From NCBI GenBank assembly GCA_021787395.1, contig JAJYLZ010000005.1, forward strand, positions 39,366-103,365: a stretch of DNA of 64,000 nucleotides. The letters are read 5' to 3'. The notes beneath the pieces are model-generated. The model had not been told where the DNA came from. It ran no database searches and was given only the letters and a program-made list of their open reading frames with translations. Below are positions 1-64,000 of this stretch, one piece after another. How positions within the stretch are numbered: the first letter of the stretch is position 1; each line of letters starts with the position of its first letter. This DNA is from Chloroflexota bacterium. GTDB taxonomy: Bacteria > Chloroflexota > Limnocylindria > Limnocylindrales > CSP1-4. The position numbers were made by a program, and so were the translations under genes.

Positions 1-370
1 GGAGCACGAACGCGATCAAGCCCACGTACCCGGCCCCGAACACCGTGGCGACCCAGACCACCAGCCCGTCGCGCGGGTCCGGGCGCCCGAACGCCCCCAT
101 GCCGGCGAGCACGGTGCCCACCGCCACCAGCAGCAGGCCCTTCTCGCCCCCGGGGGCGAGCGCCGCCTCGAGGACGAACGCGACGGCCAGCGCCGTGCCG
201 AACAGGGACAGCGACGGGTAGCCCGCCTGCCTGAGCAGCCGGAACACCTCGAGCCCGCCCAGCGCCGCCACGAGGATCAGGACGGCCGCCACCGCCGGCA
301 CGCCGATCCAGAGGGCGATGACGAGCGGCGGCACCATGACCAGTGCCGAGATCGCGCGAGTGCGGAGCAC
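1..370 (-). CDS. cdsA: phosphatidate cytidylyltransferase (partial, 5' part only)
   Basis: The reverse strand reads openly from a GTG at 370 to the window edge, about 123 residues. The protein is a run of hydrophobic helices rich in Leu, Val and Ala, including VPPLVIALWIGVPAVAAVL and later GLVVWVATVFGAGYVGL. This is what the N-terminal half of a CdsA CDP-diglyceride synthase looks like; the catalytic C-terminal signature lies outside the window. It starts three bases after the uppS stop, and uppS-cdsA is the classic continuation of the rpsB-tsf-pyrH-frr block. The enzyme makes CDP-diacylglycerol from phosphatidate and CTP in the membrane. Identity rests on the membrane profile plus gene order. 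Confidence 0.75.
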   Translation of the reverse strand, partial: MLRTRAISALVMVPPLVIALWIGVPAVAAVLILVAALGGLEVFRLLRQAGYPSLSLFGTALAVAFVLEAALAPGGEKGLLLVAVGTVLAGMGAFGRPDPRDGLVVWVATVFGAGYVGLIAFVL

Positions 371-373
371 GGC

Positions 374-1180
374 CTAGCGCCCGAAGCGACGCGTGCGCCG
401 GGCGAACTCCAGGAGCGCGGCGTCGAACTCGGCCGGTCCGAAGTCGGGCCACAGGCAGTCCGTGAACACCAGCTCGGCGTAGGCGGACTGCCAGATCAGG
501 AAGTTGCTGACGCGCTGCTCGCCGCCGGTCCGGACCAGGAGGTCGGGGTCCGGCAGGCCGGCGGTGTACAGGGCGTCGCTGACGGTGCGCTCGTCCACCT
601 CGTCGGGCTGGACGCCCGACGCGACGATCCGCCGCACGGCATCCACGAGCTCGGTCCTGCCTGCGTAGTTCCAGGCGATGTTGAGGTGGAGCCGGGTCCC
701 CTCGGCCGTCCGGGAGAGGGCGTTCTCGATCGACGCCCGCGTCTCCTCGGGCAGCTCCTCGACACGTCCCAGCACCTGGACGTGCACGCCCTGGGCCCGC
801 AGCTCCTCGGTCTCGTTGGCGATGGCGCGCCCCAGCAGCTCGAACAGCCCGGTGACCTCGTCGTCGGAGCGGGCCCAGTTCTCGCGGCTGAACCCGTACA
901 GGGTGAGCATCGGGACGCCGCGTCGGACGGCCTGCTGCAGGACGCCCCGGACCGCCTCCATGCCCGCCGCGTGCCCCTCGAAGTCGCTCACGCCACGGGC
1001 CCGCGCCCAGCGGCGGTTGCCGTCCATGATGATCGCGACGTGCCGGGGCATCTCCTCGGGCGGCAGGCCCGCCTCGAGGGCGGGCGCGTCCCGGGTCGGG
1101 GCCGACGGGGCCGGCCCGTGGGCGAGCGGCGGCGCGTCCGTGGGGCGCGTGACGGGGCGATCGAGCGGCGCCTGGGCCAC
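374..1180 (-). CDS. uppS: isoprenyl transferase (undecaprenyl diphosphate synthase)
   Basis: Cis-prenyltransferase that extends farnesyl diphosphate with isopentenyl diphosphate to make the lipid carrier for cell-wall synthesis. The family signature IIMDGNRRWA is present with the catalytic Asp at residue 53. YGFSRENW, RTGGEQRVSNFLIWQ and FTDCLWPDF follow in the correct order. The usual RTSGE motif reads RTGGE here. The GTG start overlaps the frr stop by one base (TAGTG). The first 43 residues are a Pro/Ala-rich extension not seen in typical 240-250-residue family members; the internal Met44 (MPRHVAIIMDG) is an alternative start. It is the fifth gene of the rpsB operon. Confidence 0.95.
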   Translation of the reverse strand: MAQAPLDRPVTRPTDAPPLAHGPAPSAPTRDAPALEAGLPPEEMPRHVAIIMDGNRRWARARGVSDFEGHAAGMEAVRGVLQQAVRRGVPMLTLYGFSRENWARSDDEVTGLFELLGRAIANETEELRAQGVHVQVLGRVEELPEETRASIENALSRTAEGTRLHLNIAWNYAGRTELVDAVRRIVASGVQPDEVDERTVSDALYTAGLPDPDLLVRTGGEQRVSNFLIWQSAYAELVFTDCLWPDFGPAEFDAALLEFARRTRRFGR

Positions 1181-1737
1181 TAGACCTCGAGGACCTCCTG
1201 CTCCTTGACGCCACCGAGCCGATCCACGTCGGCGATCACCCGGTCGGTGATCTTCTGGAGCTGGTCCTGCTGCCGGCGCGACTCGTCCGCGCCGAGCGTG
1301 CCGTCACGCTCCTCCCTCTTGATGGCGTCCGCCGCCTCGCGGCGGAGGTTGCGGATCTCGACGCGCGCCTCTTCCATCCGCTTGTGGACGCTCTTGACGA
1401 TGTCCTTGCGACGCTCCTCGGTGAGCGGCGGGATGTTGAGGCGCACGACCGTGCCGTCCACATTGGGCATGAGCCCGATGTCGGACTTCATGATGGCCTT
1501 CTCGATGGCGCCCAGGACGCCCCGGTCCCAGGGCTGGATCACGATCTGGTGCGGCTCGGGCACGCTGATCGAGGCCAGCTGGTTGAGCGGCGTGGGCGTG
1601 CCGTAGTACTCCACGTGGATCCGCTCGACGAGGGCGGTCGAGGCCCGGCCGGTCCGGAGTCCGGCGAAATCGCGCTCCATCGCCTCCACCGCGCGCGACA
1701 TCTTGTGCTCGGCGCTGGCTAGGTCTTCGCTGGTCAT
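1180..1737 (-). CDS. frr: ribosome recycling factor
   Basis: A 185-residue protein of standard RRF length. It splits post-termination ribosomes together with EF-G. Diagnostic segments include [17 protein letters not shown] near the N-terminus, [34 protein letters not shown] and the C-terminal helix with [12 protein letters not shown]. The ATG start overlaps the pyrH stop as ATGA, so the two are translationally coupled. Order pyrH-frr-uppS is conserved across bacteria. Confidence 0.97.
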
Positions 1738-2528
1738 GCGGTGGCTCCTCCGGTCTCGCCGGCGATGAGGGTTCCCACTGGCTCGCCGCGAGCCACCCTC
1801 GTGATGTTCTCCGGTCGGTTGAGGTCGAACACGACGATCGGCAGGTCGTTCTCCTGGCAGAGGGAGACCGCCGCCGCGTCGAGCACCTTGAGCTGGTCGC
1901 GCAGGACGTCGAGGTAGCCCAGGCGCTCGTAGCGCGTCGCCGTGGGGACCTTCATCGGGTCCGCGTCGTAGACGCCGTCCACCTTGGTGGCCTTGAGCAG
2001 GACCTCGGCGTCGATCTCCACGGCGCGCAGCGCGGCCGCGGTGTCCGTGGTGAAGTACGGGTTGCCGGTGCCGGCCACGAACACCACGACCCGGCCCTTC
2101 TCGAGGTGGCGGACGGCGCGGCGGCGGATGTACGGCTCCGCGACCTCGTTCATCGCGATCGCCGACATGACCCGGACGGGGACGCCCGCGCGCTCGATCG
2201 CGTCCTGCAGGGCGAGTCCGTTCATGACCGTGGCCAGCATGCCGATGTAGTCGCCCGTCGCGCGGTCCATGCCGCGGGCGGCCGCGGCCATGCCGCGGAA
2301 GATGTTGCCGCCGCCGACGACGATCCCGACCTCGACGCCCATGGCGACGACGTCGGCGACCTGCCGGGCGATGAACGCGCAGAACGCCGGGTCGACGCCG
2401 TACTGGCGCTCCCCGAGCAGGGCCTCGCCCGAGAGCTTGAGCAGGATCCGGCGGTAGCGGAGCGGGCCGGGGCTGGGGGCCGTGTCCGGCCCCGCACTCC
2501 CGCCTGCCGCCCGACCGGGCTCGGTCAC
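1734..2528 (-). CDS. pyrH: UMP kinase
   Basis: Amino-acid-kinase-fold enzyme converting UMP to UDP. Evidence is the N-terminal phosphate loop [13 protein letters not shown], the segment [43 protein letters not shown] and [19 protein letters not shown] start at 2528 forms a GTGA overlap with the tsf stop, giving 264 residues; the open frame continues upstream but that part is tsf in another frame. A disordered 25-residue Gly/Pro-rich N-terminal tail precedes the fold. Part of the rpsB operon. Confidence 0.96.
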
Positions 2529-3121
2529 ATCTCCTCCCCGAGGGCGAAGCGGACGAAGCGCCGGACGCGGATGTTCTCGCCGATCGTCGAGATCTTCTCG
2601 GTCACCAGGTCGCGCACGGACCGGTCCTCGTCGCGGAAGGGCTGCTCGAGCAGGCAGACCTCCTTGTACCACTTCGCGAGCTGCCCCTCCACGATCTTCC
2701 CGCGAATCGCCTCGGGCTTGCTCTGGGTGGACTCGTCGGCGAGCAGCGCCGCCTTCTTGGCCTCGAGCTCGGCGGGCGGGATGCGGTCGGTGTCCACGTA
2801 CAGCGGCGCGAGGCCGGCGACCTGCATCGCGAGGTCGCGCACGAGCTTCTGGAACTCCTCCGTCCGGGCGACGAAGTCCGTCTCGCAGTTGACCTCGATC
2901 AGCACGCCGACGCGGCCCCCGGTGTGGATGTAGCTGGCCACGAGGCCCTCGCGGGCGTCGCGGCCGGCCTTCTTCGCCGCCGCCGCGAGACCGCGCTCGC
3001 GCAGCAGCGCGACGGCCTTCTCCATGTCGCCGCCGACCTCCTCGAGCGCGCGCTTGCAGTCCATCATGCCCGCGCCGGTGCGCTCTCGAAGCTCCTTGAC
3101 GGCCTCGGCCGTGATCGCCAT
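2525..3121 (-). CDS. tsf: translation elongation factor Ts
   Basis: Guanine nucleotide exchange factor for EF-Tu. The N-terminal UBA-like domain carries [19 protein letters not shown], followed by [25 protein letters not shown], the standard EF-Ts core signature. At 198 residues it is the short form lacking the extended C-terminal subdomain found in E. coli, which is common in Gram-positive-like lineages. It lies 120 bases downstream of rpsB and overlaps pyrH by four bases. Confidence 0.97.
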
Positions 3122-3188
3122 GTGGGTGATGCTCCTGTCGTGGTGTTCGGCGGGTCGCGCCCGCCAAGGTTCGTTGCACGCAGACGAC

Positions 3189-3218
3189 GGCCAGCGGCCG
3201 GCGTCAGCCGGGCTGGCC
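3189..3218 (-). other. stem-loop between rpsB and tsf
   Basis: Arms GGCCAGC (3189-3195) and GCTGGCC (3212-3218) pair perfectly, with further possible pairing inside the loop. There is no T-rich tract, so it is more likely an mRNA processing, attenuation or stability element than a strong terminator. Confidence 0.3.
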
Positions 3219-3241
3219 GAGCGGGCCCGCCCGGAGCGGCG

Positions 3242-4102
3242 TCACTCGGCGGACGCGGCCGGGGCGCCGGGCAGCAGGTCGTCGTCCTCGGGCTCGAAGG
3301 TCAGCGTGCCGCCGGCCGCGAGCTGGGCCACCAGGTCGGCCGCGGCCCTCTCGTCGAACTCCGGCTCCTCGGCCGCCGGCGCCTCGGCCGGCTCCGGCTC
3401 CGCGGCCGCGTGGGCAGCGCGCAGGCGCGCGCCCTCGATGGCCGCGTCGGCCACCAGCTGGCACAGCAGCCGGATCGCGCGGATCGCGTCGTCGTTGGCC
3501 GGGATGATGTAGTCGAGCTCGTCGGGGTCCACGTTCGTGTCGCCGGTGCCGACGACCGGGATCTCGAGCTTGTTGGCCTCGGTCACCGCGATGCGCTCGC
3601 GGTGGGGGTCGACGATGAAGATCGCTCCCGGGAGCCGCTTCATCTTGCGGATGCCGCCCAGCGTCGCCTGGAGCTTGGTCAGCTCCTCGAGGTGCTTGGC
3701 GGCCTCCTTCTTCGTCATCCGGTCGAAGTCCCCCGCCATCTGGCGGGCCTCGAGCTGGTCGAGCAGCCCGATGCGCTTCTTGATGGTCACGAAGTTGGTC
3801 AGCATGCCGCCGAGCCAGCGCTTGGTGACGTACGGCTGGCCGGCCCGGATGGCCTCCTGCATCACCGGCTCCTGCGCCTGCTTCTTGGTGCCCACGAAGA
3901 GCACGCTCTCGCCGCGGGCGACCGTGTCGGTGACGTACGCGAGCGCGACGTCGAGGCGCTTGACCGTCTGCGCCAGGTCGATGATGTGGATGCCGTTGCG
4001 CTCGGCGAAGATGTAGGGCTTCATCTTCGGGTTCCAGCGCCGGGTCTGGTGTCCGAAGTGGACGCCGGCCTCGAGGAGCTGGCGCATCGAGACGGTGGGC
4101 AC
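3242..4102 (-). CDS. rpsB: 30S ribosomal protein S2
   Basis: Small-subunit protein S2. Signature stretches are [57 protein letters not shown] and [18 protein letters not shown]. After the conserved 230 residues there is an acidic Ala/Glu/Pro-rich tail of about 50 residues, an extension also seen in other high-GC phyla. GTG start at 4102 with an AGGAGGT-type Shine-Dalgarno just upstream (complement of 4108-4113). First gene of the rpsB-tsf-pyrH-frr-uppS-cdsA operon. Confidence 0.97.
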
Positions 4103-4269
4103 GCGTGACCTCCTGCGGTTCGTGTCCTCCGCGGACCGCCTGCGGGGACCGCGCTCGGGGCCTGGCCCGGCAACGGCACCGTCCCGTCAGGGAGCTGTCC
4201 GCGTGTGAGCTCCGTCCAGCGTCCGCCGGGCGGGCATGACCAATCGCCGTGGGGTCCACGGCGGGCGGG

Positions 4270-4275
4270 AGTGTA
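4270..4275 (-). promoter_or_regulatory. -10 element of the rpsB operon promoter
   Basis: On the minus strand the hexamer reads TACACT, matching the -10 form seen before many genes in this window. It implies an rpsB 5' leader of roughly 160 bases, long enough for the autoregulatory structure typical of S2 operons, though I did not recognise a specific fold. No clear -35 hexamer was found. Confidence 0.45.
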
Positions 4276-4346
4276 GCACACGCCCGTCCCCGGACCGGCC
4301 GGCTCGGCCGCCGTGGCGGACGGGTGCAGCTCCCGCGGCCGCGACC

Positions 4347-4748
4347 CTACACCGCGATGCCCCGGTGGTGGCGGAGCGAGAGCCGGCCGTCGGGACCCCG
4401 GTCGATCGCGATCAGGTCCACCCGCACCGGAAGCGGCGGCAGCCGCCGGCCGTCCGGGAGCGATCCTCGCCAGGCCAGCTCGCCCGCCGCCCGGCGCAGG
4501 ACCGCGCGCTTGCGGCGGTCGACGGTCTCCTCGGCCAGCCCGAAGTCGCGTCGAGCCCGGCGGCGGACCTCGACCACGACCAGCGACGGCGGGTCGGCCG
4601 GGTCGATGGCGAGCAGGTCCAGCTCGGCGCGGCCGACGCGCACGTTTCGGGCGATGACCTGCCAGCCCATCGCCTCGAGGCGCTCGGCCGCCACGCGCTC
4701 GCCCTCGTCGCCGATGCGCTGGGCTGGGGTCGAGCGTGCACGTTCCAT
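4347..4748 (-). CDS. yraN: YraN family (UPF0102) endonuclease-like protein
   Basis: A 133-residue protein with the UPF0102 pattern: GDEGERVAAERLEAMGWQVIARNVRVGRAELDLLAID, then VVVEVRRRARRDFG and DRRKRAVLRRAA. The E-x-D-L-L-A and V-V-E-V-R elements correspond to the PD-(D/E)xK-like core; the usual EVK is EVR here. The family's function is unsettled, although it is often linked to RNase HII and Holliday-junction-like genes. It sits directly downstream of rnhB on the same strand, a widespread pairing. ATG at 4748 is chosen because the conserved domain begins right after it. Confidence 0.85.
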   Translation of the reverse strand: MERARSTPAQRIGDEGERVAAERLEAMGWQVIARNVRVGRAELDLLAIDPADPPSLVVVEVRRRARRDFGLAEETVDRRKRAVLRRAAGELAWRGSLPDGRRLPPLPVRVDLIAIDRGPDGRLSLRHHRGIAV

Positions 4749-4855
4749 GCCGCCAGCCTGTCCCGGGCCGATCAACCGCGCCTTATCCCGGCATTGCGCG
4801 GCGGGTTCCCCTGGCCGACCGCCGCTGCACCCGGGCACCGGACGGCGCCCGCCGC

Positions 4856-5623
4856 TCAGCTGCCGGCGCCCCACTCCGCCAGGTCCCGGTCGAGCTCCAG
4901 GGCGGCCTCGACCAGATCGGCATCGGCGCTGTGGACGTTCTCGGCCCCGCCGTCGCCCGGGTCCCCCGGCACCTCGTCGAACAGCGCCAGCTGGTCGCCG
5001 GCCAAGAGGACCCGGAGCGCCTGCCAACTCCGCCGGTGGTGCGGCGTCAGGCCGTAGGCCCGGATCGCCTCCCGGTGCTCGAGCGTGGCGTACCCGGCGT
5101 TCCGATCCCAGCCGTACTGCGGGTAGCGCAGCGCGAGGTTGTGCATCATCCGGTCGCGGACGATCTTGGCGACGACCGAGGCGCACGCGATCGAGTAGAC
5201 CTTCGCGTCGCCGTCGACGACGGCCGTGTACGGGCCCACCTGCTCCTCGAAGCCCGCGATCCGGAGGCCGTCCACCAGCACGTGGTCGTGGCCGCCGAGG
5301 CGGGCGATCGCGCGGCGCATCGCGAGGTGGGTGGCGTGGTAGATGTTGAGGCGGTCGATGTCGGCCACCGACGCGGCCCCGACGCCGACCGCCACGGCCC
5401 GTCGCCGGATGATCGGGGCGAGCCGCTCACGCTGGGCAGCGGAGAGCGTCTTGGAGTCCCGCACGCCCGGGATGCGCTTGCAGTTGGGCGGCATGACCAC
5501 GGCCGCCGCCACGACCGCGCCGCAGGTCGGGGCCACGCCCACCTCGTCGACGCCGGCGACCCGCAGCAGGCCGGCATTCCACAGCGGGCGCTCGTAGTGG
5601 AGGGTGGGCACGATCGCGGCCAT
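4856..5623 (-). CDS. rnhB: ribonuclease HII with altered GRG motif
   Basis: Cleaves RNA in RNA/DNA hybrids and single ribonucleotides in DNA. The fold is recognisable: VAGVDEVG with the catalytic Asp-Glu pair, HVLVDGLRI with the third acidic residue, and SIACASVVAKIVRDRMM with the fourth. The glycine-arginine-glycine loop that follows DEVG in nearly all RNase HII proteins reads GVA here (DEVGVAPTCGAVV), which would be expected to disturb recognition of the RNA-DNA junction. ATG at 5623 lies nine bases after a TACGCT hexamer, so the mRNA may be leaderless. A 60-residue C-terminal tail is poorly conserved. Confidence 0.9.
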   Translation of the reverse strand: MAAIVPTLHYERPLWNAGLLRVAGVDEVGVAPTCGAVVAAAVVMPPNCKRIPGVRDSKTLSAAQRERLAPIIRRRAVAVGVGAASVADIDRLNIYHATHLAMRRAIARLGGHDHVLVDGLRIAGFEEQVGPYTAVVDGDAKVYSIACASVVAKIVRDRMMHNLALRYPQYGWDRNAGYATLEHREAIRAYGLTPHHRRSWQALRVLLAGDQLALFDEVPGDPGDGGAENVHSADADLVEAALELDRDLAEWGAGS

Positions 5624-5671
5624 CTCGTCCACAGCGTAGCGCCGCACGGCGATCGGCGGCACACTCGGGGC

Positions 5672-6505
5672 ATGCAGCGGCCCTTCGCGCAGGTTGACGT
5701 GTTCACGACGGGGCCCGGGCTCGGCAACCCCCTCGCCGTGGTGCTGGACGCGTCCGGCCTCAGCGCCCGGGAGATGCAGCGGTTCGCCCGCTGGACCAAC
5801 CTGTCCGAGACCACCTTCGTCCTGCCGCCCGACGACCCTGCCGCGGACTACGCCGTGCGCATCTTCACGCCCCAGGGCGAGGTCCCCTTCGCCGGCCACC
5901 CCACCCTGGGCACGTGCCACGCCTGGCTCGAGGCGGGCGGGCGGCCGAGGGACGAGACGACCGTCGTGCAGTCGTGCGCGTCCGGGCTGATCCCGGTACG
6001 ACGGGCGGGTGACGGCACGCTCGCGTTCGCGGAGCCTCCCCTGCTCCGGTCGGGGCCGGTGGAGGAGGCGCTGATCGAGCGGATCGCGGCCTCGATCGGC
6101 CTCGAGCGCCACGACATCGCCGACGCCCAGTGGGCCGACAACGGCCCGGGCTGGGTGGCCGTCCTGCTCCAGAGCGCGGAGGCCGTGCTGTCCGTTCGCC
6201 CCGGCGCGGTGTTCTGCGACCTCGGGCTGCTCGGGCTCTACCCGGCGGGATCCCCCGCCGCGCTCGAGGTGCGCGCCATGTGGCCCCAGGACGGCTCCGT
6301 CGTCGAGGACCCGGTGACCGGCAGCCTCAACGCGTCGGCCGCCGGCTGGCTCGTCCGCAGTGGCCGGCTGACACCGCCCTACGTGGCGACGCAGGGCGCG
6401 GCGATCGGCCGGGCCGGCCGCGTGGAGGTCACCCAAGACGCCGACGGGACGATCTGGACCGGGGGCCGGTCGATCACCGTGGTGACCGGCACGGTGGACC
6501 TGTGA
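5672..6505 (+). CDS. PhzF family isomerase/epimerase
   Basis: A 277-residue member of the PhzF superfamily (diaminopimelate-epimerase-like fold, cofactor-free). It begins FAQVDVFTTGPGLGNPLAVVLD, contains the catalytic-glutamate motif NLSETTFV, then YAVRIFTPQGEVPFAGHPTLG and EDPVTGSLNASAAGWL. All are hallmark positions. PhzF proteins are broad; true phenazine synthesis is unlikely because no other phz genes are nearby. ATG at 5672 lies six bases after CACACT and is divergent from rnhB. Confidence 0.88.
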   Translation: MQRPFAQVDVFTTGPGLGNPLAVVLDASGLSAREMQRFARWTNLSETTFVLPPDDPAADYAVRIFTPQGEVPFAGHPTLGTCHAWLEAGGRPRDETTVVQSCASGLIPVRRAGDGTLAFAEPPLLRSGPVEEALIERIAASIGLERHDIADAQWADNGPGWVAVLLQSAEAVLSVRPGAVFCDLGLLGLYPAGSPAALEVRAMWPQDGSVVEDPVTGSLNASAAGWLVRSGRLTPPYVATQGAAIGRAGRVEVTQDADGTIWTGGRSITVVTGTVDL

Positions 6506-6522
6506 GCCTCCGGGAATCGATC

Positions 6523-6546
6523 GACCCCCGGCGCTGACCGGGGGTC
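6523..6546. terminator. bidirectional stem-loop between the PhzF gene and rplS
   Basis: Perfect nine-base-pair stem GACCCCCGG/CCGGGGGTC with a six-base loop (CGCTGA), between two convergent genes. No T-tract follows on either strand, so it may act as a blocking hairpin rather than a canonical intrinsic terminator. Confidence 0.6.
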
Positions 6547-6595
6547 GGGAGCGGAACGTGCGCCGGCCGACGGCTCCGGCCGCCGGCCCGGCGGG

Positions 6596-6940
6596 CTAGC
6601 GGCGCTCGCGGAGCGTGGTCGCGGCCTTGCCCACGCGGTCGCGCAGGAAGTACAGCTTGGCGCGGCGCACCTCGCCGTGGCGCACGACCTCGATCTTCTC
6701 GATGCGCGGGCTGTGCAGCTTGAACGTCCGCTCCACGCCGACGCCCGAGGCGATGCGCCGCACGGTGATCGTGGTGGCGATCCCCGAGTTGCGCACCCGC
6801 ATCACGAGGCCCTCGAAGACCTGAATGCGCTCGCGGTTGCCCTCGACCACCTTCGCCGACACCTTGACGGTGTCGCCGGGCACGATGGCGGGAAGGTCGG
6901 TCCGAAGCTGGTCGGCCACGATCTCGTTGAGCACGTTCAC
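6596..6940 (-). CDS. rplS: 50S ribosomal protein L19
   Basis: Large-subunit protein at the 30S-50S interface, 114 residues, the standard length. Signatures: [52 protein letters not shown], and the C-terminal [16 protein letters not shown]. Monocistronic here, with its own promoter at 7033-7061 and an insertion sequence immediately beyond. Confidence 0.97.
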
Positions 6941-7032
6941 GGTAGAGCAGTCCTTGTTCGGTCGTCGGCAGCGGCGGCTGCGGGTCTCGGAGGCATGGGG
7001 CGGCGCGCCTCAGAGGGCTAGGCCGACGGCGG

Positions 7033-7061
7033 AGGATAGCACGCCCGCGCCCCGGTGTCAG
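7033..7061 (-). promoter_or_regulatory. rplS promoter
   Basis: On the minus strand, -35 CTGACA (7056-7061) and -10 TATCCT (7033-7038) are separated by 17 bases. The insertion sequence begins at 7074, only 13 bases upstream of the -35, so the promoter core survived the insertion. Confidence 0.6.
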
Positions 7062-7073
7062 CCCGGCTGTCCC

Positions 7074-7118
7074 TGCTCAGTGAAACTGTCAGGGCCAACT
7101 GCTCAGTGATTTTGTCAG
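7074..7118 (+). repeat. left end of the insertion sequence: two tandem 19-bp copies
   Basis: Copies at 7074-7092 (TGCTCAGTGAAACTGTCAG) and 7100-7118 (TGCTCAGTGATTTTGTCAG), period 26. They mirror the right end in inverted orientation and are likely transposase binding sites. Confidence 0.8.
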
Positions 7119-7127
7119 TCTCGCCCC

Positions 7128-8429
7128 ATGAGGGAGACACTGACGTTGAACGCCAAGGAGCAGCAGCGCAGCGAGGTCGTGAGCCGCTGGCTGGCCGGGA
7201 TCGTCACGACAGGGGAGGCCGTGCTGCTGCTCGGCTGCAGCGAGCGGACGGCCTGGCGCCTGCGGGCGGCCATGGTGCGCGAGGGCGCCGCGGGTCTCGC
7301 CCATGGCAACCGGGGCCGGAGCTCGCCGCGCCGGCTGCCCGGGGAGGCCGCCGACCGGATCGTCGCCCTGGCGACGATCGAGTACCGTGGGTTCAACGAC
7401 ACGCACCTCGCCGAGGCGCTTGCCGAGGAGGGGGTCGTGATCAGCCGGTCCGCGCTGCGCCGCCTGCTGCGCTCGCGCGGGATCGCCTCGCCGAGGCGGC
7501 GGCGGGCGCCCCGGTACCGGAGCCGCCGGGAGCGGATGGCCCAGGCGGGGCTCATGGTCCAGGTCGACGGCAGCCGGCACGACTGGCTCGAGGGCCGGGG
7601 GCCGTGGCTCACCCTGGTGGGCGGCATCGACGATGCGACCGGGGTGATCACGGGCGCCGTGTTCCGCGAGGCCGAGGACGGGGTCGGGTACCTCCTGGTG
7701 CTGCGCCAGACGGCCCGCCGGTACGGGCTGCCGGCCTCGATCTACCGCGACGGCTCGTCCGTGTTCGCCCCCTCCCGTCCCGCCGCCGGGCAGCGCGACG
7801 AGGCGACCCAGGTCGGCCGGGCCCTCGCCGAGCTCGGGATCACGAGCATCCCGGCAGGCTCGGCCCAGGCCAAGGGCCGGATCGAGCGCGCCTGGGGCAC
7901 GTTCCAGGACCGCCTGGTGTCCGAGCTGCGGCAGCGGGGGGTCACCGACCTCGCCGGCGCCAACGCGGTGCTCGACGCCTTCGTCCCGCGCTTCAACCGC
8001 CGCTTCGCGGTGCCCGCGGCCAACCCGGCGCCGGCCTGGCGCCCGGTGCCGGCCGGCCTCGACCTCGCCCACGTGCTCGCCTTCCGCTGGCGCCGCGCGG
8101 TCGGGTCCGACAGCTGCGTCCGGCTCGACGGGATGGTGCTCCAGCTGCCGCCGGGACCGGGCGGCCGGTCCCTCGCCGGGAGCCGGGTGGAGGTCGAGCT
8201 GCGGCTCGACGGCCGCCTGCTCGTGCTCGCGCAGGGCCGCCTGCTCGCCGCCGTCGCGGCGCCCCCGGAGCCCCAGCGGCTGCGCGAGGTCCAGGCCCTC
8301 CAGCCCGGCGGACCGGTGCCCGAGCCGACCAGCCGGAACGTGGGCTATCGTCCCGCAGCAGACCATCCATGGCGGCGCCCCGCCCTCGCTCCGCGCGAAC
8401 GGCGACTGACAGATTCACTGAGCAGGTGA
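7128..8429 (+). CDS. ISNCY-like DDE transposase
   Basis: A 433-residue transposase. An N-terminal helix-turn-helix (residues 15-60, with LGCSERTAWRLRAAM) precedes a retroviral-integrase-type core. The motif QVDGSRHDWLEGRGPW is characteristic of the ISNCY/IS1202 group. Putative catalytic residues are Asp147, Asp208 (IYRDGSSVF) and Glu253 (AKGRIERAWG). No frameshift or internal stop is visible, so it could be active. The stop codon lies inside the right terminal repeat. IS481-like transposases share the same core, so the family name is less certain than the function. Confidence 0.9.
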   Translation: MRETLTLNAKEQQRSEVVSRWLAGIVTTGEAVLLLGCSERTAWRLRAAMVREGAAGLAHGNRGRSSPRRLPGEAADRIVALATIEYRGFNDTHLAEALAEEGVVISRSALRRLLRSRGIASPRRRRAPRYRSRRERMAQAGLMVQVDGSRHDWLEGRGPWLTLVGGIDDATGVITGAVFREAEDGVGYLLVLRQTARRYGLPASIYRDGSSVFAPSRPAAGQRDEATQVGRALAELGITSIPAGSAQAKGRIERAWGTFQDRLVSELRQRGVTDLAGANAVLDAFVPRFNRRFAVPAANPAPAWRPVPAGLDLAHVLAFRWRRAVGSDSCVRLDGMVLQLPPGPGGRSLAGSRVEVELRLDGRLLVLAQGRLLAAVAAPPEPQRLREVQALQPGGPVPEPTSRNVGYRPAADHPWRRPALAPRERRLTDSLSR

Positions 8430-8449
8430 ACTGACAGAATCGCTGAGCG
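8406..8449 (-). repeat. right end of the insertion sequence: two tandem 19-bp copies
   Basis: On the plus strand, CTGACAGATTCACTGAGCA (8406-8424) and CTGACAGAATCGCTGAGCG (8431-8449), period 25. These are the reverse complement of the left-end units with a few mismatches. Confidence 0.8.
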
Positions 8450-8473
8450 TCAACACGCGGCCGACGGCGCCGG

Positions 8474-8887
8474 CTAGGCCAGGTCCTCGATCGGGCGACG
8501 CCCGGCGAAGCCGTCCTCCTGCGCGTGCCACGCCGTCACCGACGGCTCGCCCAGCCGCCAGCACAGCCAGATCGGCCTGCCGTCCGCCTCGGCCGGGAAG
8601 TCCAGCAGCCCGGTCGAGATGTCCCGCAGGACGATGTCGCGCTCGTCGAGCCAGGCGGCGTCCGCCTGCATCTGGTCGACGAGGCCGCGGGTCCGGAGGC
8701 GCAGGCGCCGCAGTTCCGGGTCGTCCTCGGGCGCAGCGCCCGTCCCGACGGCACGCGCCTGCTCCCGCATCAGGTAGGCGTCCCGGAGGGCCGCCACCTC
8801 GTCGCGGAGGTCCCGAAGTCGCTGGACTACCGTGGTGATCTCGGGCACCATGGCGTCGGCGTCTTGGGGCGAGTAGATGCGGGACAC
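8474..8887 (-). CDS. DUF2203 family protein
   Basis: A 137-residue soluble protein matching the DUF2203 pattern: YSPQDADAMVPEITTVV at the N-terminus, a helical middle with RDLRDEVAALRDAYL, then DISTGLLDFPAEADGRPIWLCWRLGEP and a C-terminal DGFAGRRPIEDL. The family has no established function. A GTG at 8887 is chosen because a TACAAT hexamer (minus strand, 8894-8899) stands six bases upstream with no ribosome binding site. The other end of the gene adjoins the insertion sequence. Confidence 0.85.
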   Translation of the reverse strand: MSRIYSPQDADAMVPEITTVVQRLRDLRDEVAALRDAYLMREQARAVGTGAAPEDDPELRRLRLRTRGLVDQMQADAAWLDERDIVLRDISTGLLDFPAEADGRPIWLCWRLGEPSVTAWHAQEDGFAGRRPIEDLA

Positions 8888-9048
8888 CGGCCGATTGTAG
8901 CCGCGTCGCCCGTCGTTCCTCCTCGGCGGCCTTCGCGCATCGTCTCGATCGATGGTCCGAGTTGACCAGACGCGAGTGCAACAAAGGGGCCATGGACGCA
9001 GACCGCGTCCGGGGCCACTCTTGCGGCAGCAAGGAGGAACCCCAGTTC

Positions 9049-10704
9049 GTGCCGGTCTCTCGAGCAGCCCACGCCGCCAGCGTCGTTCCGTCCCCCCGCC
9101 GCCCGACGCGTCGCCTGTCCGTGGCAGTCGGCCTGCTGTCGCTGCTGCTGGTGCTGTTCTCGCTGGTCCCGCCCGCCGTCGCCGAGGTTGACGCGGTCTC
9201 GACCTACTCGCTGTCCGCGCGGTGCGCCGCGTCGATGCGCACCGGCGCCACGACCGCGGCGGCGCTCAAGCGGACCGTGGCGTCGGGCACGCGCGTCGTC
9301 GCCAGTGGGGCAGTGATTGGTGCCGCGTGGCACACCAAGTGCGGCGGGACCACCACCTCGGGCCGTGCCTGGTACCGGATCACCTCGATCGGCGGGAAGA
9401 GCGTGAAGTCGCTCTACGGCGTCTCGTACCTGTATGCGGCGAGTGGACTGTTCAAGGTGGTCACCGTCTCCACTCCGTCCTACTCGGTCTGCTCCGGGAC
9501 GGCGCTTCGGACCAGCCCATCGCTCAGCGGCACCGTCAAGGCCAGGCTGGCGGCTGGGACCAGGGTGGTCTCGAACGGCACCCGGTCGGGCGGTGCGTGG
9601 TCCATCAGCTGCCCGTCAACCGCCACCGGCACGGCGTGGTACCGGATCATCTCGGTCAACGGCAAGAGCGTGCAGTCGCTCTACGGGGTGTCCTACCTCT
9701 GGGCGTCCAAGGGGCTGTTCGCGGCGACGATGCCCGCGCCGGACCCGACGCCCAGCGACCCGCCCTCCGCACCGACCGCGTCGCCCAGCTCGACATCCGC
9801 GCCCACCGCGCCGCCCACGGCCTCGCCCTCGGCGCCGCCGACCCTGCCGCCCTCGCCGACCCCGTCGCCCACGCCGGCCATGACGCCGCTCCCGATGTTC
9901 GTGCCGTACCCGCAGCAGCCCGTCGCATGCCTGCCGCCGCCTTCGCCCACGCCCACGCCGGTCCCGCTGCCCACGCCCGTCCCGCCCCCCACGCCCACGC
10001 TCAACCCCAGTGCGTCGCCCACGCCCACACCCGTCCCGACGCCGACGCCGGCGCCCACCCCAACCCCGTCCTGGAGCTGCGTGACGGGCGTTGACGTGAG
10101 CAACTGGCAGGGCACGGTGGACTGGTCGCAGGTTGCCGCGGCCGGCTACAAGTTCGCGTTCCTCAAGGCGACCGAGGGCGGCTGGTACATCGACCCCACC
10201 TACGCCGCCAACCGCGCCGGCGCCAACGCCTACGGGATCGTCATCGGGGCCTACGACTTCGCCCAGCCCACGACGATGCCCGGCCAGGCCCAGGCGGAGG
10301 CCGACTTCTTCGTCGGCATCGCGATGCCCCAGCTGGGCGACCTGATGCCGGTGCTCGACCTGGAGACCACCAACGGGCTGTCGCCCGCGAACCTCCAGAG
10401 CTGGGTGACGCAGTGGCTGTACGAGGTCTATGCGCGCACCGGGCGGCGGGCGGCGATCTACACCTCGCCGTCGTTCTGGGCGAACGCGATGGGCGGCTCG
10501 ACGTGGTTCGCCCAGAACGGCTTCCCGCTGTGGCTGGCGCACTGGACCGCAGCCACCAGCCCGACCGTGCCCGCCCTGAACTGGTCGGGCTACAGCTGGT
10601 CCTTCTGGCAGTGGACAAGCTCGGGCACCGTGCCGGGCATCAGCGGGCGTGTGGACCTGGACCGGTTCCAGTACGCGGACCTGACGCCCTACCGCGTCCC
10701 GTAG
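9049..10704 (+). CDS. secreted GH25 lysozyme with SH3-like repeats and Pro/Thr linker
   Basis: Cell-wall muramidase. A basic N-region and hydrophobic helix (LSVAVGLLSLLLVLFSLVPPAVA) form a signal peptide. Two repeats of about 80 residues follow, each with a WYRI-S-x-x-GKSVxSLYGVSYL pattern, probably SH3-like wall-binding modules. Next comes a long PTPSP-type linker of more than 100 residues and a C-terminal GH25 domain with GVDVSNWQGTVDW, FAFLKATEG, GAYDFAQP, PVLDLET (catalytic acids) and SSGTVPGISGRVDLDRFQY. GTG at 9049 is preferred because AAGGAGG lies at 9031-9037; the frame stays open upstream to 8962. Confidence 0.92.
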   Translation: MPVSRAAHAASVVPSPRRPTRRLSVAVGLLSLLLVLFSLVPPAVAEVDAVSTYSLSARCAASMRTGATTAAALKRTVASGTRVVASGAVIGAAWHTKCGGTTTSGRAWYRITSIGGKSVKSLYGVSYLYAASGLFKVVTVSTPSYSVCSGTALRTSPSLSGTVKARLAAGTRVVSNGTRSGGAWSISCPSTATGTAWYRIISVNGKSVQSLYGVSYLWASKGLFAATMPAPDPTPSDPPSAPTASPSSTSAPTAPPTASPSAPPTLPPSPTPSPTPAMTPLPMFVPYPQQPVACLPPPSPTPTPVPLPTPVPPPTPTLNPSASPTPTPVPTPTPAPTPTPSWSCVTGVDVSNWQGTVDWSQVAAAGYKFAFLKATEGGWYIDPTYAANRAGANAYGIVIGAYDFAQPTTMPGQAQAEADFFVGIAMPQLGDLMPVLDLETTNGLSPANLQSWVTQWLYEVYARTGRRAAIYTSPSFWANAMGGSTWFAQNGFPLWLAHWTAATSPTVPALNWSGYSWSFWQWTSSGTVPGISGRVDLDRFQYADLTPYRVP

Positions 10705-10759
10705 CGGGAGTCGTTGCCTCGGCTTCCGGGCGCCGCCGCCGATCGCCTAGACTCCGGCC

Positions 10760-12514
10760 ATGGAGTCCATCGACGCCACCACGCCCGCCCATCAGCACGC
10801 ACGCCGCCCGCCCGCCCCGAACCCGCTGATCGGCCTGGTCCGCGCGTCCGTGGTGGGTGACGACGAGGCCGTCGCCGGTCCGTTCGGGATCCGCCGGGTG
10901 ACCTATGCCGACTACACGGCGTCCGGCCGCAGCCTCTCGTTCATCGAGGACTACATCCGCGACGCCGTTCTGCCGCTGTACGCGAACACGCACACCGAGT
11001 CGTCGGGGACCGGCCTCCAGACCACCCGCTTCCGCGAGGAGGCCCGCCGCCTCGTGCTCGAGGGCGTGGGCGGCGACCACGATCGGCATGCGGTGGTGTT
11101 CTGCGGGTCGGGGTCCACGGCGGCCATCAACCGCCTCGTGGACGTGCTCGGGCTGCGGATCCCGGCCGAGCTGGACGACCGGTACGGCTTCCGGGCTCGG
11201 ATCCCCGCCGATCAGCGCCCCGTCGTGTTCATCGGACCGTACGAGCACCACAGCAACGAGCTGCCCTGGCGGGAGTCCATCGCCGACGTGGTGATGATCC
11301 ACGAGGATGCGGACGGCGAGATCGACCTCCTCCAGCTGGAGGAGGAGCTCCGCCGGCACGAGGCGCGGCCGCTCAAGATCGGCTCCTTCTCGGCGGCCTC
11401 GAACGTGACCGGGATCGTGTCCGACACGGCGGCCATCTCGCGGCTCCTGCACGCCCATGGCGCGCTCGCGTGCTTCGACTTCGCGGCGGCGGCCCCGTAC
11501 GTGGCGATCGAGATGGACCCCGGCGGCGACGCGGCGGCCGGCAAGGACGCGGTGTTCATCTCGCCCCACAAGTTCATCGGCGGGCCGGGGACGCCGGGCG
11601 TGCTCGTGGCCCGCCGCGACCTGTTCCGCAACCGGGTGCCCACGATGCCCGGCGGCGGGACTGTGCTGTACGTCAATCCGCTCGAGCACGTCTACCTCGA
11701 CGACGTCGAGCACCGGGAGGAGGGCGGCACGCCGGCCATCGTGGAGTCGATCCGGGCCGGCCTCGTGTTCGGCCTCAAGGCGGCCGTGGGCGTCGACGCC
11801 ATCCGCGAGCGCGAGGCCGACTTCATCCACCGGGCCCTCCACCGGTGGGAGTCCAACCCCTCGATCGAGATCCTCGGCAGCCACACCGCCGAGCGGCTCT
11901 CGATCGTGTCCTTCGTGGTCCGCCACGGCGGGCGGTATCTGCACCACAACTTCGTGGTCGCCCTGCTCAACGACCTGTTCGGCATCCAGTCGCGGGGCGG
12001 CTGCTCCTGCGCCGGCCCGTACGGGCACCGGCTGCTGGGGATCGACTTGGAGCGCTCGCATGCGTTCGAGCGCGAGATCTCCCGCGGCTGCGAGGGGATC
12101 AAGCCCGGCTGGGTGCGGGTGAACTTCAACTACTTCCTGTCGGAGCGCGTGTTCGAGTTCATCCTCGACGCGGTGGACCTGGTGGCGAGCGAGGGGTGGC
12201 GGCTGTTGCCGCAGTACGCCTTCGACCCGGCGTCGGGCCTGTGGCGCCATCGGGCCGGCCTGCCGGAGCCGCCAGCCTCGCTGCGCGACATCGCCTACGA
12301 CAGCCTGGGCATGCACTACCCGAGCCATCGCCACCACGAGCCCGAGTCGCGGCTGGCCGACTACCTGGCCGAGGCGCGGGAGATCTTGGCCCGCCCGCCG
12401 GCGGCCGTCGCGGGGACCGCCCCGGGTGCCGTCCCGCCCGCCGCCTCGGTCGGCCCGGACTTCGAGTCGCTGCGCTGGTTCCTGCTCCCCGAGGAGGTCG
12501 CCGCAGGTGGCTGA
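10760..12514 (+). CDS. class V aminotransferase (cysteine desulfurase/selenocysteine lyase-like)
   Basis: A 584-residue PLP enzyme of the class V fold. Visible features: YADYTASGRSLSFIEDYI near the N-terminus, VVFCGSGSTAAINRL, the His-rich segment GPYEHHSNELPWRES, the Schiff-base lysine in ISPHKFIGGPGTPG, and a cysteine-rich loop RGGCSCAGPYGHRLL. The loop position resembles the catalytic Cys loop of cysteine desulfurases. The family is large and the substrate is not certain. ATG lies six bases after TAGACT (10748-10753) with no Shine-Dalgarno. The downstream FGGY kinase starts two bases after the stop, so the two are co-transcribed. Confidence 0.85.
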   Translation: MESIDATTPAHQHARRPPAPNPLIGLVRASVVGDDEAVAGPFGIRRVTYADYTASGRSLSFIEDYIRDAVLPLYANTHTESSGTGLQTTRFREEARRLVLEGVGGDHDRHAVVFCGSGSTAAINRLVDVLGLRIPAELDDRYGFRARIPADQRPVVFIGPYEHHSNELPWRESIADVVMIHEDADGEIDLLQLEEELRRHEARPLKIGSFSAASNVTGIVSDTAAISRLLHAHGALACFDFAAAAPYVAIEMDPGGDAAAGKDAVFISPHKFIGGPGTPGVLVARRDLFRNRVPTMPGGGTVLYVNPLEHVYLDDVEHREEGGTPAIVESIRAGLVFGLKAAVGVDAIREREADFIHRALHRWESNPSIEILGSHTAERLSIVSFVVRHGGRYLHHNFVVALLNDLFGIQSRGGCSCAGPYGHRLLGIDLERSHAFEREISRGCEGIKPGWVRVNFNYFLSERVFEFILDAVDLVASEGWRLLPQYAFDPASGLWRHRAGLPEPPASLRDIAYDSLGMHYPSHRHHEPESRLADYLAEAREILARPPAAVAGTAPGAVPPAASVGPDFESLRWFLLPEEVAAGG

Positions 12515-12516
12515 CC

Positions 12517-13905
12517 GTGGCTGACCCCGTCCGTGCAGTGCTCGGCCTCGACGTCGGCACGACGGAGGCGAAGGCGATCTGCCTGGGCCTCGACGGCCGA
12601 CTGATCGGCCTCGGGCGGTCGGGCTACCGAACCGACACGGGGCCTGACGGGCGGGCGGAGCAGGACCCGGCGGACTGGTGGTCCGCGCTGGCGGCGGCCG
12701 TCCAGAGCCTGGACCTGGCCGGCGTGGACGTGCTTGCGGTCTGCGCCGTCACCCAGGGGCCCACGCTGGTGGCGGCCGACGACGAGGGGATGCCGGTGCG
12801 GCCGGCGGTCACGTGGCAGGACCGTCGCCCCGGCGACACCGGCTTCGGCCTGCTGCCGCGGATGGCCTGGCTGTCGCACCGCGATCCCGTCGCCGCGATG
12901 CGCGCGGTGTGGCTGATGCCGGCCTGGGACGCGGTCGGACTGTGGCTGAGCGGAGTGGCGGCCACGTCCCTGCAGGCGCACGAGACGGCACCGGAGCCCT
13001 CCGCGCTCGAGGATGCGGGCGTGCTGCCGTCGAAGGTGGCCGAGGGGCGGCCGGTGGGGTCGAGGCTGGGGCAGCTCCGGCCCATCGTGGCCGCCGCACT
13101 CGGGCTTCGGGCGGGGACGCCGGTCATCTGCGGCGTGAACGACGGGGCGGCATCGATGCTCGGTGCCGGGCTGCTCGCGCCGGGGGACGCGGTGGACACG
13201 GGCGGGGCGTCCGGCGGGATCGCGATCTACGCGGACCGCGAGGTGCGCGTGCCCGGCCTGTACGCGGCGCCCGCGCCGCTGCCGGGGCGGTGGGCGGTGG
13301 GCGGCGCGATGGCCGCGCTCGGCGCGTCGGTGGACTGGTTGCGGTCCGCCATCCTGGGCGATCGGTGGTCGATCGAGGAGCTGTTCGCCGAGGCGGCCGC
13401 CGTCCCCGCGGGGGCCGACGGGCTGGTGTTCCTGCCGTACCTCGCCGGCGAGCGGGCGCCCGTCTTCGACGAGGGGGCGCGCGGCGCGTTCGCGGGGCTG
13501 ACGCTGGCCCATCATCGAGGGCACCTGGTGCGCGCCGTGCTCGAGGGCGCGGCCTACGCGATTCGCCACGTGGCCGAGCCCCTCGCCGCCGCCGGCGCGC
13601 CGGTCACCTCCCTGCGGCTTGCGGGCCGGCCGACGCCCGGCGACCTCTGGGGCAGCATCAAGGCCGACGTCCTGGGCGTGCCGACGCTCGTGCCCGCGGT
13701 GGGGGAGACCGCGGTGGTGGGTGCCGCGATCCTGGCCGCGGCGGGGGCCGGAGCGGTGCCCGACCTGGCGGCCGGCGTGGCCGCGATGACCGGGATCGCC
13801 CGGCGGATCGAGCCGGACCCGCGGGCGCGCACCGTCTACGACTCGGCGTTCGCGACGTACCTCGCCCTCCACCCGGCGCTGCGCGAGGCGGGGATCGGCC
13901 GCTAG
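12517..13905 (+). CDS. FGGY-family carbohydrate kinase
   Basis: A 462-residue sugar kinase of the xylulokinase/gluconokinase type (actin-like ATPase fold). It shows the N-terminal phosphate motif LGLDVGTTEAKAICLGLDG, the substrate-loop GDTGFGLLPRMAWLSH, GVNDGAASMLGAG, DTGGASGGIAIYAD and FLPYLAGERAPVFDEGARGAF. The precise sugar cannot be read from the sequence. GTG at 12517 is used, with a GAGGAGGT ribosome site inside the upstream coding end. Confidence 0.88.
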   Translation: MADPVRAVLGLDVGTTEAKAICLGLDGRLIGLGRSGYRTDTGPDGRAEQDPADWWSALAAAVQSLDLAGVDVLAVCAVTQGPTLVAADDEGMPVRPAVTWQDRRPGDTGFGLLPRMAWLSHRDPVAAMRAVWLMPAWDAVGLWLSGVAATSLQAHETAPEPSALEDAGVLPSKVAEGRPVGSRLGQLRPIVAAALGLRAGTPVICGVNDGAASMLGAGLLAPGDAVDTGGASGGIAIYADREVRVPGLYAAPAPLPGRWAVGGAMAALGASVDWLRSAILGDRWSIEELFAEAAAVPAGADGLVFLPYLAGERAPVFDEGARGAFAGLTLAHHRGHLVRAVLEGAAYAIRHVAEPLAAAGAPVTSLRLAGRPTPGDLWGSIKADVLGVPTLVPAVGETAVVGAAILAAAGAGAVPDLAAGVAAMTGIARRIEPDPRARTVYDSAFATYLALHPALREAGIGR

Positions 13906-13923
13906 GGTTGCCCGTCGCCCGGC

Positions 13924-14210
13924 GGCCGCATGGGCCGGCAGGGTGGGGGTGCGCGGTCGTTCGCGAATCGCGGAACGAGGTGGGCCGGGTGGTCTCGCGC
14001 GCCCTTGGGTCCGCTGCGCTGGGGGTCCGTGAGCCCGGGGCCGCATGGGCCGTCAGGGTGGAGGTGCGCGATCGTTCGCAGATCGCGGAACGAACGGGGG
14101 CCAGCGGGCGGGGCCAGCGGGCTGGGGGTAGGCGGGCTGGGGCCAGCGGGCTGGGGTCGGCGGGCTGCGGCAAGTGGGTCCGCCCGGTAGTTCCGCGATT
14201 CGCGAACGAC
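13924..14210. repeat. gene-free island with direct and inverted GTTCGCGAATCGCGGAAC units
   Basis: The 449 bases between the kinase gene and the riboswitch hold no credible gene. A 55-base unit containing GTTCGCGAATCGCGGAACGA occurs at 13924-13978 and again, with a few changes, at 14039-14093 (period 115). An inverted core copy lies at 14190-14210 (GTTCCGCGATTCGCGAAC). Between them (about 14100-14168) is a tandem of GGCCAGCGGGCTGGGG-like units. Confidence 0.7.
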
Positions 14211-14354
14211 CCGACTGCGCCGTGGGCGGGGGAAGGTGCCGCGCCCAGGTGCGACCCGGCGGGCGCGGCGCCCTCACGCGGCGTCCGTGCACGGGAGACG
14301 GGCAGAAGGTCGTTCTGCAACCCCTCGTGCCATGGGTGGTAGCATCCCGTCCAG

Positions 14355-14518
14355 AGCCTTCGGGGCAGGGTGCAACCCCCGACCGGTGGTAGGGCCCGGC
14401 GCAGTCCGGGCGAGCCCACGAGCCAAGCCGCGGCGCAGTGCCAGCGGGGCGGCAGATCCGAGGCGAGGCGCGTCCTCGTCGACCGGAGCCGACGGTACAG
14501 TCCGGATGAGAGAAGGCT
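14355..14518 (+). promoter_or_regulatory. FMN riboswitch (RFN element)
   Basis: The conserved core of the FMN aptamer is directly readable: GGGGCAGGGTGCAACCCCC, then CCGACCGGTGGTAG, GAGCCCACGAGCC and, at the 3' side, GAGCCGACGGTACAGTCCGG followed by ATGAGAGAAGG. P1 closes with AGCCTTC (14355-14361) against GAAGGCT (14512-14518). Downstream, CCGTCG (14556-14561) can pair with CGACGG (14573-14578), which touches the GGAGG ribosome site of the next gene, so translational control is plausible. It controls the ABC transporter operon that follows. Confidence 0.93.
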
Positions 14519-14589
14519 GTGGTCGGCCGCGTCCGCGCGGGCCGATCGCCCTGCCCCGTCGTGCCCGAGCAGCGACGGAGGCACAGCGC

Positions 14590-15540
14590 ATGGAACCGGC
14601 CCGGGACCCCGCGACGGCAACGCCGTTTGCGCACGTCCCCGGCGCTGGCGCCGGCGTCCGCCTCGCCGGCATCACGCTGGCGTTCCGCGGCGCACGCACG
14701 ACGCGCGTCCTCGACGGCATCGACCTCGAGGTCCGCCCCCGCGAGGTCATCGCGCTGATCGGCCCCAACGGCTGCGGCAAGTCCACGCTGCTGCGGGTCC
14801 TCGCCGGCCTGATCCCGTCGGACGCCGGCACCGTGACCATCGACGGCAACCCGGTCAGCGGCCCCGACCCGAGGGTCGGGCTCGTGTTCCAGGAGCCCCG
14901 CCTGCTCGCCTGGCGGTCGGCCGAGGACAACGTCCGGTTCCCGATGGAGCTGGCCGGCTGGCCCAAGGGGCGCCAGGCGGCGCGCGCCGACGACCTGCTG
15001 GGGCTCGTCGGGCTGCGGGAGTACGCGCGCAGCCGGCCCGGGACGCTCTCCGGCGGGACGCGGCAGCGCGTGTCGATCGCTCGCGCGCTCGCCCTCGAGC
15101 CCAGCCTGCTGCTCCTCGACGAGCCGTTCAGCGCGCTCGACGCCCTGACCCGCGAGCGGTTCAACCTCGAGCTGCTGCGCCTTTGGGAGCGGACCGGCAC
15201 CACGATCGTGCTGGTCACCCACAGCATCCCGGAGGCGGTGTTCCTCGCCGACCGGGTCGTCGTGCTGTCGCCCCGGCCGGCCCGCGTGCTCGCGGACATC
15301 CGGGTCCCCCTGGCGCGCCCGCGGCGGTTGTCGGACCTCGACTCGGCGTCCGTCTCGTCGCTGGCCGCCGACGTCCGCGCGCACCTCGTGGACACCACCG
15401 ATGACGCCATCGCGATGGAGGAGGCCCGCACCGCGATCCCCGCCGGCCTGGCGCCGCGGGACCGCCCGAGGCGCTTCGCGGCGACGGATCCCGGCACGCC
15501 CGCCTGGTTCGACCCGTTCGCGCCGGAGGACCCAGAATGA
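14590..15540 (+). CDS. riboflavin-type ABC transporter, ATP-binding subunit
   Basis: A 316-residue ATPase of the nitrate/sulfonate/taurine-like subfamily. Walker A is IGPNGCGKSTLLRVL, Q-loop VGLVFQEPRLLAW, signature LSGGTRQRVSIARALALEP, Walker B LLLLDEPFSALD, and the H-loop VTHSIPEAVFLADR. The LSGGTRQ signature has Thr where Gln is usual. Because an FMN riboswitch precedes it, import of riboflavin or a precursor is the likely role, as for the RibXY systems known from Chloroflexus. ATG at 14590 has GGAGG about nine bases upstream. It overlaps the permease gene by four bases. Confidence 0.88.
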   Translation: MEPARDPATATPFAHVPGAGAGVRLAGITLAFRGARTTRVLDGIDLEVRPREVIALIGPNGCGKSTLLRVLAGLIPSDAGTVTIDGNPVSGPDPRVGLVFQEPRLLAWRSAEDNVRFPMELAGWPKGRQAARADDLLGLVGLREYARSRPGTLSGGTRQRVSIARALALEPSLLLLDEPFSALDALTRERFNLELLRLWERTGTTIVLVTHSIPEAVFLADRVVVLSPRPARVLADIRVPLARPRRLSDLDSASVSSLAADVRAHLVDTTDDAIAMEEARTAIPAGLAPRDRPRRFAATDPGTPAWFDPFAPEDPE

Positions 15541-16373
15541 CCGCCGCGTCCCAGGACGGCACGCCGGTGCGCACCCGCGCGGATGCGCCGGTCACCGCCC
15601 AGCCCCGGCCGCGCCGATCGCGGCGCTTCGCCGGGAGCCTGTGGCCCGCCGCCGCCAGCCTCGTCGTGTTCGTCCTGGCCTGGCAGCTCATCGTGTTCGT
15701 GAGCGGGTTCCCGCCCTACATCCTGCCCGGGCCCCTGGCCGTTGCCGAGGCGTTCGTCCGCGCCTGGACGGACGGCACCATGTGGCCGCACGTCGCCGCC
15801 ACGCTGCTGGAGGTGCTGCTCGGCTTCGCGCTCGGCGCCTCGATCGCTCTCGGGGTGGGCATCGCGCTCGCCCGCTCGCCGCTCGCCGAGCGGCTGCTCA
15901 GCCCCTACCTCGTCGCCGCCCAGGCCACGCCGGTGCTCGCGCTGGCCCCGCTGATCGCCCTGTGGTTTGGGACCGGGCTGCTGTCCAAGCTCGTGATCAC
16001 CACCCTGATCGTGTTCTTCCCGGTCGCGGTGGCCACGATGGTGGGCATCCGCTCGGTGGACCCGCGCCTGCTCGAGATGGCGCGCTCGTTCCGGGCCGGC
16101 AACTGGCAGATCGTCAGCCGCGTTGAGGTGCCCGCCGCCGCTCCGGCGATCCTGGGCGGCATGCGGGTCGGCGTGACCCTCGCGGTGATCGGCGCGATCG
16201 TCGGCGAGTGGGCGGGCGCTGATCGCGGCCTCGGCGTGCTGATCAACATCGCCCGCGGCTCCCTGTTCGACATCCCGCTGATGTTCGCGGCGCTGCTCCA
16301 GCTCGCGATCATCGGCGTGACCCTGTACCTCGTGATGCTGTTCATCGAGCGCCGGATCGTCGGCGAGCGATGA
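15537..16373 (+). CDS. riboflavin-type ABC transporter, permease (RibX-like)
   Basis: A 278-residue inner-membrane permease with about six hydrophobic segments and the BPD-type EAA loop EMARSFRAGNWQIVSRVEVPAAAPAILGG. It belongs to the SsuC/TauC/ThiX group. The first 40 residues are cytoplasmic and basic. The start overlaps the ATPase stop (ATGA) and its own stop overlaps the binding-protein start, so the three genes form one unit under the FMN riboswitch. Confidence 0.87.
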   Translation: MTAASQDGTPVRTRADAPVTAQPRPRRSRRFAGSLWPAAASLVVFVLAWQLIVFVSGFPPYILPGPLAVAEAFVRAWTDGTMWPHVAATLLEVLLGFALGASIALGVGIALARSPLAERLLSPYLVAAQATPVLALAPLIALWFGTGLLSKLVITTLIVFFPVAVATMVGIRSVDPRLLEMARSFRAGNWQIVSRVEVPAAAPAILGGMRVGVTLAVIGAIVGEWAGADRGLGVLINIARGSLFDIPLMFAALLQLAIIGVTLYLVMLFIERRIVGER

Positions 16374-17467
16374 GGATCCTGCCCAATACCTCGGAGGTCC
16401 CGATCCCCGTGCTCCACCGCCCCCGCCGACTCGCCGCCGCCGTAGGCGCCCTGGCGATCACCGTCGCCGCATGCGGCTCCGCGTCGCCCTCAGCCGCCCC
16501 CACCGCCTCGGCGGCTCCATCCGCGGCCCAGTCCGCCGCCTCATCCGGTGCCTCCGGCGGCGCCGCGACCGCCCTGACCGTCGGCCTCGGCTACATCCCG
16601 AGCGTCCAGTTCGCGCAGTTCTACCTCGCCCAGCAGGCGGGCTACTACGCGGCGGCCGGCCTGAAGGTGACACTGCAGAACGAGACGGACCCCGACTTGA
16701 TCACCAAGGTGGGCCAGGGTGCCGTGGACATCGGGATCGGTGACGGCACGTCCGTCATCCCGGCCGTCAGCCAGGGGATCCCCGTGGTCTACACGGCCAC
16801 GATCTACGGCACCTTCCCGTCGATCGTGATCGCCAAGGCCGGCTCGGGCATCACCGCGCCAGCCGACCTCAAGGGCAAGAAGATCGGCATCCCCGGCAAG
16901 TACGGCAGCTCGTGGATCATGCTCCAGGCGCTGCTCAAGTCCGCCGGGCTGACCACCAACGACGTGACCATCGTCGAGTTCCCCGACTACGGGCAGGCGG
17001 CCGCGCTGCAGCAGGGCGCGGTGGACGCGGCGACCGGCTTCACCAACAACGAGCCGATCCAGCTCAAGAACGCTGGCGTCGACACGGTGACCCTGTCGGT
17101 GGACTCGATCGTGCCGCTGCCCGGGCCGGGCCTGGTGACCGGGACGGCCACGCTGGCCGCGAAGCGCGACGCGCTGGCGGCGTTCGTCAAGGCGACCCTC
17201 AAGGCCATGAACGACATCGCCGCCGACCCGCAGAAGGGCCTCGACGCCACGTTCGCCCTGGTGCCGGACCTGGCCAAGGACAAGGCGCTCCAGGCGCAGA
17301 TCCTGGCCGCGACGATTGTCACCTGGAAGAACGCCCGGACCAACGCGCCCTTCGGCGCCATCGACACGGCAGGCTGGCAGCAATCGCTGGAGTTCATGAC
17401 CGGGCTCGGCCTGGTGCCCAACCCGGTCCAGGCGTCGCAGCTCACCAACTCGTCCCTGCTGCCGTAG
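16370..17467 (+). CDS. riboflavin-type ABC transporter, substrate-binding lipoprotein (RibY-like)
   Basis: A 365-residue NMT1/THI5-like periplasmic binding protein. The lipobox ITVAAC is followed by a Ser/Ala/Pro-rich tether. The mature part begins LTVGLGYIPSVQFAQFYLAQQAGYYAAAGLKV, the standard opening of this family, with GKKIGIPGKYGSSWIM and GAVDAATGFTNNEPIQL later. The family includes thiamin-precursor and riboflavin binders; FMN control favours riboflavin. It is the last gene of the operon. Confidence 0.87.
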   Translation: MRILPNTSEVPIPVLHRPRRLAAAVGALAITVAACGSASPSAAPTASAAPSAAQSAASSGASGGAATALTVGLGYIPSVQFAQFYLAQQAGYYAAAGLKVTLQNETDPDLITKVGQGAVDIGIGDGTSVIPAVSQGIPVVYTATIYGTFPSIVIAKAGSGITAPADLKGKKIGIPGKYGSSWIMLQALLKSAGLTTNDVTIVEFPDYGQAAALQQGAVDAATGFTNNEPIQLKNAGVDTVTLSVDSIVPLPGPGLVTGTATLAAKRDALAAFVKATLKAMNDIAADPQKGLDATFALVPDLAKDKALQAQILAATIVTWKNARTNAPFGAIDTAGWQQSLEFMTGLGLVPNPVQASQLTNSSLLP

Positions 17468-17919
17468 GCCGCCGCCCGGGCGGGACCAGATTCCCACCCG
17501 GCAGGACCTCAGCGCCGCACCTCCTGCTTGCGGGCACGCCTGACCGGCGCCCCGGTCCGCTCCGGCGCGGTGGCGCCCCGGCGCGCCTGCCCGGCGCCTG
17601 CACGAGACCGGTCAAGCACCGGCACGAGTATCGCCTCCCGGCCCTCGTGGCCGAGGGCGGGGCTCTGGCGGGGCGGCCAGCGAAGCACCGCTTGCCGCAC
17701 TCGCCGTCCGCCGCCTGCCGGCCGCTGCCCCGGTGGTGGACCGTCCCGTACTTCCGGCGCCGCGCGGTAGCCCAACTGGGGCATTCGGGCCATGCACGGG
17801 AGTTGCTTTCATGAGGTCGCTTTCATGAGGCAGCGCGTCCCGCGGAACTCGGGCTGCTGCCGAGGCGCCGGCGATCGTCAACCACCGCCGCGCACGCATC
17901 GAGACCGAGGAGTCTGGAT
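17468..17919. other. intergenic leader region before the TasA-like gene
   Basis: No gene or known riboswitch was recognised in these 452 bases. The only clear structure is a 12-base direct repeat GCTTTCATGAGG at 17805-17816 and 17819-17830. A ribosome site GAGGAG lies just before the ATG at 17920. Confidence 0.4.
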
Positions 17920-18549
17920 ATGAACTCAGGGCACACGACACAGCGGGCCGAGCGCGGGCGACGTCGCCGTCTGGCCGGCCTGGTGGTGATCGGGCTTGCC
18001 GCGATGACCATCGGTGCGGCGTCGCTCAGCCTGGCGCTGTTCACCAGCGCCGCGACCGTCAACGGCAACTCCTTCACGACCGGCACCGTCGTGATCGGCA
18101 CCAACCCGGCCACCGCCCTGCTGTCGGCCACGGCGCTGATGCCCGGCGACTCCGTGCCCTCCGGCACGCCCGGCGCGCCCATCACGGTGAGCAACACCGG
18201 GACCGCCCAGCTGCGCTACGCCATCAGCGGCACGTCGACCGACGCCGACAACCTGCACCTCAACACCCAGCTCGTGCTCACGGTGCGGCAGCCCGACGGC
18301 AACACCGGGTCCAGTTGTACGGCCATGACCGGGAACGTGCTGTTCAACGGCGTCGTCCCGACGGCGGGGGTGAACATGGTGGGCGACCCGACACAGGGGT
18401 TCCAGACGGGCGATCGCACCCTCGGCGGCGGCACCAGCGAGACGCTCTGCTTCAAGGCCTCGCTGCCGATCGGCACGGGCAACGCCTTCCAGGGCGCCAC
18501 GTCCGACTACACCTTCACCTTCAGCGCCGAGCAGACGGCGAACAACTAG
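17920..18549 (+). CDS. TasA/CalY-like secreted protein with SipW-type signal
   Basis: A 209-residue exported protein. After a basic stretch (RGRRRRLAG) comes the hydrophobic region VVIGLAAMTIGAASLSLALF and then TSAATVNGNSFTTGTVVIG, the typical SipW-dependent signal and first strand of CalY/TasA proteins. The rest is beta-rich with two cysteines and a PITVSNTGTAQLRYAISG core, like camelysin-type fibre subunits. The next gene encodes a SipW-like signal peptidase, which supports processing by a dedicated enzyme. Likely role: extracellular matrix or surface fibre. The GAGGAG ribosome site defines the ATG. Confidence 0.82.
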   Translation: MNSGHTTQRAERGRRRRLAGLVVIGLAAMTIGAASLSLALFTSAATVNGNSFTTGTVVIGTNPATALLSATALMPGDSVPSGTPGAPITVSNTGTAQLRYAISGTSTDADNLHLNTQLVLTVRQPDGNTGSSCTAMTGNVLFNGVVPTAGVNMVGDPTQGFQTGDRTLGGGTSETLCFKASLPIGTGNAFQGATSDYTFTFSAEQTANN

Positions 18550-18664
18550 AAGCTCGCACCCAGCGGGCGCGGCACGCCGCGGCCGACGGTCCAGCTCGGG
18601 CTCCCCGGGGGGCCCGGCTCCGATCGGCCGCTCCGCCGCACCCGCTGGCAGTCCGGGAGACGTC

Positions 18665-19387
18665 ATGCACTGGGCACGCCGCGCGGTCCGCTGGGCCCTT
18701 GAGGGGCTCCTGCTCGCCCTGATGCTCGGCATCCTCTCGCTGGCCGCGCTGGCCCACCTGCTACCGGCCACCGGTCATCCGGTGTTCGCCATCGGCAGCG
18801 GCTCGATGACGCCGACGATCCCGGTCGGATCGGTGGTGGTCCTCACTCCCGGGTCGAACGGGGTCCGGGTCGGTGACGTGGTCACGATGCGCCTGGATGA
18901 CGGGGCGGTCTTCAGCCACCGCGTGGTGCGGCTGGCCGCCCTCAACGGCGCCCCGTACATCGGGACCAAGGGCGACGCGAACCGGACGGCCGACCCCGCT
19001 CTGACCCCCCTGAGCCACGTGCTCGGGCGGGTGGTGCTCGTGATCCCCGCGGCCGGGTACCTGATGGCCGGGCTGGGCAGCCCCCTCGGGGCCGCCACCG
19101 TGCTGCTGGCCGCGCTCACGCTGTTCGCGGCGCTGTGGTTCCTCGACGACGAGGCGGACGAGCGTGCGCCGCAGCGTGCGTCAGGGCCCGGGGAGCCGAG
19201 CGGGGCGAGCGCCGCAAGACCTTCCACCCAGCCGACGGACCCGCGGCTGTTCGCGAACTGCGCGCCTCCCGCGATGCCGTCGCCTCCGGCGATGTCGTCA
19301 ACGACGCTGCCCGATCGGTCGGCCCAGCCCGCCCCGGCGATCGCAATCCGCGCCCGGACGGGTCTCGGCAGTGCGCTCGCCCGGTAG
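18665..19387 (+). CDS. SipW-like (ER-type) signal peptidase I
   Basis: A 240-residue membrane protease of family S26B. An N-terminal transmembrane helix precedes the catalytic serine motif AIGSGSMTPTIPVGSVV. The second active-site residue is histidine (AVFSHRVVRL), the ER/SipW type, rather than the lysine of ordinary bacterial signal peptidase. A second hydrophobic helix (VLGRVVLVIPAAGYLMAG) and a disordered Pro/Ser-rich tail follow. It should cleave the TasA-like precursor encoded just upstream and perhaps the protein downstream. Confidence 0.88.
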   Translation: MHWARRAVRWALEGLLLALMLGILSLAALAHLLPATGHPVFAIGSGSMTPTIPVGSVVVLTPGSNGVRVGDVVTMRLDDGAVFSHRVVRLAALNGAPYIGTKGDANRTADPALTPLSHVLGRVVLVIPAAGYLMAGLGSPLGAATVLLAALTLFAALWFLDDEADERAPQRASGPGEPSGASAARPSTQPTDPRLFANCAPPAMPSPPAMSSTTLPDRSAQPAPAIAIRARTGLGSALAR

Positions 19388-20459
19388 CCGCGCCGCCCTC
19401 GTCCTGGCGCTGGCCCTCGGCGCGGGCGTTCTGGCCGGGACGGGGGTGCCCGCCAGCCTCGCCGTCCTGGCCGCGACCACGACGGCGGGTGGCAACACGA
19501 TCGGGAGCGGGCGGCTGCTGCCCGCGACGAACTTCACGGCGAGCGCGGTGACATCCATCGGCGCCACCCTCCGCTGGACCCTGCCGACTGAGCCGCCCGG
19601 CACCACGATCACCAACTGGACGATCACGCAGTCGCCCGCCGCCGGCTCCGGGTGCGGAGGGAGCCAGCCGGCGAACCCGTGCTCGGTGACGGGACTCGCG
19701 CCCTCGACCAGCTACGGGTGGACCCTCACCTACCTCTCCGGAGCCTGGCTCGCGCAGGCCACGGTGTCGGCCACGACGAAGGCGGTCGCCGCCGCCGGCT
19801 CCTTCGCCGGGATCTCCGCGCCGACGATCGTCGCGAGCTCCCAGAACAACGTCGTGGTCAACTACCCCGCCGGCACCGCTCCGGGCGATCTGCTGCTGCT
19901 GGTGGTCGCGAACAACGCCCAGCAGCACGCGGACTTCGGCGCCTCGGGCAACTCGACCGGCTGGAGCGCCGTCGCCAGCAATTCGGGCTACCCGCCGAAC
20001 CAGAACGGCAGCGTGGGGCAGCAGGAGCTGCTGGTGTTCTGGCACGTGGCGGGGTCCGAGACCTCGGCCAGCCTGCGGATCCACACGAGCTCAGGCGGCG
20101 CGGCTGCCTGGGTGCTCGACTACAAGAACGTCCCCAGCCCGGCGATCAACGGCACGACCGCGTTCGGGACGGTGGCGAGCGCGACGACGCTCACCCCGGG
20201 GACCTTCTCGACGACGTCGCCCAACGCGCTGGTGGTCTCCTTCGCGGCGATCACCACGAGCGGGTCGCCCCTGGCGCCCTCGCTGTCCAGCGCGAACGGG
20301 TTCACCACGAGGGTCGCGACGACTGCCTCGCCGGGCAGCCGGCAGATCGGGCTGAGCGTGGCCGACGAGGCGGTCGCGGCTGCGGGGGCGGTGGCGTCGC
20401 CGGTCTGGTCCGAGGCGGGCGCCAGTCAGTGGATCTGGATCACCGTCGCGTTCACCTGA
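19371..20459 (+). CDS. secreted protein with fibronectin type III domain
   Basis: About 362 residues from a GTG at 19371 that overlaps the SipW-like gene by 17 bases. A signal peptide (RAALVLALALGAGVLAGTG) is followed by an FN3-like domain (TSIGATLRWTLP, TNWTITQSP, CSVTGLAPSTSYGWTLTYLSG). The C-terminal 210-residue beta-rich domain (NNVVVNYPAGTAPGDLLLLVVANN, ending QWIWITVAFT) resembles domains often found in secreted proteins of Actinobacteria and Chloroflexi. Function unknown; context suggests a matrix or surface component. The start is uncertain because the frame is open upstream. Confidence 0.7.
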   Translation: MRSPGSRAALVLALALGAGVLAGTGVPASLAVLAATTTAGGNTIGSGRLLPATNFTASAVTSIGATLRWTLPTEPPGTTITNWTITQSPAAGSGCGGSQPANPCSVTGLAPSTSYGWTLTYLSGAWLAQATVSATTKAVAAAGSFAGISAPTIVASSQNNVVVNYPAGTAPGDLLLLVVANNAQQHADFGASGNSTGWSAVASNSGYPPNQNGSVGQQELLVFWHVAGSETSASLRIHTSSGGAAAWVLDYKNVPSPAINGTTAFGTVASATTLTPGTFSTTSPNALVVSFAAITTSGSPLAPSLSSANGFTTRVATTASPGSRQIGLSVADEAVAAAGAVASPVWSEAGASQWIWITVAFT

Positions 20460-20499
20460 CCACGGCCATGGGGCGGGTCGAACGTGCTACGGTCCCCCG

Positions 20500-20574
20500 G
20501 GGCCCGTAGCTCAGCGGTAGAGCAGGGGACTTTTAATCCCTTGGTCCTGGGTTCGAATCCCAGCGGGCTCACCA
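20500..20574 (+). tRNA. tRNA-Lys(TTT)
   Basis: Complete cloverleaf: acceptor GGGCCCG pairs with CGGGCTC, D-arm AGCTCAGCGGTAGAGC, anticodon stem GGGGA/TCCCT with loop CTTTTAA (anticodon TTT), T-arm CTGGGTTCGAATCCCAG and an encoded CCA end. Confidence 0.95.
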
Positions 20575-20846
20575 GCCGGGGCGGTCGTGCGCCTCTTGCC
20601 GCCGACGACTGAACGATGCGGTCGCCGCACGGTCCATGCGGGCGGAGAGTCGTCTGGGCGGTGTCGACGCCGGAAGCGGCGTGTGGGCGCACCATCGATG
20701 CTGCGGACGGCTCGACAGTGCGGTGAGCGCATCGTGGATCCGCTCGCTGCATAGGGGCGCCGCCGAGGGAACGCTGCCGCCGGGGTGCTCCGACGCGCCG
20801 CGACGCTGCCGCCTCAAGGCCGCGGCGGGCCAGCGATGACCGTCGC

Positions 20847-21668
20847 TCAGCGCGCCTCCACCGAGCGCTTCGAGAGGCCGAGGAAGAAGCCCTCGATCGC
20901 GGTCCGCGGGGCGTCGTCCGGCTTGGCGGCGGCGCCGAGGGTGACGAACAGCGGCGCGAAGTGCTCCACGGTCGGGTGGGCGAAGGGCATGCCCGGCGCC
21001 TTCTCGCGGAAGGCGAACAGGGTGTCCAGGTCGCCGCGCGCGAGCGCCTCGGCCGCCCACGCGTCGAAGTCGCGCGACCACTGCGGCGCGCCCGGGCGCC
21101 CGTCCCAGTACTCCGCGATGAACGGCAGGCCGTGGGTCATGAACCCGGAGCCGATGACGAGCACGCCCTCGTCGCGCAGCGGCGCGAGCCGCCGGCCCAC
21201 GTCGAACAGGTGCTCTGGGTCCAGGTCCGGCATCGACATCTGGAGCACCGGGATGTCGGCGTCGGGGTACATCGCCATGAGCGGCACCCAGGCGCCGTGG
21301 TCCAGGCCCCGGTTCTCGCGGTCCAGGATGGGCTCGCTCGCGGGCATCAGCGCCCTGACCGAGGCAGCCAGCTCGGGTGCGCCCGGCGCCGGGTACTGCA
21401 GGTCGTAGTAGCGCTGCGGGAAGCCGTAGAAGTCGTAGACGAGCGGGACGGTCCGCGTGGCGCCCAGCGCCGTCGGCGCGGTCTGCCAGTGGGCGCTCAC
21501 GATCAGAACGGCCTTGGGCCGGGGCAGCTCGGCGGCCCAGGCGGCGAGTTCGCGCATCCAGAGCCGGTCGTCGAGGAGCGGCGGCGCGCCGTGGCCCAGG
21601 TACAGGGCGGGGAGCGGTCCCGACGCCTGGATAGCGGCGGGGCTGGGGGCGGGGCGCGGGTCGGTCAT
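20847..21668 (-). CDS. LigB-type extradiol ring-cleavage dioxygenase (DODA-like)
   Basis: A 273-residue class III extradiol dioxygenase. Metal-site signatures: ALYLGHGAPPLL near the N-terminus, VLIVSAHWQT, the RGLDHGAWVPL motif, and GSGFMTHGL. These match the bacterial 4,5-DOPA-dioxygenase-like (YgiD) group, whose physiological substrates are poorly known. ATG at 21668 is chosen as the Met closest to the domain. A promoter-like TTGCGC-17-TACCGT lies upstream. Confidence 0.88.
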   Translation of the reverse strand: MTDPRPAPSPAAIQASGPLPALYLGHGAPPLLDDRLWMRELAAWAAELPRPKAVLIVSAHWQTAPTALGATRTVPLVYDFYGFPQRYYDLQYPAPGAPELAASVRALMPASEPILDRENRGLDHGAWVPLMAMYPDADIPVLQMSMPDLDPEHLFDVGRRLAPLRDEGVLVIGSGFMTHGLPFIAEYWDGRPGAPQWSRDFDAWAAEALARGDLDTLFAFREKAPGMPFAHPTVEHFAPLFVTLGAAAKPDDAPRTAIEGFFLGLSKRSVEAR

Positions 21669-21705
21669 CGGGTCTCGGCTCGTGGGGCGTGGGACGTCAC
21701 CGCGA

Positions 21706-21734
21706 ACGGTAGGCGCAATTAGTGGACTGCGCAA
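21706..21734 (-). promoter_or_regulatory. promoter of the LigB-type dioxygenase gene
   Basis: On the minus strand, -35 TTGCGC (21729-21734) and -10 TACCGT (21706-21711) are 17 bases apart, about 38 bases before the ATG. Confidence 0.45.
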
Positions 21735-21924
21735 CTACCTGCTCCTGAGCGAGGGACGCCGAGGACAGCTCGGCCGCTCCGGGCGGCTCAGCGGCAGCGC
21801 GGCCCAGCAGCGAGGGGGATCTGGGCCGGCGCCGAGATCCCCGATGTGGGGCGCAGCGCCGACTCGCGGCCCCGTCGTCGAGAGTCCATCCCGGCACCGA
21901 CACCGCCGCCTTGTCGCGCCGCGT

Positions 21925-22175
21925 CCCGACGCCCATTCCTGCGGGGCATCACTCTCGGGCCGAGACCGTCAGCGACCGCCTCTCGGGCGCACGTCGATGC
22001 CTCTGGAGAATGGCACCGGCTCGTAAGGGCCCCGCTTCGGGGCCCGGGGGCGGAAGTGATGCCCAACGGGAATGGGCATCGGGACGCGGCGGGCGAATGG
22101 GCGTGGCGTCAGCGCGTCGCCGCCGCGGGCGAATGGGCGCGGCGCCGCCGCGGGCGAATGGGCGCGGCGCCGCCA
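21925..22175. repeat. gene-free island with a 28-bp inverted repeat and GAATGGGC repeats
   Basis: The 521 bases between the two minus-strand genes hold no gene. A 28-base unit at 21925-21952 (CCCGACGCCCATTCC...) recurs inverted at 22056-22083, 24 of 28 positions matching. Further copies of its core, GGGCGAATGGGCG, follow at about 22088, 22126 and 22151, the last two in a 25-base tandem. A GGGCCCCGCTTCGGGGCCC hairpin sits between the inverted arms at about 22027-22045. Confidence 0.7.
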
Positions 22176-22189
22176 CGGTTCCCCGGCGG

Positions 22190-23437
22190 TCAGCGGCGGA
22201 GGCGGCCCAGCAGCGATCGCGGCTTCGCAGGCCCAAGCAGCCGCGCGGCCAGCGCCGACGCCAGCGCCGCGTACTCGCCCGGCTCGTTGTAGCGCTGCGC
22301 CGAGATCCGCACCAGCACGGCCGACGGCCCGGCCCCCGGCGCGAGCGCGGCCGGCACCGGGAACAGCACGATCGGCACCTCGATCCCCTCCTCGTCGAAC
22401 AGTTGGTCGTGGAGCCGCCGGGCGGCCTCCGGCGTCGGCGCGAGACCGGGGAGCGCGACCGCGGCCATCGCCCCGAGCATCGAGTCCGGGGCGGGCGGCT
22501 CCACCCCCAGCGCGGCGCAGATGCGGTCTCGGCCGGCGCGGGCCATCGCCGCGTTGTCCGCCATGAGGCCCGTCCAGCCGTCGGGGTGCAGCGCGCCGAC
22601 GAACCGGATCGCCGCCGACAGCGACAGGTAGGGCGAGTAGTCCACGGTCCCGGTCCAGTCGAACAGCCGGCGGTAGCGCGGCCGGTCGGCCCGCTGGTCG
22701 TTGAACCCGTGCGACACCACCAGCGGGACGAGGCGATCGCGCTTGTCCGCCCGGGCGTGGAGGACGGCCGCGCCCTTCGGCGCGCACAGCCACTTGTGGC
22801 CGTTGCCGGTCCACCATGCCGCGCCGATCGCGGCGAGGTCCACGGGCACCATCCCGGGCGCGTGGGCCCCGTCGACCAGCGTGTCCACGCCGCGCCGGTC
22901 GAGCTCGCGGACCAGGGCGGCGACCGGGAGCACCAGGGCCGTGGGCGAGGTCACCTGGCTGACCAGCGCCAGCCGGGTCCGCGGCGTCACGGCCTCGAGG
23001 TACGCCTCCACGGCCTGGGCGGGGTCGTGGATCGGGAACGGGATGCGGCACAGCACGACGCGCGCGCCGTCGCGCTCGGCCGCCGCGCGCAGTGCGTTGA
23101 GCGTGGCGTTGTACTCGTGGTCGCCGGCCAGGAGCTCGTCGCCGGGCGCGAACCGCAGGGACGCCAGGACGGTCGACACGCCGGTGGTGGCGTTGGGGAC
23201 GAACGCGATGCCGTCGGGGTCGCCGTTGAGGAACTCGGCCACCTCGGCGCGGACGGCGTCGAGCAGCGGCTCCAGCTCGCGGTCCAGGAAGCGGACGGGC
23301 TCCGCCTCCATGCGGTCCCGCCAGGCCCGCTGCGCCTCCAGCACCGGCACGGGGCAGGCGCCGAAGGACCCGTGGTTCAGGAACGAGACCTTGGGGTCCA
23401 GGTTCCACGGCGAGCGGTCGAACGTGCGGCGGGCCAC
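22190..23437 (-). CDS. class V aminotransferase (isopenicillin N epimerase-like)
   Basis: A 415-residue PLP enzyme. Features: FLNHGSFGACPVPVLEAQRAWRDRME, AFVPNATTGVSTVLASL, LLAGDHEYNATLNAL, VDGAHAPGMVPVD with the PLP-contacting Asp/His, the Schiff-base lysine in TGNGHKWLCAPKG, and HGFNDQRADRPRYRRLFDWTGTVDYSPYL. This matches the CefD-like branch, often annotated as isopenicillin N epimerase, although beta-lactam synthesis is not implied. GTG at 23437 lies six bases after TATCGT, suggesting a leaderless mRNA. Confidence 0.88.
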   Translation of the reverse strand: MARRTFDRSPWNLDPKVSFLNHGSFGACPVPVLEAQRAWRDRMEAEPVRFLDRELEPLLDAVRAEVAEFLNGDPDGIAFVPNATTGVSTVLASLRFAPGDELLAGDHEYNATLNALRAAAERDGARVVLCRIPFPIHDPAQAVEAYLEAVTPRTRLALVSQVTSPTALVLPVAALVRELDRRGVDTLVDGAHAPGMVPVDLAAIGAAWWTGNGHKWLCAPKGAAVLHARADKRDRLVPLVVSHGFNDQRADRPRYRRLFDWTGTVDYSPYLSLSAAIRFVGALHPDGWTGLMADNAAMARAGRDRICAALGVEPPAPDSMLGAMAAVALPGLAPTPEAARRLHDQLFDEEGIEVPIVLFPVPAALAPGAGPSAVLVRISAQRYNEPGEYAALASALAARLLGPAKPRSLLGRLRR

Positions 23438-23710
23438 GCCCCGACGATAGACCAAGCGTCGCGGCGAAACCCGGCGGCGACGCATCGGGCGGAGTCGCCC
23501 GTCAGGGGATGCTTCCGCGCCCAACCCGGCCGTTCGTCGCGTCCTGGGGGAGGTTCCGACCGGTCGCACCGCCGTCTGGCCGCCGATCCCGTCGAGTCTT
23601 CCCCCGCCCGGGGACGAAGTGACGCCGCGGCACCGATCGCGTCCCCCAGGAGGGGACGTCGGGCGGCGTCGTCGCCATCTGGCCCCGGGACCCGGTCCGA
23701 GGTTGCGGAC

Positions 23711-24091
23711 TCAGCGGTACTCGACCGGCGGCTTGCGCCCGTGGCGCTTGGGGGCCGGCTCAGCCGGGGGCTCCCCCGCGCCCGGCCCGCTCGACGGCGT
23801 GACGTTGATCACCGGCCGCGCGGGTGCTGGCCGTCGCGCCCCGAGCAGTCGCCCCGCGCGCTCGAGCCGCGCCTGCCCGGCCGCGTACGGCAGGGCGTAC
23901 AGCACCACCAGGACCGGCAGCAGGTACCTCGACCCTGCCCCGACGTCCACCCCCATCACGATCAGCGCGACGTACACCGCCCATGCGGTGAACAGCGCGC
24001 CCGAGGTCCAGCCCGCCTGGTGCAGCCGCCGCACCGGCAGCGTCGCCAGGAGCGAGGACAGGAGAAGGGTCAGGAGCAGGGCGGGGCTCAT
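23711..24091 (-). CDS. small membrane protein of unknown function
   Basis: A 126-residue protein starting MSPALLLTLLLSSLLATLPV. Two to three hydrophobic segments occupy residues 1-75 (including FTAWAVYVALIVMGVDVG and YLLPVLVVLYALPYAAG). The C-terminal 50 residues are Pro/Arg-rich and probably cytoplasmic. I do not recognise the family. ATG at 24091 is supported by TATGAT (minus strand, 24101-24106) nine bases upstream. Confidence 0.6.
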   Translation of the reverse strand: MSPALLLTLLLSSLLATLPVRRLHQAGWTSGALFTAWAVYVALIVMGVDVGAGSRYLLPVLVVLYALPYAAGQARLERAGRLLGARRPAPARPVINVTPSSGPGAGEPPAEPAPKRHGRKPPVEYR

Positions 24092-24196
24092 GTCCGGGGC
24101 ATCATAGGGCGCCCGGCCGGTCGCGAGCCGCGGACCGGCACTCGGCACGGCGCGCTGGCTCGGCTAGGATGGCTGCCCGCCCAAGAGGTCGCTCCG

Positions 24197-25510
24197 GTGT
24201 CATCCCGTCTCGCCGCATGGCTCGCGCGCTGGAGCCTCGTGCTCCCGCTGCTGGCGGCGGAGGGGGTCATCGCGCTCGGGTTCGGCGCGATCCTGCCGAT
24301 CCTCACGATCTTCTACACGCAGCACGGCGTCGACCTGCCCGAGCTGGGCATCGTGGTGGCGGCCTGGCCGGCAGCCCGGCTGTTCAGCGAGCCGCTGTTC
24401 GGGCGCCTGGCGGACCGCGTGTCGCGCAAGTGGATGATGGTCGTGGCGCTGGGCGTCTCGGCGGTCGCGGTGACGCTGCCCGTGGCGGTCAGCGGGCCGG
24501 TGGCGTTCATCGTCCTGCGCGCCCTCGCCGGCCTCGCCGCCGCGGCCTACGACCCCGCCGCGCGCGGCTACCTGATGGACGTCAACCCGCCCGAGCGCCA
24601 CGGCGAGACGTTCGGCCTGTACGGCTCCGCCCAGATGGGCGGCTTCATGGTCGGCCCCGCGGTGGGCGGCGTCGCGGCCGCGATCACCGGCGAGCCGACG
24701 GTCGTGTTCTGGGTGTTCGGCCTCGCCTACGCCGTCTCGGCCGTCGTGGTCCTGGTGCGCGTCGCCGACCTGGGCCACACGGAGGCCCGCGCGCGGCTCC
24801 TCGCCCCCGTGGAGATCGCGCCGACCGCGGGTGCTGACGCGGGCGGTGCGGCGAGCCCGCCCGCCGAGTCCGCGATCGACGCGCCGCAGCCGGGCCGGCT
24901 GCTCAACCGGCTGCTCGTCGTCGCGCTGATCGTCAACATCGGCGCCTACCTCGCCAGCGGCACGTACGAGGTCATCTGGAGCGTGTACATGACGAGCCTC
25001 GGCGCGAGCTTCGCGCTGATCGGCGTGTCCTTCTTCACGTTCTCGCTGCCGGTGCTGGTCCTGTCGCCCTTCACCGGCCGGTTCGTGGACCGCGAGGGCG
25101 GCTTCCTCGCGCTGGTGCTCGGGGGCCTCGGGGTCGCCGTGTGCGGGCTCGCCTACCCCACGATCCCGAGCGTATGGTGGATGATCGGCCTGGGGCTGGT
25201 GGAGGGGACGGCCGCGGCGTTCTCGTCGCCCGCCCTGTACACGCTCGTGGCGCGGGCTGCGCCGGCCGGCCGGAGCTCCACCGCGCAGGGGCTGTTCGGG
25301 GCCGCCGGGACCAGCGGGACCATCGTCGCGTCGATCGCCGCCGGGGTCCTCGCGTCCGTCGACCTCCGGCTGCCGTTCGTGGCCATGGGACTCGCGATGC
25401 TGGTCATGCTGGCCGTCGGCGTCGGGATCGGCGGGCGCGTGCTGTGGGACGTCCTCCAGCCGAGCCACGTGCAGCGCGCGGCCGGGGCGCGCCGGGAGCC
25501 GGCTGCGTGA
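24197..25510 (+). CDS. MFS transporter
   Basis: A 437-residue major facilitator with about 12 hydrophobic segments. The cytoplasmic loop between helices 2 and 3 carries the diagnostic motif GRLADRVSRKWMM. Other features: GYLMDVNPPERHGETFGLYGSAQ in helices 4-5 and a central linker of about 45 residues rich in Ala/Pro. Drug- or sugar-efflux-like; substrate cannot be inferred. The GTG start has AGAGG about nine bases upstream, and the stop overlaps the next gene as GTGA. Confidence 0.85.
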   Translation: MSSRLAAWLARWSLVLPLLAAEGVIALGFGAILPILTIFYTQHGVDLPELGIVVAAWPAARLFSEPLFGRLADRVSRKWMMVVALGVSAVAVTLPVAVSGPVAFIVLRALAGLAAAAYDPAARGYLMDVNPPERHGETFGLYGSAQMGGFMVGPAVGGVAAAITGEPTVVFWVFGLAYAVSAVVVLVRVADLGHTEARARLLAPVEIAPTAGADAGGAASPPAESAIDAPQPGRLLNRLLVVALIVNIGAYLASGTYEVIWSVYMTSLGASFALIGVSFFTFSLPVLVLSPFTGRFVDREGGFLALVLGGLGVAVCGLAYPTIPSVWWMIGLGLVEGTAAAFSSPALYTLVARAAPAGRSSTAQGLFGAAGTSGTIVASIAAGVLASVDLRLPFVAMGLAMLVMLAVGVGIGGRVLWDVLQPSHVQRAAGARREPAA

Positions 25511-26364
25511 CCACCCGGCGGTGGCGCGAGGCGGTGGCCGGGGGCGTGATGCCCGCGCCGGTGGTGCTGGTGCTCGGCGGCTTCCTCACCTCGCCGCCGC
25601 TGTACAGGCCCCTCGCGCTCGACCTGCTCGACCGCGGCGCTGCCGACGTGGTGGTGGCCCGCGTGTGGACGATGGACTGGCTGCTGGCGGCCTGGCGCGG
25701 GCTGGGGCCCGTCCTGACGCGATCCGGCCGGGCGCTCCTCCGCGCCTCGGAGAGGTCCGAGACGGTCGCGCTGGGCGCGCCCGTCCTGGTGGTCGGCCAC
25801 TCCGCGGGCGGCGTCTCCGCCCGGCTGCTGACGTCGCCGGTCCCGTTCGCGGGCCGGACGCTGAACGCGTCGGGGCGGATCGGGGCGATTGTCACGCTCG
25901 GCACGCCGCACCTGGTCGCCGAGCCCTCGACAGGCCGGCTCTCGAGGGTTGACGAGAACGCGCGGTTCGCCAACGAGCACGTACCGGGGCCGTTCTTCGC
26001 GCCCACGACGGGCTACCTGTCCGTTGGCTCGAGGCGTCGAGCGGGGCGGCGCCACGGCACGCTCGGCGAGCGCCGTGCGTGGCGCGGGTACCACCTCATC
26101 ACCGGCTCAGAGGATCCCGTCATCGAGGGCGACGGGCTGATCCCGCTGGCCTCGGCCCTGCTGCCCGGCGCCACGTCCCTGGTGTTCGACGACGCCGCCC
26201 ACGGGCAGGGCGTCGGCCGCGACTGGTACGGCTCGCCGCAGTACGTCGACCGCTGGTGGCCACTCGCGCTCGCTGCCTGGCAGGGGGCGCTGGCGGCTCG
26301 AGTCGAACGCGGCGAGGGCGCCGCCCGCGGTGGTCCGGGCAGTCCCGCTGCTCCTGCCGGCTGA
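25507..26364 (+). CDS. alpha/beta-hydrolase (lipase-like)
   Basis: A 285-residue protein with the nucleophile elbow VVGHSAGGVSARLL and an early VLVLGGFLTSPPLYRPLALDLL strand-loop. The acid and histidine are probably in SEDPVIEGDGLIP and the DDAAHGQG segment. TLGTPHLV is typical of esterase/lipase class proteins. No signal peptide, so cytoplasmic. The GTG start overlaps the MFS stop; the pair is an operon. Confidence 0.8.
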   Translation: MTTRRWREAVAGGVMPAPVVLVLGGFLTSPPLYRPLALDLLDRGAADVVVARVWTMDWLLAAWRGLGPVLTRSGRALLRASERSETVALGAPVLVVGHSAGGVSARLLTSPVPFAGRTLNASGRIGAIVTLGTPHLVAEPSTGRLSRVDENARFANEHVPGPFFAPTTGYLSVGSRRRAGRRHGTLGERRAWRGYHLITGSEDPVIEGDGLIPLASALLPGATSLVFDDAAHGQGVGRDWYGSPQYVDRWWPLALAAWQGALAARVERGEGAARGGPGSPAAPAG

Positions 26365-26562
26365 GGAGGGCGCCGGCGATCAGGCCCGCGCCTGCCGGGA
26401 CGCCTCACCGGACCGCGCGGCATGGCGTCTGGCAGTGCACCTCGCCGCCGGTGCCGTGCACCGCGGCGCCGGAGGTGGGAGCATCGGTCGGGCTGTGGGA
26501 GCATCTGCCTGGCGGTGGACGTGCCGGCCGCCGTCGGCCGGACGAGGGAGGCTGAGCGCGAG

Positions 26563-27330
26563 ATGTCGTACGCGGACGGGCTGCTCGTATCGGGCGAGAC
26601 CGTGCTCCGACGGGAGGAGCAGCACTGGATCCTGCCCTTCTACATCGCGGGCAGGTGGGTGGGGATCGCCTTCGCGGTGTTCGTCGTCAGCCTCCTCGTG
26701 AACTGGCTGCTGGTCCCGGCGGGCGGCGGCGGGTTCCTCGGCACGCTCGCCGGCCTCATCGGCGTCGTCCTCGCCCTGGTCACCGTCGTGACGCTGGTCA
26801 TCGCGCTCGTCGGCATCGGCTGGGCCGTGGCGAGGTGGAAGTCGCAGGAGTACGTGCTGACCAACCAGCGCGTCATCCACGTCCGCGGCGTGGTCAACAA
26901 GGAGTCGTCGGACAGCGTGCTCGAGACGCTCTCCGACGCCCAGATCGACGTTCCGCTGCTGGGCCGCTTGATGGGGTGGGGGAACCTGGTCCTGATGACC
27001 GCCAACGAGGCCGGCAACGCCCGGATGCTGGCGCTCCGCGACCCGGTGGCGTTCAAGAAGGCGGTGCTCGAGGCGAAGACCGCCCGCATGATCCAGCTGG
27101 GCGGCGCGGCAGCTGCGCCGAGCGCCCTGCCCGGGGCGGCGATCGCCCCCGCGCCGTCGGCCGCGCTGTCGGCGCCGAGGGCGGCGACCGGTGCGCCGAC
27201 CGCCCGCGTGGCGGCCTCGACGGAGGAGGTGGCGCGCGCGCTGACGGCGCTCGCGCGAATGCGAGACAGCGGCGCGATCACGGCTGACGAGTACGACGCC
27301 AAGAAGCGCGAGCTGCTGGAGCGGATCTGA
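26563..27330 (+). CDS. membrane protein with PH-like (bPH2/YdbT-type) domain and SHOCT motif
   Basis: A 255-residue protein. After a short N-terminal segment (ETVLRREEQHWILPF) come two transmembrane helices (residues about 30-90), then a bacterial PH-like domain (SQEYVLTNQRVIHVRGVVNKESSDSVLETLSDAQIDVPLLGRLMGWGNL). An Ala/Pro-rich linker leads to a C-terminal SHOCT-like motif (ALTALARMRDSGAITADEYDAKKRELLERI). Such proteins are envelope or stress-associated, without a known reaction. The ATG at 26563 follows a GAGGGAGG stretch, but more upstream starts exist. Confidence 0.8.
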   Translation: MSYADGLLVSGETVLRREEQHWILPFYIAGRWVGIAFAVFVVSLLVNWLLVPAGGGGFLGTLAGLIGVVLALVTVVTLVIALVGIGWAVARWKSQEYVLTNQRVIHVRGVVNKESSDSVLETLSDAQIDVPLLGRLMGWGNLVLMTANEAGNARMLALRDPVAFKKAVLEAKTARMIQLGGAAAAPSALPGAAIAPAPSAALSAPRAATGAPTARVAASTEEVARALTALARMRDSGAITADEYDAKKRELLERI

Positions 27331-27571
27331 CCGCGCGGTGGCCCTGCGGTTCCGCGCCGGGATGAGCCGGCCGCGCCGTCGCCCGAAACGCCGCGCTCGG
27401 GCCCTCGGCCTGGATGCCCGGGCCCCGCGATGGCCCGTCCGTGCCGCGACGGAACCACCGGTCCTCCGGGCGGCCCGGATCGCGGGCGGCGCGGGCGGAT
27501 CGCGGGCGACTCGGGCGGCGCGGGCGGATCGCGGGCGGCGCGCGCGGCGCGCCAAGGCGCTCGGGCCGGCG
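27331..27571. repeat. short gene-free stretch with GGGCGGCGCGGGCGGATCGC repeats
   Basis: Contains two or three imperfect direct copies of GGGCGGCGCGGGCGGATCGC (about 27485-27540) and no gene. Its last 16 bases form the left copy of the direct repeat flanking the IS256-type element. Confidence 0.55.
27556..27571 (+). repeat. 16-bp direct repeat, left copy, flanking the IS256 element
   Basis: GGCGCTCGGGCCGGCG, identical to 28855-28870. It is longer than the usual 8-9-bp IS256 target duplication. Confidence 0.85.
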
Positions 27572-28854
27572 ATGACGTCAAGACTCTTGTGTGAATGCGG
27601 CGAGCGGGCGTGCCGCCAGGAGCCCGTTGAGGCGGAGCACCTGGCCGTACAGGATCCGGTCCGCTGACCGGCGGTCGCTGAGGGCGCCGATCGGGCGGAG
27701 CCGGCGCCGGAGCTCGCGGAACGCGCGCTCGATCAGGTTCGTGGTGCGCAGGCTGGCGCGGAGCCGCTCGGGCAGGGCGAAGACCGCGAGCAGGTCGTCG
27801 AGGTCGGCCTCGAGGCGCCGGACGAGCACGGGGTGCCGGCCGCGCCACGCCCGCGCCCAGCGCCAGTACGCGGCCACGGCGGCGCGCCGGCTCCGGGCCC
27901 GGTACACCGCGCGGAGGCCGCGGGCGCACTCGCGCCGCTCGGCGAGGGGGATGGCCTCGAGCAGGTTCCGCACGCGGTGCGTCCAGCACCGCTGGAGGCG
28001 GGCCCCGGGGAGGGCCTCGGCGACCGCGGCCGCGATCCCGCCCGCCCCGTCGGCGGCGACGAGCTCCACCGCGTCCGGGTCCAGGCCGCGGGCGACCGGG
28101 GACGAGAAGAGGCGCGACCACTCGGCCGCCGACTCCGACGCCGCCTGGCGGTAGTCGAGGAGCTCGCGCCGGCCGTCGGCCGCGACGCCGTACGCGGCGA
28201 GCACCGCCCGCCGGGCCGCGCGCCCGTGGCCGCCCCGGACCGAGACCCACAGCCCGTCGACGAGCAGGTATCGGGCGGGGAGCTCGACCGGCCGGCGGTG
28301 GAAGGCCGCGACCTGGGCGTCGAGCTGCGCCGCGAGCCGGCTGACGCTGGCGGCCGAGAGCGGCACGCCCGTGAGCTGCTCGGCGAGGGCGGCGGTCTCG
28401 CGCGTGGACATGCCGCGCATGAAGGCGCGCCGGAGGGCCGCGTCCACGGAGCCCGTCCGCCGTGCCGCCCGCCGCAGGAGGCTGGGCCGGTACGGCTCGA
28501 GCCGCCGGCGCGGGACGGCGAGGTCGGTGATCGCGCCCAGCTCGGTCACCAGGCGCCGGCGGTACACGCCGTTGCGGACGTCGAGCCGCAGGTGCGTGCG
28601 CTCGTAGGGCGCCGCCCGGAGCAGCGCGCCGAGCTCGTCCTCCATCGTCGCCTCCAGGACCGCCTTGACGGCCTCGAGGAGCTCGGGGCGGAGGTCGCCC
28701 CAGAGCGCGTCCTCGTCGCGGGCGTCGCGCCAGCGGTCGGCGTCCGTGCGGTCGGTCAGGCGGGCGGGTACCGTTGCCATCGGGCGTACTCCTCGGTGCT
28801 GGAATCACCTGGGTTGTACGCCCGCTCGATTCGAAAGCCCACAAGAGACGTTAC
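27572..28854 (-). mobile_element. IS256-family insertion sequence, apparently intact
   Basis: About 1,283 bases. Imperfect terminal inverted repeats share ACGTC...TCTTGTG: the left end reads ATGACGTCAAGACTCTTGTG, the right end (complement) GTAACGTCTCTTGTGGGC, with five extra bases on the left. It is bracketed by an exact 16-base direct repeat GGCGCTCGGGCCGGCG at 27556-27571 and 28855-28870. It lies between the PH/SHOCT gene and the initiator tRNA. Confidence 0.88.
27578..28780 (-). CDS. IS256-family (Mutator-type) transposase
   Basis: A 400-residue DDE transposase. Asp175 lies in YLLVDGLWVSV, Asp244 in VAADGAGGI, Glu351 in TTNLIERAFRELRRR, and the family C-x2-H motif appears as QRCWTHRVRNLLEAIP. 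The order and spacing match IS256/Mutator enzymes. The frame is uninterrupted and the start has a GAGGAG ribosome site. The stop codon falls inside the left terminal repeat. Confidence 0.95.
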   Translation of the reverse strand: MATVPARLTDRTDADRWRDARDEDALWGDLRPELLEAVKAVLEATMEDELGALLRAAPYERTHLRLDVRNGVYRRRLVTELGAITDLAVPRRRLEPYRPSLLRRAARRTGSVDAALRRAFMRGMSTRETAALAEQLTGVPLSAASVSRLAAQLDAQVAAFHRRPVELPARYLLVDGLWVSVRGGHGRAARRAVLAAYGVAADGRRELLDYRQAASESAAEWSRLFSSPVARGLDPDAVELVAADGAGGIAAAVAEALPGARLQRCWTHRVRNLLEAIPLAERRECARGLRAVYRARSRRAAVAAYWRWARAWRGRHPVLVRRLEADLDDLLAVFALPERLRASLRTTNLIERAFRELRRRLRPIGALSDRRSADRILYGQVLRLNGLLAARPLAAFTQES

Positions 28855-28870
28855 GGCGCTCGGGCCGGCG
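28855..28870 (+). repeat. 16-bp direct repeat, right copy, flanking the IS256 element
   Basis: GGCGCTCGGGCCGGCG, identical to the left copy. Confidence 0.85.
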
Positions 28871-28916
28871 TCCTCTTTGACGGCTCCGGCGGGCGCCGGT
28901 AGAATGCATGTCCCAC

Positions 28917-28991
28917 CGCGGGGTGGAGCAGCGGCAGCTCGTCGGGCTCATAACCCGAAGGTCAGGGGTTCGAATCCCCTCCCCGCAACCA
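28917..28991 (+). tRNA. initiator tRNA-fMet(CAT)
   Basis: Acceptor CGCGGGG against CCCCGCA leaves the first pair as a C-A mismatch, a defining initiator feature. The anticodon stem carries three consecutive G-C pairs (GGG/CCC) around loop CTCATAA, the second initiator feature. The T-arm AGGGGTTCGAATCCCCT and encoded CCA are complete. Confidence 0.96.
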
Positions 28992-29006
28992 ATTCGCCTC
29001 CCCCTG

Positions 29007-29036
29007 AAACCCCCGGACCCGACCACCCGGGGGTTT
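29007..29036 (+). terminator. intrinsic terminator of tRNA-fMet
   Basis: Ten-base-pair stem AAACCCCCGG/CCGGGGGTTT with a ten-base loop, followed by a T-rich run (CGTCTTGTC). Confidence 0.8.
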
Positions 29037-29230
29037 CGTCTTGTCGGGCGCCGGGATGGGCGGCCGCGACGGCGGGGGCGGCATTGGCGGCCGGGGGCGC
29101 AGGGCGCCGGCGCCAGGAGGCCCTGCCATGAGCCACGGGACCCGTGTCGGCTCGGCCAGCTCGGCGGGCGCGCGGTCAGCCCGGAACCCCGATCCTCCTC
29201 GCGAGGCGGCCGCTGCTGTCCCGCGAGCCG

Positions 29231-29400
29231 CTGGCATCGACGAGCGGGCGGATGCTCGCGATCCTGCACCTCGAGCGCGCGGCCGGCCCGCTGGCCTCGG
29301 GTGCGCCGCTGGTCGAGCCGCTGAGCGAGCGCGAGGTCGAGGTCATGCGCCTCGTAGCCCTGGGCCTGCTGGACCGCCATCCGGCCCCAGAGCACGACCG
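29231..29400 (+). pseudogene. LuxR-type helix-turn-helix remnant
   Basis: The 499-base gap after tRNA-fMet contains no intact gene. One plus-strand frame encodes PLVEPLSEREVEVMRLVALGL (core 29309-29368), which closely resembles the first helices of a LuxR/MalT C-terminal DNA-binding domain. The recognition helix and everything upstream are missing or degraded. This looks like a decayed fragment. Confidence 0.4.
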
Positions 29401-29490
29401 CCACGCTGCTCAGGGCCGCTGAGCCGGCTGCGGCAGGCGTCGGGACGCGCTCGCGGGTGCCCTCTGCGGGCCCGTCCGGGCTTGGCCGGC

Positions 29491-30135
29491 CTAGCCGCTG
29501 ACCTGCTTGAGGATGGTCGCGATGAGGGGGCTGCCGGCGCCGGCGAAGATGTGGTTGCGCAGCATCCCCGAGGCGTCCACCAGGAACACGTCGCTGGTGT
29601 GGGTCACCTCGTAGTTGCCGTTGGAGTCGGCGGGACCGGACGAGTACTGGACGCCCCAGGCGGCGGCGGCGGCGGCGATCTGGGCGGCGGTCCCGGTGAG
29701 CCCGATGAACCCCGCCTGGTACAGGTCCAGGTAGGACTTCATCACGGCGGCGGTGTCGCGGGCCGGGTCCACCGTGACGAAGACCACCTTCGCCGGCAGC
29801 CCGGACTGGGCGATCGCGGTGCGCAGGTCGGCAAGCGTGGTCGGGCACACGTCGGTGCAGTGCGTGTAGCCGAAGAAGACGAACACCGGCGTGCCCCGGA
29901 GCGACGTGATGTCGAAGGCCTGGCCGTTCTGGTCGGTGAGCTGGAGCGGGGGCTCGGGCTTGGCCGGGCTGTACTCGGTCTCGCTCATGCCCATCGCCAG
30001 GTTGCTGGCGGAGGCGCCGGGGTCGAGCATGATCACCGACGGGGACGGGGCGGCGCTCGTGCAGGCGGAGAGCGCCAGCAGCAGGACCGCGGCGAGCGCG
30101 GCGGGACCGACGGGGCGGCGGGTTCTCGGGGTCAC
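29491..30135 (-). CDS. SCO1/SenC family copper chaperone lipoprotein
   Basis: A 214-residue exported lipoprotein (lipobox LLALSAC). The thioredoxin-like domain has the copper-binding Cys pair in FFGYTHCTDVCPTTL, VVFVTVDPARDT and the downstream histidine in YEVTHTSDVFLVD. Sco proteins deliver copper to the CuA centre of cytochrome oxidase, which fits the adjoining COX3 and CtaG genes. GTG at 30135 is seven bases after TACCCT, suggesting a leaderless start. Confidence 0.92.
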   Translation of the reverse strand: MTPRTRRPVGPAALAAVLLLALSACTSAAPSPSVIMLDPGASASNLAMGMSETEYSPAKPEPPLQLTDQNGQAFDITSLRGTPVFVFFGYTHCTDVCPTTLADLRTAIAQSGLPAKVVFVTVDPARDTAAVMKSYLDLYQAGFIGLTGTAAQIAAAAAAWGVQYSSGPADSNGNYEVTHTSDVFLVDASGMLRNHIFAGAGSPLIATILKQVSG

Positions 30136-30386
30136 GGTCCTCAGGGTAGCCCCGTCCACCCGATGACGCCGTCGGGCGCCGGTCAGGGCAGGGCCGGGCC
30201 AGGGTCGGTCCAGCCGAGGCCCAGGGGTCGGCGGCCGCCCCGCCGTCAGGAAGCCGCCGCCGGCCGGTTCTTCGCGGCTCGCGCCTGCGCGGATCGTCCA
30301 TTGGCGGCCAGTCCCGGTGCCGGGGCGCCCGGCGGACGGCCACACAGCCCGCGGCGGATCCGCCCCGACCCGCGCGCCAGGATGCG

Positions 30387-31181
30387 TCAGTCCCAGCGGA
30401 ACTTGCGCGCCGCGAGGCCGGCGAGGAGCACCGCCCACACGCCCAGGACCACCACGGCCTCGGTCGCGTCGCCCGCGGCCCCGCCGAGCCCGATCGTGAG
30501 CGCCCTGGTCAGGGCCGCCGGGGGCAGCAGCAGCGACGCCGAGGCGAGCGTTGCCGGCAGCTTGTCGAGCGGCATGATCACGCCGCCGATCACGAGTGAC
30601 ACCAGGAACAGCAGGTTGGCCAGGGCCAGCGTCGCCTCGGCGCGCAGCGTGCCCGCCATCAGGAGGCCGAACCCCGCGAACGCCACGGTGCCCAGCACCA
30701 GCCCGGCCAGGACCAGCGGCGCCGAGACGGCCGGCCCCGCGGACCAGCCGAGCGCGAGCGCGATCGCGACCAGCAGCACCACCTGCACGGCCTCCACGAC
30801 GATGACCCCGGCCGTCTTGGACGCGACCAGGGCCGACGTCCCTGCCGGCGACCCGCCGAGCCGCTTGATGACGCCGTACGAGCGCTCGAAGCCGGTGGCG
30901 ATCGCGAGCGACACCATCGAGGCGGCGAGGATCGCCAGCGACATCGACCCCGGCAGCATCCGGTCAACCGGCCTGCCGGTCGAGGAGCCGCCCGACAGGT
31001 CGAAGGACGAGAACACGAGCAGCACGCCGGCCGGGATCACGAACGTGATCAGCAGGCTCTCGCCGCGGCGCATGGCCAGGCGAAGCTCGTTGGCCGTCAG
31101 CGCGAGCGTCTTGGACGTCCACGAGGCGGGCCGCGCGGGAGCGCCCGTCCCGAGCAGCCGGGTGCCGTCAGGCCCGCTCAC
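30387..31181 (-). CDS. ABC-2 type transporter permease
   Basis: A 264-residue membrane protein with about six hydrophobic segments. It includes SLLITFVIPAGVLLVFSSFDLSG and FERSYGVIKRLGGSPAG (a typical ABC-2 loop), then LLFLVSLVIGGVIMPLDKLP. GTG start overlaps the ATPase stop (GTGA). It pairs with the ATPase and lies in a cytochrome-oxidase biogenesis cluster, so export of an oxidase-related factor is possible but unproven. Confidence 0.82.
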   Translation of the reverse strand: MSGPDGTRLLGTGAPARPASWTSKTLALTANELRLAMRRGESLLITFVIPAGVLLVFSSFDLSGGSSTGRPVDRMLPGSMSLAILAASMVSLAIATGFERSYGVIKRLGGSPAGTSALVASKTAGVIVVEAVQVVLLVAIALALGWSAGPAVSAPLVLAGLVLGTVAFAGFGLLMAGTLRAEATLALANLLFLVSLVIGGVIMPLDKLPATLASASLLLPPAALTRALTIGLGGAAGDATEAVVVLGVWAVLLAGLAARKFRWD

Positions 31182-32209
31182 GCCTCTCCTCCCGCCTCGG
31201 CCGCGGCATCCGCGCCGACCAGCTCCAGATACCGCTCCTCGAGACTCGCGGCGCCGAGGCGCAGCTCGGTGATCAGCAGCCCGCGGTCGGCGCACCACGC
31301 CGCGAGCCGGGCGACCATCCCGGGGTCCGGCGCGTCGGCCAGGCCCTCGAGCTCGTAGTGGTGGCCCGCGCCAGCATCGACCACCCGCGCGGCCGGGGCG
31401 GACTGGCCGGCGACGGCCGCGACCAGCGCCGCGCGCTCACCCTCGGCCAGCGGTGCCGACAGCCGGAAGCGGACTCGTGGAGCGCCCGCGCCCGTCAGCT
31501 CAGCCGGCGTCCCGTAGGCCACGATCCGCCCGCGGTCCAGCACCGCGACATGGTCGGCCAGGCGCTCGACGTCGCCCAGCTCGTGCGTGGTCAGCAGGAT
31601 GGTCGTGCCGGCCGCCCGCAGCCCGGCGATCCGCTCCCGCGTGGCCTGCTTGGCCGCCGGGTCCATGCCCGCCGTGGGCTCGTCGAGGACCAGCAGCTCG
31701 GGGCGCCCGAGCAGGGCGATGGCGAGGCTCAGGCGCTGCCGCTCGCCGCCGGACAGGCGCCGGTAGCGGGTCGCGGCGGCTCGCCCGAGGTCCACCGCCT
31801 CGAGCAGGTCGTCGGGGTCCTCCGCGTCCCGGTAGAAGCGGGCGTACAGGCGCAGGACCTCGCGCGGGGTGGACCGGTTGTCGATCCCGCCCTCCTGGAG
31901 CATCAGCCCGATCCGGGGGCGAAGCGCGCTGCCGTCCCGCGCGGGGTCCAGCCCGAGCACGCTGACCGTGCCGGCATCGGCCCTGCGGTAGCCCTCGATG
32001 ATCTCGACCGTGGTGGTCTTGCCGGCGCCGTTGGGTCCGAGCAGGCTGAGCAGCTCGCCGCGGCGCACCTCGAACGACACGCCGGCCAGGATCCGGCGAG
32101 CGCCGTACGACTTGCGGACGTCGTGGACGCGGACGGCGCCGTCGCCGGCCGCGGGCGGTGCGGGGGCGGCGGGCGATGCGGGAGCGGCGGGCGATGCGGG
32201 AGCGGTCAT
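31178..32209 (-). CDS. ABC transporter ATP-binding protein (ABC-2/drug-type)
   Basis: A 343-residue ATPase. Walker A LLGPNGAGKTTTVEIIEG, Q-loop IGLMLQEGGIDN, signature YRRLSGGERQRLSLAIAL, Walker B LLVLDEPTAGMD and H-loop LLTTHELGDVERLA are all present. The first 22 residues are an Ala/Pro/Ser repeat. A C-terminal domain of about 100 residues resembles the extension of CcmA/NatA-like exporters. Overlaps both neighbours by four bases. Confidence 0.88.
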   Translation of the reverse strand: MTAPASPAAPASPAAPAPPAAGDGAVRVHDVRKSYGARRILAGVSFEVRRGELLSLLGPNGAGKTTTVEIIEGYRRADAGTVSVLGLDPARDGSALRPRIGLMLQEGGIDNRSTPREVLRLYARFYRDAEDPDDLLEAVDLGRAAATRYRRLSGGERQRLSLAIALLGRPELLVLDEPTAGMDPAAKQATRERIAGLRAAGTTILLTTHELGDVERLADHVAVLDRGRIVAYGTPAELTGAGAPRVRFRLSAPLAEGERAALVAAVAGQSAPAARVVDAGAGHHYELEGLADAPDPGMVARLAAWCADRGLLITELRLGAASLEERYLELVGADAAAEAGGEA

Positions 32210-32841
32210 GGCTTGATCTTCGCGTACTGCGTGGCGAACTGCTGTGCCGTCAATTCGCCGACCTGGATCGCCCGGATGACGCCCGTCCTGTCGATGAAGA
32301 ACGTCTGGGGCGGCGCCGTGATCCGGTAGTCCGCAGCGATCGTCCCGTCAGGGTCGGTCACGGTCGGCCAGGTGGCGCCGAAATCGGTCGCGAAGGCCCT
32401 CGCGAGGTCGGTCTCATCCTTGTACAGGACCCCCACCACGGCAAGGCCGTCGGTTGGCCCGAGGGCGGCGAGCTCCTCGCGGAAGATCGGGAACTCGTCC
32501 CGGCAGGGGACGCACCACGAGGCCCAGAAGTTGACCACCACGGGGTGGCCCGCGAGGCCGGCCAGGCTGACGGCGGAGCCGTCGAGCGCAGTGCCCGAGA
32601 TGGACGGGGCCCGGTTGCCGACCTCCGGGAGCGGGCCGGCGGTGGTGCCGCACGCGGCGGCGAGCAGCGCGGCCCCGAGGATCGCGGCGGGGAGGAGGGG
32701 CGGTCGGCGAATGGCGTGGTACCTGCTTGACGGCCAGCGTTGCCGTCCTCGCAGGGCCGGTCGTTCCGTGGATCTAGAGATTGTGGGGAACGTCGGCGCG
32801 GTTGTCGAACGGCCGGCGATGGGCCGCGCGGCGCACCGCAC
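32206..32841 (-). CDS. TlpA/ResA-like thioredoxin lipoprotein
   Basis: Redox protein with the active site WASWCVPCRDEFPIF in a TlpA-like fold (VVNFWASWC, VVGVLYKDE, PPQTFFIDRTG). A hydrophobic export segment ends with the lipobox LLAAAC, about 65 residues in from the open-frame start. Such proteins reduce disulfides during cytochrome c or CuA maturation. The start is unsettled. The GTG at 32841 leaves an odd 45-residue basic extension, and no conventional start codon lies close before the signal region. Confidence 0.82.
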   Translation of the reverse strand: MRCAARPIAGRSTTAPTFPTISRSTERPALRGRQRWPSSRYHAIRRPPLLPAAILGAALLAAACGTTAGPLPEVGNRAPSISGTALDGSAVSLAGLAGHPVVVNFWASWCVPCRDEFPIFREELAALGPTDGLAVVGVLYKDETDLARAFATDFGATWPTVTDPDGTIAADYRITAPPQTFFIDRTGVIRAIQVGELTAQQFATQYAKIKP

Positions 32842-32850
32842 CGCGGCGCG

Positions 32851-33528
32851 CTACACCAGGTACAGCACCGAGAACAGGACGATCCAGACCACGTCCACGA
32901 AGTGCCAGTACAGCGACACCGCCTCGACCATGTCGTGGCGGCGGGCGTTGAACTGGCCCGCCCGGCCCCGGTAGGCCACCGCGGCCAGCATCAGGGTCCC
33001 GCCCAGGACGTGGAGACCGTGGAAGCCCGTGAGGGTGAAGTACGTCGAGCCGAACAGCCCCGTGCTCAGGGTCACGCCCTCGTGCATGAGCACTGTGTAG
33101 TCGTAGGCCTGGAGCAGCAAGAACGCGACGCCCATCACGAAGGTCAGGCTGATCGCCCGGACGAACGTGCGCTGGTCGCCGCGCCGGATCGCCAGCACGC
33201 CCCACTGGCACACGAACGAGGACAGGATCAGGATCACCGTGGCCGGGACGATGAGGTTCAGCGCCCCGGACTCCGTCGTCAGGCGCCACGGGTTGAGGAT
33301 GCCGACGTCCTGGGTGGGCGGCCAGACGTGGGTGGCCACGCCGTTGATGACCTCGGTGTGGCCCGCCCGGATCGAGAAGTAGGCGGCGAACAGGCCGGCG
33401 AAGAACATCACCTCGGAGGTGATGAACAGGAGCATGCCCAGGACCGGGTTGCCCAGCCCTCGCGCAGGGTGGCTTGCCGTCTTCACGCGGCCCGCCGCAG
33501 CGGGCAAGACGGTGGCGTCGGCGCTCAT
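32851..33528 (-). CDS. ctaE: cytochrome c oxidase subunit III
   Basis: A 225-residue membrane protein. Family signatures: GMLLFITSEVMFFAGLFAAYF, NTL-like GALNLIVPATVILILSSF, TYFTLTGFHGLHVLGG and the C-terminal SLYWHFVDVVWIVLF. This is the seven-helix COX3 pattern. ATG at 33528 has GAGGTGAGG just upstream. The other oxidase subunits are not in this window, so COX3 is separated from them or they lie elsewhere. Confidence 0.93.
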   Translation of the reverse strand: MSADATVLPAAAGRVKTASHPARGLGNPVLGMLLFITSEVMFFAGLFAAYFSIRAGHTEVINGVATHVWPPTQDVGILNPWRLTTESGALNLIVPATVILILSSFVCQWGVLAIRRGDQRTFVRAISLTFVMGVAFLLLQAYDYTVLMHEGVTLSTGLFGSTYFTLTGFHGLHVLGGTLMLAAVAYRGRAGQFNARRHDMVEAVSLYWHFVDVVWIVLFSVLYLV

Positions 33529-33697
33529 CCTCACCTCTCGTCCGGCCGCGGCCCCGTCCGACCACCGGTCCTCAGGCCGCAATGCGCGGCCCATGATAGA
33601 CGGCAATCGCGTTCTGGGGGTCCAATGGCCGGTAGCCGGGTGACCAACGGCCCGTGGAATGGGCGACGCAAGGCCCGGTTCGGCGAATCAGGGAACA

Positions 33698-34738
33698 ATG
33701 TCCGGCGTGAACCGCCGGATCGCTGCTGTCGCGGGCGCCCTGCTGGCGCTGGGCCTCGTCCTCGTCGCAACCCCCGTGGCGCTCGCGCACGAGGGCGACA
33801 GCCTCCCCGCGCCCACCGTCTTGACGTTCCTGTTCGACTGGGGCTTCGACCCGACGCTGTGGGTCCCCGCCATCGCGACCCTCGCCCTCTGGCTGTGGGG
33901 CGTCCGACGCGCCAACCGGGCGCACCCCGACCGACCGGTGGCGATGTCGCGGACGCTGTTCTTCGTGGCCGGTGTGGCCGTCCTGCTGGTGGCGCTCGAC
34001 TCCGCGGTCGGCCTCTACGACGACACGCTGCTGTCCGACCACATGGTCCAGCACCTGCTGCTGACCCTGATCGCGCCGCCGCTGCTCCTGCTCGGCGGGC
34101 CGGTGACCCTGGCGCTCCAGGCCGCGTCACCCGGCTTCCGCCGCCGGTGGATCCTGCCGGTGCTCCACTCGCGGGTGCTGCGCCAGCTCGGACGCCCGGT
34201 GGTGGCGTGGCTGCTGTTCGCGGGGATCCTGTGGGGCACGCACTTCTCGCCGATCTACGAGCTGTCGCTGGAGAACAACTGGATCCACGACGGCGAGCAC
34301 CTCCTGTACGTCGGGTCGGCGCTGCTGTTCTGGCTGCCGGTCATCCGCCGCAACCCGGCGCCGTGGCGGCTCAGCCCGGCGGCCAGCGTGCTGTACGTGG
34401 GCCTGCAGGCGCCGCAGATGACGTTCCTGGCCCTCGCCATCTTCATGGCGCCGGAGCCGCTCTACGCGCACTACGCGAACGCCGTCCGGACGTGGGGGCC
34501 GACGGCCTTGGCGGACCAGCAGCTGGCGGGCGGGATCATGTGGGTCGGCGGCGACCTGGTGTTCTTCGTGGTCGGGCTGCTGCTCGTGATCGCCTGGATG
34601 CAGGATGAGGAGCGAGGTGCGGCGCGGGTGGACCGGCAGCTCGACGCGGCGCGCGCCCGGGCACTCGAGGCGGCCGGCTCGGCGCTGTCGGCCGGTCAGC
34701 CCTCGGGGGGCACGGAGGCGCCCAGGTACTCGAGGTAG
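33698..34738 (+). CDS. ctaG: CtaG-type cytochrome c oxidase assembly protein (caa3_CtaG)
   Basis: A 346-residue membrane protein with about eight hydrophobic segments and an N-terminal signal-like helix. Family signatures: FDWGFDPTLWVPAIATLALWLWG, SDHMVQHLLLTLIAPPLLLLGGP, HFSPIYELSLENNWIHDGEHLLYVG and QQLAGGIMWVGGDL, with conserved His residues. This is the Bacillus caa3 CtaG family, not the Cox11 type. Divergent from COX3. Its 3' end overlaps the convergent dehydratase gene by 43 bases. Confidence 0.9.
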   Translation: MSGVNRRIAAVAGALLALGLVLVATPVALAHEGDSLPAPTVLTFLFDWGFDPTLWVPAIATLALWLWGVRRANRAHPDRPVAMSRTLFFVAGVAVLLVALDSAVGLYDDTLLSDHMVQHLLLTLIAPPLLLLGGPVTLALQAASPGFRRRWILPVLHSRVLRQLGRPVVAWLLFAGILWGTHFSPIYELSLENNWIHDGEHLLYVGSALLFWLPVIRRNPAPWRLSPAASVLYVGLQAPQMTFLALAIFMAPEPLYAHYANAVRTWGPTALADQQLAGGIMWVGGDLVFFVVGLLLVIAWMQDEERGAARVDRQLDAARARALEAAGSALSAGQPSGGTEAPRYSR

Positions 34739-35709
34739 CGGTCCTGGTCCACGTTGCCGCCCGACACGACGCCGACGATCGGGCCGTCCGCGGGGTTCAG
34801 GCCCAGCTCCCGCGCGTGGAAGCGCATCGCCGCCACGGGCAGCGCTCCCGAGGGCTCCACCACCAGGCGCGCCTCCTCGGCGGCAAGCCGGACGGCCGCG
34901 GCGATCTCCGCCTCGGACACCGTCACGATGCGCGCCATCTGCGCCGACAGGTGGGCGAAGTTGAGGCGTCCGATCGACTGGGTGCGCGTGCCGTCGGCGA
35001 TGGTGCGGCTCACCCGCTCGGCCTCCCAGCGGACGATCCGGCCGGTCTCGAGCGACTCGCGCGCGTCGGCGGCGAGCTCGGGCTCCACGCCGATCACCCG
35101 CGCCCGGGGCGCCAGCGCCCGGACCGCCGCGGCCACGCCGCTCGCCAGCCCGCCGCCGCCCACCGGCACCAGCACGGCCGCGACGTCGGGCATGTCCTCC
35201 GCGATCTCGAGGCCGCAGGTGCCCTGGCCCGCCACGATGCGCCGGTCGTCGTAGGGCGGGATGATCGCGAGCCCGCGCTCCGCCGCGATCTGCTCGGCGA
35301 CTCGCCGGCGCTCGTCCGATGCGGTGCCGACGACCACCACCTCGGCACCGTCCGCCTCGACGCGGGCCTTCTTGAGCGGCGGGGCGTCCGACGGCATGAC
35401 GATGACGGCCGGCACGCCGAACAGCCGCGCCGCACGGGCCACGCCCTGCGCGTGGTTGCCCGAGGAGTAGGTGATCAGCCCTCGCGCCCGCTCGTCCGGC
35501 GGCAGCGAGGCGGCGGCGTGGTACGCCCCGCGCAGCTTGAACGCGCCGATCGGCTGGAGCGACTCCGCCTTGAGCCACTGCCGGCGCTCCGGCGCGCCGA
35601 ACGGGACGAGCGGCGTGCGGAGGGCGACGCCGGCGAGCACGCCTGCCGCGGCGCGGATGTCGTCGATCGTGACCAGGCGCGGCGCTTCCTCGGCGGCGCC
35701 CCCGCTCAT
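34696..35709 (-). CDS. threonine dehydratase/serine racemase-like PLP enzyme
   Basis: A 337-residue fold-type II PLP enzyme. Schiff-base lysine in PIGAFKLRGAYHA, the SSGNHAQGVA substrate loop, VPVGGGGLASG phosphate-binding glycines, and VVEPSGALPVAA. It lacks the C-terminal ACT regulatory domain of biosynthetic IlvA, so it looks like a catabolic threonine/serine dehydratase or serine racemase. ATG at 35709 overlaps the stop of the upstream gene. Confidence 0.85.
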   Translation of the reverse strand: MSGGAAEEAPRLVTIDDIRAAAGVLAGVALRTPLVPFGAPERRQWLKAESLQPIGAFKLRGAYHAAASLPPDERARGLITYSSGNHAQGVARAARLFGVPAVIVMPSDAPPLKKARVEADGAEVVVVGTASDERRRVAEQIAAERGLAIIPPYDDRRIVAGQGTCGLEIAEDMPDVAAVLVPVGGGGLASGVAAAVRALAPRARVIGVEPELAADARESLETGRIVRWEAERVSRTIADGTRTQSIGRLNFAHLSAQMARIVTVSEAEIAAAVRLAAEEARLVVEPSGALPVAAMRFHARELGLNPADGPIVGVVSGGNVDQDRYLEYLGASVPPEG

Positions 35710-36056
35710 CGATGCCGCCCGGCGGCCGCCTTCTTCTGGCACTCGATGCAGTGAGCGGCGGCCGGCAGGGCCTCCAGGCGCGCGGCGGCGATCGGCTGGC
35801 CGCAGGTGATGCAGATGCCGTAGGTGCCCGCGTCGATGCGCCCCAGCGCCGCGTCCACAGCCTCGATCAGAAGCTGGTTGTGCTCGCGGAGGGCGAGGTC
35901 GCGCTGCTGCGCGAAGACCTGGCTCGCGGCCGCCGCCTGCGACCCGTAGGTCATCGGGTCGGGGGCCTGGATCGTCATCTCCTCCTGCTCCGCCATGAGG
36001 CGGGCGCGCTCTTCCAGCAGGGCGGTCCGGGCGAGCTCAAGGGGCGTGGGCTTCAT
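35706..36056 (-). CDS. DksA/TraR-type C4 zinc-finger protein
   Basis: A 116-residue protein: a long helical N-terminal half (LARTALLEERARLMAEQEEM) and a C4 zinc finger with ICITCGQPI and AHCIECQKK. The shape matches TraR/DksA proteins that modulate RNA polymerase through the secondary channel. ATG lies six bases after TAGCAT (minus strand, 36063-36068). Co-transcribed with the dehydratase gene by a four-base overlap. Confidence 0.85.
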   Translation of the reverse strand: MKPTPLELARTALLEERARLMAEQEEMTIQAPDPMTYGSQAAAASQVFAQQRDLALREHNQLLIEAVDAALGRIDAGTYGICITCGQPIAAARLEALPAAAHCIECQKKAAAGRHR

Positions 36057-36144
36057 GGCCGCATGCTACTCCGGGCTGGGGTAGCCTCGGACCGTCAGTG
36101 CGCCGGGCGTGCGTGTCCCGGCGGCAACCGAGGAGCACGCGCCG

Positions 36145-36318
36145 ATGGCCATCGCGAAGGACCCCGTCTGCGGCATGGACGTGGACACCGAGAAGTCCCA
36201 GCTCTCGCTCGAGCACGACGGGCAGACCTACTGGTTCTGCGGCAAGGGCTGCCTGCTCGAGTTCAAGGACGACCCCGACAAGTACCTCGACCCGAACTAC
36301 GTCCCGCAGGGGATGTGA
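36145..36318 (+). CDS. YHS-domain protein
   Basis: A 57-residue protein that is essentially one YHS domain: DPVCGMDVDTEKSQLSLEHD, then YWFCGKGCLLEF and DPDKYL. The CGM and CxxxC cysteines are typical metal-binding positions, and such domains often accompany copper handling. ATG at 36145 has a GAGGAG ribosome site. Confidence 0.85.
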   Translation: MAIAKDPVCGMDVDTEKSQLSLEHDGQTYWFCGKGCLLEFKDDPDKYLDPNYVPQGM

Positions 36319-36402
36319 GGCGCGCCCGCCCGACCCGTCCGCGCGGGCGCTGACCCGGGCCGCGCCGCCCGCGCGTCCCCCGAACTGGGCGATGATGCGC
36401 GC

Positions 36403-37080
36403 ATGCCCGTCCTCGACCGCCTGACGCCCCCGCCGCTGGTCGCCGTCTTCGACGCGTACGGCACGCTGTTCGACGTCCACTCCGCCGTCGCCCGGCACGC
36501 CGCTGCGCTCGGCGGAGCCGCCGGGCCGTTCTCGGAGGCGTGGCGCGCCAAGCAGCTCGAGTACACGTGGGTGCGCTCGCTGGCCGGCCGCTACCGGGAC
36601 TTCGAGGCAGTGACGGAGGACGCCCTCGACGCCGCCTTCGCGCTGCACCCGGCCGTCGACCCGGGGCTCCGCGGCCGGCTGCTCGAGGCCTACCGAGTCC
36701 TCGACCCGTACCCGGAGGTGCCCGAGGTGCTCGGACGGATCCGCGGCCGGGGGATCCGGACGGCGATCCTCTCGAACGGGACCGCCGCGATGCTGTCGGA
36801 CGCCGTGGCGGCAGCCGGGCTCGCTGCGCAGTTCGACGGCGTCCTCTCGGTGGACGGCCTGGGCGTCTACAAGCCGGACCCGCGCGTGTACGCGACGGTC
36901 CTCGAGGCGTTCGGGACGGCCCGCCGCGAGACGCTGTTCGTGTCCTCGAACCGCTGGGACGTCGCCGGAGCGGCCGCGTTCGGGCTGGCGTGCGTGTGGG
37001 TCAACCGCTCGGGCAGGCCGGACGAGTACGGCGACTTGCCGCCGCTCGCGACCGTCGCCACGCTGGACGACCTCGCGTAG
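36403..37080 (+). CDS. haloacid dehalogenase type II (HAD family)
   Basis: A 225-residue HAD hydrolase: nucleophile Asp in VFDAYGTLFDVHS, ILSNG motif II, YKPDPRVY motif III with Lys, and VSSNRWDVAGA motif IV. The SSNxWD form is characteristic of 2-haloacid dehalogenases. Native substrate unknown. ATG six bases after GATGAT, no ribosome site. Confidence 0.85.
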   Translation: MPVLDRLTPPPLVAVFDAYGTLFDVHSAVARHAAALGGAAGPFSEAWRAKQLEYTWVRSLAGRYRDFEAVTEDALDAAFALHPAVDPGLRGRLLEAYRVLDPYPEVPEVLGRIRGRGIRTAILSNGTAAMLSDAVAAAGLAAQFDGVLSVDGLGVYKPDPRVYATVLEAFGTARRETLFVSSNRWDVAGAAAFGLACVWVNRSGRPDEYGDLPPLATVATLDDLA

Positions 37081-37223
37081 GGCCGGCGGACGGCCGCGGC
37101 AGCGCATAAGTCTGCGCTAAGCGGGCCTGCCTAGGCTCCGGGGTCCGCAGGCCAGGTCGAGGGCACCCGAGGAGCGACCGCCCGCGGAAGCTCGGCCCGG
37201 GCGCCCCGGGCGAGGAGGTTGCG

Positions 37224-37319
37224 ATGCGGGTTCTCGTGCGGGTCGCGGTGGCGGCACTCGGACCCTGGACGGCGCTGGCGGTGCTGCTGGCGGCGGAGAC
37301 GGCGAAGCGGTGGCCCTGA
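37224..37319 (+). CDS. 31-residue hydrophobic micropeptide ending TAKRWP
   Basis: Short frame in an otherwise gene-free 487-base gap. A strong ribosome site GAGGAGG (37212-37218) stands five bases before the ATG. The peptide has a basic start (MRVLVRV), a hydrophobic middle (VAVAALGPWTALAVLLAA) and the tail ETAKRWP. A second unlinked frame at 42634-42732 on the minus strand encodes a 32-residue peptide of the same layout ending DTAKRW. Function unknown; it could be a membrane micropeptide or secreted signal precursor. The rest of the gap shows nothing recognisable. Confidence 0.55.
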   Translation: MRVLVRVAVAALGPWTALAVLLAAETAKRWP

Positions 37320-37567
37320 TGCGCGAGCGGAGTCGCCTCGCGGGCATCGGCTCGGAGGCGTCGAGCCGGCGCTGGTAGGACCGGGCGCGCCGCCGACGTT
37401 CCGGGGCGCGCCTGCCGGGCGGCTTAGTCCGCCGATCCGGCGGCGCCGTCTCGGGATCGCCGACGGCCTCAAACGGCACCCCGCGCGTCTGACGCGGTGA
37501 TACGCTTCCGGGCAGACTCGGCTCGTCCGATGTGTCAGCCGCGACTTCGATCAGGAGACAACCCCAG

Positions 37568-37858
37568 ATGACGTATGTGATCGCCGAGCCCTGCGTCGAC
37601 GTGATGGACACCGCTTGCGTGTCGGTCTGCCCGGTGGACTGCATCCACCTCGACGAGGGCACGGACCGCATGCTCTACATCGACCCGAACGAGTGCATCG
37701 ACTGCGGTGCCTGCGAGCCCGAGTGCCCCGTGAACGCGATCTTCCCGGAGGAGAGCGTCCCGGCCGAGTGGACCGCCTACACGCCGATCAACGCGCAGTG
37801 GTACCAGGACAAGGCGGCAGCCCGCGCCGCCCTGGAGGCGGTCAAGCCGCGCGCCTGA
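37568..37858 (+). CDS. fdxA: 7Fe (3Fe-4S/4Fe-4S) ferredoxin
   Basis: A 96-residue electron carrier. The first cluster motif is TACVSVCPVDCIH with the preceding EPCVDVMD, the 3Fe-4S arrangement; the second is ECIDCGACEPECPVNAI for 4Fe-4S. The C-terminal extension VPAEWTAYTPINAQWY is typical of the actinobacterial/Thermus-like FdxA. A plausible electron partner for the korAB oxidoreductase encoded 7.5 kb away. Confidence 0.93.
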   Translation: MTYVIAEPCVDVMDTACVSVCPVDCIHLDEGTDRMLYIDPNECIDCGACEPECPVNAIFPEESVPAEWTAYTPINAQWYQDKAAARAALEAVKPRA

Positions 37859-37890
37859 CGCGAGGCCGGTGCGCCGGCCTGCCACCCACA

Positions 37891-37915
37891 CGGCCCCGCG
37901 GCTGCCGCGGGGCCG
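37891..37915 (+). terminator. intrinsic terminator after the ferredoxin gene
   Basis: Eleven-base-pair stem CGGCCCCGCGG/CCGCGGGGCCG with a three-base loop, followed by TTCTGATT. Confidence 0.85.
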
Positions 37916-37971
37916 TTCTGATTCCCGGGGCCGGCACGAGCCCGGCGCGGAGGCGCCCGTAGACTGGGGCC

Positions 37972-38865
37972 ATGCGCATCGTGTCCCTCCATCCCGCCGC
38001 CACCGAGATCGTGTTCGCGATCGGCCTCGGCGAGGAACTCGTGGGGGTCACGGCCTACTGCGACGCGCCGCCCGAGGCGCGGACGCTGCCCGTGGTCGCC
38101 CGGCTACCGGCAGGTCGTCCCGCGGCCGCGGGCGGGGCGGGCCCGGCGCTGCTCGAGCTGGACCGCGACGCCCTCGCCGAGGCGGACCCGGACCTCGTGA
38201 TCCACTCGGTGCTCAACCGGGTGTGCGCCGTGGGGCCCCGGGAGCTGCGCGCGATCGCGGACGAGATCGACGAGGAGGTCTCGATCCTGAGCCTCGACCC
38301 GCTGTCGGTCGAGGGCGCGCTCAACGCGATCCAGACCGTCGGGGCGATGACCGAGGCCGAGGACGAGGCGATGGACGTCGTGGTCGGGCTGCGCGAGCGG
38401 CTGCAGGCCATCGAGGGGATCGTGGTGGCGCGGCGGGACCGCGGCTTCGTCGCCCCGCGGGTCGCCGCCCTCGAGTGGCTCGACCCGCCGATCGCCGTCG
38501 GCCGCTGGATCCCCGAGCAGGTACGACTCGCGGGCGGCTGGGAGCTGCTCGGCCGAGAGCACGAGGAACCGTCGCCCACGTCGTGGAGCGCCCTGCGCGA
38601 GGTCGACCCCGAGATCATCGTGCTGATGCCCGCCGGGATGGACCTGCCGCAGGCGGTGGCCGCCTGGGAGGCGCTGCCCAGGCCGGACGGCTGGTCGGAG
38701 CTGCAGGCGGTGCGCACGGGCCGGGTGTTCGCCGTCGACGGCTCGGCGTACTTCTGGCGGCCGGGCCCGAGGATCGTCGACGGGATCGAGGTGCTGGCCG
38801 AGATCGTGGACCCCAAGGCGTTCGACGGGCTGGCGCCCAACGACAGCTTCGTGCGGCTCGGCTGA
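37972..38865 (+). CDS. BtuF-like cobalamin/siderophore-binding domain protein without signal peptide
   Basis: A 297-residue periplasmic-binding-protein-like domain of the BtuF/FhuD type: RIVSLHPAATEIVFAIGLGEELVGVTAYCD, a long linking helix, GWELLGREHEEPSPTSWSALREVDPEIIVLMP and VFAVDGSAYFWRPGPRIVDGIEVLAEI. It starts directly with the domain: no signal peptide or lipobox, and no permease or ATPase nearby. The TAGACT hexamer six bases before the ATG supports this start. Likely cytoplasmic; ligand uncertain. Confidence 0.82.
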   Translation: MRIVSLHPAATEIVFAIGLGEELVGVTAYCDAPPEARTLPVVARLPAGRPAAAGGAGPALLELDRDALAEADPDLVIHSVLNRVCAVGPRELRAIADEIDEEVSILSLDPLSVEGALNAIQTVGAMTEAEDEAMDVVVGLRERLQAIEGIVVARRDRGFVAPRVAALEWLDPPIAVGRWIPEQVRLAGGWELLGREHEEPSPTSWSALREVDPEIIVLMPAGMDLPQAVAAWEALPRPDGWSELQAVRTGRVFAVDGSAYFWRPGPRIVDGIEVLAEIVDPKAFDGLAPNDSFVRLG

Positions 38866-38897
38866 GCGCCGGATTCGCGGTGGTATCCTCCGCCGCG

Positions 38898-39761
38898 ATG
38901 TCCCCCCTCGCGAACAGGACCATCGCGACCGTCGGCTCCGGCGTCATGGCCGAGGCGATGGTCTTCGGGCTGCTCGAGGGCAGGCTAGTCGAGCCGGGCC
39001 AGATCGTCGCCAGCCACCCGCGGGCAGAGCGCCGCGCGGCGCTGGCCGGGACCCACGGGATCCGCACCGTGGCGTCCAACGTCGAGGCCGTCACGGGTGC
39101 GGACGTGATCATCCTGGCGGTCAAGCCGCAGATGCTGGCCAAAGTCGGCCGGGAGATCGGGCCGCACCTCCGCCAGGGTCAGCTCGTCCTGTCGGTCCTC
39201 GCCGGCCCCACGTCGGCGGCGCTGGTGTCTGCGCTCGGCCACGACCAGGTGGTCCGGGCGATGCCAAACACGCCGGCTCGGATCGGCGCCGGGATGACCG
39301 TCTGGTACGCCACCCCCGCCACCACCGAGGAGCAGCGGGCGCAGGCGAAGGCGCTCCTGTCGGCCCTGGGCGCCGAGCTCCAGGTCGAGGACGAGAAGTG
39401 GGTGGCGATGGCCACCGCCGTGTCCGGCACCGGGCCCGCGTACGTGTTCCTCGTGATGGAGGCGCTCATCGACGCGGCCGTCCACCTCGGCTTCCCTCGC
39501 CACATCGCCCACGACCTCGTGATCGAGACCCTGGAGGGGTCGACGCGCTTCGCCAAGCAGTCAGGCGACCACCCCGCCGTCCTGCGCAACATGGTCACCT
39601 CGCCCGGCGGCACCTCGGCCGCCGCGCTCCACGAACTCGAGTCCGGCCGCCTGCGCACCGTCCTCTCGGAGGCCGTGTGGGCGGCCTTCCGGCGGACCGT
39701 GGAGCTGGGCGACGAGCTCGAGGCGCAACTGGGGGCGAACGGGGGCAAGAAGGGGCGCTGA
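38898..39761 (+). CDS. proC: pyrroline-5-carboxylate reductase
   Basis: A 287-residue NAD(P)H-dependent enzyme, last step of proline synthesis. Nucleotide-binding TIATVGSGVMAEAMVFGLLEG; DVIILAVKPQML; VVRAMPNTPARIGAGMTVWY; and the C-terminal signature SGTGPAYVFLVMEALIDAAVHLGFPR with TSPGGTSAAALHELESG. ATG eight bases after TATCCT (38884-38889), suggesting a leaderless start. A proline dehydrogenase gene lies 1.7 kb downstream. Confidence 0.95.
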   Translation: MSPLANRTIATVGSGVMAEAMVFGLLEGRLVEPGQIVASHPRAERRAALAGTHGIRTVASNVEAVTGADVIILAVKPQMLAKVGREIGPHLRQGQLVLSVLAGPTSAALVSALGHDQVVRAMPNTPARIGAGMTVWYATPATTEEQRAQAKALLSALGAELQVEDEKWVAMATAVSGTGPAYVFLVMEALIDAAVHLGFPRHIAHDLVIETLEGSTRFAKQSGDHPAVLRNMVTSPGGTSAAALHELESGRLRTVLSEAVWAAFRRTVELGDELEAQLGANGGKKGR

Positions 39762-39785
39762 GCGAGCCGGCGCCATCGGCCCCTC

Positions 39786-40125
39786 GACCCCGTCGTCTCT
39801 CGGCCCCGCGGCCCGGCCCATCGGCCCCGTCGTCTCTCGGCCCCTCGGCCCCGCGGCCCACCGAATACCGCCGCCGGCGGTGCAAACTTCGGCCCCCGGC
39901 CCGGCCCCTCGGCCCCGTCGTCTCTTCGGCCCGCGGCCCACCGAATACCGCCGCCGGCGGTGCAAACCGCGGAATCGGCCCGGGCTACCGCCCACGGCGG
40001 TATGCGAGACGGGCCCCACGATCAGCCCGGGCGACCGACGCCGCCGAACACCGACACCGGCGGTATTCAGGGACGATCCGTCCGCGGCGCGGTCCGCGGC
40101 GCGGTCCGCGGCGCGGTCCGAGGCG
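39786..40125. repeat. gene-free island with ACCGCCG-C-CGGCGGT palindromes and tandem repeats
   Basis: The 482 bases after proC carry no gene. A perfect palindrome ACCGCCGCCGGCGGT occurs at 39867-39881 and 39947-39961, exactly 80 bases apart within an 80-base near-direct repeat. Variants follow at 39986-40002 (TACCGCC-CAC-GGCGGTA) and about 40047-40066. CCCCGTCGTCTCTCGGCCCC repeats lie at the left end, and a 12-base GCGCGGTCCGCG tandem (3-4 copies) at about 40080-40125. Confidence 0.7.
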
Positions 40126-40243
40126 TGTGTCCGTGGCGATCCGTCCGCGGTTGCGGTCCGAGTTGTGTCCGCCTGCGGTCCCGCCGCCCCGTCGCGGCTC
40201 CGCGGAGCCCGCGGCCCCGCCTGAGCGCCGGTGCCGGCCGCCG

Positions 40244-40708
40244 CTACCCCCTGGCCGCCAGCGCAGCCTCGAGCGAGGCCTCCAGCGCCGCCACCTTGTT
40301 CAGCAGCGAGTCGAGCGCGGCGTCCTGGGCCTTGAGGTGCTCCTGGATCTGCTCCGACTCGTGGAACGTGGCGTCGGCGTCCTTGTAGGTCATCTCGGCG
40401 CGCTCGTCGGACGCCTTGGACATGATCGCCTGGCCCACCATGATCACCGAGAGCATCACCAGCTGGATGAACGTCTGGCTGAGCCAGGTGATCAGCGGGA
40501 GGGTCCCGCCCTCCTTGATCGCCGATGGCAGGGCCACCAGGGCCAGCACGGCGAACGCGTAGGCGCACCACATCGTGCCCACGACGCTGGTCAGGATCAC
40601 TGCCAGCCGGCCGTTGAACCCGGTGGCGCCCCCGCCGGTCTTGGGCGGCCCGCTCTTCCTGCGCAGGGCGACGTGCGGGTGGGGGATGTGCTGGTAGTCG
40701 ACGGCCAT
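40244..40708 (-). CDS. small membrane protein, possibly low-affinity iron permease-like
   Basis: A 154-residue protein with two hydrophobic helices (LTSVVGTMWCAYAFAVLALVALP and ITWLSQTFIQLVMLSVIMVGQAIM) and a C-terminal helical tail (ASDERAEMTYKDADATFHESEQIQEHLKAQDAAL). The WLSQTFIQLVxLxxIMVGQ stretch resembles the family that includes low-affinity iron permeases, but the match is from memory and function is unproven. Confidence 0.65.
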   Translation of the reverse strand: MAVDYQHIPHPHVALRRKSGPPKTGGGATGFNGRLAVILTSVVGTMWCAYAFAVLALVALPSAIKEGGTLPLITWLSQTFIQLVMLSVIMVGQAIMSKASDERAEMTYKDADATFHESEQIQEHLKAQDAALDSLLNKVAALEASLEAALAARG

Positions 40709-40839
40709 CGTGTCCTCCCCGGCGCGGCTGCGGCCGGCCGGCGCTGCGGCGTCGCGGTCTGGAGGGACCGCATGGCCCGGAATCTAGCCGTCCAAGCGAC
40801 CGCCCGCCCGCGGCAGCCCGCGCACTATGCTTCGCCGCG

Positions 40840-41487
40840 ATGGACACGTCCCCGGCCGGCGCCCGCCCGGCCCCCGATCCCGACGAGCTGCGGATCCTCG
40901 AGGACCAGCTGGCGCGGATGCGGGGGATGCTGTTCGGCTACTCCGAGCGCTTCTTCGAGCGGATCCGGACGTACCTGGTGCTGACGCTGGCGCTGCTCGT
41001 CGTGTCGGGCATGGGCGTGTTCCCGGGCGCCGTGATCGCGGTCCCGTTCCTGGTGCCGTTCGCGTTCCTCGAGACGGGCTACCTGTTCTACTACACGGTC
41101 TTCGCGCGCCGCCACGCCGAGTACTTGGAGCGGGAGATCAACGCCCGCCTCGGCCGCGAGGTCCTGGTCGCGCACCGCCTCGAGGCCGCCTACTTCTACC
41201 CGCCCGACGGGCCCAAGATCGCTGCCATCTCGTTGGCGCGACCGCTGGGGATGATGAGCGCGATGACGCTCGGGTACACCGCCGGCGCGGCCGCCCTGTG
41301 GCTGGCCGGCATGCGCGGCCTGCTGGACCTGGCCCATCGCGAGCTGCTCGTCGCGGCGGCGCTCGTGTGGACCATCGCGATCGCCGCGTACCTGGTCTGG
41401 ACCTTCCTTGCGCGCCACGACGAGCGGCGGCTCATCGCCGAGCTTGACGCTGCCTACCGAGCCGGGGACGCGACGTCCCCCCGTTGA
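40840..41487 (+). CDS. membrane protein of unknown function
   Basis: A 215-residue protein with a helical N-terminus (LRILEDQLARMRGMLFGYSERFFERIRTYL) and four hydrophobic stretches in two pairs (residues about 43-85 and 130-190), with a hydrophilic central domain between. I do not recognise the family. ATG is eight bases after TATGCT. The next gene (proline dehydrogenase) begins 14 bases downstream, so they are probably co-transcribed. Confidence 0.65.
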   Translation: MDTSPAGARPAPDPDELRILEDQLARMRGMLFGYSERFFERIRTYLVLTLALLVVSGMGVFPGAVIAVPFLVPFAFLETGYLFYYTVFARRHAEYLEREINARLGREVLVAHRLEAAYFYPPDGPKIAAISLARPLGMMSAMTLGYTAGAAALWLAGMRGLLDLAHRELLVAAALVWTIAIAAYLVWTFLARHDERRLIAELDAAYRAGDATSPR

Positions 41488-41501
41488 CCCTGAGGTCTTG
41501 C

Positions 41502-42488
41502 ATGCCGAGTCAATCCGCCGCCAATGACCTTGCCGAGCGCGCGATGCGGTCGACGCTCCTCTCGCTCTCGCACCGGAGGTCGCTCGGGCGGCTGGCCACC
41601 CGGGTCCCGGTCACCCGGCCGATGGTGCGGCGGTTCATCTCGGGCGAGACCCTCGACGAGGCCCTGCCGGCGATCCGCCGCCTGCACGATGCGGGCATGG
41701 GCACCACGGTGGACGTGCTCGGCGAGTCGGTGACCCACGCGGCCGACGCGCGGGCGGCCGCCGACCGCTACGTGGCCCTGCTCGACGCGCTCGCCGGGAC
41801 GGACCTCGACCGCAACGTCTCGCTCAAGCCCAGCCAGATGGGCCTGGCGATCGACCCCGGTCTCGCCCGCGAGAACGTCGGCCGCATCGTGGCCAAGGCG
41901 ATCGAGACCGGCGCCTTCGTGCGGATCGACATGGAGGACCACACGACCACCGACGACACGCTCGACCTGTGGCGGGCGGTGCGCCCGGCCGGCGCCGGCG
42001 AGGGCGGGGAGGGCGGCGCGGACGTGGGCGTGGTGATCCAGGCGGCGCTCCGGCGCAGCGACCGCGACGTGGACGCCCTGATCGAGGCGGGCGGTCGGGT
42101 CCGCCTGTGCAAGGGCGCCTACAAGGAGCCGCACTCGGTGGCCTACGCCGAGAAGCGCGAGGTGGACGAGGCGTACGAGCGGCTGATGCTGCGCCTCCTG
42201 CGAGCGGGCCGCTACCCGGCCCTCGCGACCCACGACGTGCGGCTGATCCAGCGGGCGGTCGAAGTCGCCAAGGCCGAGGGCATCGCCCGCGACGCGTTCG
42301 AGTTCCAGATGCTCTACGGCATCCGGCGCGACCTCCAGGAGCAGCTGGCCGGCGCCGGCTGGCGCGTCCGGGTCTACGTCCCGTTCGGGGGCGAGTGGTA
42401 CCCGTACTTCATGCGCCGGCTGGCAGAGCGCCCGGCGAACGTCTCGTTCCTGCTCCGCAACATGTGGCGGGACCGCGGGCGCGCATAG
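41502..42488 (+). CDS. proline dehydrogenase
   Basis: A 328-residue monofunctional FAD enzyme oxidising proline to pyrroline-5-carboxylate. TIM-barrel signatures: SGETLDEALPAIRRLHDAGMGTTVDVLGE, NVSLKPSQMGL, VRIDMEDH, RLCKGAYKEP, ALATHDVRLI, FEFQMLYGIR and YVPFGGEWYPYFMRRLAERP. All match bacterial PutA-type/ProDH domains. ATG at 41502 has TGAGGT six bases upstream; a TTG at 41484 is the other option. Confidence 0.93.
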   Translation: MPSQSAANDLAERAMRSTLLSLSHRRSLGRLATRVPVTRPMVRRFISGETLDEALPAIRRLHDAGMGTTVDVLGESVTHAADARAAADRYVALLDALAGTDLDRNVSLKPSQMGLAIDPGLARENVGRIVAKAIETGAFVRIDMEDHTTTDDTLDLWRAVRPAGAGEGGEGGADVGVVIQAALRRSDRDVDALIEAGGRVRLCKGAYKEPHSVAYAEKREVDEAYERLMLRLLRAGRYPALATHDVRLIQRAVEVAKAEGIARDAFEFQMLYGIRRDLQEQLAGAGWRVRVYVPFGGEWYPYFMRRLAERPANVSFLLRNMWRDRGRA

Positions 42489-42532
42489 TCCGGGGGGCCG
42501 GGGGCGGGCGCCGGGCAGCCGGGGAATCAGAA

Positions 42533-42561
42533 GGCCGCCGGGAGGAGGTTCTCCGGCGGCC
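42533..42561. terminator. stem-loop after the proline dehydrogenase gene
   Basis: Nine-base-pair stem GGCCGCCGG/CCGGCGGCC with an 11-base loop, between the convergent proline dehydrogenase gene and the minus-strand micropeptide. No T-tract. Confidence 0.55.
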
Positions 42562-42633
42562 CTCGCGCTGCGGTGGGCAATCACCGCGTCAAGTCAGCGA
42601 CCGAGTGCGGTGGCGCTGATCACCAGCGGCGGC

Positions 42634-42732
42634 TCACCAGCGCTTCGCCGTGTCGGGGAAGAGCGCGACGGCGGCGGCGATGGTCCCGAGGAACATCGTC
42701 GCTCGGTAGGCGTACCACTTGATGGTCTTCAT
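42634..42732 (-). CDS. 32-residue hydrophobic micropeptide ending DTAKRW
   Basis: Minus-strand frame in a 458-base gap. The peptide begins MKTIKWYAYRATMFLG, continues with a hydrophobic TIAAAVALF stretch and ends PDTAKRW. An AAGGGA ribosome-site-like sequence stands seven bases before the ATG. The layout and the last five residues match the plus-strand peptide at 37224-37319, so the two are probably members of one undescribed family. The remaining part of the gap (42733-42946) shows no other gene. Confidence 0.55.
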   Translation of the reverse strand: MKTIKWYAYRATMFLGTIAAAVALFPDTAKRW

Positions 42733-42946
42733 CACCACGTCCCTTGCTGGTCAACCTGCGCTGCGGAGCGGGCTTCCGTCGGCCTCCCGCAGCCCTGGAC
42801 CGAGACCGTATCCCGAGACCTCCTCCCCGAGGAATGACCCGTAGGTACTGGTACCCCCCGGCCCGATCGGCACAGGTGCCAGCGCGCAACGCCCGCCGCC
42901 CCCGGGTTGCGCTCCCTGATCGGATCGGCTGGGGCATGATCCGCGC

Positions 42947-43756
42947 ATGACCGACACGACCGTGCCCGCGCTCCCGTCCCTCCCCCCGCACGGCGGCCTG
43001 CGCCGCCGCATCCTCGCCGGCGAGCCCACCGTCGGCGCCTGGATCAACCTGGGCTCGCTGGCCGCGACCGAGATCGTCGCCCGCTCCGGCTACGACTGGG
43101 TGGTGCTCGACCTCGAGCACGGCATGGGCAGCGAGGCGGACATCCACGCCCAGCTGCTCGCGGTGCAGGGCACCCCCACCGCAGCGCTGGTGCGCGTGCC
43201 GTCGATCGAGCGGCTCCGGATCGGCCGCGCGCTCGACCTCGGCGCCGACGGGCTGGTCCTGCCGCGCTGCGACGCGCCCGCCGACGCAGCCGACGCGCTG
43301 CGCTGGATGCGGTTCCCGCCGGCCGGGATCCGCGGCGTGGCGCTGCTCACCCGCGGCAGCGGCTACGCCGAGCGCACCCACGGCAGCCTGGCGTCCACGG
43401 TGAACGGCCAGGTCCTGGGGGTGTTCCAGGTCGAGTCCCCGGAGGCCGTGGCGGCCGCGGGCGAGCTCGCCGCCATCGAGGGGGTGGACGTCCTGTTCGT
43501 GGGCCCGGCCGACCTGTCCCACAGCATGGGCCTGCCCGGGCGCTTCGACGAGCCGGCGTTCACCGAGGCGCTGGACGCCGTGGTGGCCGCGTGCCGAGCC
43601 AACGGCAAGGCGGCGGGGATCCTGCTCTCGGACGCCTCGCTCGTCCCCGCCTACCTCGGGCGCGGGTTCTCGTTCCTCGGGGTCGGCTCCGACGCCGGCT
43701 GGGTCTCGTCCGGGGCGAGGGCCCAGGCGGCTGCGGCGCGAGCGGCGCTCGGCTGA
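42947..43756 (+). CDS. HpcH/HpaI aldolase-family protein
   Basis: A 269-residue class II (metal-dependent) aldolase. Signatures: TVGAWINLGSLAATEIVARSGYDWVVLDLEHG, ALVRVPSIERLRIGRALDLGADGLVLPRCDAPADA, GVFQVESPEAV and VDVLFVGPADLSHSMGLPG. The acid and glutamate metal ligands are in place. It probably splits 2-keto-3-deoxy or 4-hydroxy-2-oxo acids; substrate unknown. ATG six bases after CATGAT. Confidence 0.88.
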   Translation: MTDTTVPALPSLPPHGGLRRRILAGEPTVGAWINLGSLAATEIVARSGYDWVVLDLEHGMGSEADIHAQLLAVQGTPTAALVRVPSIERLRIGRALDLGADGLVLPRCDAPADAADALRWMRFPPAGIRGVALLTRGSGYAERTHGSLASTVNGQVLGVFQVESPEAVAAAGELAAIEGVDVLFVGPADLSHSMGLPGRFDEPAFTEALDAVVAACRANGKAAGILLSDASLVPAYLGRGFSFLGVGSDAGWVSSGARAQAAAARAALG

Positions 43757-43794
43757 GCGGCGGCCGGCCCGTCCGCCGGCCCGGCCGCCGGCGC

Positions 43795-44769
43795 CTACTC
43801 CTCGCTCAGGCGCAGGGCGGGCTGCGGCAGCTCGGCGGGCTCGCCGCGCGGGCCCGTCTGGGACAGGACCACGCCCGCGAGGATGAACGCGCCGCCCAGC
43901 AGCTGGACCGGCGTCAGGCGCTCGCCCAGCAGCACCCCGGCGGCCGCGATCGTCCACAGCGGCTCCACGGTCGAGAGCAGCGACGCCTGGGCGGCGCCGA
44001 CCCGCTGCGCCCCCGCGTAGAAGAACTGCACCGCGACGAACCCGGACACCACGCCCACGCCCACGATCCCGGGCCACGCGGCCGGGGGGATGCTCCCGGG
44101 CAGGACCGGATGCCGGAGGACGGCGCAGATCAGCCAGTACGCCACGCCGGTCGAGCTGAGCATCACGGCGCCAACGACCGTGGCATTGGCGGCGCCGTCC
44201 GTCGCGCTGCCCACCGCCTCGCTGGTCTCCCCGGCGTGCCGGGCGGCCATGATGATCCAGACCGAGTACAGCAGCGGGGCTGCGACCACGAGCAGCAGGC
44301 CGCCGAGCGGCGGCATCTGGGAGGCGTTGATGCCGCCCACCGCGAGCACCACGCCGAGCACCGCGATGCCGAGCGCGGTCCACGCCCGGCGCCCCTCGAG
44401 CGGCCGCCCGAAGCGCAGCGCCAGCACGGCCACGATCGGCGGGTAGACGTACACGATCAGCGCGGACAGCGAGAGCGGGGTGGTGGCGATGCCCGCGAAG
44501 TAGGTGGCCGTGTTGGAGATGTAGTAGACGCCGAGCCCCACGGCCGCCAGCATCGAGCGGCGGGGCATCGTGCGCAGCGCGCGCCGCGCGGAGGGGCTCG
44601 CCAGCAGCACCGCCCAGGCCAGGCCGCCGGCGAGCAGGAACCGCCAGGCCATCAGCGTCAGCCAGTCGATGCCGGCGGCGTACGCCGGCCGCGCGAACAG
44701 GCCGCCGGAGCCGAACGAGATCGCGCTGATGACCACCAGTGCGACGCCCACCATCCGCGATCGGTTCAC
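43795..44769 (-). CDS. EamA/DMT-superfamily transporter
   Basis: A 324-residue membrane protein with ten hydrophobic segments in two EamA repeats (first: LVVISAISFGSGGLFARPAYAAGIDWLTLMAWRFLLAG; second: GIVGVGVVSGFVAVQFFYAGAQRVGAAQASLLSTVEPLWTI). Likely exports an amino acid or metabolite. GTG at 44769 lies seven bases after TACCCT (minus strand, 44777-44782). Confidence 0.88.
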   Translation of the reverse strand: MNRSRMVGVALVVISAISFGSGGLFARPAYAAGIDWLTLMAWRFLLAGGLAWAVLLASPSARRALRTMPRRSMLAAVGLGVYYISNTATYFAGIATTPLSLSALIVYVYPPIVAVLALRFGRPLEGRRAWTALGIAVLGVVLAVGGINASQMPPLGGLLLVVAAPLLYSVWIIMAARHAGETSEAVGSATDGAANATVVGAVMLSSTGVAYWLICAVLRHPVLPGSIPPAAWPGIVGVGVVSGFVAVQFFYAGAQRVGAAQASLLSTVEPLWTIAAAGVLLGERLTPVQLLGGAFILAGVVLSQTGPRGEPAELPQPALRLSEE

Positions 44770-44895
44770 CCGGCGGAGGGTACCGGCTGGACGGCCGGCC
44801 GTGCGGCTCGAGCCCCGCGACGGGCCGGGCGGCCCCTCGTTAGCGTGCCACGTCGCCCCGCCCGCCCGCGGCGGCCGCAGCGGTACACTGCCCCC

Positions 44896-45408
44896 GTGGC
44901 AAGTCTCAACGAGCGCGCCGTACTGGCGCGCGTTCCATCCCTCGCGTCAGAACCCCTGATGGTGGTCGGGCGTCGGCAGCCGGTGGCGATGTCGCCGGGC
45001 TCCACGCTCGGCGATTGCCTGCGTGCCATCCAGAGCACCGGCACCGGCGACTCCGTGTTCATCACGGACGCCGATGGGCTGCTGCTGGGCGTGCTCACGG
45101 AGCGCGACGTGTTCGGCCGCCTGGTCGGCCCCGACGTCGCCTCCGGCGTGGACCTCGACGCCCCCGTCGAGGCGTACATGACCACCGACCCGCACACGCT
45201 GCGGCTGTCGCAGACGGTGCGGGACGCGCTCGAGCTCATGCAGTCGGGCCGCTACCGCAACATCCCGGTCGTGGATGACGAGCGGCGGCTGGTGGGCGTC
45301 GTGCGCCAGGTGGACATCCTCAAGTTCCTCGCCGAGTCGTTCCCCGAGGAGCTGCTCAACCTTCCCCCCCGACCGCATCAGCGCATGGAGCAAGCCGAAG
45401 GCGGATGA
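44896..45408 (+). CDS. CBS-pair protein, first gene of the kor operon
   Basis: A 170-residue protein of two CBS motifs (DCLRAIQSTGTGDSVFITDADGLLLGVLTERDVFGRL and VRDALELMQSGRYRNIPVVDDERRLVGVVRQVDILKFLAE). CBS pairs commonly bind adenine nucleotides. GTG lies six bases after TACACT (44884-44889). Its stop overlaps korA (ATGA), so it opens the operon and may couple korAB activity to energy charge; that role is inferred. Confidence 0.85.
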   Translation: MASLNERAVLARVPSLASEPLMVVGRRQPVAMSPGSTLGDCLRAIQSTGTGDSVFITDADGLLLGVLTERDVFGRLVGPDVASGVDLDAPVEAYMTTDPHTLRLSQTVRDALELMQSGRYRNIPVVDDERRLVGVVRQVDILKFLAESFPEELLNLPPRPHQRMEQAEGG

Positions 45409-47267
45409 CAACCACAGCGCAGGGTCCCGAGCGCGAGGTCCGCGAGCTCGACCGGGTCACCATCCGATTCGCCGGAGACAGCGGCGACGGCATGCAGCTG
45501 ACCGGCACCCAGTTCACCCGGACCGCGGCCGTCTTCGGCAACGACATCTCCACCTTCCCCGACTACCCGGCCGAGATCCGCGCCCCCGCGGGCTCGCTGC
45601 CCGGCGTGTCGGGCTTCCAGATCAGCTTCTCGGCGCTCGACATCCACACCCCGGGTGACGCGCCGGACGTGCTGGTCGCCATGAACCCGGCGGCGCTCAA
45701 GGCCAACCTGGTCGACCTGCCCGCCGGCGGCGCGATCATCGTCAACAGCGACGCCTTCACCAAGGCCAACCTGTCCAAGGCCGCCTACGCGGCCAACCCG
45801 CTCGAGGACGACTCGCTCAAGGCGTACAAGCTCTTCCGGGTCCCGATCAGCACCCTCAACGCCGCCGCGCTCGAGGGGCTGGAGATGACCGGCAAGCAGA
45901 TCGACCTCACCAAGAACTTCTTCGCGCTGGGCCTGATGTTCTGGCTCTACGAGCGGTCCATGGAGCCGACGCTCCGCTGGATCGACGAGAAGTTCGGCAG
46001 CCGCCCGGTCATCGCCGAGGCCAACCGCCGCGCCCTGCGCGCCGGCTACGCCTTCGGCGACACGACCGAGATGTTCCACGAGACCTACCGGGTGCCGAAG
46101 GCGAAGCTGCCGCCGGGCACCTACCGGAACATCACCGGCAACGAGGCGACCGCGCTCGGCTTCCTGGCCGCCGCGCACGCCGCCAAGCGGCCGCTGTTCT
46201 ACGGGTCCTACCCGATCACGCCGGCCTCGGACATCCTGCACCAGCTGTCGGCCTACAAGAGCTTCGGCGTCAAGAGCTTCCAGGCCGAGGACGAGATCGC
46301 CGCCATGGGCGCGACGATCGGGGCGGCCTACGGCGGGGCGCTGGCGCTGACCGGCACGTCCGGCCCGGGCGTCGCGCTCAAGACCGAGGCGATCGGCCTC
46401 GCCGTGATGACCGAGCTGCCGGTCGTGATCGTCAACGTCCAGCGCGCCGGCCCCTCCACCGGGCTCCCCACCAAGGTGGAGCAGGCGGACCTGTTCCAGG
46501 CGATCTTCGGGCGCAACGGCGAGGCGCCGCTGCCCGTGGTGGCTCCCGCCACGCCCGGCGAGTGCTTCTCGATGGCGATCGAGGCGTCGCGCCTCGCGCT
46601 CAAGTACATGACGCCGGTCATGTACCTGTCCGACGCGTTCGTCGGCAACGGCGCCGAGCCGTGGCGCGTCCCGTCGCCCGACGAGCTGCCCGACATCTCC
46701 GTCCCCAACTCGGTCAAGGAGGACGGCCCGTACCTGCCCTACGCCCGCGACCCGGAGACGCTCTCGCGCCCCTGGGCCGTCCCCGGCACGCCCGGCCTGG
46801 AGCACCGCATCGGCGGCCTCGAGAAGCTCAACGGCCTGGGCACGGTCAGCTACGACGCGGACAACCACCACCTCATGACCAAGCTCCGCCACGACAAGGT
46901 GGCGGGGATCGCGAACGACATCCCCGACCTCGAGGTCTTCGGCCCCGAGCGCGGCGACCTGCTGATCCTCGGCTGGGGCTCCACGTACGGCGCCCTGCGC
47001 AGCGCCACCGAGCGCCTGCAGGCCGAGGGCAAGTCCGTCGCCCACGCCCACCTGCGCCACCTGTTCCCGTTCCCCAAGAACACGGGTGACGTGGTCCGCA
47101 GCTACAAGACCGTGCTGATCCCCGAGCTCAACCTCGGCCAGCTGTGGTTCGTGATCCGCGGCACCTACCTCGTGGACGCGCTCGCCTACGGGCGCGTGCG
47201 CGGCAAGCCGTTCCGGATCTCGGAGATCGTCGACGAGGCCAACCGCCTCCTCGCCGAGCGGAGCTGA
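45405..47267 (+). CDS. korA: 2-oxoacid:ferredoxin oxidoreductase, gamma-alpha fusion subunit
   Basis: A 620-residue subunit. The N-terminal gamma domain (TIRFAGDSGDGMQLTGTQFTRTAAVFGND, with PDYPAEIRAPAGSLPGVSGFQI) is fused to the alpha (pyrimidine-binding) domain with YGSYPITPASDILHQLS, FQAEDEIAAMGATIGAAYGGALALTGTSGPG and VQRAGPSTGLPTKVEQADL. This is the KorA layout of 2-oxoglutarate:ferredoxin oxidoreductases. It converts a 2-oxoacid and CoA to acyl-CoA with reduced ferredoxin. Followed by korB after four bases. Confidence 0.93.
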   Translation: MTTTAQGPEREVRELDRVTIRFAGDSGDGMQLTGTQFTRTAAVFGNDISTFPDYPAEIRAPAGSLPGVSGFQISFSALDIHTPGDAPDVLVAMNPAALKANLVDLPAGGAIIVNSDAFTKANLSKAAYAANPLEDDSLKAYKLFRVPISTLNAAALEGLEMTGKQIDLTKNFFALGLMFWLYERSMEPTLRWIDEKFGSRPVIAEANRRALRAGYAFGDTTEMFHETYRVPKAKLPPGTYRNITGNEATALGFLAAAHAAKRPLFYGSYPITPASDILHQLSAYKSFGVKSFQAEDEIAAMGATIGAAYGGALALTGTSGPGVALKTEAIGLAVMTELPVVIVNVQRAGPSTGLPTKVEQADLFQAIFGRNGEAPLPVVAPATPGECFSMAIEASRLALKYMTPVMYLSDAFVGNGAEPWRVPSPDELPDISVPNSVKEDGPYLPYARDPETLSRPWAVPGTPGLEHRIGGLEKLNGLGTVSYDADNHHLMTKLRHDKVAGIANDIPDLEVFGPERGDLLILGWGSTYGALRSATERLQAEGKSVAHAHLRHLFPFPKNTGDVVRSYKTVLIPELNLGQLWFVIRGTYLVDALAYGRVRGKPFRISEIVDEANRLLAERS

Positions 47268-47271
47268 AGCG

Positions 47272-48306
47272 ATGACCGACATGCTCACCCCCGCCGAGCC
47301 GACCAAGCTCACGCGCAAGGACTTCGTCGCGGAGCAGGAGGTCCGGTGGTGCCCCGGCTGCGGGGACTACTCCATCCTGGCCCAGACGCAGAAGGTGATG
47401 CCCGACTTCGGCGTGCCGAAGGAGAACATCGTCTTCATCAGCGGCATCGGCTGCTCCGGCCGCCTGCCGTACTACATGAACACCTACGGCTTCCACTCGA
47501 TCCACGGCCGCGCGCCCACGCTGGCGACCGGCCTCAAGATCGCCCGGCCGGAGCTGATGATCTGGGTCGCCACCGGCGACGGCGACGCGCTGTCCATCGG
47601 CGGCAACCACTTCCTGCACTCGATGCGCCGGAACGTGGACTTCACGATGGTCATGCACAACAACCGGATCTACGGGCTGACCAAGGGCCAGACCTCGCCA
47701 ACCTCCGAGTTCGGCAAGCGGACCAAGTCCACGCCGATGGGCTCGGTGGACCGACCGGTCATGCCCCTGACGCTTGCGCTGGCCGCCGAGGCCACGTTCG
47801 TCGCCCGGACCGTGGACACCCACACCGAGCACATGCAGCAGACCCTGGAGGCGGCCGGCCGCCACCGCGGCGCGTCCTACGTCGAGGTGCTCCAGAACTG
47901 CAACATCTTCAACGACGGGGCCTGGCGCGAGTTCACCGAGCGCGACGTCCGCGACGACCGGATGCTCGTCCTCGAGCACGGCAAGCCGCTCATCTTCGGC
48001 AAGGACCGCAACAAGGGCATCCGCCTGCGCGGCCTCCACCCCGAGGTGGTGACCATCGGCGAGGACGGCGTCACCGAGGCGGACCTCGCGGTCCACGACC
48101 AGTACGCCGAGGACCCCTACCTGGCGCTGATCCTGTCCCGGATGTTCTGGCCGGAGTTCCCCGTGCCGGTGGGCATCCTGCGCGAGGTGGACCGGCCGAC
48201 CTACTCCGACCTGGTCGATGCCCAGATCGAGCAGGCGATCGCCAAGTCCGGCCCGGGGGACCTCGCCAAGGCCCTGCTGGCCGGCGAGACCTGGACGGTG
48301 GAGTGA
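47272..48306 (+). CDS. korB: 2-oxoacid:ferredoxin oxidoreductase, beta subunit
   Basis: A 344-residue thiamine-diphosphate subunit. Begins with the cluster-binding motif VRWCPGCGDYSIL, then GIGCSGRLPYYMNTYGFHSIHGRAPTLATG, the TPP motif ATGDGDALSIGGNHF and NNRIYGLTKGQTSPTS. These define KorB. It forms the catalytic complex with KorA, using the 7Fe ferredoxin encoded earlier or a similar carrier. Confidence 0.94.
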   Translation: MTDMLTPAEPTKLTRKDFVAEQEVRWCPGCGDYSILAQTQKVMPDFGVPKENIVFISGIGCSGRLPYYMNTYGFHSIHGRAPTLATGLKIARPELMIWVATGDGDALSIGGNHFLHSMRRNVDFTMVMHNNRIYGLTKGQTSPTSEFGKRTKSTPMGSVDRPVMPLTLALAAEATFVARTVDTHTEHMQQTLEAAGRHRGASYVEVLQNCNIFNDGAWREFTERDVRDDRMLVLEHGKPLIFGKDRNKGIRLRGLHPEVVTIGEDGVTEADLAVHDQYAEDPYLALILSRMFWPEFPVPVGILREVDRPTYSDLVDAQIEQAIAKSGPGDLAKALLAGETWTVE

Positions 48307-48310
48307 CCCG

Positions 48311-48811
48311 ATGCTGTGCCCGGTCTGCCACTACGACAACTTCGAGGGCGAGGACACCTGCGCCAACTGCGGCGCCGACCTGGCCAACGCGGACACGCCC
48401 CAGCCCGCGCTCGACTACCACGACACCGTGCTGGGCGAGCACCTCGACAGCCTCGGCATCGGATCGCCGGCAACCGTGGATCCGGCGACGGCCGTCGCTG
48501 ACGCCATCCGGCAGATGCACGCCGCCGGCGTGGACTGCCTGCTCGTCGTCGAGGGCGGTCAGCTGGTGGGCATCTTCACGGACCGCGACGCGGTGGTGAA
48601 GGCGACCGACAAGCGGCTCGGCATGTACAAGGTCCGGGACTTCATGACGCCCGACCCGGTGGTCCTGCGCCATGACGACACGCTCGCCGTGGCGATCCAC
48701 AAGATGGCGGTCGGCGAGTTCCGGCACATCCCGATCGTGGAGGACGGGCGGCCGATCGGCGTGGTCGCCGCGGCCGACGTCTTCCGGCACCTCGTCCACT
48801 CGCTGGGGTGA
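48311..48811 (+). CDS. zinc-ribbon/CBS-pair protein of the kor operon
   Basis: A 166-residue protein. A zinc ribbon occupies residues 1-25 (MLCPVCHYDNFEGEDTCANCGADL, CxxC pairs 15 residues apart), followed by two CBS motifs (DAIRQMHAAGVDCLLVVEGGQLVGIFTDRDAV and HKMAVGEFRHIPIVEDGRPIGVVAAADVFRHL). Different from the upstream CBS protein by its metal finger. Four bases after korB; it overlaps the next gene as GTGA. Confidence 0.85.
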   Translation: MLCPVCHYDNFEGEDTCANCGADLANADTPQPALDYHDTVLGEHLDSLGIGSPATVDPATAVADAIRQMHAAGVDCLLVVEGGQLVGIFTDRDAVVKATDKRLGMYKVRDFMTPDPVVLRHDDTLAVAIHKMAVGEFRHIPIVEDGRPIGVVAAADVFRHLVHSLG

Positions 48812-49203
48812 CCCTGCGCCTGGTCCCGGCCGGGCCCAGGGTCGCCGTCCTCGCCGAGGACCTGATCTGGGCGACCCGCCTGTCCGAGATCGTGCGGCGG
48901 GCGGGCGGCGAGCCCGTCCGGCTCGCATCCGCGGCGCTGCTGCGCGCCGCGCTGCCGACGCTCGACGGCTGCGTGGTCGACCTGACGGCCCGCTCGTACG
49001 ACGGGATCGCGGCGGTGACGATCGCGGCCACCGCCCGCGTGCCCACCGTGGCCGTGGGCCAGCACGACGATGTCGGCGAGCGGCGCGCAGCGCGCGAGGC
49101 GGGGGCCGCCCGGGTCTACGCCTACCGGGCGCTGTTCGAGCACGGCGACCGGGAGCTCGGCGGCTGGGTTGCCCGGCTGCGCCGGGAGGAGGAGAGCCAG
49201 TGA
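48808..49203 (+). CDS. response-regulator receiver-like protein
   Basis: A 131-residue protein with an alpha/beta pattern like a CheY fold: RVAVLAEDLIWATRLSEIVRRAGGEPV, the central VVDLTARSYDG (an Asp in the phospho-acceptor position), VPTVAVGQHDDVGERRAAREAGAARVYAYRALF. The usual acidic pocket and Lys are not clearly conserved, so it may be a pseudo-receiver. GTG overlaps both neighbours. Confidence 0.6.
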   Translation: MTLRLVPAGPRVAVLAEDLIWATRLSEIVRRAGGEPVRLASAALLRAALPTLDGCVVDLTARSYDGIAAVTIAATARVPTVAVGQHDDVGERRAAREAGAARVYAYRALFEHGDRELGGWVARLRREEESQ

Positions 49204-50372
49204 CGAGGGCGTCGATCCCGGCCGAGCGCTTCGCCGAGCGGCTGGAGCGGGCGAGGTCGGTGGCCGCGCGCGCAGGGCTGGACGCCCTGCTGGTGGGGGT
49301 CGGGGCGGACCTGCGGTATCTCGCCGGGTACGCCGCGCTGCCGCTCGAGCGGCTCACGCTCCTGGTGGTCCCCACCGCGCCCGGCTCGCCGGTGACGCTG
49401 GTCGCGCCGCGGCTGGAGGCGGCGCCTGCGCGAGCGTGCCCGGCGGCGGCCACCGGCGCCGTCGGACTGGCAACCTGGGAGGAGACCGAGGACCCGATGC
49501 TCCTGGTCGCGTCGGTCCTGGGCGCGGCCGCGGGGCGCCCCGCCTCGGCCCTCGGCGCGGTGGCCGTCTCGGACAGCCTGCGGGCGGCCTTCGTGCTGGG
49601 CCTCCAGCGCGTGCTCCCGGGCGCCCGCTTCAGCCTGGCGTCCGCCGTGCTGCGCGAACTGCGGATGCGCAAGGACGAGGACGAGATCGCGCTGCTGCGC
49701 GAGGCCGCCCACGCGGCCGACCGGGTCGTCGCGCAGATCGCCGCGGGTCGGCTGGTCGGCCGCACGGAGGCGGACGTGGCGCACGAGGTCCGCGACCGGC
49801 TGGTGGCCGAGGGGCACGACCAGAGCGAGTTCTGGATCGTGGCCTCGGGCCCCAACTCCGCCTCGCCGCACCACGAGCCCGGCGAGCGGGTCATCCGCGC
49901 CGGGGAGCCGGTGGTCATCGACATCGGCGGCACGCTCGGCGGCTACGGGTCGGACATCACCCGCACGATCTGGATCGACGGCGGCGACCCGGCGCTCCGC
50001 CCGCACCCCGACTTCGCCCGCCTGTACGGCGTCCTGCGCGACGCCCAGGCCGCGGCGACGGCAGCGGTCCGGCCGGGCATCCCGGCCGAGGCCGTGGACG
50101 CCGTCGCCCGCGACGCCATCACGGCGGCCGGGTTCGGGCCCAACTTCATCCACCGCACCGGGCACGGGATCGGCCTCGAGGGGCACGAGGACCCGTACCT
50201 CGTGGCCGGCAACGCCGAGCCGCTCGCCGTGGCGAACGCGTTCAGCATCGAGCCGGGCATCTACCTCGAGGGCCGGTTCGGCGCCCGGATCGAGGACATC
50301 GTGGTGTGCGGCGAGTCCGGCCCCGTCATCCTCAACGAGATGACCCGCGAGCTGCAGGTCGTCCCGGGCTGA
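49200..50372 (+). CDS. M24 family Xaa-Pro aminopeptidase
   Basis: A 390-residue metallopeptidase. The creatinase-like N-terminal domain (LDALLVGVGADLRYLAGYAALPLERLTLLVVP) leads into a pita-bread catalytic domain with the five metal ligands: VIDIGGTLGGYGSDITRTI (two Asp), HRTGHGIGLEGHEDP (His), FSIEPGIY (Glu) and ARIEDIVV (Glu). Last gene of the kor operon; the start overlaps the previous stop (GTGA). Confidence 0.92.
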   Translation: MTRASIPAERFAERLERARSVAARAGLDALLVGVGADLRYLAGYAALPLERLTLLVVPTAPGSPVTLVAPRLEAAPARACPAAATGAVGLATWEETEDPMLLVASVLGAAAGRPASALGAVAVSDSLRAAFVLGLQRVLPGARFSLASAVLRELRMRKDEDEIALLREAAHAADRVVAQIAAGRLVGRTEADVAHEVRDRLVAEGHDQSEFWIVASGPNSASPHHEPGERVIRAGEPVVIDIGGTLGGYGSDITRTIWIDGGDPALRPHPDFARLYGVLRDAQAAATAAVRPGIPAEAVDAVARDAITAAGFGPNFIHRTGHGIGLEGHEDPYLVAGNAEPLAVANAFSIEPGIYLEGRFGARIEDIVVCGESGPVILNEMTRELQVVPG

Positions 50373-50432
50373 CGCGTCGCGGTGCTCCCGCCCGGGGAAC
50401 AGGCTTCGGGAGCGCCTCGCAGGGTATGATCC

Positions 50433-51071
50433 GTGCAGCGGCCGCAGTCCACCGACCGCCCGACACGAGCCCACGATGACCGCCTCCTCCACGCGGGCGT
50501 CCAGCCCGCGGTTCCCGCACCGGTGAGCCGGCGAAGTCGGCACAGCCGCCACCCGCAGTCGAGCACGGGCGGCGAGCCCATGCACGTCCGCCCCGACGCC
50601 GAGCCCGTCGCCGCAACGGCCGTCACGGCAGCCGTCACGGCCCGCGACACCCGCGAGCCGCTGGGCCGCGTCCACGACGCGGCCGAGAGCCCCGCCGAAC
50701 GGGGCGAGGCCACGGCTGCGGGCCCTGCCACCGGCCCTGCCGGCGCGCCGCCCGAGCCGGGCCCCGCCGACGTCCAGGAGGATGGGCCGCGGCCCACGTG
50801 CACCCAGGCCCAGCTCCGCCGGTTCATCAAGAGCCGGCCGTGGATCCCCATGCACGAGCTCCGCCGGCGCTTCGGCATCTCGGGCGGGGACGACGACGTG
50901 ACTCCGGTGCGCACGCCCGGCGGGCCGATCTTCGTGGGCCTGCCGGCGCCGGAGGCCCGCATGCTGGGCGAGCTCCTCAACAGCGGCGACGTGGGCTACG
51001 AGTTGAGCCTGGACCCGGGCGCCCCCATCGTGGTCGGCGTGTACCCGATGCGCCCGGTGCCGCGCGGCTGA
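50433..51071 (+). CDS. hypothetical protein with conserved C-terminal domain
   Basis: Up to 212 residues. The first 130 are low-complexity (Ala/Pro/Glu/Arg). The last 80 look folded: CTQAQLRRFIKSRPWIPMHELRRRFGISGGDDDV, then GGPIFVGLPAPEARMLGELL and DVGYELSLDPGAPIVVGVYPM. I do not recognise the family; the SRPWIPMHELRRRF segment could be a DNA-binding helix pair. The start is uncertain (GTG 50433, GTG 50523 or ATG 50580). A TATGAT hexamer is at 50424-50429. Confidence 0.55.
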   Translation: MQRPQSTDRPTRAHDDRLLHAGVQPAVPAPVSRRSRHSRHPQSSTGGEPMHVRPDAEPVAATAVTAAVTARDTREPLGRVHDAAESPAERGEATAAGPATGPAGAPPEPGPADVQEDGPRPTCTQAQLRRFIKSRPWIPMHELRRRFGISGGDDDVTPVRTPGGPIFVGLPAPEARMLGELLNSGDVGYELSLDPGAPIVVGVYPMRPVPRG

Positions 51072-51117
51072 CGCCCGCCCGCCGCGGCCGGGACGCGGCC
51101 GGTGCCGCGAGCCCGCG

Positions 51118-52935
51118 CTAGGCGAGTTCGGCCGCCCGCGGCGGCGCCGTCCGCAGCTCGCGCAGGGACGCCTGGTCGAGGGTCGCGATCCGCGGCAGGT
51201 CCGTCTGGTCGGTCCGGAGCAGGCGCTCGCGCAGGGTCGCCAGCAGGACCCGGCTGACCTCGGGCACGGCCATGACGTCGCGGAGCGCCGCTCCGGGCAC
51301 CTCCAGCAGGGTGGTGGGCTCCACGGCCACCACGTCGGCGGTGCGGAGGCTGCCGGTCAGCGCGGCGATCTCGCCGAACACGTCGCCCGGGCCCATCACC
51401 GAGAGCACCCGATAGCCGCCCGCCTCCGAGATGCCGGCCGCCGTCTCGCCGGCCAGGATGAACGCGGCCGAGCTGGCCGTCTCGCCGCGGGACACCAGCC
51501 GCGTGTCGGCGACCACGTCGCGAACCGTGGCGGCCGCGGTGAACGCCGCCCGCTGCGCGGCCGAGAGCCGCGCGAAGCTGGGCATCCCGGCCGCCAGGCG
51601 ATCGAAGTCGGCGGGCGTGGCGGGGCGGACCAGCGCCCGACCCGGCGCGCCCTCGCCCACCTCGGCGCCCGCCCGGAGCGCGGCGAGGCCGCGCCGCCAC
51701 TCCGCCGCCGGCCGGCCGATGCCCGGCGCGACCAGCGCGGCGAGCCCGACCCCGAGCGTGAGCAGGGACGAGAACGCCAGCAGCACCCGCACGTTGAACA
51801 GGTCCGCAAGCCCGGCGCACGCCATGCCGACCAGGAACACGACGTCGCGGGCCGCGAACATGGCGGAGAACACCCGGCCGCGCAGCTCGCGTGGCGTGTG
51901 GCGCTGGAGCAGCGTCTGGCGGGCGACGGACATCGGCGAGTTGAACGCGCCGGACAGCACCGCGAAGCCGATGGCCACGCTCATCACCGGCGAGCCCGCG
52001 TACCCGAGGCCAGCGACGCCCATGCCAGCGGCGCCGATGGACACCCACAGGCCCGTCGGCAGGCGCTCGCTCCAGCGCGCCATCAGCAGGCTGCCGATCA
52101 CGAACCCGATGGAGGTGAGCCCCTCCTGCACACCGTACTGGAACTCCGTCGCGCCCAGCTCCCGGATCGACATCGGCAGCAGCAGCACGTTCCACAGGCC
52201 GATGGCGAAGAAGGCGGGGGCGATCACCACGAACAGCGAGCGCAGCGCGGGCGTCGTCCAGATGGTGCTCAACCCGGTCCGCAGGTTCGCCGCCACCACC
52301 CGGACCGAGGCGGAGCCCTCGGCCGACGCGACGGGGACGCGCACCCGGAGCAGCACGACGCAGGCGGCCGCGAACACGAACGTCCCGGCGTCGATCCAGA
52401 ACGCCCAGTCCACCGACAGGGCGGACGCGAGCAGGCCGGCCCCGGCGAAGCCGATGGCCGTCGAGCCGAACGACGCGATCGAGAGGTAGGCGTTGGCGGC
52501 GGCGAGCTCCTCGTCGGTGGCGATCTCCGGGATGATGCTCTCGTAGGCGGGGTCGAAGAACTGGCGCAGCGACGCGTTCACCAGCAGCGCGGCGAACAGG
52601 AGCCCGATGTGCACGCCGACCAGCAGGGGGATGAGCGCGACGGTGCCCGCCTGGAGCACGCTGGCGACCGCCATCGCGCGGCGCTTGTCCCAGCGGTCCA
52701 CGAACACCCCCGCGACCATCCCCACCAGGACCGTGGGGACCGCGGCGGCCATGAGGGTGGCCCCGACCAGGAGCGCCGATCCGGTGCGCTCGAAGACCAG
52801 GATGCCGGCGGCCAGGTCGGTGAGCGAGGAGCCGGCCGTCGAGACCAGCTGGGCCACCCACAGCAGGGCGAAGTCGGGCCTGCGGAAGACCGCGGTCGAC
52901 GAGGTCGCAGGGCGGACGGGCGCGGCGTCGGTCAC
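51118..52935 (-). CDS. MFS transporter fused to a cyclic-nucleotide-binding-like domain
   Basis: A 605-residue fusion. Residues 1-410 are a 12-helix MFS-3-type transporter (LVSTAGSSLTDLAAGILVFERTGSALLVG, GMVAGVFVDRWDKRRAM, HTPRELRGRVFSAMFAARDVVFLVG). Residues about 440-590 resemble a Crp/cNMP sensor domain (LSAAQRAAFTAAATVRDVVADTRLVSRGETASSAAFILAGETAAGIS, MGPGDVFGEIAALTGSLRTADVVAVEPTTLLEVPGAALRDVM). Such fusions suggest ligand-gated transport. GTG lies seven bases after GACAAT (minus strand, 52943-52948). Confidence 0.88.
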   Translation of the reverse strand: MTDAAPVRPATSSTAVFRRPDFALLWVAQLVSTAGSSLTDLAAGILVFERTGSALLVGATLMAAAVPTVLVGMVAGVFVDRWDKRRAMAVASVLQAGTVALIPLLVGVHIGLLFAALLVNASLRQFFDPAYESIIPEIATDEELAAANAYLSIASFGSTAIGFAGAGLLASALSVDWAFWIDAGTFVFAAACVVLLRVRVPVASAEGSASVRVVAANLRTGLSTIWTTPALRSLFVVIAPAFFAIGLWNVLLLPMSIRELGATEFQYGVQEGLTSIGFVIGSLLMARWSERLPTGLWVSIGAAGMGVAGLGYAGSPVMSVAIGFAVLSGAFNSPMSVARQTLLQRHTPRELRGRVFSAMFAARDVVFLVGMACAGLADLFNVRVLLAFSSLLTLGVGLAALVAPGIGRPAAEWRRGLAALRAGAEVGEGAPGRALVRPATPADFDRLAAGMPSFARLSAAQRAAFTAAATVRDVVADTRLVSRGETASSAAFILAGETAAGISEAGGYRVLSVMGPGDVFGEIAALTGSLRTADVVAVEPTTLLEVPGAALRDVMAVPEVSRVLLATLRERLLRTDQTDLPRIATLDQASLRELRTAPPRAAELA

Positions 52936-53011
52936 GAGCGCGATTGTCGCAGGCGGACCGGGCCCGCGGACGCGGGAGCCGCACTGGCCGGTCCCGCGGG
53001 GCAGCGCCTCG

Positions 53012-53551
53012 CTACCGCCGCACGTGCACGCCCTCGAGCGCGAGCAGGGCCGCCTTGAGGTCCAGCGCCGCCTCGACCCCGCCCCAGGCCGCCGCCCCGT
53101 ACCCGCCGAGCGACCCGTCGGCGGCGATCACCCGGTGGCAGGGGACGAGCAGGCCGACGGGGTTCCGCCCGACCGCGCCGCCGGCGGCCCGCGCCGCGCC
53201 CGCCCGGCCGGACCGCCGGGCCACCTCGCCGTAGCTCAGCGTGGCGCCGCGGGGGATGGTGCGCACGACGCCCAGGATCAGGCGGTCCCAGGCCGGCCGG
53301 TCGCCGAGGTCCACGGGGATGGCCCCGAGGTCCACCGCCTCGCCCTCCAGCATCGCCGCGGCGGCGTCGGCGGCGGCCCGCAGGTGGACGAGCGCCTCGC
53401 CGCGCGCATCGGGCGGGGCGACGACCAGGCCCCGTCGCGCGAGCCCGGCCGCGAACCCGTCAGCCGTTGACAGGAGCTCCAGCGCAGCCACCCCGGCCCG
53501 TGTCGCGGCGATCCGAACCGTCCCGAACGGCGACGGCACCTCGACGGTCAC
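53012..53551 (-). CDS. methylated-DNA--protein-cysteine methyltransferase (Ogt/MGMT)
   Basis: A DNA repair enzyme that transfers alkyl groups from O6-alkylguanine to its own cysteine. Active-site motif GLLVPCHRVIAADGSLGGYG is intact, preceded by TIPRGATLSYGEVARRSGRAGAARAAG. About 179 residues from a GTG at 53551, chosen because TATGCA (53558-53563, minus strand) lies six bases upstream; an ATG at 53569 is the alternative. Divergent from the lysine leader peptide. Confidence 0.92.
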   Translation of the reverse strand: MTVEVPSPFGTVRIAATRAGVAALELLSTADGFAAGLARRGLVVAPPDARGEALVHLRAAADAAAAMLEGEAVDLGAIPVDLGDRPAWDRLILGVVRTIPRGATLSYGEVARRSGRAGAARAAGGAVGRNPVGLLVPCHRVIAADGSLGGYGAAAWGGVEAALDLKAALLALEGVHVRR

Positions 53552-53586
53552 GCATGGTGCATAGAACATATTCACGGCTGGAAGTG

Positions 53587-53615
53587 TTGCATCCAAGGCT
53601 GAGTGCTGGCATGAT
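53587..53615 (+). promoter_or_regulatory. promoter of the lysine (dapB-dapA-dapD-lysA) operon
   Basis: -35 TTGCAT (53587-53592) and -10 CATGAT (53610-53615), 17 bases apart. The predicted start of transcription is nine bases from the leader-peptide ATG, so that reading frame would be nearly leaderless. Confidence 0.65.
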
Positions 53616-53624
53616 GCGCCAGTC

Positions 53625-53705
53625 ATGTCGCACCTCATCTTCGCCTTCGACGCCAAGAAGAAGCCTTGGCGGCCCGGTCGGGAGACTCGGGCCCTGGGGC
53701 TCTGA
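53625..53705 (+). CDS. putative lysine-sensing leader peptide (26 residues)
   Basis: A 26-codon frame that starts nine bases after the -10 and ends before the attenuator hairpin. It encodes MSHLIFAFDAKKKPW... with three consecutive AAG lysine codons at 53655-53663. It precedes only dapB, dapA, dapD and lysA, all lysine-pathway genes. This is the layout of ribosome-mediated transcription attenuation: stalling at the lysine codons when charged tRNA-Lys is scarce. Expression and stalling are inferred. Confidence 0.6.
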   Translation: MSHLIFAFDAKKKPWRPGRETRALGL

Positions 53706-53747
53706 AGGCGCGCAAGCGACGAACCTCGAGCCTCCGGGACCGGAGGC
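53671..53747 (+). promoter_or_regulatory. alternative hairpins of the lysine attenuator
   Basis: Immediately downstream of the lysine codons, GGCCCG (53671-53676) can pair with CGGGCC (53688-53693). A second hairpin joins GCCTCCGG (53730-53737) to CCGGAGGC (53740-53747). GCGGCCC (53669-53675) is also complementary to GGGCCGC (53755-53761) in the terminator arm, so exclusive foldings are possible. Confidence 0.45.
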
Positions 53748-53755
53748 GATGAAGG

Positions 53756-53786
53756 GGCCGCGAACACCGAGGCGGTGGACGCGGCC
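53756..53786 (+). terminator. terminator-like hairpin before dapB (attenuator)
   Basis: Long interrupted stem: GGCCGCG (53756-53762) pairs with CGCGGCC (53780-53786), and CACCG pairs with CGGTG inside. It is followed by TTTGTGATTCTT. It lies between the leader peptide stop and the dapB ATG at 53848. Confidence 0.65.
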
Positions 53787-53847
53787 TTTGTGATTCTTCG
53801 GACCTCCGGAACCGCGGGCGGACAGCGCGGAAAGGACAGTCCGGATC

Positions 53848-54615
53848 ATGCACCTCCTCCTCTACGGACCGGGACGACTCGGCAGCGCGATCGCTGACGC
53901 CGCCACCGCGCAGGGCTGGACCGTGACCGCCATCGGGCGGCCGCCGCTCCACGGGCCCCGCGTCGAGGCGCCCGCCGCCGACGTGGTCGTGGACGCCTCG
54001 ATCGGCGCGGCCGTGCCGGCGAACCTGGCCCACGCCATCGCCGCCGGCAACCGTGCGTTCATCCTGGCCGCCACCGGCTGGGACGTGGACCAGCCCCGCG
54101 TCCGGGCGATGCTCGCGGAGCACGACGCCTCCGCGGTGGTCGCCACCAACCTCTCGCTCGGCGCCGCGCTGTTCATCCGCCTCGTCGAGCGGGCCGCCGC
54201 CTGGTACGCCTGCGCCGGGGCCTTCGAGCCGTCGATCGTCGAGTGGCACCGCCGCGGCAAGGCGGACCGGCCGTCGGGCACCGCCCGCGCCATCGCCCGC
54301 CGGATCGCGGCGGTCGACCCGCGCTGGGCCGGGCCGGACGATCCGCGCGAGGCGGGCGACGCCGGATCGGCCCGGCCGGCGCTGGAGATCGCCGGCATCC
54401 GCGCCGGCGCCGCGCCCGGCTCGCACCTGGTCACGTTCGACGGCCCGGGCGAGTCGGTGGAGCTGCGGCTCACCGCCCGCGACCGCACGGCCTACGCCGA
54501 CGGCGCCCTGGCAGCCGCCCGCTGGCTGACCGCGAGCCCCCGGACCCCCGGCCTGCACCCCTTCGACGCCGTCGTGGACGACCTCCTCGATGCCGGCGTC
54601 GCCGTCCCCGCCTGA
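53848..54615 (+). CDS. dapB: 4-hydroxy-tetrahydrodipicolinate reductase
   Basis: A 255-residue lysine-pathway enzyme. The nucleotide loop is LLLYGPGRLGSAIADAA. The catalytic segment reads EWHRRGKADRPSGTARA: His134 and Lys138 match the conserved general-acid and substrate residues, but the second His of the usual HH pair is Arg135. First enzyme gene of the lysine operon. The next gene begins 48 bases downstream with its own AAGGAG. Confidence 0.88.
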   Translation: MHLLLYGPGRLGSAIADAATAQGWTVTAIGRPPLHGPRVEAPAADVVVDASIGAAVPANLAHAIAAGNRAFILAATGWDVDQPRVRAMLAEHDASAVVATNLSLGAALFIRLVERAAAWYACAGAFEPSIVEWHRRGKADRPSGTARAIARRIAAVDPRWAGPDDPREAGDAGSARPALEIAGIRAGAAPGSHLVTFDGPGESVELRLTARDRTAYADGALAAARWLTASPRTPGLHPFDAVVDDLLDAGVAVPA

Positions 54616-54663
54616 CCCTCGCCGACCCGCCGACACCCCCGCTGACACCTCAAGGAGCCTGGA

Positions 54664-55641
54664 ATGCCTCGCGTCAACCCCGCCGCCCCCCGCCTCCGCG
54701 GCGCCTTCACCGCCCTCGTGACCCCGTTCACCACCGATGGCGCGCTGGACGAGACCGCCTACCGCCGCCTGGTCGCCTGGCAGGTGACGGCTGGCATCGA
54801 CGGGCTGGTCCCGGTCGGCACCACCGGCGAGTCGCCCACGCTGTCCGCAGCCGAGCGCGACCGGTGCATCGCGATCGCGGTGGAGACCGTCCGCGAGCGC
54901 CGCGCGACCACGCGCGTGCCCGTGATCGCGGGCACCGGCTCCAACGACACGCGGAGCTCCATCGAGGCCACCCGCCGGGCCGCTGCCCTGGGCGCCGATG
55001 CCGCGCTCGTCGTCACGCCCTACTACAACAAGCCCGACCAGCGGATGCTCGAGGCGCACTTCCGCGCCGTCGCCGACGAGGGCGGCCTGCCGATCGTCGT
55101 CTACAACGTGCCCGGCCGGACCGGCGCCAACGTCGAGGCGGACACGTTCCTGCGGCTCGCCGAGCATCCGAACGTGGTGGCGGTGAAGGAGGCCAGCGGC
55201 AACATCGAGCAGCTGGCGGTCATCTGCCGCGACCGGCCGCGCGACGTGGCGGTGCTGTCCGGCGACGACGCCGCGACGCTCGCGATCCTCGCGATGGGCG
55301 GCGACGGCGTGATCTCGGTGGCGTCCAACCAGATCCCGGGCGAGATGAGCGCGCTGGTCGGCGCGTGGCACGCGGGCGACTGGGCCGCCGCGCGCCGCAT
55401 CCACGACCGCTGGCTGCCGCTGATGCGCGCGAACTTCCAGGGCGCCCCCAACCCGGTGCCGGCCAAGGCCGCGATGCTGGCGATGGGCCTGCTCGACGAC
55501 GACACCACGCGCCAGCCGCTGCTGCCGCTGGCCGACGCGCCGCGCGAGCGCCTGACCGCGCTGCTGCGCTCGCTGGGCCTGCTCGACGGCGGGGGCCGGA
55601 TGGCCGGGGCCGCGGCGACGGCCCGCGGCGTGGCCGCATGA
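54664..55641 (+). CDS. dapA: 4-hydroxy-tetrahydrodipicolinate synthase
   Basis: A 325-residue (beta/alpha)8 enzyme condensing pyruvate and aspartate semialdehyde. Motifs: LVPVGTTGESPTLSAAERD with the catalytic Thr-Thr pair, VVTPYYNKPDQRMLEAHFRAV with the active-site Tyr, IVVYNVPGRTGANVE and the Schiff-base lysine in VVAVKEASGNIEQL. AAGGAG lies eight bases before the ATG. Overlaps dapD by four bases. Confidence 0.95.
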   Translation: MPRVNPAAPRLRGAFTALVTPFTTDGALDETAYRRLVAWQVTAGIDGLVPVGTTGESPTLSAAERDRCIAIAVETVRERRATTRVPVIAGTGSNDTRSSIEATRRAAALGADAALVVTPYYNKPDQRMLEAHFRAVADEGGLPIVVYNVPGRTGANVEADTFLRLAEHPNVVAVKEASGNIEQLAVICRDRPRDVAVLSGDDAATLAILAMGGDGVISVASNQIPGEMSALVGAWHAGDWAAARRIHDRWLPLMRANFQGAPNPVPAKAAMLAMGLLDDDTTRQPLLPLADAPRERLTALLRSLGLLDGGGRMAGAAATARGVAA

Positions 55642-56462
55642 CGGCCGATGTCGCGCCCGGCTTCGACCCCGACGCCGTCCTGGCCGAGCTCGACGCCGGC
55701 CGCCGGCGCGCCGCGGTGCCGGACGGCGCCGCTCCGGGCGGCTGGCGCACGGACCCCGACGTCAAGTCGGCGATCCTCGCCCGCTTCCGGGACCGCGCGC
55801 TCGCGACCTGGGACCTGGGCGGCGCCCTGCGCTTCGCGGACCGCGTCGGCCTACCCGTCAAGGAGCTGCTCGACGGGCCCGAGGCCGACGCCGCTGCCCG
55901 GGCGGGCCGGCCGTGGCGGATCGTGCCGGGGGGAACCTCCGTGCGCGCGGGCGTCTACCTCGGGCCGGGCGTCGTGGTCATGCCGCCGTCGTTCATCAAC
56001 GTCGGCGCGTGGGTCGGCGAGGAGACGATGGTCGACTCGCACGTGCTGGTGGGCTCGTGCGCGCAGATCGGCGCCCGGGTGCACCTCTCGGCGGGCGTGA
56101 CGATCGGCGGCGTGCTCGAGCCCGCCGGCGCCCGCCCGGTCATCGTGGAGGACGGCGTGTTCGTCGGGGCCGGCTGCTCGCTCCTCGAGGGCGTGCTGGT
56201 CGGCGCGGGCGCCGTCATCGGGGCGGGGACGGTCCTCACGGGGACGTCGCGGGTCTACGATCTGGTCCGCGGCCGGGTGCTGGCCGGCACGCGCGATGCG
56301 CCGCTGGCCGTGCCGCCCGGGTCCGTGGTGGTGCCGGGTACGCGGGCGGTGGCGGGCGGCTTCGCAGCCGAGCACGGGCTCGCGATGTCCGTCGCGCTGC
56401 TGGTCAAGGACCGCGACGCCGGGACCGACGCCCGGGTCGCCCTGGAGGATGCGCTGCGATGA
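55638..56462 (+). CDS. dapD: 2,3,4,5-tetrahydropyridine-2,6-dicarboxylate N-succinyltransferase
   Basis: A 274-residue left-handed beta-helix acyltransferase. The hexapeptide repeats run from VRAGVYLGPGVVVMPPSFINVGAWVGEETMVDSHVLVGSCAQIG to VHLSAGVTIGGVLEPAGARPVIVEDGVFVGAGCSLLEGVLVGAGAVIGAGTVL. The signature MPPSFINVGAWVGEGTMVDSH is nearly intact. ATG at 55638 overlaps dapA; its own stop overlaps lysA. Presence of dapD indicates the succinylase branch. Confidence 0.94.
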   Translation: MTADVAPGFDPDAVLAELDAGRRRAAVPDGAAPGGWRTDPDVKSAILARFRDRALATWDLGGALRFADRVGLPVKELLDGPEADAAARAGRPWRIVPGGTSVRAGVYLGPGVVVMPPSFINVGAWVGEETMVDSHVLVGSCAQIGARVHLSAGVTIGGVLEPAGARPVIVEDGVFVGAGCSLLEGVLVGAGAVIGAGTVLTGTSRVYDLVRGRVLAGTRDAPLAVPPGSVVVPGTRAVAGGFAAEHGLAMSVALLVKDRDAGTDARVALEDALR

Positions 56463-57838
56463 GCCCGGTCCGAGAGCCCGCGCCGAGCGCCGGCGACCCT
56501 GCGGCGGCCCGCGCCCGGGGCGACCGGCCGGCGGTCCGCAACGAGGTGCTGCGCGACGGCCGGCTGGCCGGCATCGAGCCGGCGCTCCTCGCCGACCGCT
56601 TCGGGACGCCGGCCTACGTGTACGACCTCGACGTCGTCACCGGGCAGGCGGAGGCGCTCCTGGCCGCGCTGCCGGCACGCTTCGACCTCGCCTACGCCGT
56701 CAAGGCGAACCCGAACCTCGCGGTGCTGCGCCACCTCGCGGCGATGGGCCTGGGCGCGGACGTGGCGTCGGGCGGGGAGCTGCGCCACGTCCTGCGGGCC
56801 GGCCTCGACCCCGCGCACGTGGTCATGACCGGGCCCGGCAAGCGCGACGAGGAGCTGGCCGCCGCGATCGAGGCGGGCCTGCGGGCCGTGACGGTGGAGT
56901 CGGTCGGCGAGCTCCGGCGCCTCGCGCACCTGGCCGAGGGGCTCGGGCGCCCCCAGCGGGTCCTGCTCCGCGCGGCCGTGGCCGACGCCGCGCGGCTCGA
57001 GCGGGTGCGCCTCGTCGGGGACGACGGCGCCGGCAAGTTCGGCATGGACCTGCGCGACCTGCGCGTCGCCGCGGGCGAGGCCGTGGCGTCGCCCTGGCTC
57101 GAGCCCATCGGACTGCACGCGTTCGGTGCGTCCAACGTGACCGACCCGGAGGCGCTGGCGGCCCACGTCGAGGCGACCGTGCGCACCGCGCGGACCCTGG
57201 CGACCGAGGTGGGCTTCGAGCTCCGGCTGGTGGACGCGGGCGGGGGCCTCGGGATCCCGTACGAGGAGCACGAGGCCGAGCTCGACCTGGCGGCGCTGGG
57301 CGCCCGCCTGGCTGCGCTCTCCGCGCGGATGGAGGCGGACCCGGCCACGCGCGGCGCGAGGCTGCTGCTCGAGCCCGGCCGATTCCTGGTCGGGCCCGCC
57401 GGCGCCTACCTCGCCCGCGTCCTGGAGCGCAAGGAGGTGGGCGGCCGCCAGGTTGCGATCCTGGACGGCGGCATCCACCACGCGCTGCGCCCCGCGCTGG
57501 TCGGCCAGCAGCACCGGGTTCGCGTGCTGACCGGCTCCGGGGCGGGTGCAGGCGCCGTCCCCGGCCGCCTCCCGGTGACGGTCGCCGGACCGCTCTGCAC
57601 CGGGCTCGACGTGTTCGTCCGCGCGGCCGTGATGGCCCCGCCGGACCCCGGCGACCTCGTGGCCGTGCTCGACGTCGGCGCCTACGGGGCCACCGAGTCC
57701 ATGCCGCTGTTCCTCTCGCACGCGATGCCGCCCGAGGTCGCGGTTCGCGGCGGCGAGGCGTGGGCGGCGCGGCCGCGGATCGACCCGGACACCTGGCTCG
57801 GCTGGCAGGTTGGGGAGCCGGGCGGTTCGCAGGGCTGA
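56459..57838 (+). CDS. lysA: diaminopimelate decarboxylase (LysA-like)
   Basis: A 459-residue fold-type III PLP decarboxylase. YDLDVVTGQAEALLAALP, the Schiff-base lysine in LAYAVKANPNLAVLRHLA, GLGADVASGGELRHVL, HAFGASN, VDAGGGLGIPY, LLEPGRFLVGPAGAYLARV and VAGPLCTGLDVF are in the expected order. The active-site cysteine motif is CTGLD rather than the usual CESGD, and DGGIHHALRPAL is reminiscent of related type-III decarboxylases. Operon context makes DAP decarboxylase the best call. Confidence 0.88.
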   Translation: MSPVREPAPSAGDPAAARARGDRPAVRNEVLRDGRLAGIEPALLADRFGTPAYVYDLDVVTGQAEALLAALPARFDLAYAVKANPNLAVLRHLAAMGLGADVASGGELRHVLRAGLDPAHVVMTGPGKRDEELAAAIEAGLRAVTVESVGELRRLAHLAEGLGRPQRVLLRAAVADAARLERVRLVGDDGAGKFGMDLRDLRVAAGEAVASPWLEPIGLHAFGASNVTDPEALAAHVEATVRTARTLATEVGFELRLVDAGGGLGIPYEEHEAELDLAALGARLAALSARMEADPATRGARLLLEPGRFLVGPAGAYLARVLERKEVGGRQVAILDGGIHHALRPALVGQQHRVRVLTGSGAGAGAVPGRLPVTVAGPLCTGLDVFVRAAVMAPPDPGDLVAVLDVGAYGATESMPLFLSHAMPPEVAVRGGEAWAARPRIDPDTWLGWQVGEPGGSQG

Positions 57839-58185
57839 CGGCGCCGCTTGACCGGCCCTCGGCCGCCTCGCCGCCCCGTTTCCGCTCCTTCCGAACGCGG
57901 GGGCTCCCGCGGCCGCGAGCCGCGCTCTCCCAGGGGGCCCTGTGCGCAGCGGCGACGGCCTGTTGCCCCTGATCCAGCCCGCGCCGGGCGAGCCTTGGTG
58001 CCACGGCGCCGCTGCCGTCGCGCCGAGGGGCCGCGGCTGTTCGTTCCATCCGGGATCGGGGCAACCCGACAGTGGGCGCCAAGGCCTGCCGAAGGGTTGG
58101 GGTTCCCGCGCGCGTCGGCTCTGGACCGAGTCGCGCGCGCGACGCAGACTCAGAGGGGGTCCAGCCTCGGGATCGGAGCGTCGGG
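57839..58185. other. intergenic stretch after lysA
   Basis: 347 bases in which I recognise no gene or known riboswitch. A short hairpin TCGGGGCAACCCGA is visible at about 58056-58069, of unknown significance. Confidence 0.35.
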
Positions 58186-58416
58186 ATGGCGAAGCGGACG
58201 AGGGACCAGCTGAAGGAGCCGCGGTTCGACGGCACGCTCGCCGGCTCCCGCCTCTACGGGCTGCCGCTCGTCCGGACCCTGTCCGACGAGTACCGCGACG
58301 TGGCGGAGCCCGAGGACTCGGAGCGCATGCCGCCGCCCGGGCCGCCGGGCATCGCCCGCCGGGCAGCCGAGCGCCTCCGCGACCTGCTCCGGCCGCGACG
58401 TCGCGCCGCGCCGTAG
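58186..58416 (+). CDS. hypothetical 76-residue basic protein
   Basis: Short protein beginning MAKRTRDQLKEPRFDGTLAGSRLYGLPLVRTL, rich in Arg and Pro (DYR-like middle, C-terminal RRAAERLRDLLRPRRRAAP). It lies alone before the copper ATPase. I do not recognise it; no strong ribosome site is visible. Confidence 0.45.
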   Translation: MAKRTRDQLKEPRFDGTLAGSRLYGLPLVRTLSDEYRDVAEPEDSERMPPPGPPGIARRAAERLRDLLRPRRRAAP

Positions 58417-58530
58417 GCCGAGGGCCGCGCCGCGGCCGATGCACCCCAGCTCGGGCCGCGCCCGGGCGTTTCGTGACCTTCGGCCGGCATTCTTGAGGAC
58501 CTCTTGAGGATCGGTCTGGATGCCGCGCGT

Positions 58531-58549
58531 TATACTCCCCTACAGTATG
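58531..58549 (+). promoter_or_regulatory. copA promoter with CsoR-like operator
   Basis: The TATACT hexamer (58531-58536) ends ten bases before the ATG at 58547. It overlaps the partial palindrome ATACTCCCCTACAGTAT (58532-58548), which resembles CsoR-type copper operators (ATAC...GTAT with C-rich core). If so, copper would relieve repression of the ATPase. No csoR gene is in the window. Confidence 0.5.
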
Positions 58550-61219
58550 ACGACGTCCCCGCCCACCCCCAACGTCCAGCCCATTGAGATCATCCTGCCC
58601 ATCGAGGGCATGACCTGCGCGTCGTGCGTGAACCGCATCGAGCGGTTCCTCAACAAGACGCCCGGCGTGGCCAACGCGGCCGTCAACCTGGCGACCGAGA
58701 AGGCGACGATCCTGGTGGACCCGTCCCTCGCCGGCCGCGACGAGCTGGTGAAGGCGGTGGAGGCGGCCGGCTACGACGTCAAGCCCGAGGCGCCGGCGGC
58801 GGTGGAGGCGGGCGCCGCCTCGCTCGACGCCGAGATCACCGCCGAGGACGCGGACCGCGACCGCGCGCTGCGCGAGACCCTCCGCATGTCGGTCACGGCC
58901 ATCGCGGCCTCGGTCGTGTTCATGGTCCTGATGTTCTGGCCGCAGACAGCCGTGTCGATGGCCGACATCAACAAGGCGATCCTGCTGCCGGCCACGTTCA
59001 TCGTGGCCTGGGCGGGCAGCCGCTTCTACCGCGCGGCCTGGAAGGCCGGCCGCCACGGCGGCGCCACCATGGACACGCTGGTCGCCGTGGGCACGGCCGT
59101 CGCCTGGGCGTACTCGGCCTTCGTCGCCCTGTGGCCGGACGCGGTCCGCAACGCCGGGATCATGCCGGAGACCTACTTCGACTCGGCCACGATCATCATC
59201 GGGCTGATCCTGCTCGGGAAGTACCTCGAGGGTCGCGCCAAGGGCCGCACCACGGGCGCCATCCGCCGGCTCGTCGGCCTCCAGGCGACGACCGCCCGGC
59301 GGCTCCGCAACGGCGTCGAGGAGGACGTGGACCTCGCGGTCGTCGTGCCGGGCGACCTGCTCCGGGTGCGCCCGGGCGACAAGGTGCCGGTGGACGGCGT
59401 GGTCACCGAGGGCGCGTCTGCGGTGGACGAGTCGATGCTCACCGGCGAGCCGATCCCGGTCACCAAGAACCCCGGCGACGAGGTCATCGGCGCCACGCTC
59501 AACACCACGGGCTCGTTCGTCATGCGCGCCACGCGCGTCGGCCGCGACACCGCGCTCGCCCGCATCGTGGACCTGGTCCAGCGCGCGCAGGGCTCCAAGG
59601 CCCCGATCCAGCGCCTGGCGGACCAGATCAGCGCGGTCTTCGTGCCTGCGGTGCTGGCGATCGCCGCGGCGACCTTCGTCGTCTGGTTCGTGTTCGGCCC
59701 CGAGCCGCGGTTCACGCTCGCGCTGACCGCGTTCATCGGCGTCGTGATCATCGCCTGCCCGTGCGCGATGGGGCTGGCCACGCCGACCGCGATCATGGTC
59801 GGCACCGGCAAGGGCGCCGAGGCGGGCATCCTCGTCCGGGGCGGCGAGGCGCTCGAGACGGCCGGCCGCATCGACACGGTGGTGATGGACAAGACCGGCA
59901 CCCTGACGCTGGGCAAGCCCGCGGTCACCGCCGTCGTGACGGCGGCGGGCTTCGACGAGGCGCGCGTGCTCGACCTCGCGGCGTCGCTCGAGCAGGGCTC
60001 GGAGCACCCGCTGGGCGAGGCGATCGTGCGCAAGGCGCGCGAGGGCGAGCTCGGCTTCGGCAAGGCGTCGGGCTTCGAGGCCATCGTCGGGCGGGGCGTG
60101 GCGGGCGAGCTGGACGGCGTGCAGGTGCTCGTGGGCAGCCGGCGGCTGCTCGCCGAGCGCGGCCTGGACGTGGCGGGACTGGACGAAGCCGCAGCCGGCC
60201 AGCAGGCGAACGGCGCGACCGTCGTGTTCGTCGCCGCGGACGGCGCGGCGGCCGGCGTCATCGCCATCTCCGACCCGGTCAAGGCCGAGTCGGCCGAGGC
60301 GGTCCGCGGGCTGCGCGACGCCGGGCTGGACGTGTGGCTGCTCACGGGGGACGCGCGGGTGACCGCCGAGGCTGTGGCGCGCCAGGTGGGCATCCCCGCC
60401 GACCGGGTGGTCGCCGAGGTGCTGCCCGGCGACAAGGACGCGGTGGTTGAGCGGCTGCAGGGCGAGGGCCACAGGGTCGCGATGGTCGGCGACGGCATCA
60501 ACGACGCGCCGGCGCTCGCCCGGGCCGACCTCGGCGTCGCCATCGGCACCGGCGCCGACGTGGCGATCGAGGCGTCCGACGTGACGCTGGTCGGGGGCGA
60601 CCCGCGCCTGGTGGCCTCGGCGATCGCGCTGTCCCGCTGGACGCTGCGGATCATCCGCCAGAACCTGTTCTGGGCCTTCGCGTACAACGTCCTGCTGATC
60701 CCGATCGCGATGGGGGCGCTGTACCCGGCGCTCGGCGTGACGATCAACCCGGCGCTGGCCGCGGGCGCCATGGCGCTCTCGTCGGTGAGCGTCGTGACGA
60801 ACTCGCTGCGCCTGCGGCGCGTGGACGTGCGGCCCGGCCGGATGACGCCGATGCGCCGCGGCGCGCTCGGGCTCGTGCGCGACGGCGCCTACCTGCTGGC
60901 CATCGGCCTGGTCGGGCTCGCGGTCGCGGGCGGCGTCCTGGCCGCGGACCGGGCCGTTGACGCGGCGCTGCCGACCGTGGACGTCTCGAGCGCGATGACG
61001 GTCAAGGCTGGCCAGCTCACCGTGCTCCAGCTGTCGAACACGAGCGGCTCGGTCGAGGCGTGGATGGCGCAGGGCCTGGCCAACGTGGAGCTGCTGGCGC
61101 GTCCTGGCCAGACGACGAGGATCCGGGTGTCGATCCCGCGGCCGGGGACCTACACGACGATGTTCGGGGCGCCGGACGGCCGCGACGCGACGACGGGGAC
61201 GCTGACCGTCACGCCCTAG
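58547..61219 (+). CDS. copA: copper-translocating P1B-type ATPase with C-terminal beta domain
   Basis: Heavy-metal ATPase of 890 residues from ATG 58547. An N-terminal HMA domain ([18 protein letters not shown]) precedes the transport core with the CPC motif ([15 protein letters not shown], Cys404/Cys406), [13 protein letters not shown] (Asp448), EHPLGEAIV and [26 protein letters not shown]. After the final core helices come an extra helix ([21 protein letters not shown]) and a C-terminal beta-rich domain of about 85 residues ([21 protein letters not shown], then [20 protein letters not shown]). That domain resembles a cupredoxin fold and should face outward. It is unusual for this family. 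Confidence 0.93.
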
Positions 61220-61961
61220 GGGCCCTCGGCTGCGAGGCTCCAGCGTCGACCGCCGGCCAGCACGACGCTCGACCCCCCGGCCTGTAGCTGGGATGGCTTC
61301 GGCGTTCGTCGGCGGGCTCGCCGCGGCGGGCGGCGTTCGGCCTCGCCGTGCCGCGTCTGGGTCACGCGTTCGTTGCCGGCGCCGTTGCTGCGGCCGGCGG
61401 CCGGCGGGCGTCGCCGTGGCCGTGGCGCCCGGCGTCTGGGTCGCGCGTCCGTCGCCGGCGGCCGGCGGGTCCTTCGGCGTCTGGGTCGCGCGTTCGCTGC
61501 CGTTGATGCGGCCAGCGGGTCTACGGCGCGCCCGGCGCCTGGGTCGCGCGTCCGTCGCCGGCGGCCGGCGGGTCCTTCGGCGTCTGGGTCGCGCGTTCGC
61601 TGCCGTTGATGCGGCCAGCGGGTCTACGGCGCGCCCGGCGCCTCGATCATGCGTGCCGCGGGTGCCCCGTGCGCTGCCACGACGGACTTGCCGCCTCTCG
61701 CGCGACGGCCGGCCCGCTGCCTGCATGAAGCGTGCCAGCACCGCGCCATGGACCCGCTGGATGCATGGACCGGCGGCGCCGTCGTGGAAGTCGGCGGCCC
61801 CGAGCGGCACGCGCGCCATGTCGCACGCGTCTCGTGGCGTGGCGGATTGGGAACCGGCGGGCCTCCCGTCGCGTCTCACCGACGCCCGGAGGCGGGACAG
61901 CCGGGCGAGGAGGAGGCGTGCAGGCCGGGTCCGACGCAGGTCGGGTCCGGCCTCGCGCATC
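61220..61961. repeat. gene-free island with a 103-bp tandem repeat
   Basis: 742 bases without a credible gene. A 103-base unit beginning TCGCGCGTCCGTCGCCGGCG occurs at 61441-61543 and 61544-61642, almost identical, with a more diverged copy of part of it at about 61355-61430. The rest is unremarkable GC-rich sequence. Confidence 0.7.
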
Positions 61962-62618
61962 TCAGATGGGAGCGGCCAGCTCGAACACCCTGGCGGTCTT
62001 CTGGGCGCGGTCCTCGAGCTCGGTCGTCGTCCAGACCTCGTACGTCGCGAGCTCGACCAGTCCCTCTGACGGCAGGTAGGCCCGGCCGGGATCTCCCACC
62101 AGCACCGTGATCCCCGCCTCCCGGCAGCGGCGGAGCCACAGGAGCATGCGCGACGCGAGGCCAGTCTCGTACCAGGTGTCGCCGGCGAGGACCACGTCGG
62201 CGTCTGGCGGCGCGTCATCGAGCACGTCCCGCCGGACGAGGGCGATCCGGCGCCCGGCGGCCTTCGCGTTCAGCGCGATCGCGGCCCAGCTGAACGGGTC
62301 GACGTCGGCCGCCACCGCCGACGCGGCCCCGGCGTCGAGCGCCGCGAGCGCGCACAGCCCGGACCCGCTCGCCACGTCGAACACCCGGCGGCCCGCGACC
62401 CGCCCGGGATGCTCGTGCAGGTAGCGGGCCAGCGCGAGGCCGCCCGCCCAGGCGAACGCCCAGTAGGGGAGCGGCGCGTCGTCGTCGTGCGTCTCGACCT
62501 GCGTCGCCCGCCACAGCGGCAGCACCTCGTCGGCGAGGTGCAGCCGGAGGTGCTCCGCGCCCGGCACGGGGCGGAGGCGCGTCTGGCGGAGGACGAAGGC
62601 GCGGGGGTCGGCGGCCAC
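61962..62618 (-). CDS. class I SAM-dependent methyltransferase (ETFB-lysine/Nnt1-like)
   Basis: A 218-residue methyltransferase. SAM loop VFDVASGSGLCALAALDAG; acidic VAADVDPFSWAAIALN; then VVLAGDTWYETGLASRMLLWLRRCREAG and VLVGDPGRAYLPSEGL. The N-terminal LRPVPGAEHLRLHLADEVLPLW and PYWAFAWAGG match the electron-transfer-flavoprotein-lysine methyltransferase/Nnt1 branch. GTG six bases after TAGCAT (minus strand, 62625-62630). Divergent from the thioesterase gene with overlapping promoters. Confidence 0.85.
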   Translation of the reverse strand: MAADPRAFVLRQTRLRPVPGAEHLRLHLADEVLPLWRATQVETHDDDAPLPYWAFAWAGGLALARYLHEHPGRVAGRRVFDVASGSGLCALAALDAGAASAVAADVDPFSWAAIALNAKAAGRRIALVRRDVLDDAPPDADVVLAGDTWYETGLASRMLLWLRRCREAGITVLVGDPGRAYLPSEGLVELATYEVWTTTELEDRAQKTARVFELAAPI

Positions 62619-62624
62619 CGCCCG

Positions 62625-62649
62625 ATGCTACGGCAGGGGCGCGTACACT
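62625..62649. promoter_or_regulatory. overlapping divergent promoters
   Basis: Minus-strand -10 TAGCAT (62625-62630) serves the methyltransferase gene, and plus-strand -10 TACACT (62644-62649) serves the thioesterase gene. They lie 13 bases apart, so each would overlap the other's -35 region. Confidence 0.55.
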
Positions 62650-62657
62650 CGGCGGCG

Positions 62658-63185
62658 ATGGACCCCGAGCCCGCTGCCGCCGCACCCACCGAGCACCACG
62701 CGCGGATCGACGTGCCGCACGACCCGCGCGACCTGCCGGGAACGTTCGCCCACCGCTTCGTCGTGTACGTCCGGTTCGGCGACACCGACGCGATGGGCCA
62801 CGCCAACAACTCGCGGTTCCTCACCTACGTGGAGTCGGCGCGCATCGCCTACTGGGAGGCGGCCACGGGTGAGCCGTTCGGGCTCGCGACCCACGGGGCG
62901 GAGGAGTCGCTGATCCTCGCCGAGGCGCGGTTGTCGTTCCGGTCGCCCGCCGTGTTCGGCGAGGTGCTCACGGTCGAGACGCGCGCCGGCCGCGTCGGCC
63001 GCACGTCGTTCTCGCTGCAGCACCGGATCACCGCGTCGGCCTCCAACCGAGCCCCAGCGCGCCTGGTCGCGACTGCGGACGACGTCCTGGTGCGGTACGA
63101 CTACGTGAACGGACGACCCCAGGCCATCCCCGACGATGTCGTCGCGCGCCTCGAGGCGTACGAGGGGCGACGCCTTCGGTCCTGA
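62658..63185 (+). CDS. acyl-CoA thioesterase, hotdog fold (4HBT)
   Basis: A 175-residue thioesterase: RFVVYVRFGDTDAMGHANNSRFLTYVESARIAYWE is the catalytic 4HBT signature (Asp-Met-His-Asn), followed by LAEARLSFRSPAVFGEVLTVETRAGRVGRTSFSLQHRI. Related to YbgC/FcbC-type enzymes. Substrate unknown. ATG eight bases after TACACT. Confidence 0.88.
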   Translation: MDPEPAAAAPTEHHARIDVPHDPRDLPGTFAHRFVVYVRFGDTDAMGHANNSRFLTYVESARIAYWEAATGEPFGLATHGAEESLILAEARLSFRSPAVFGEVLTVETRAGRVGRTSFSLQHRITASASNRAPARLVATADDVLVRYDYVNGRPQAIPDDVVARLEAYEGRRLRS

Positions 63186-63287
63186 GGCGTTCTGGCCCGC
63201 CGGAGCTCCGACGTGTCTCGGGCAGCCCGCCATGCGTGCGCGTCCAGATGACCGTGCCCGCCTGGGGGACACCACCCCACGTGGTGC

Positions 63288-63613
63288 ACAACTGCGGGTT
63301 GTACCCGCGCGCTCGGGTTGGGCTCGTTCCCCGCGCACAACCAGGGTTGTGGCGATTGGGCTCGGGCGGGCGCACGCGCGGAGGCGTGTTCGCCCGGCTG
63401 GCTGCGCCTGCCTCAGGGGGGCCGACCCCTCTGCACAACTGCCGGTTGTAGCGGGCAGCGGCGCGCGGCGGTCCACGAGGTCAAGCCGGCTTCGTACAAC
63501 CAGTGGTTGTGGCGGATACCTCGCGCATGCCCCTTGAGCCGTCGAGCACAACTGCTGGTTGTGCCTTGTGGCGCAAGGCTCCGCGACCGCCGTCAGCTAC
63601 AACTGCGGGTTGT
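63288..63613. repeat. array of six ACAAC-N4/5-GTTGT palindromes
   Basis: In a gene-free region after the thioesterase gene, six short palindromes occur: 63288-63302, 63337-63350 (4-base spacer), 63435-63449, 63496-63510, 63548-63562 and 63599-63613. The arms ACAAC and GTTGT are invariant; the spacer is most often TGCNG or CAGNG. Centre-to-centre distances are about 49, 98, 61, 52 and 51 bases. Confidence 0.85.
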
Positions 63614-63639
63614 GCGGCCGGTGTGGGCGAGGGATCCGG

Positions 63640-63830
63640 CGCCCGCGCGAGAGGACCCGCGCGAGCGCGCCCGCGAGAGGACGCCGCGCCGGCGCCCGCG
63701 AGAGGACGCGAGAGGACGCCCCGGCGAGGCGCGAGAGCACCCGCGCGAGAGGACCCGCGCGAGGACCCGCGCGAGAGCGCCCGCGAGAGGACCCGCGCGA
63801 GAACGCCCGCGAGAGGACGCCCTCCGGCGA
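63640..63830. repeat. low-complexity GCGAGAGGAC tandem tract
   Basis: About a dozen imperfect copies of GCGAGAGGACSC, such as CCCGCGAGAGGACCCGCGCG. Probably non-coding. Confidence 0.75.
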
Positions 63831-63874
63831 GACTGAACAGTCCCCGAGTTCTCCCGACACCTGGTGCCCGCCTG

Positions 63875-64000
63875 TGTCAATGGCCATCTGAAAGTCCCCG
63901 CCCGTGGCCATGAGAAGTCCCCGCCCTGACGTGGATTCTCAGGCTCGCTGGACCGGCATCCCTCCTCTCGTCCTCGCCTCCTTCATCCGGTACGAGTCGC
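63875..64000. mobile_element. probable terminus of an insertion sequence, continuing beyond the window
   Basis: TGTCA at 63875 is followed by two adjacent copies of a TGGCCATCTGAAAGTCCCCG-like unit (63881-63903 and 63905-63927, 24-base period). This design resembles the multiple terminal repeats of IS21-type elements. No transposase gene is visible in the remaining 73 bases, so the call rests on the repeat pattern alone. Confidence 0.4.

Follow-up and report, generated by a model that had tools for sequence, protein, structure and literature searches.

The RNA leader that precedes dapB-dapA-dapD-lysA in the window analyzed here, a stretch of 64,000 nucleotides from a Chloroflexota genome (G000; 3.45 Mb assembled in 96 contigs), is very probably a ribosome-mediated transcription attenuator that senses lysyl-tRNA. 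This reading is built on computed conservation, codon identity, base pairing and alternative folds, from which we infer leader translation, ribosome stalling, termination, readthrough and control by lysine supply. Ribosome-mediated attenuation is a known kind of regulation; on our best reading, the amino acid and the phylum are new here, and the sensor is exchangeable.

A preliminary description of this locus had proposed a promoter that drives a 26-codon frame starting nine bases downstream and containing three consecutive AAG codons. All three elements lie exactly where it had placed them, and the leader and its downstream genes can be summarized as follows (window coordinates).

53587..53615, + strand: promoter, with TTGCAT at 53587-53592, a 17-nt spacer and CATGAT at 53610-53615 (read from the sequence)
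53625..53705, + strand: leader peptide gene, MSHLIFAFDAKKKPWRPGRETRALGL and a stop codon, 26 codons, ATG at 53625 (open reading frame conserved in relatives)
53655..53663, + strand: sensor, three Lys codons AAG AAG AAG (read from the sequence; Lys kept in relatives)
53669..53675, + strand: strand 1, GCGGCCC (W-R-P codons), the antiterminator 5' half and also the P1 5' arm
53671..53693, + strand: P1 hairpin core, strand 1 with strand 2, predicted to form without a ribosome and to sequester strand 1
53696..53702, + strand: strand 2, GGGGCTC, whose partner within the antiterminator rod is 53728-53734
53728..53734, + strand: strand 3, GAGCCTC, the rod partner of strand 2, otherwise in P3
53730..53747, + strand: P3 hairpin, GCCTCC-GGGACC-GGAGGC, belonging to the terminating conformation
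53755..53761, + strand: strand 5, GGGCCGC, the terminator 5' arm and antiterminator 3' half
53756..53798, + strand: predicted intrinsic terminator, stem 53756-53786 plus a U-rich tail
53798..53847, + strand: predicted hairpin around the probable dapB ribosome-binding site (AAAGGAC, 53831-53837), from folding; conserved in the genus only
53848..54615, + strand: dapB, 4-hydroxy-tetrahydrodipicolinate reductase (TIGR00036, E 4e-27, below cut-off)
54664..55641, + strand: dapA (TIGR00674, above cut-off)
55638..56462, + strand: dapD, whose start overlaps the dapA stop (NF008808, above cut-off)
56459..57838, + strand: lysA-like PLP decarboxylase, whose start overlaps the dapD stop (TIGR01048, E 6e-79, below cut-off)

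NCBIfam profiles bear out the earlier assignment of the four genes that follow the leader as lysine/DAP enzymes. The identities of dapB and lysA are clear although their scores fall below the NCBIfam cut-offs; TIGR03099 scores slightly above TIGR01048 on the lysA-like decarboxylase, likewise below cut-off. On the other side of the leader, a divergent minus-strand gene (window 53012-53569) carries a PCHRV motif and probably encodes a methylated-DNA-cysteine methyltransferase, and a conserved GCATAGAACATATTCACG between this gene and the leader may be the promoter region of the divergent gene.

Several features of the leader sequence bear on its predicted function. First, the -10 element lies only 9 nt before the leader ATG, and thus the mRNA is predicted to be leaderless or nearly so. 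Second, GCGGCCC at 53669-53675 is complementary to GGGCCGC at 53755-53761, and P1 pairs the W-R-P-x-R codons with the codons that precede the stop. Third, the leader fold is more stable than all 200 of 200 dinucleotide shuffles (z -3.2), and its promoter, frame, Lys codons, hairpins and terminator all recur across a family of genomes. The terminator that had been proposed at 53756-53786 with a T-rich tail holds for its stem, in which 53756-53762 pair with 53780-53786 and are followed by TTTGTGATTCTT, but the U-tract is imperfect in the genus of the window; relatives show a GC-rich stem with CTTTTTTG or CTTTTTCG tails. A generic promoter and terminator scan of the window leader, run with thresholds too strict for this sequence, reported neither element.

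We propose that transcription would begin at the ATG of the leader gene, or a few bases 5' of it, and that the leaderless mRNA would be translated at once. When lysyl-tRNA is plentiful, the ribosome would clear the Lys codons, P1 (strand 1 with strand 2) and P3 would fold in the nascent RNA, the terminator would form from strand 5 and its 3' arm, and RNA polymerase would halt 5' of dapB. When lysyl-tRNA is scarce, the ribosome would instead halt once the first Lys codon occupies its A site, such that its front edge masks the base of P1 and GCGGCCC (the W-R-P codons) stays free. Strand 1 would then pair with the terminator 5' arm and strand 2 with strand 3, turning the whole leader into one long rod that would preclude the terminator and allow transcription of dapB-dapA-dapD-lysA.

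Conservation of the leader and its pairings

A leader of the same plan is present at each dapB locus read among the relatives of the window genome, of which 41 were searched and 16 gave a detectable dapB. These loci do not include L018, a second and weak dapB-like match; a split dapB hit in G001 was counted once, as L017. The most divergent leader (L014) keeps the Lys-rich frame and the terminator but not the exact sequence of the pairing between strands 1 and 5 (1:5). A covariance model built on 14 leaders and run on 177 genomes of the class Limnocylindria finds matches in 80 of them, counting lysine-type leaders and weaker matches of other types together, and in a set of 400 genomes from across the phylum, searched with stricter filters, its matches are confined to Limnocylindria.

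From these searches we assembled a clean alignment of 66 distinct lysine-type leaders from the Chloroflexota class Limnocylindria. Nearly all reside in the family of the window (f1), with two more (in G158 and G168) in family f5. A dapB match is found directly downstream of every aligned leader with enough downstream sequence (65/65); L123 stands at a contig edge and is outside this count, and L128, which has no dapB downstream, is a Met-type rather than a Lys-type leader. One genome, G052, holds two lysine-type leaders on different contigs (L026 and L036), each before a dapB-like gene, and is possibly a mixed bin.

The preliminary description had predicted that a short frame with clustered Lys codons would be conserved in relatives, and the 63 leaders read in frame (one contig is present twice, as L022/L111) agree with this prediction. 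At least two of the three sensor codons specify Lys in 62 of the 63, the exception being L033 with one, and Lys occupies both positions of a K-x-K pattern in 58. Sensor Lys codons are AAG 135 times and AAA 6 times, and the background frequency of Lys in three window proteins is 1.6%. The candidate start codon is ATG in 59 leaders and GTG in 4, and the sensor lies 13-21 codons from the stop. Furthermore, 61 of 63 leaders have a -10-like hexamer 4-13 nt, most often 9 nt, upstream of their start codon, a proximity that suggests leaderless translation, and some relatives carry leaders with a TTGACA-17-TATGGT promoter.

Along with the start and stop, the peptide core K-x-K-x-W-R-P-x-R-E-A-R is conserved in relatives, and such conservation is unusually high for an attenuator leader. 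It would be expected if a small molecule caused this peptide, as a nascent chain, to arrest the ribosome and the identity of the Lys codons were incidental. We find this explanation extremely unlikely, given that what is conserved in the core is its RNA: 63/63 leaders use CGG for the Arg of strand 1, a residue that six codons could encode, and changes in the core preserve pairing. Likewise, the L005/L006 clade lacks the Trp residue yet keeps GCGGCCC, and Met or Cys replaces the sensor Lys on the same platform before Met or Cys genes, as detailed below.

The alignment of 66 leaders was fitted to P1, P3 and the terminator, but not to the antiterminator. Nevertheless, 99.8% of cells across the seven 1:5 pairs hold standard base pairs. 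U-G takes the place of C-G in ten leaders, and double compensatory changes to U-A occur at different pairs in L107 and L117, with a single mismatched cell in L116. Compensatory pairs are present in P1 also, and thus the compensatory changes that the preliminary description had anticipated for the hairpins are seen there as well as in the antiterminator helix. Four of the seven 1:5 pairs are invariant, and part of the variation is common by descent. When 1:5 is combined with the pairing of strands 2 and 3, 94.0% of cells pair versus 30-62% in slid controls, and 13 cells are changed on both sides versus 4.6 in shuffles, although these controls ignore the tree. The conservation of strand 1 is partly due to P1 and to coding constraint. 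As a genome-wide pattern, the spaced 1:5 complementarity alone occurs at chance level (15 matches versus 13 in the reversed control), and its evidential weight is a matter of its fixed place and its conservation.

The conserved elements also bear on whether the leader peptide acts mainly on dapB translation, through the hairpin at 53798-53847, rather than on transcription termination. In favor of this arrangement, the predicted structure around the ribosome-binding site is conserved in the genus, but, unlike the terminator and antiterminator, it is not kept across the family. On this evidence, primary control at the level of translation is highly improbable. The same hairpin could be a second layer of control for dapB.

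Leader folding with and without a ribosome

To represent translation of the leader, we modeled the ribosome as a 28-nt footprint and folded the RNA transcribed so far, which constitutes a crude model. Without a ribosome, the usual predicted fold comprises P1, P3 and the terminator. With the A site of the footprint set at the first Lys codon of the window leader, the prediction is a single rod that pairs strand 1 with the terminator 5' arm and strand 2 with strand 3. This includes the very helix, 53669-53675 with 53755-53761, that had been offered as an antiterminator in the preliminary description. The hairpins at 53671-53693 and 53730-53747 had been described there as mutually exclusive; their positions stand, but they do not exclude one another, and each is excluded by the antiterminator instead.

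Across 61 leaders, a ribosome whose A site holds the first Lys codon gives a mean antiterminator probability of 0.80, falling to 0.40 one codon farther, 0.04 two codons farther and 0.00 at three to eight codons past the first Lys, compared to 0.28 without a ribosome. Ribosome positions 5' of the sensor also permit the antiterminator (0.58-0.79), and therefore a halt is predicted to antiterminate as far as the sensor codons but not beyond them. Within the limits of the model, this is how a classical attenuator that stalls its ribosome at the first Lys codon would behave.

Two aspects of the modeled cycle deserve mention. A stall at the second conserved Lys covers strand 1, and as a result the footprint model accounts for only part of the requirement for K-x-K; a slightly shorter effective footprint, equivalent to a shift of one codon, could explain the second Lys. 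In addition, with the ribosome at the stop codon, footprint folding leaves strand 1 free again behind the ribosome, an ambiguous state, and thus termination in times of plenty would rely on quick ribosome release and refolding of P1.

Methionine and cysteine versions of the platform

The lysine covariance model also gives full-length matches of lower score, frequently a single additional one in a genome; these leaders share the plan but carry M-x-M in the sensor position. In the genome of the window, a leader reading MTHTTVSWLMCMRGRPRRSETGAEIAAR up to its stop codon precedes metY and metX. This paralogous leader (G000:C17:26004-26155; L093, L129) includes WLMCMRGRPRR, in which a Met/Cys sensor is followed by the same terminator and antiterminator plan. 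Other Met-type leaders have M-C-M, M-S-M, M-A-M or M-Q-M as the sensor.

Cys codons occupy the sensor in a further group. Leaders L150 (G006:C121) and L151 (G008:C95) read MACCCCRRRPRSRE in the platform register and stand before a DUF4395 gene, which in the case of L151 is followed by a ThiF-family gene. We had considered L150 as a Val-rich leader (VVVVDGGP) and rejected this assignment, as the frame in the platform register is that of a Cys leader (MACCCCRRRPRSREDVVRKD) on the same platform. A joint covariance model recovered additional Cys-type leaders, as follows.

G003:C77 (L224): C-T-C leader before a PALP-family (cysteine/cystathionine beta-synthase-like) gene
G085:C52 (L226): C-V-C-M-C leader before a gene with a nitrite/sulfite reductase ferredoxin-like domain
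G085:C11 (L227): C-P-C leader before a rhodanese-domain gene

A modeled stall at the sensor yields the same antiterminator in Met- and Cys-type leaders, and the parts of the platform are sensor codons, W/R-R-P codons, a rod-like antiterminator and a GGGGCCGC terminator. These versions are the apparent regulators of metY-metX and of sulfur genes. The sensor codons vary in step with the pathway encoded downstream, and in our judgment nothing argues more strongly for their role as sensors. We consider it probable that one homologous RNA chassis was copied within Limnocylindria, with its sensor exchanged according to the pathway (Lys for dapB-dapA-dapD-lysA, Met for metY-metX and Cys for sulfur genes), and that it takes, in the lineage of the window, the place of the lysine riboswitch of the sister families.

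Some additional leaders were noted in the course of these searches. L225 (G015:C3:230195-230318) reads MNRTTREMCRRWRPRRSEDGV and precedes a carbonic-anhydrase-like gene, and the M-C-M leaders L158 and L104 precede OsmC-like genes, with a metY-like gene next in the case of L158. Two other loci of the window genome were examined as members of the platform and rejected. The region before ilvB has a separate Leu-rich frame, LLRSLLLGLEGLLGLLITGSRRENGG, with a terminator (L172, G000:C47), making it a separate candidate for a branched-chain attenuator, and trpE has a candidate T-box-like leader, GGGTGGCACCGCGG, instead (L188, G000:C36).

Relation to known leader peptides and riboswitches

In the open-access full-text literature, we found no published description of a lysine leader-peptide attenuator, nor of any leader-peptide attenuator in Chloroflexota, in keeping with the earlier suggestion that a peptide-based lysine attenuator would be new. 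This literature attributes the control of lysine synthesis at the RNA level to riboswitches. For example, lysine and methionine are listed as riboswitch-controlled in other species, and no RNA element was found before the lysine and methionine operons of Actinobacteria (PMC1262725). The authors of another study, which added Firmicutes, knew of earlier demonstrations of leader-peptide systems in no phyla other than Proteobacteria and Actinobacteria (PMC2965389).

The dapB leader resembles the trp, his, leu, ilv, thr and phe leaders of Proteobacteria and the trp and ilvB leaders of Actinobacteria (PMC1262725) in that a short leader gene carries clustered codons for the end product of the operon, and it shares with classical attenuators a mutually exclusive terminator and antiterminator and pathway genes downstream. 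Unlike these systems, it is predicted to sense lysine, it occurs in another phylum, and its antiterminator is one long rod in which the codons after the sensor pair with the terminator 5' arm.

Leaderless leader peptides offer a second comparison. The trpL leader peptide of S. meliloti is leaderless (PMC10117765), mycobacteria have polycysteine leaderless ORFs according to a study known to us through its citation (Canestrari 2020, cited in PMC13236596), and a Met leader, metL (MSTTSDRTPATEATTTPGARCMCRRMCAF), has been proposed before metNIQ in S. lividans (PMC8079986). As predicted for the dapB leader, the start codon in these examples lies at or near the transcript start, with the same proviso of a secondhand source for the mycobacterial Cys ORFs. 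The sensor codons also match the pathway, and the Cys and Met members of the present platform resemble these leaders in codon choice, whereas the dapB leader is predicted to sense another amino acid. No clear intrinsic terminator was reported for mycobacterial cys (PMC1262725) or for S. lividans metL (PMC8079986), and a platform with exchanged sensor codons was not found in the open-access literature on leaderless leader peptides. S. meliloti SEP5, with three Lys and six Thr codons, lies upstream of a gene that its authors link to the aspartate-Thr-Lys pathway and was suggested to be a leader peptide, with no RNA structure described (PMC10117765); unlike the dapB leader, it has mostly Thr codons and a different gene.

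The preliminary description had also pointed out that lysine operons are usually controlled by the lysine riboswitch, and this expectation is borne out elsewhere in the class. RF00168, which controls the same pathway, is present in 25 of the 177 Limnocylindria genomes, all in sister families f3 and f4, and none is among the matches listed for family f1 in this class-wide search, whose control was positive in 4 of 14 control genomes (E. coli, B. subtilis, T. maritima and L. lactis). The lysine riboswitch binds lysine directly, without a leader peptide. We rejected this riboswitch for the window leader, which has no RF00168 match, and we likewise rejected a T-box, prompted by GGAACCGCG at 53808-53816 that resembles part of the T-box sequence, for which there was no Rfam match. 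Rfam assigns the window leader to no family, giving only chance-level matches (E 1-10).

A metabolite-binding riboswitch, for lysine or another ligand, that contains a short frame by chance would be in line with a structured leader and with the lysine riboswitches of the sister families. To this possibility we assign next to no probability, since the fold amounts to a simple bistable rod and a frame with its start, Lys codons and stop is kept throughout, in addition to the Rfam and RF00168 results given above. With a riboswitch in sister families and an attenuator with its full set of conserved parts in the window's family, the exchange of one RNA sensor for another can be followed within a single class. 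The Met and Cys copies allow tests of how a regulatory RNA shifts its specificity via two or three codons. Carriers of these leaders are mostly uncultured Chloroflexota (Limnocylindrales). Elsewhere in the window, an FMN riboswitch at 14352-14521 scores 67.5 bits, just over the gathering score of 66.2.
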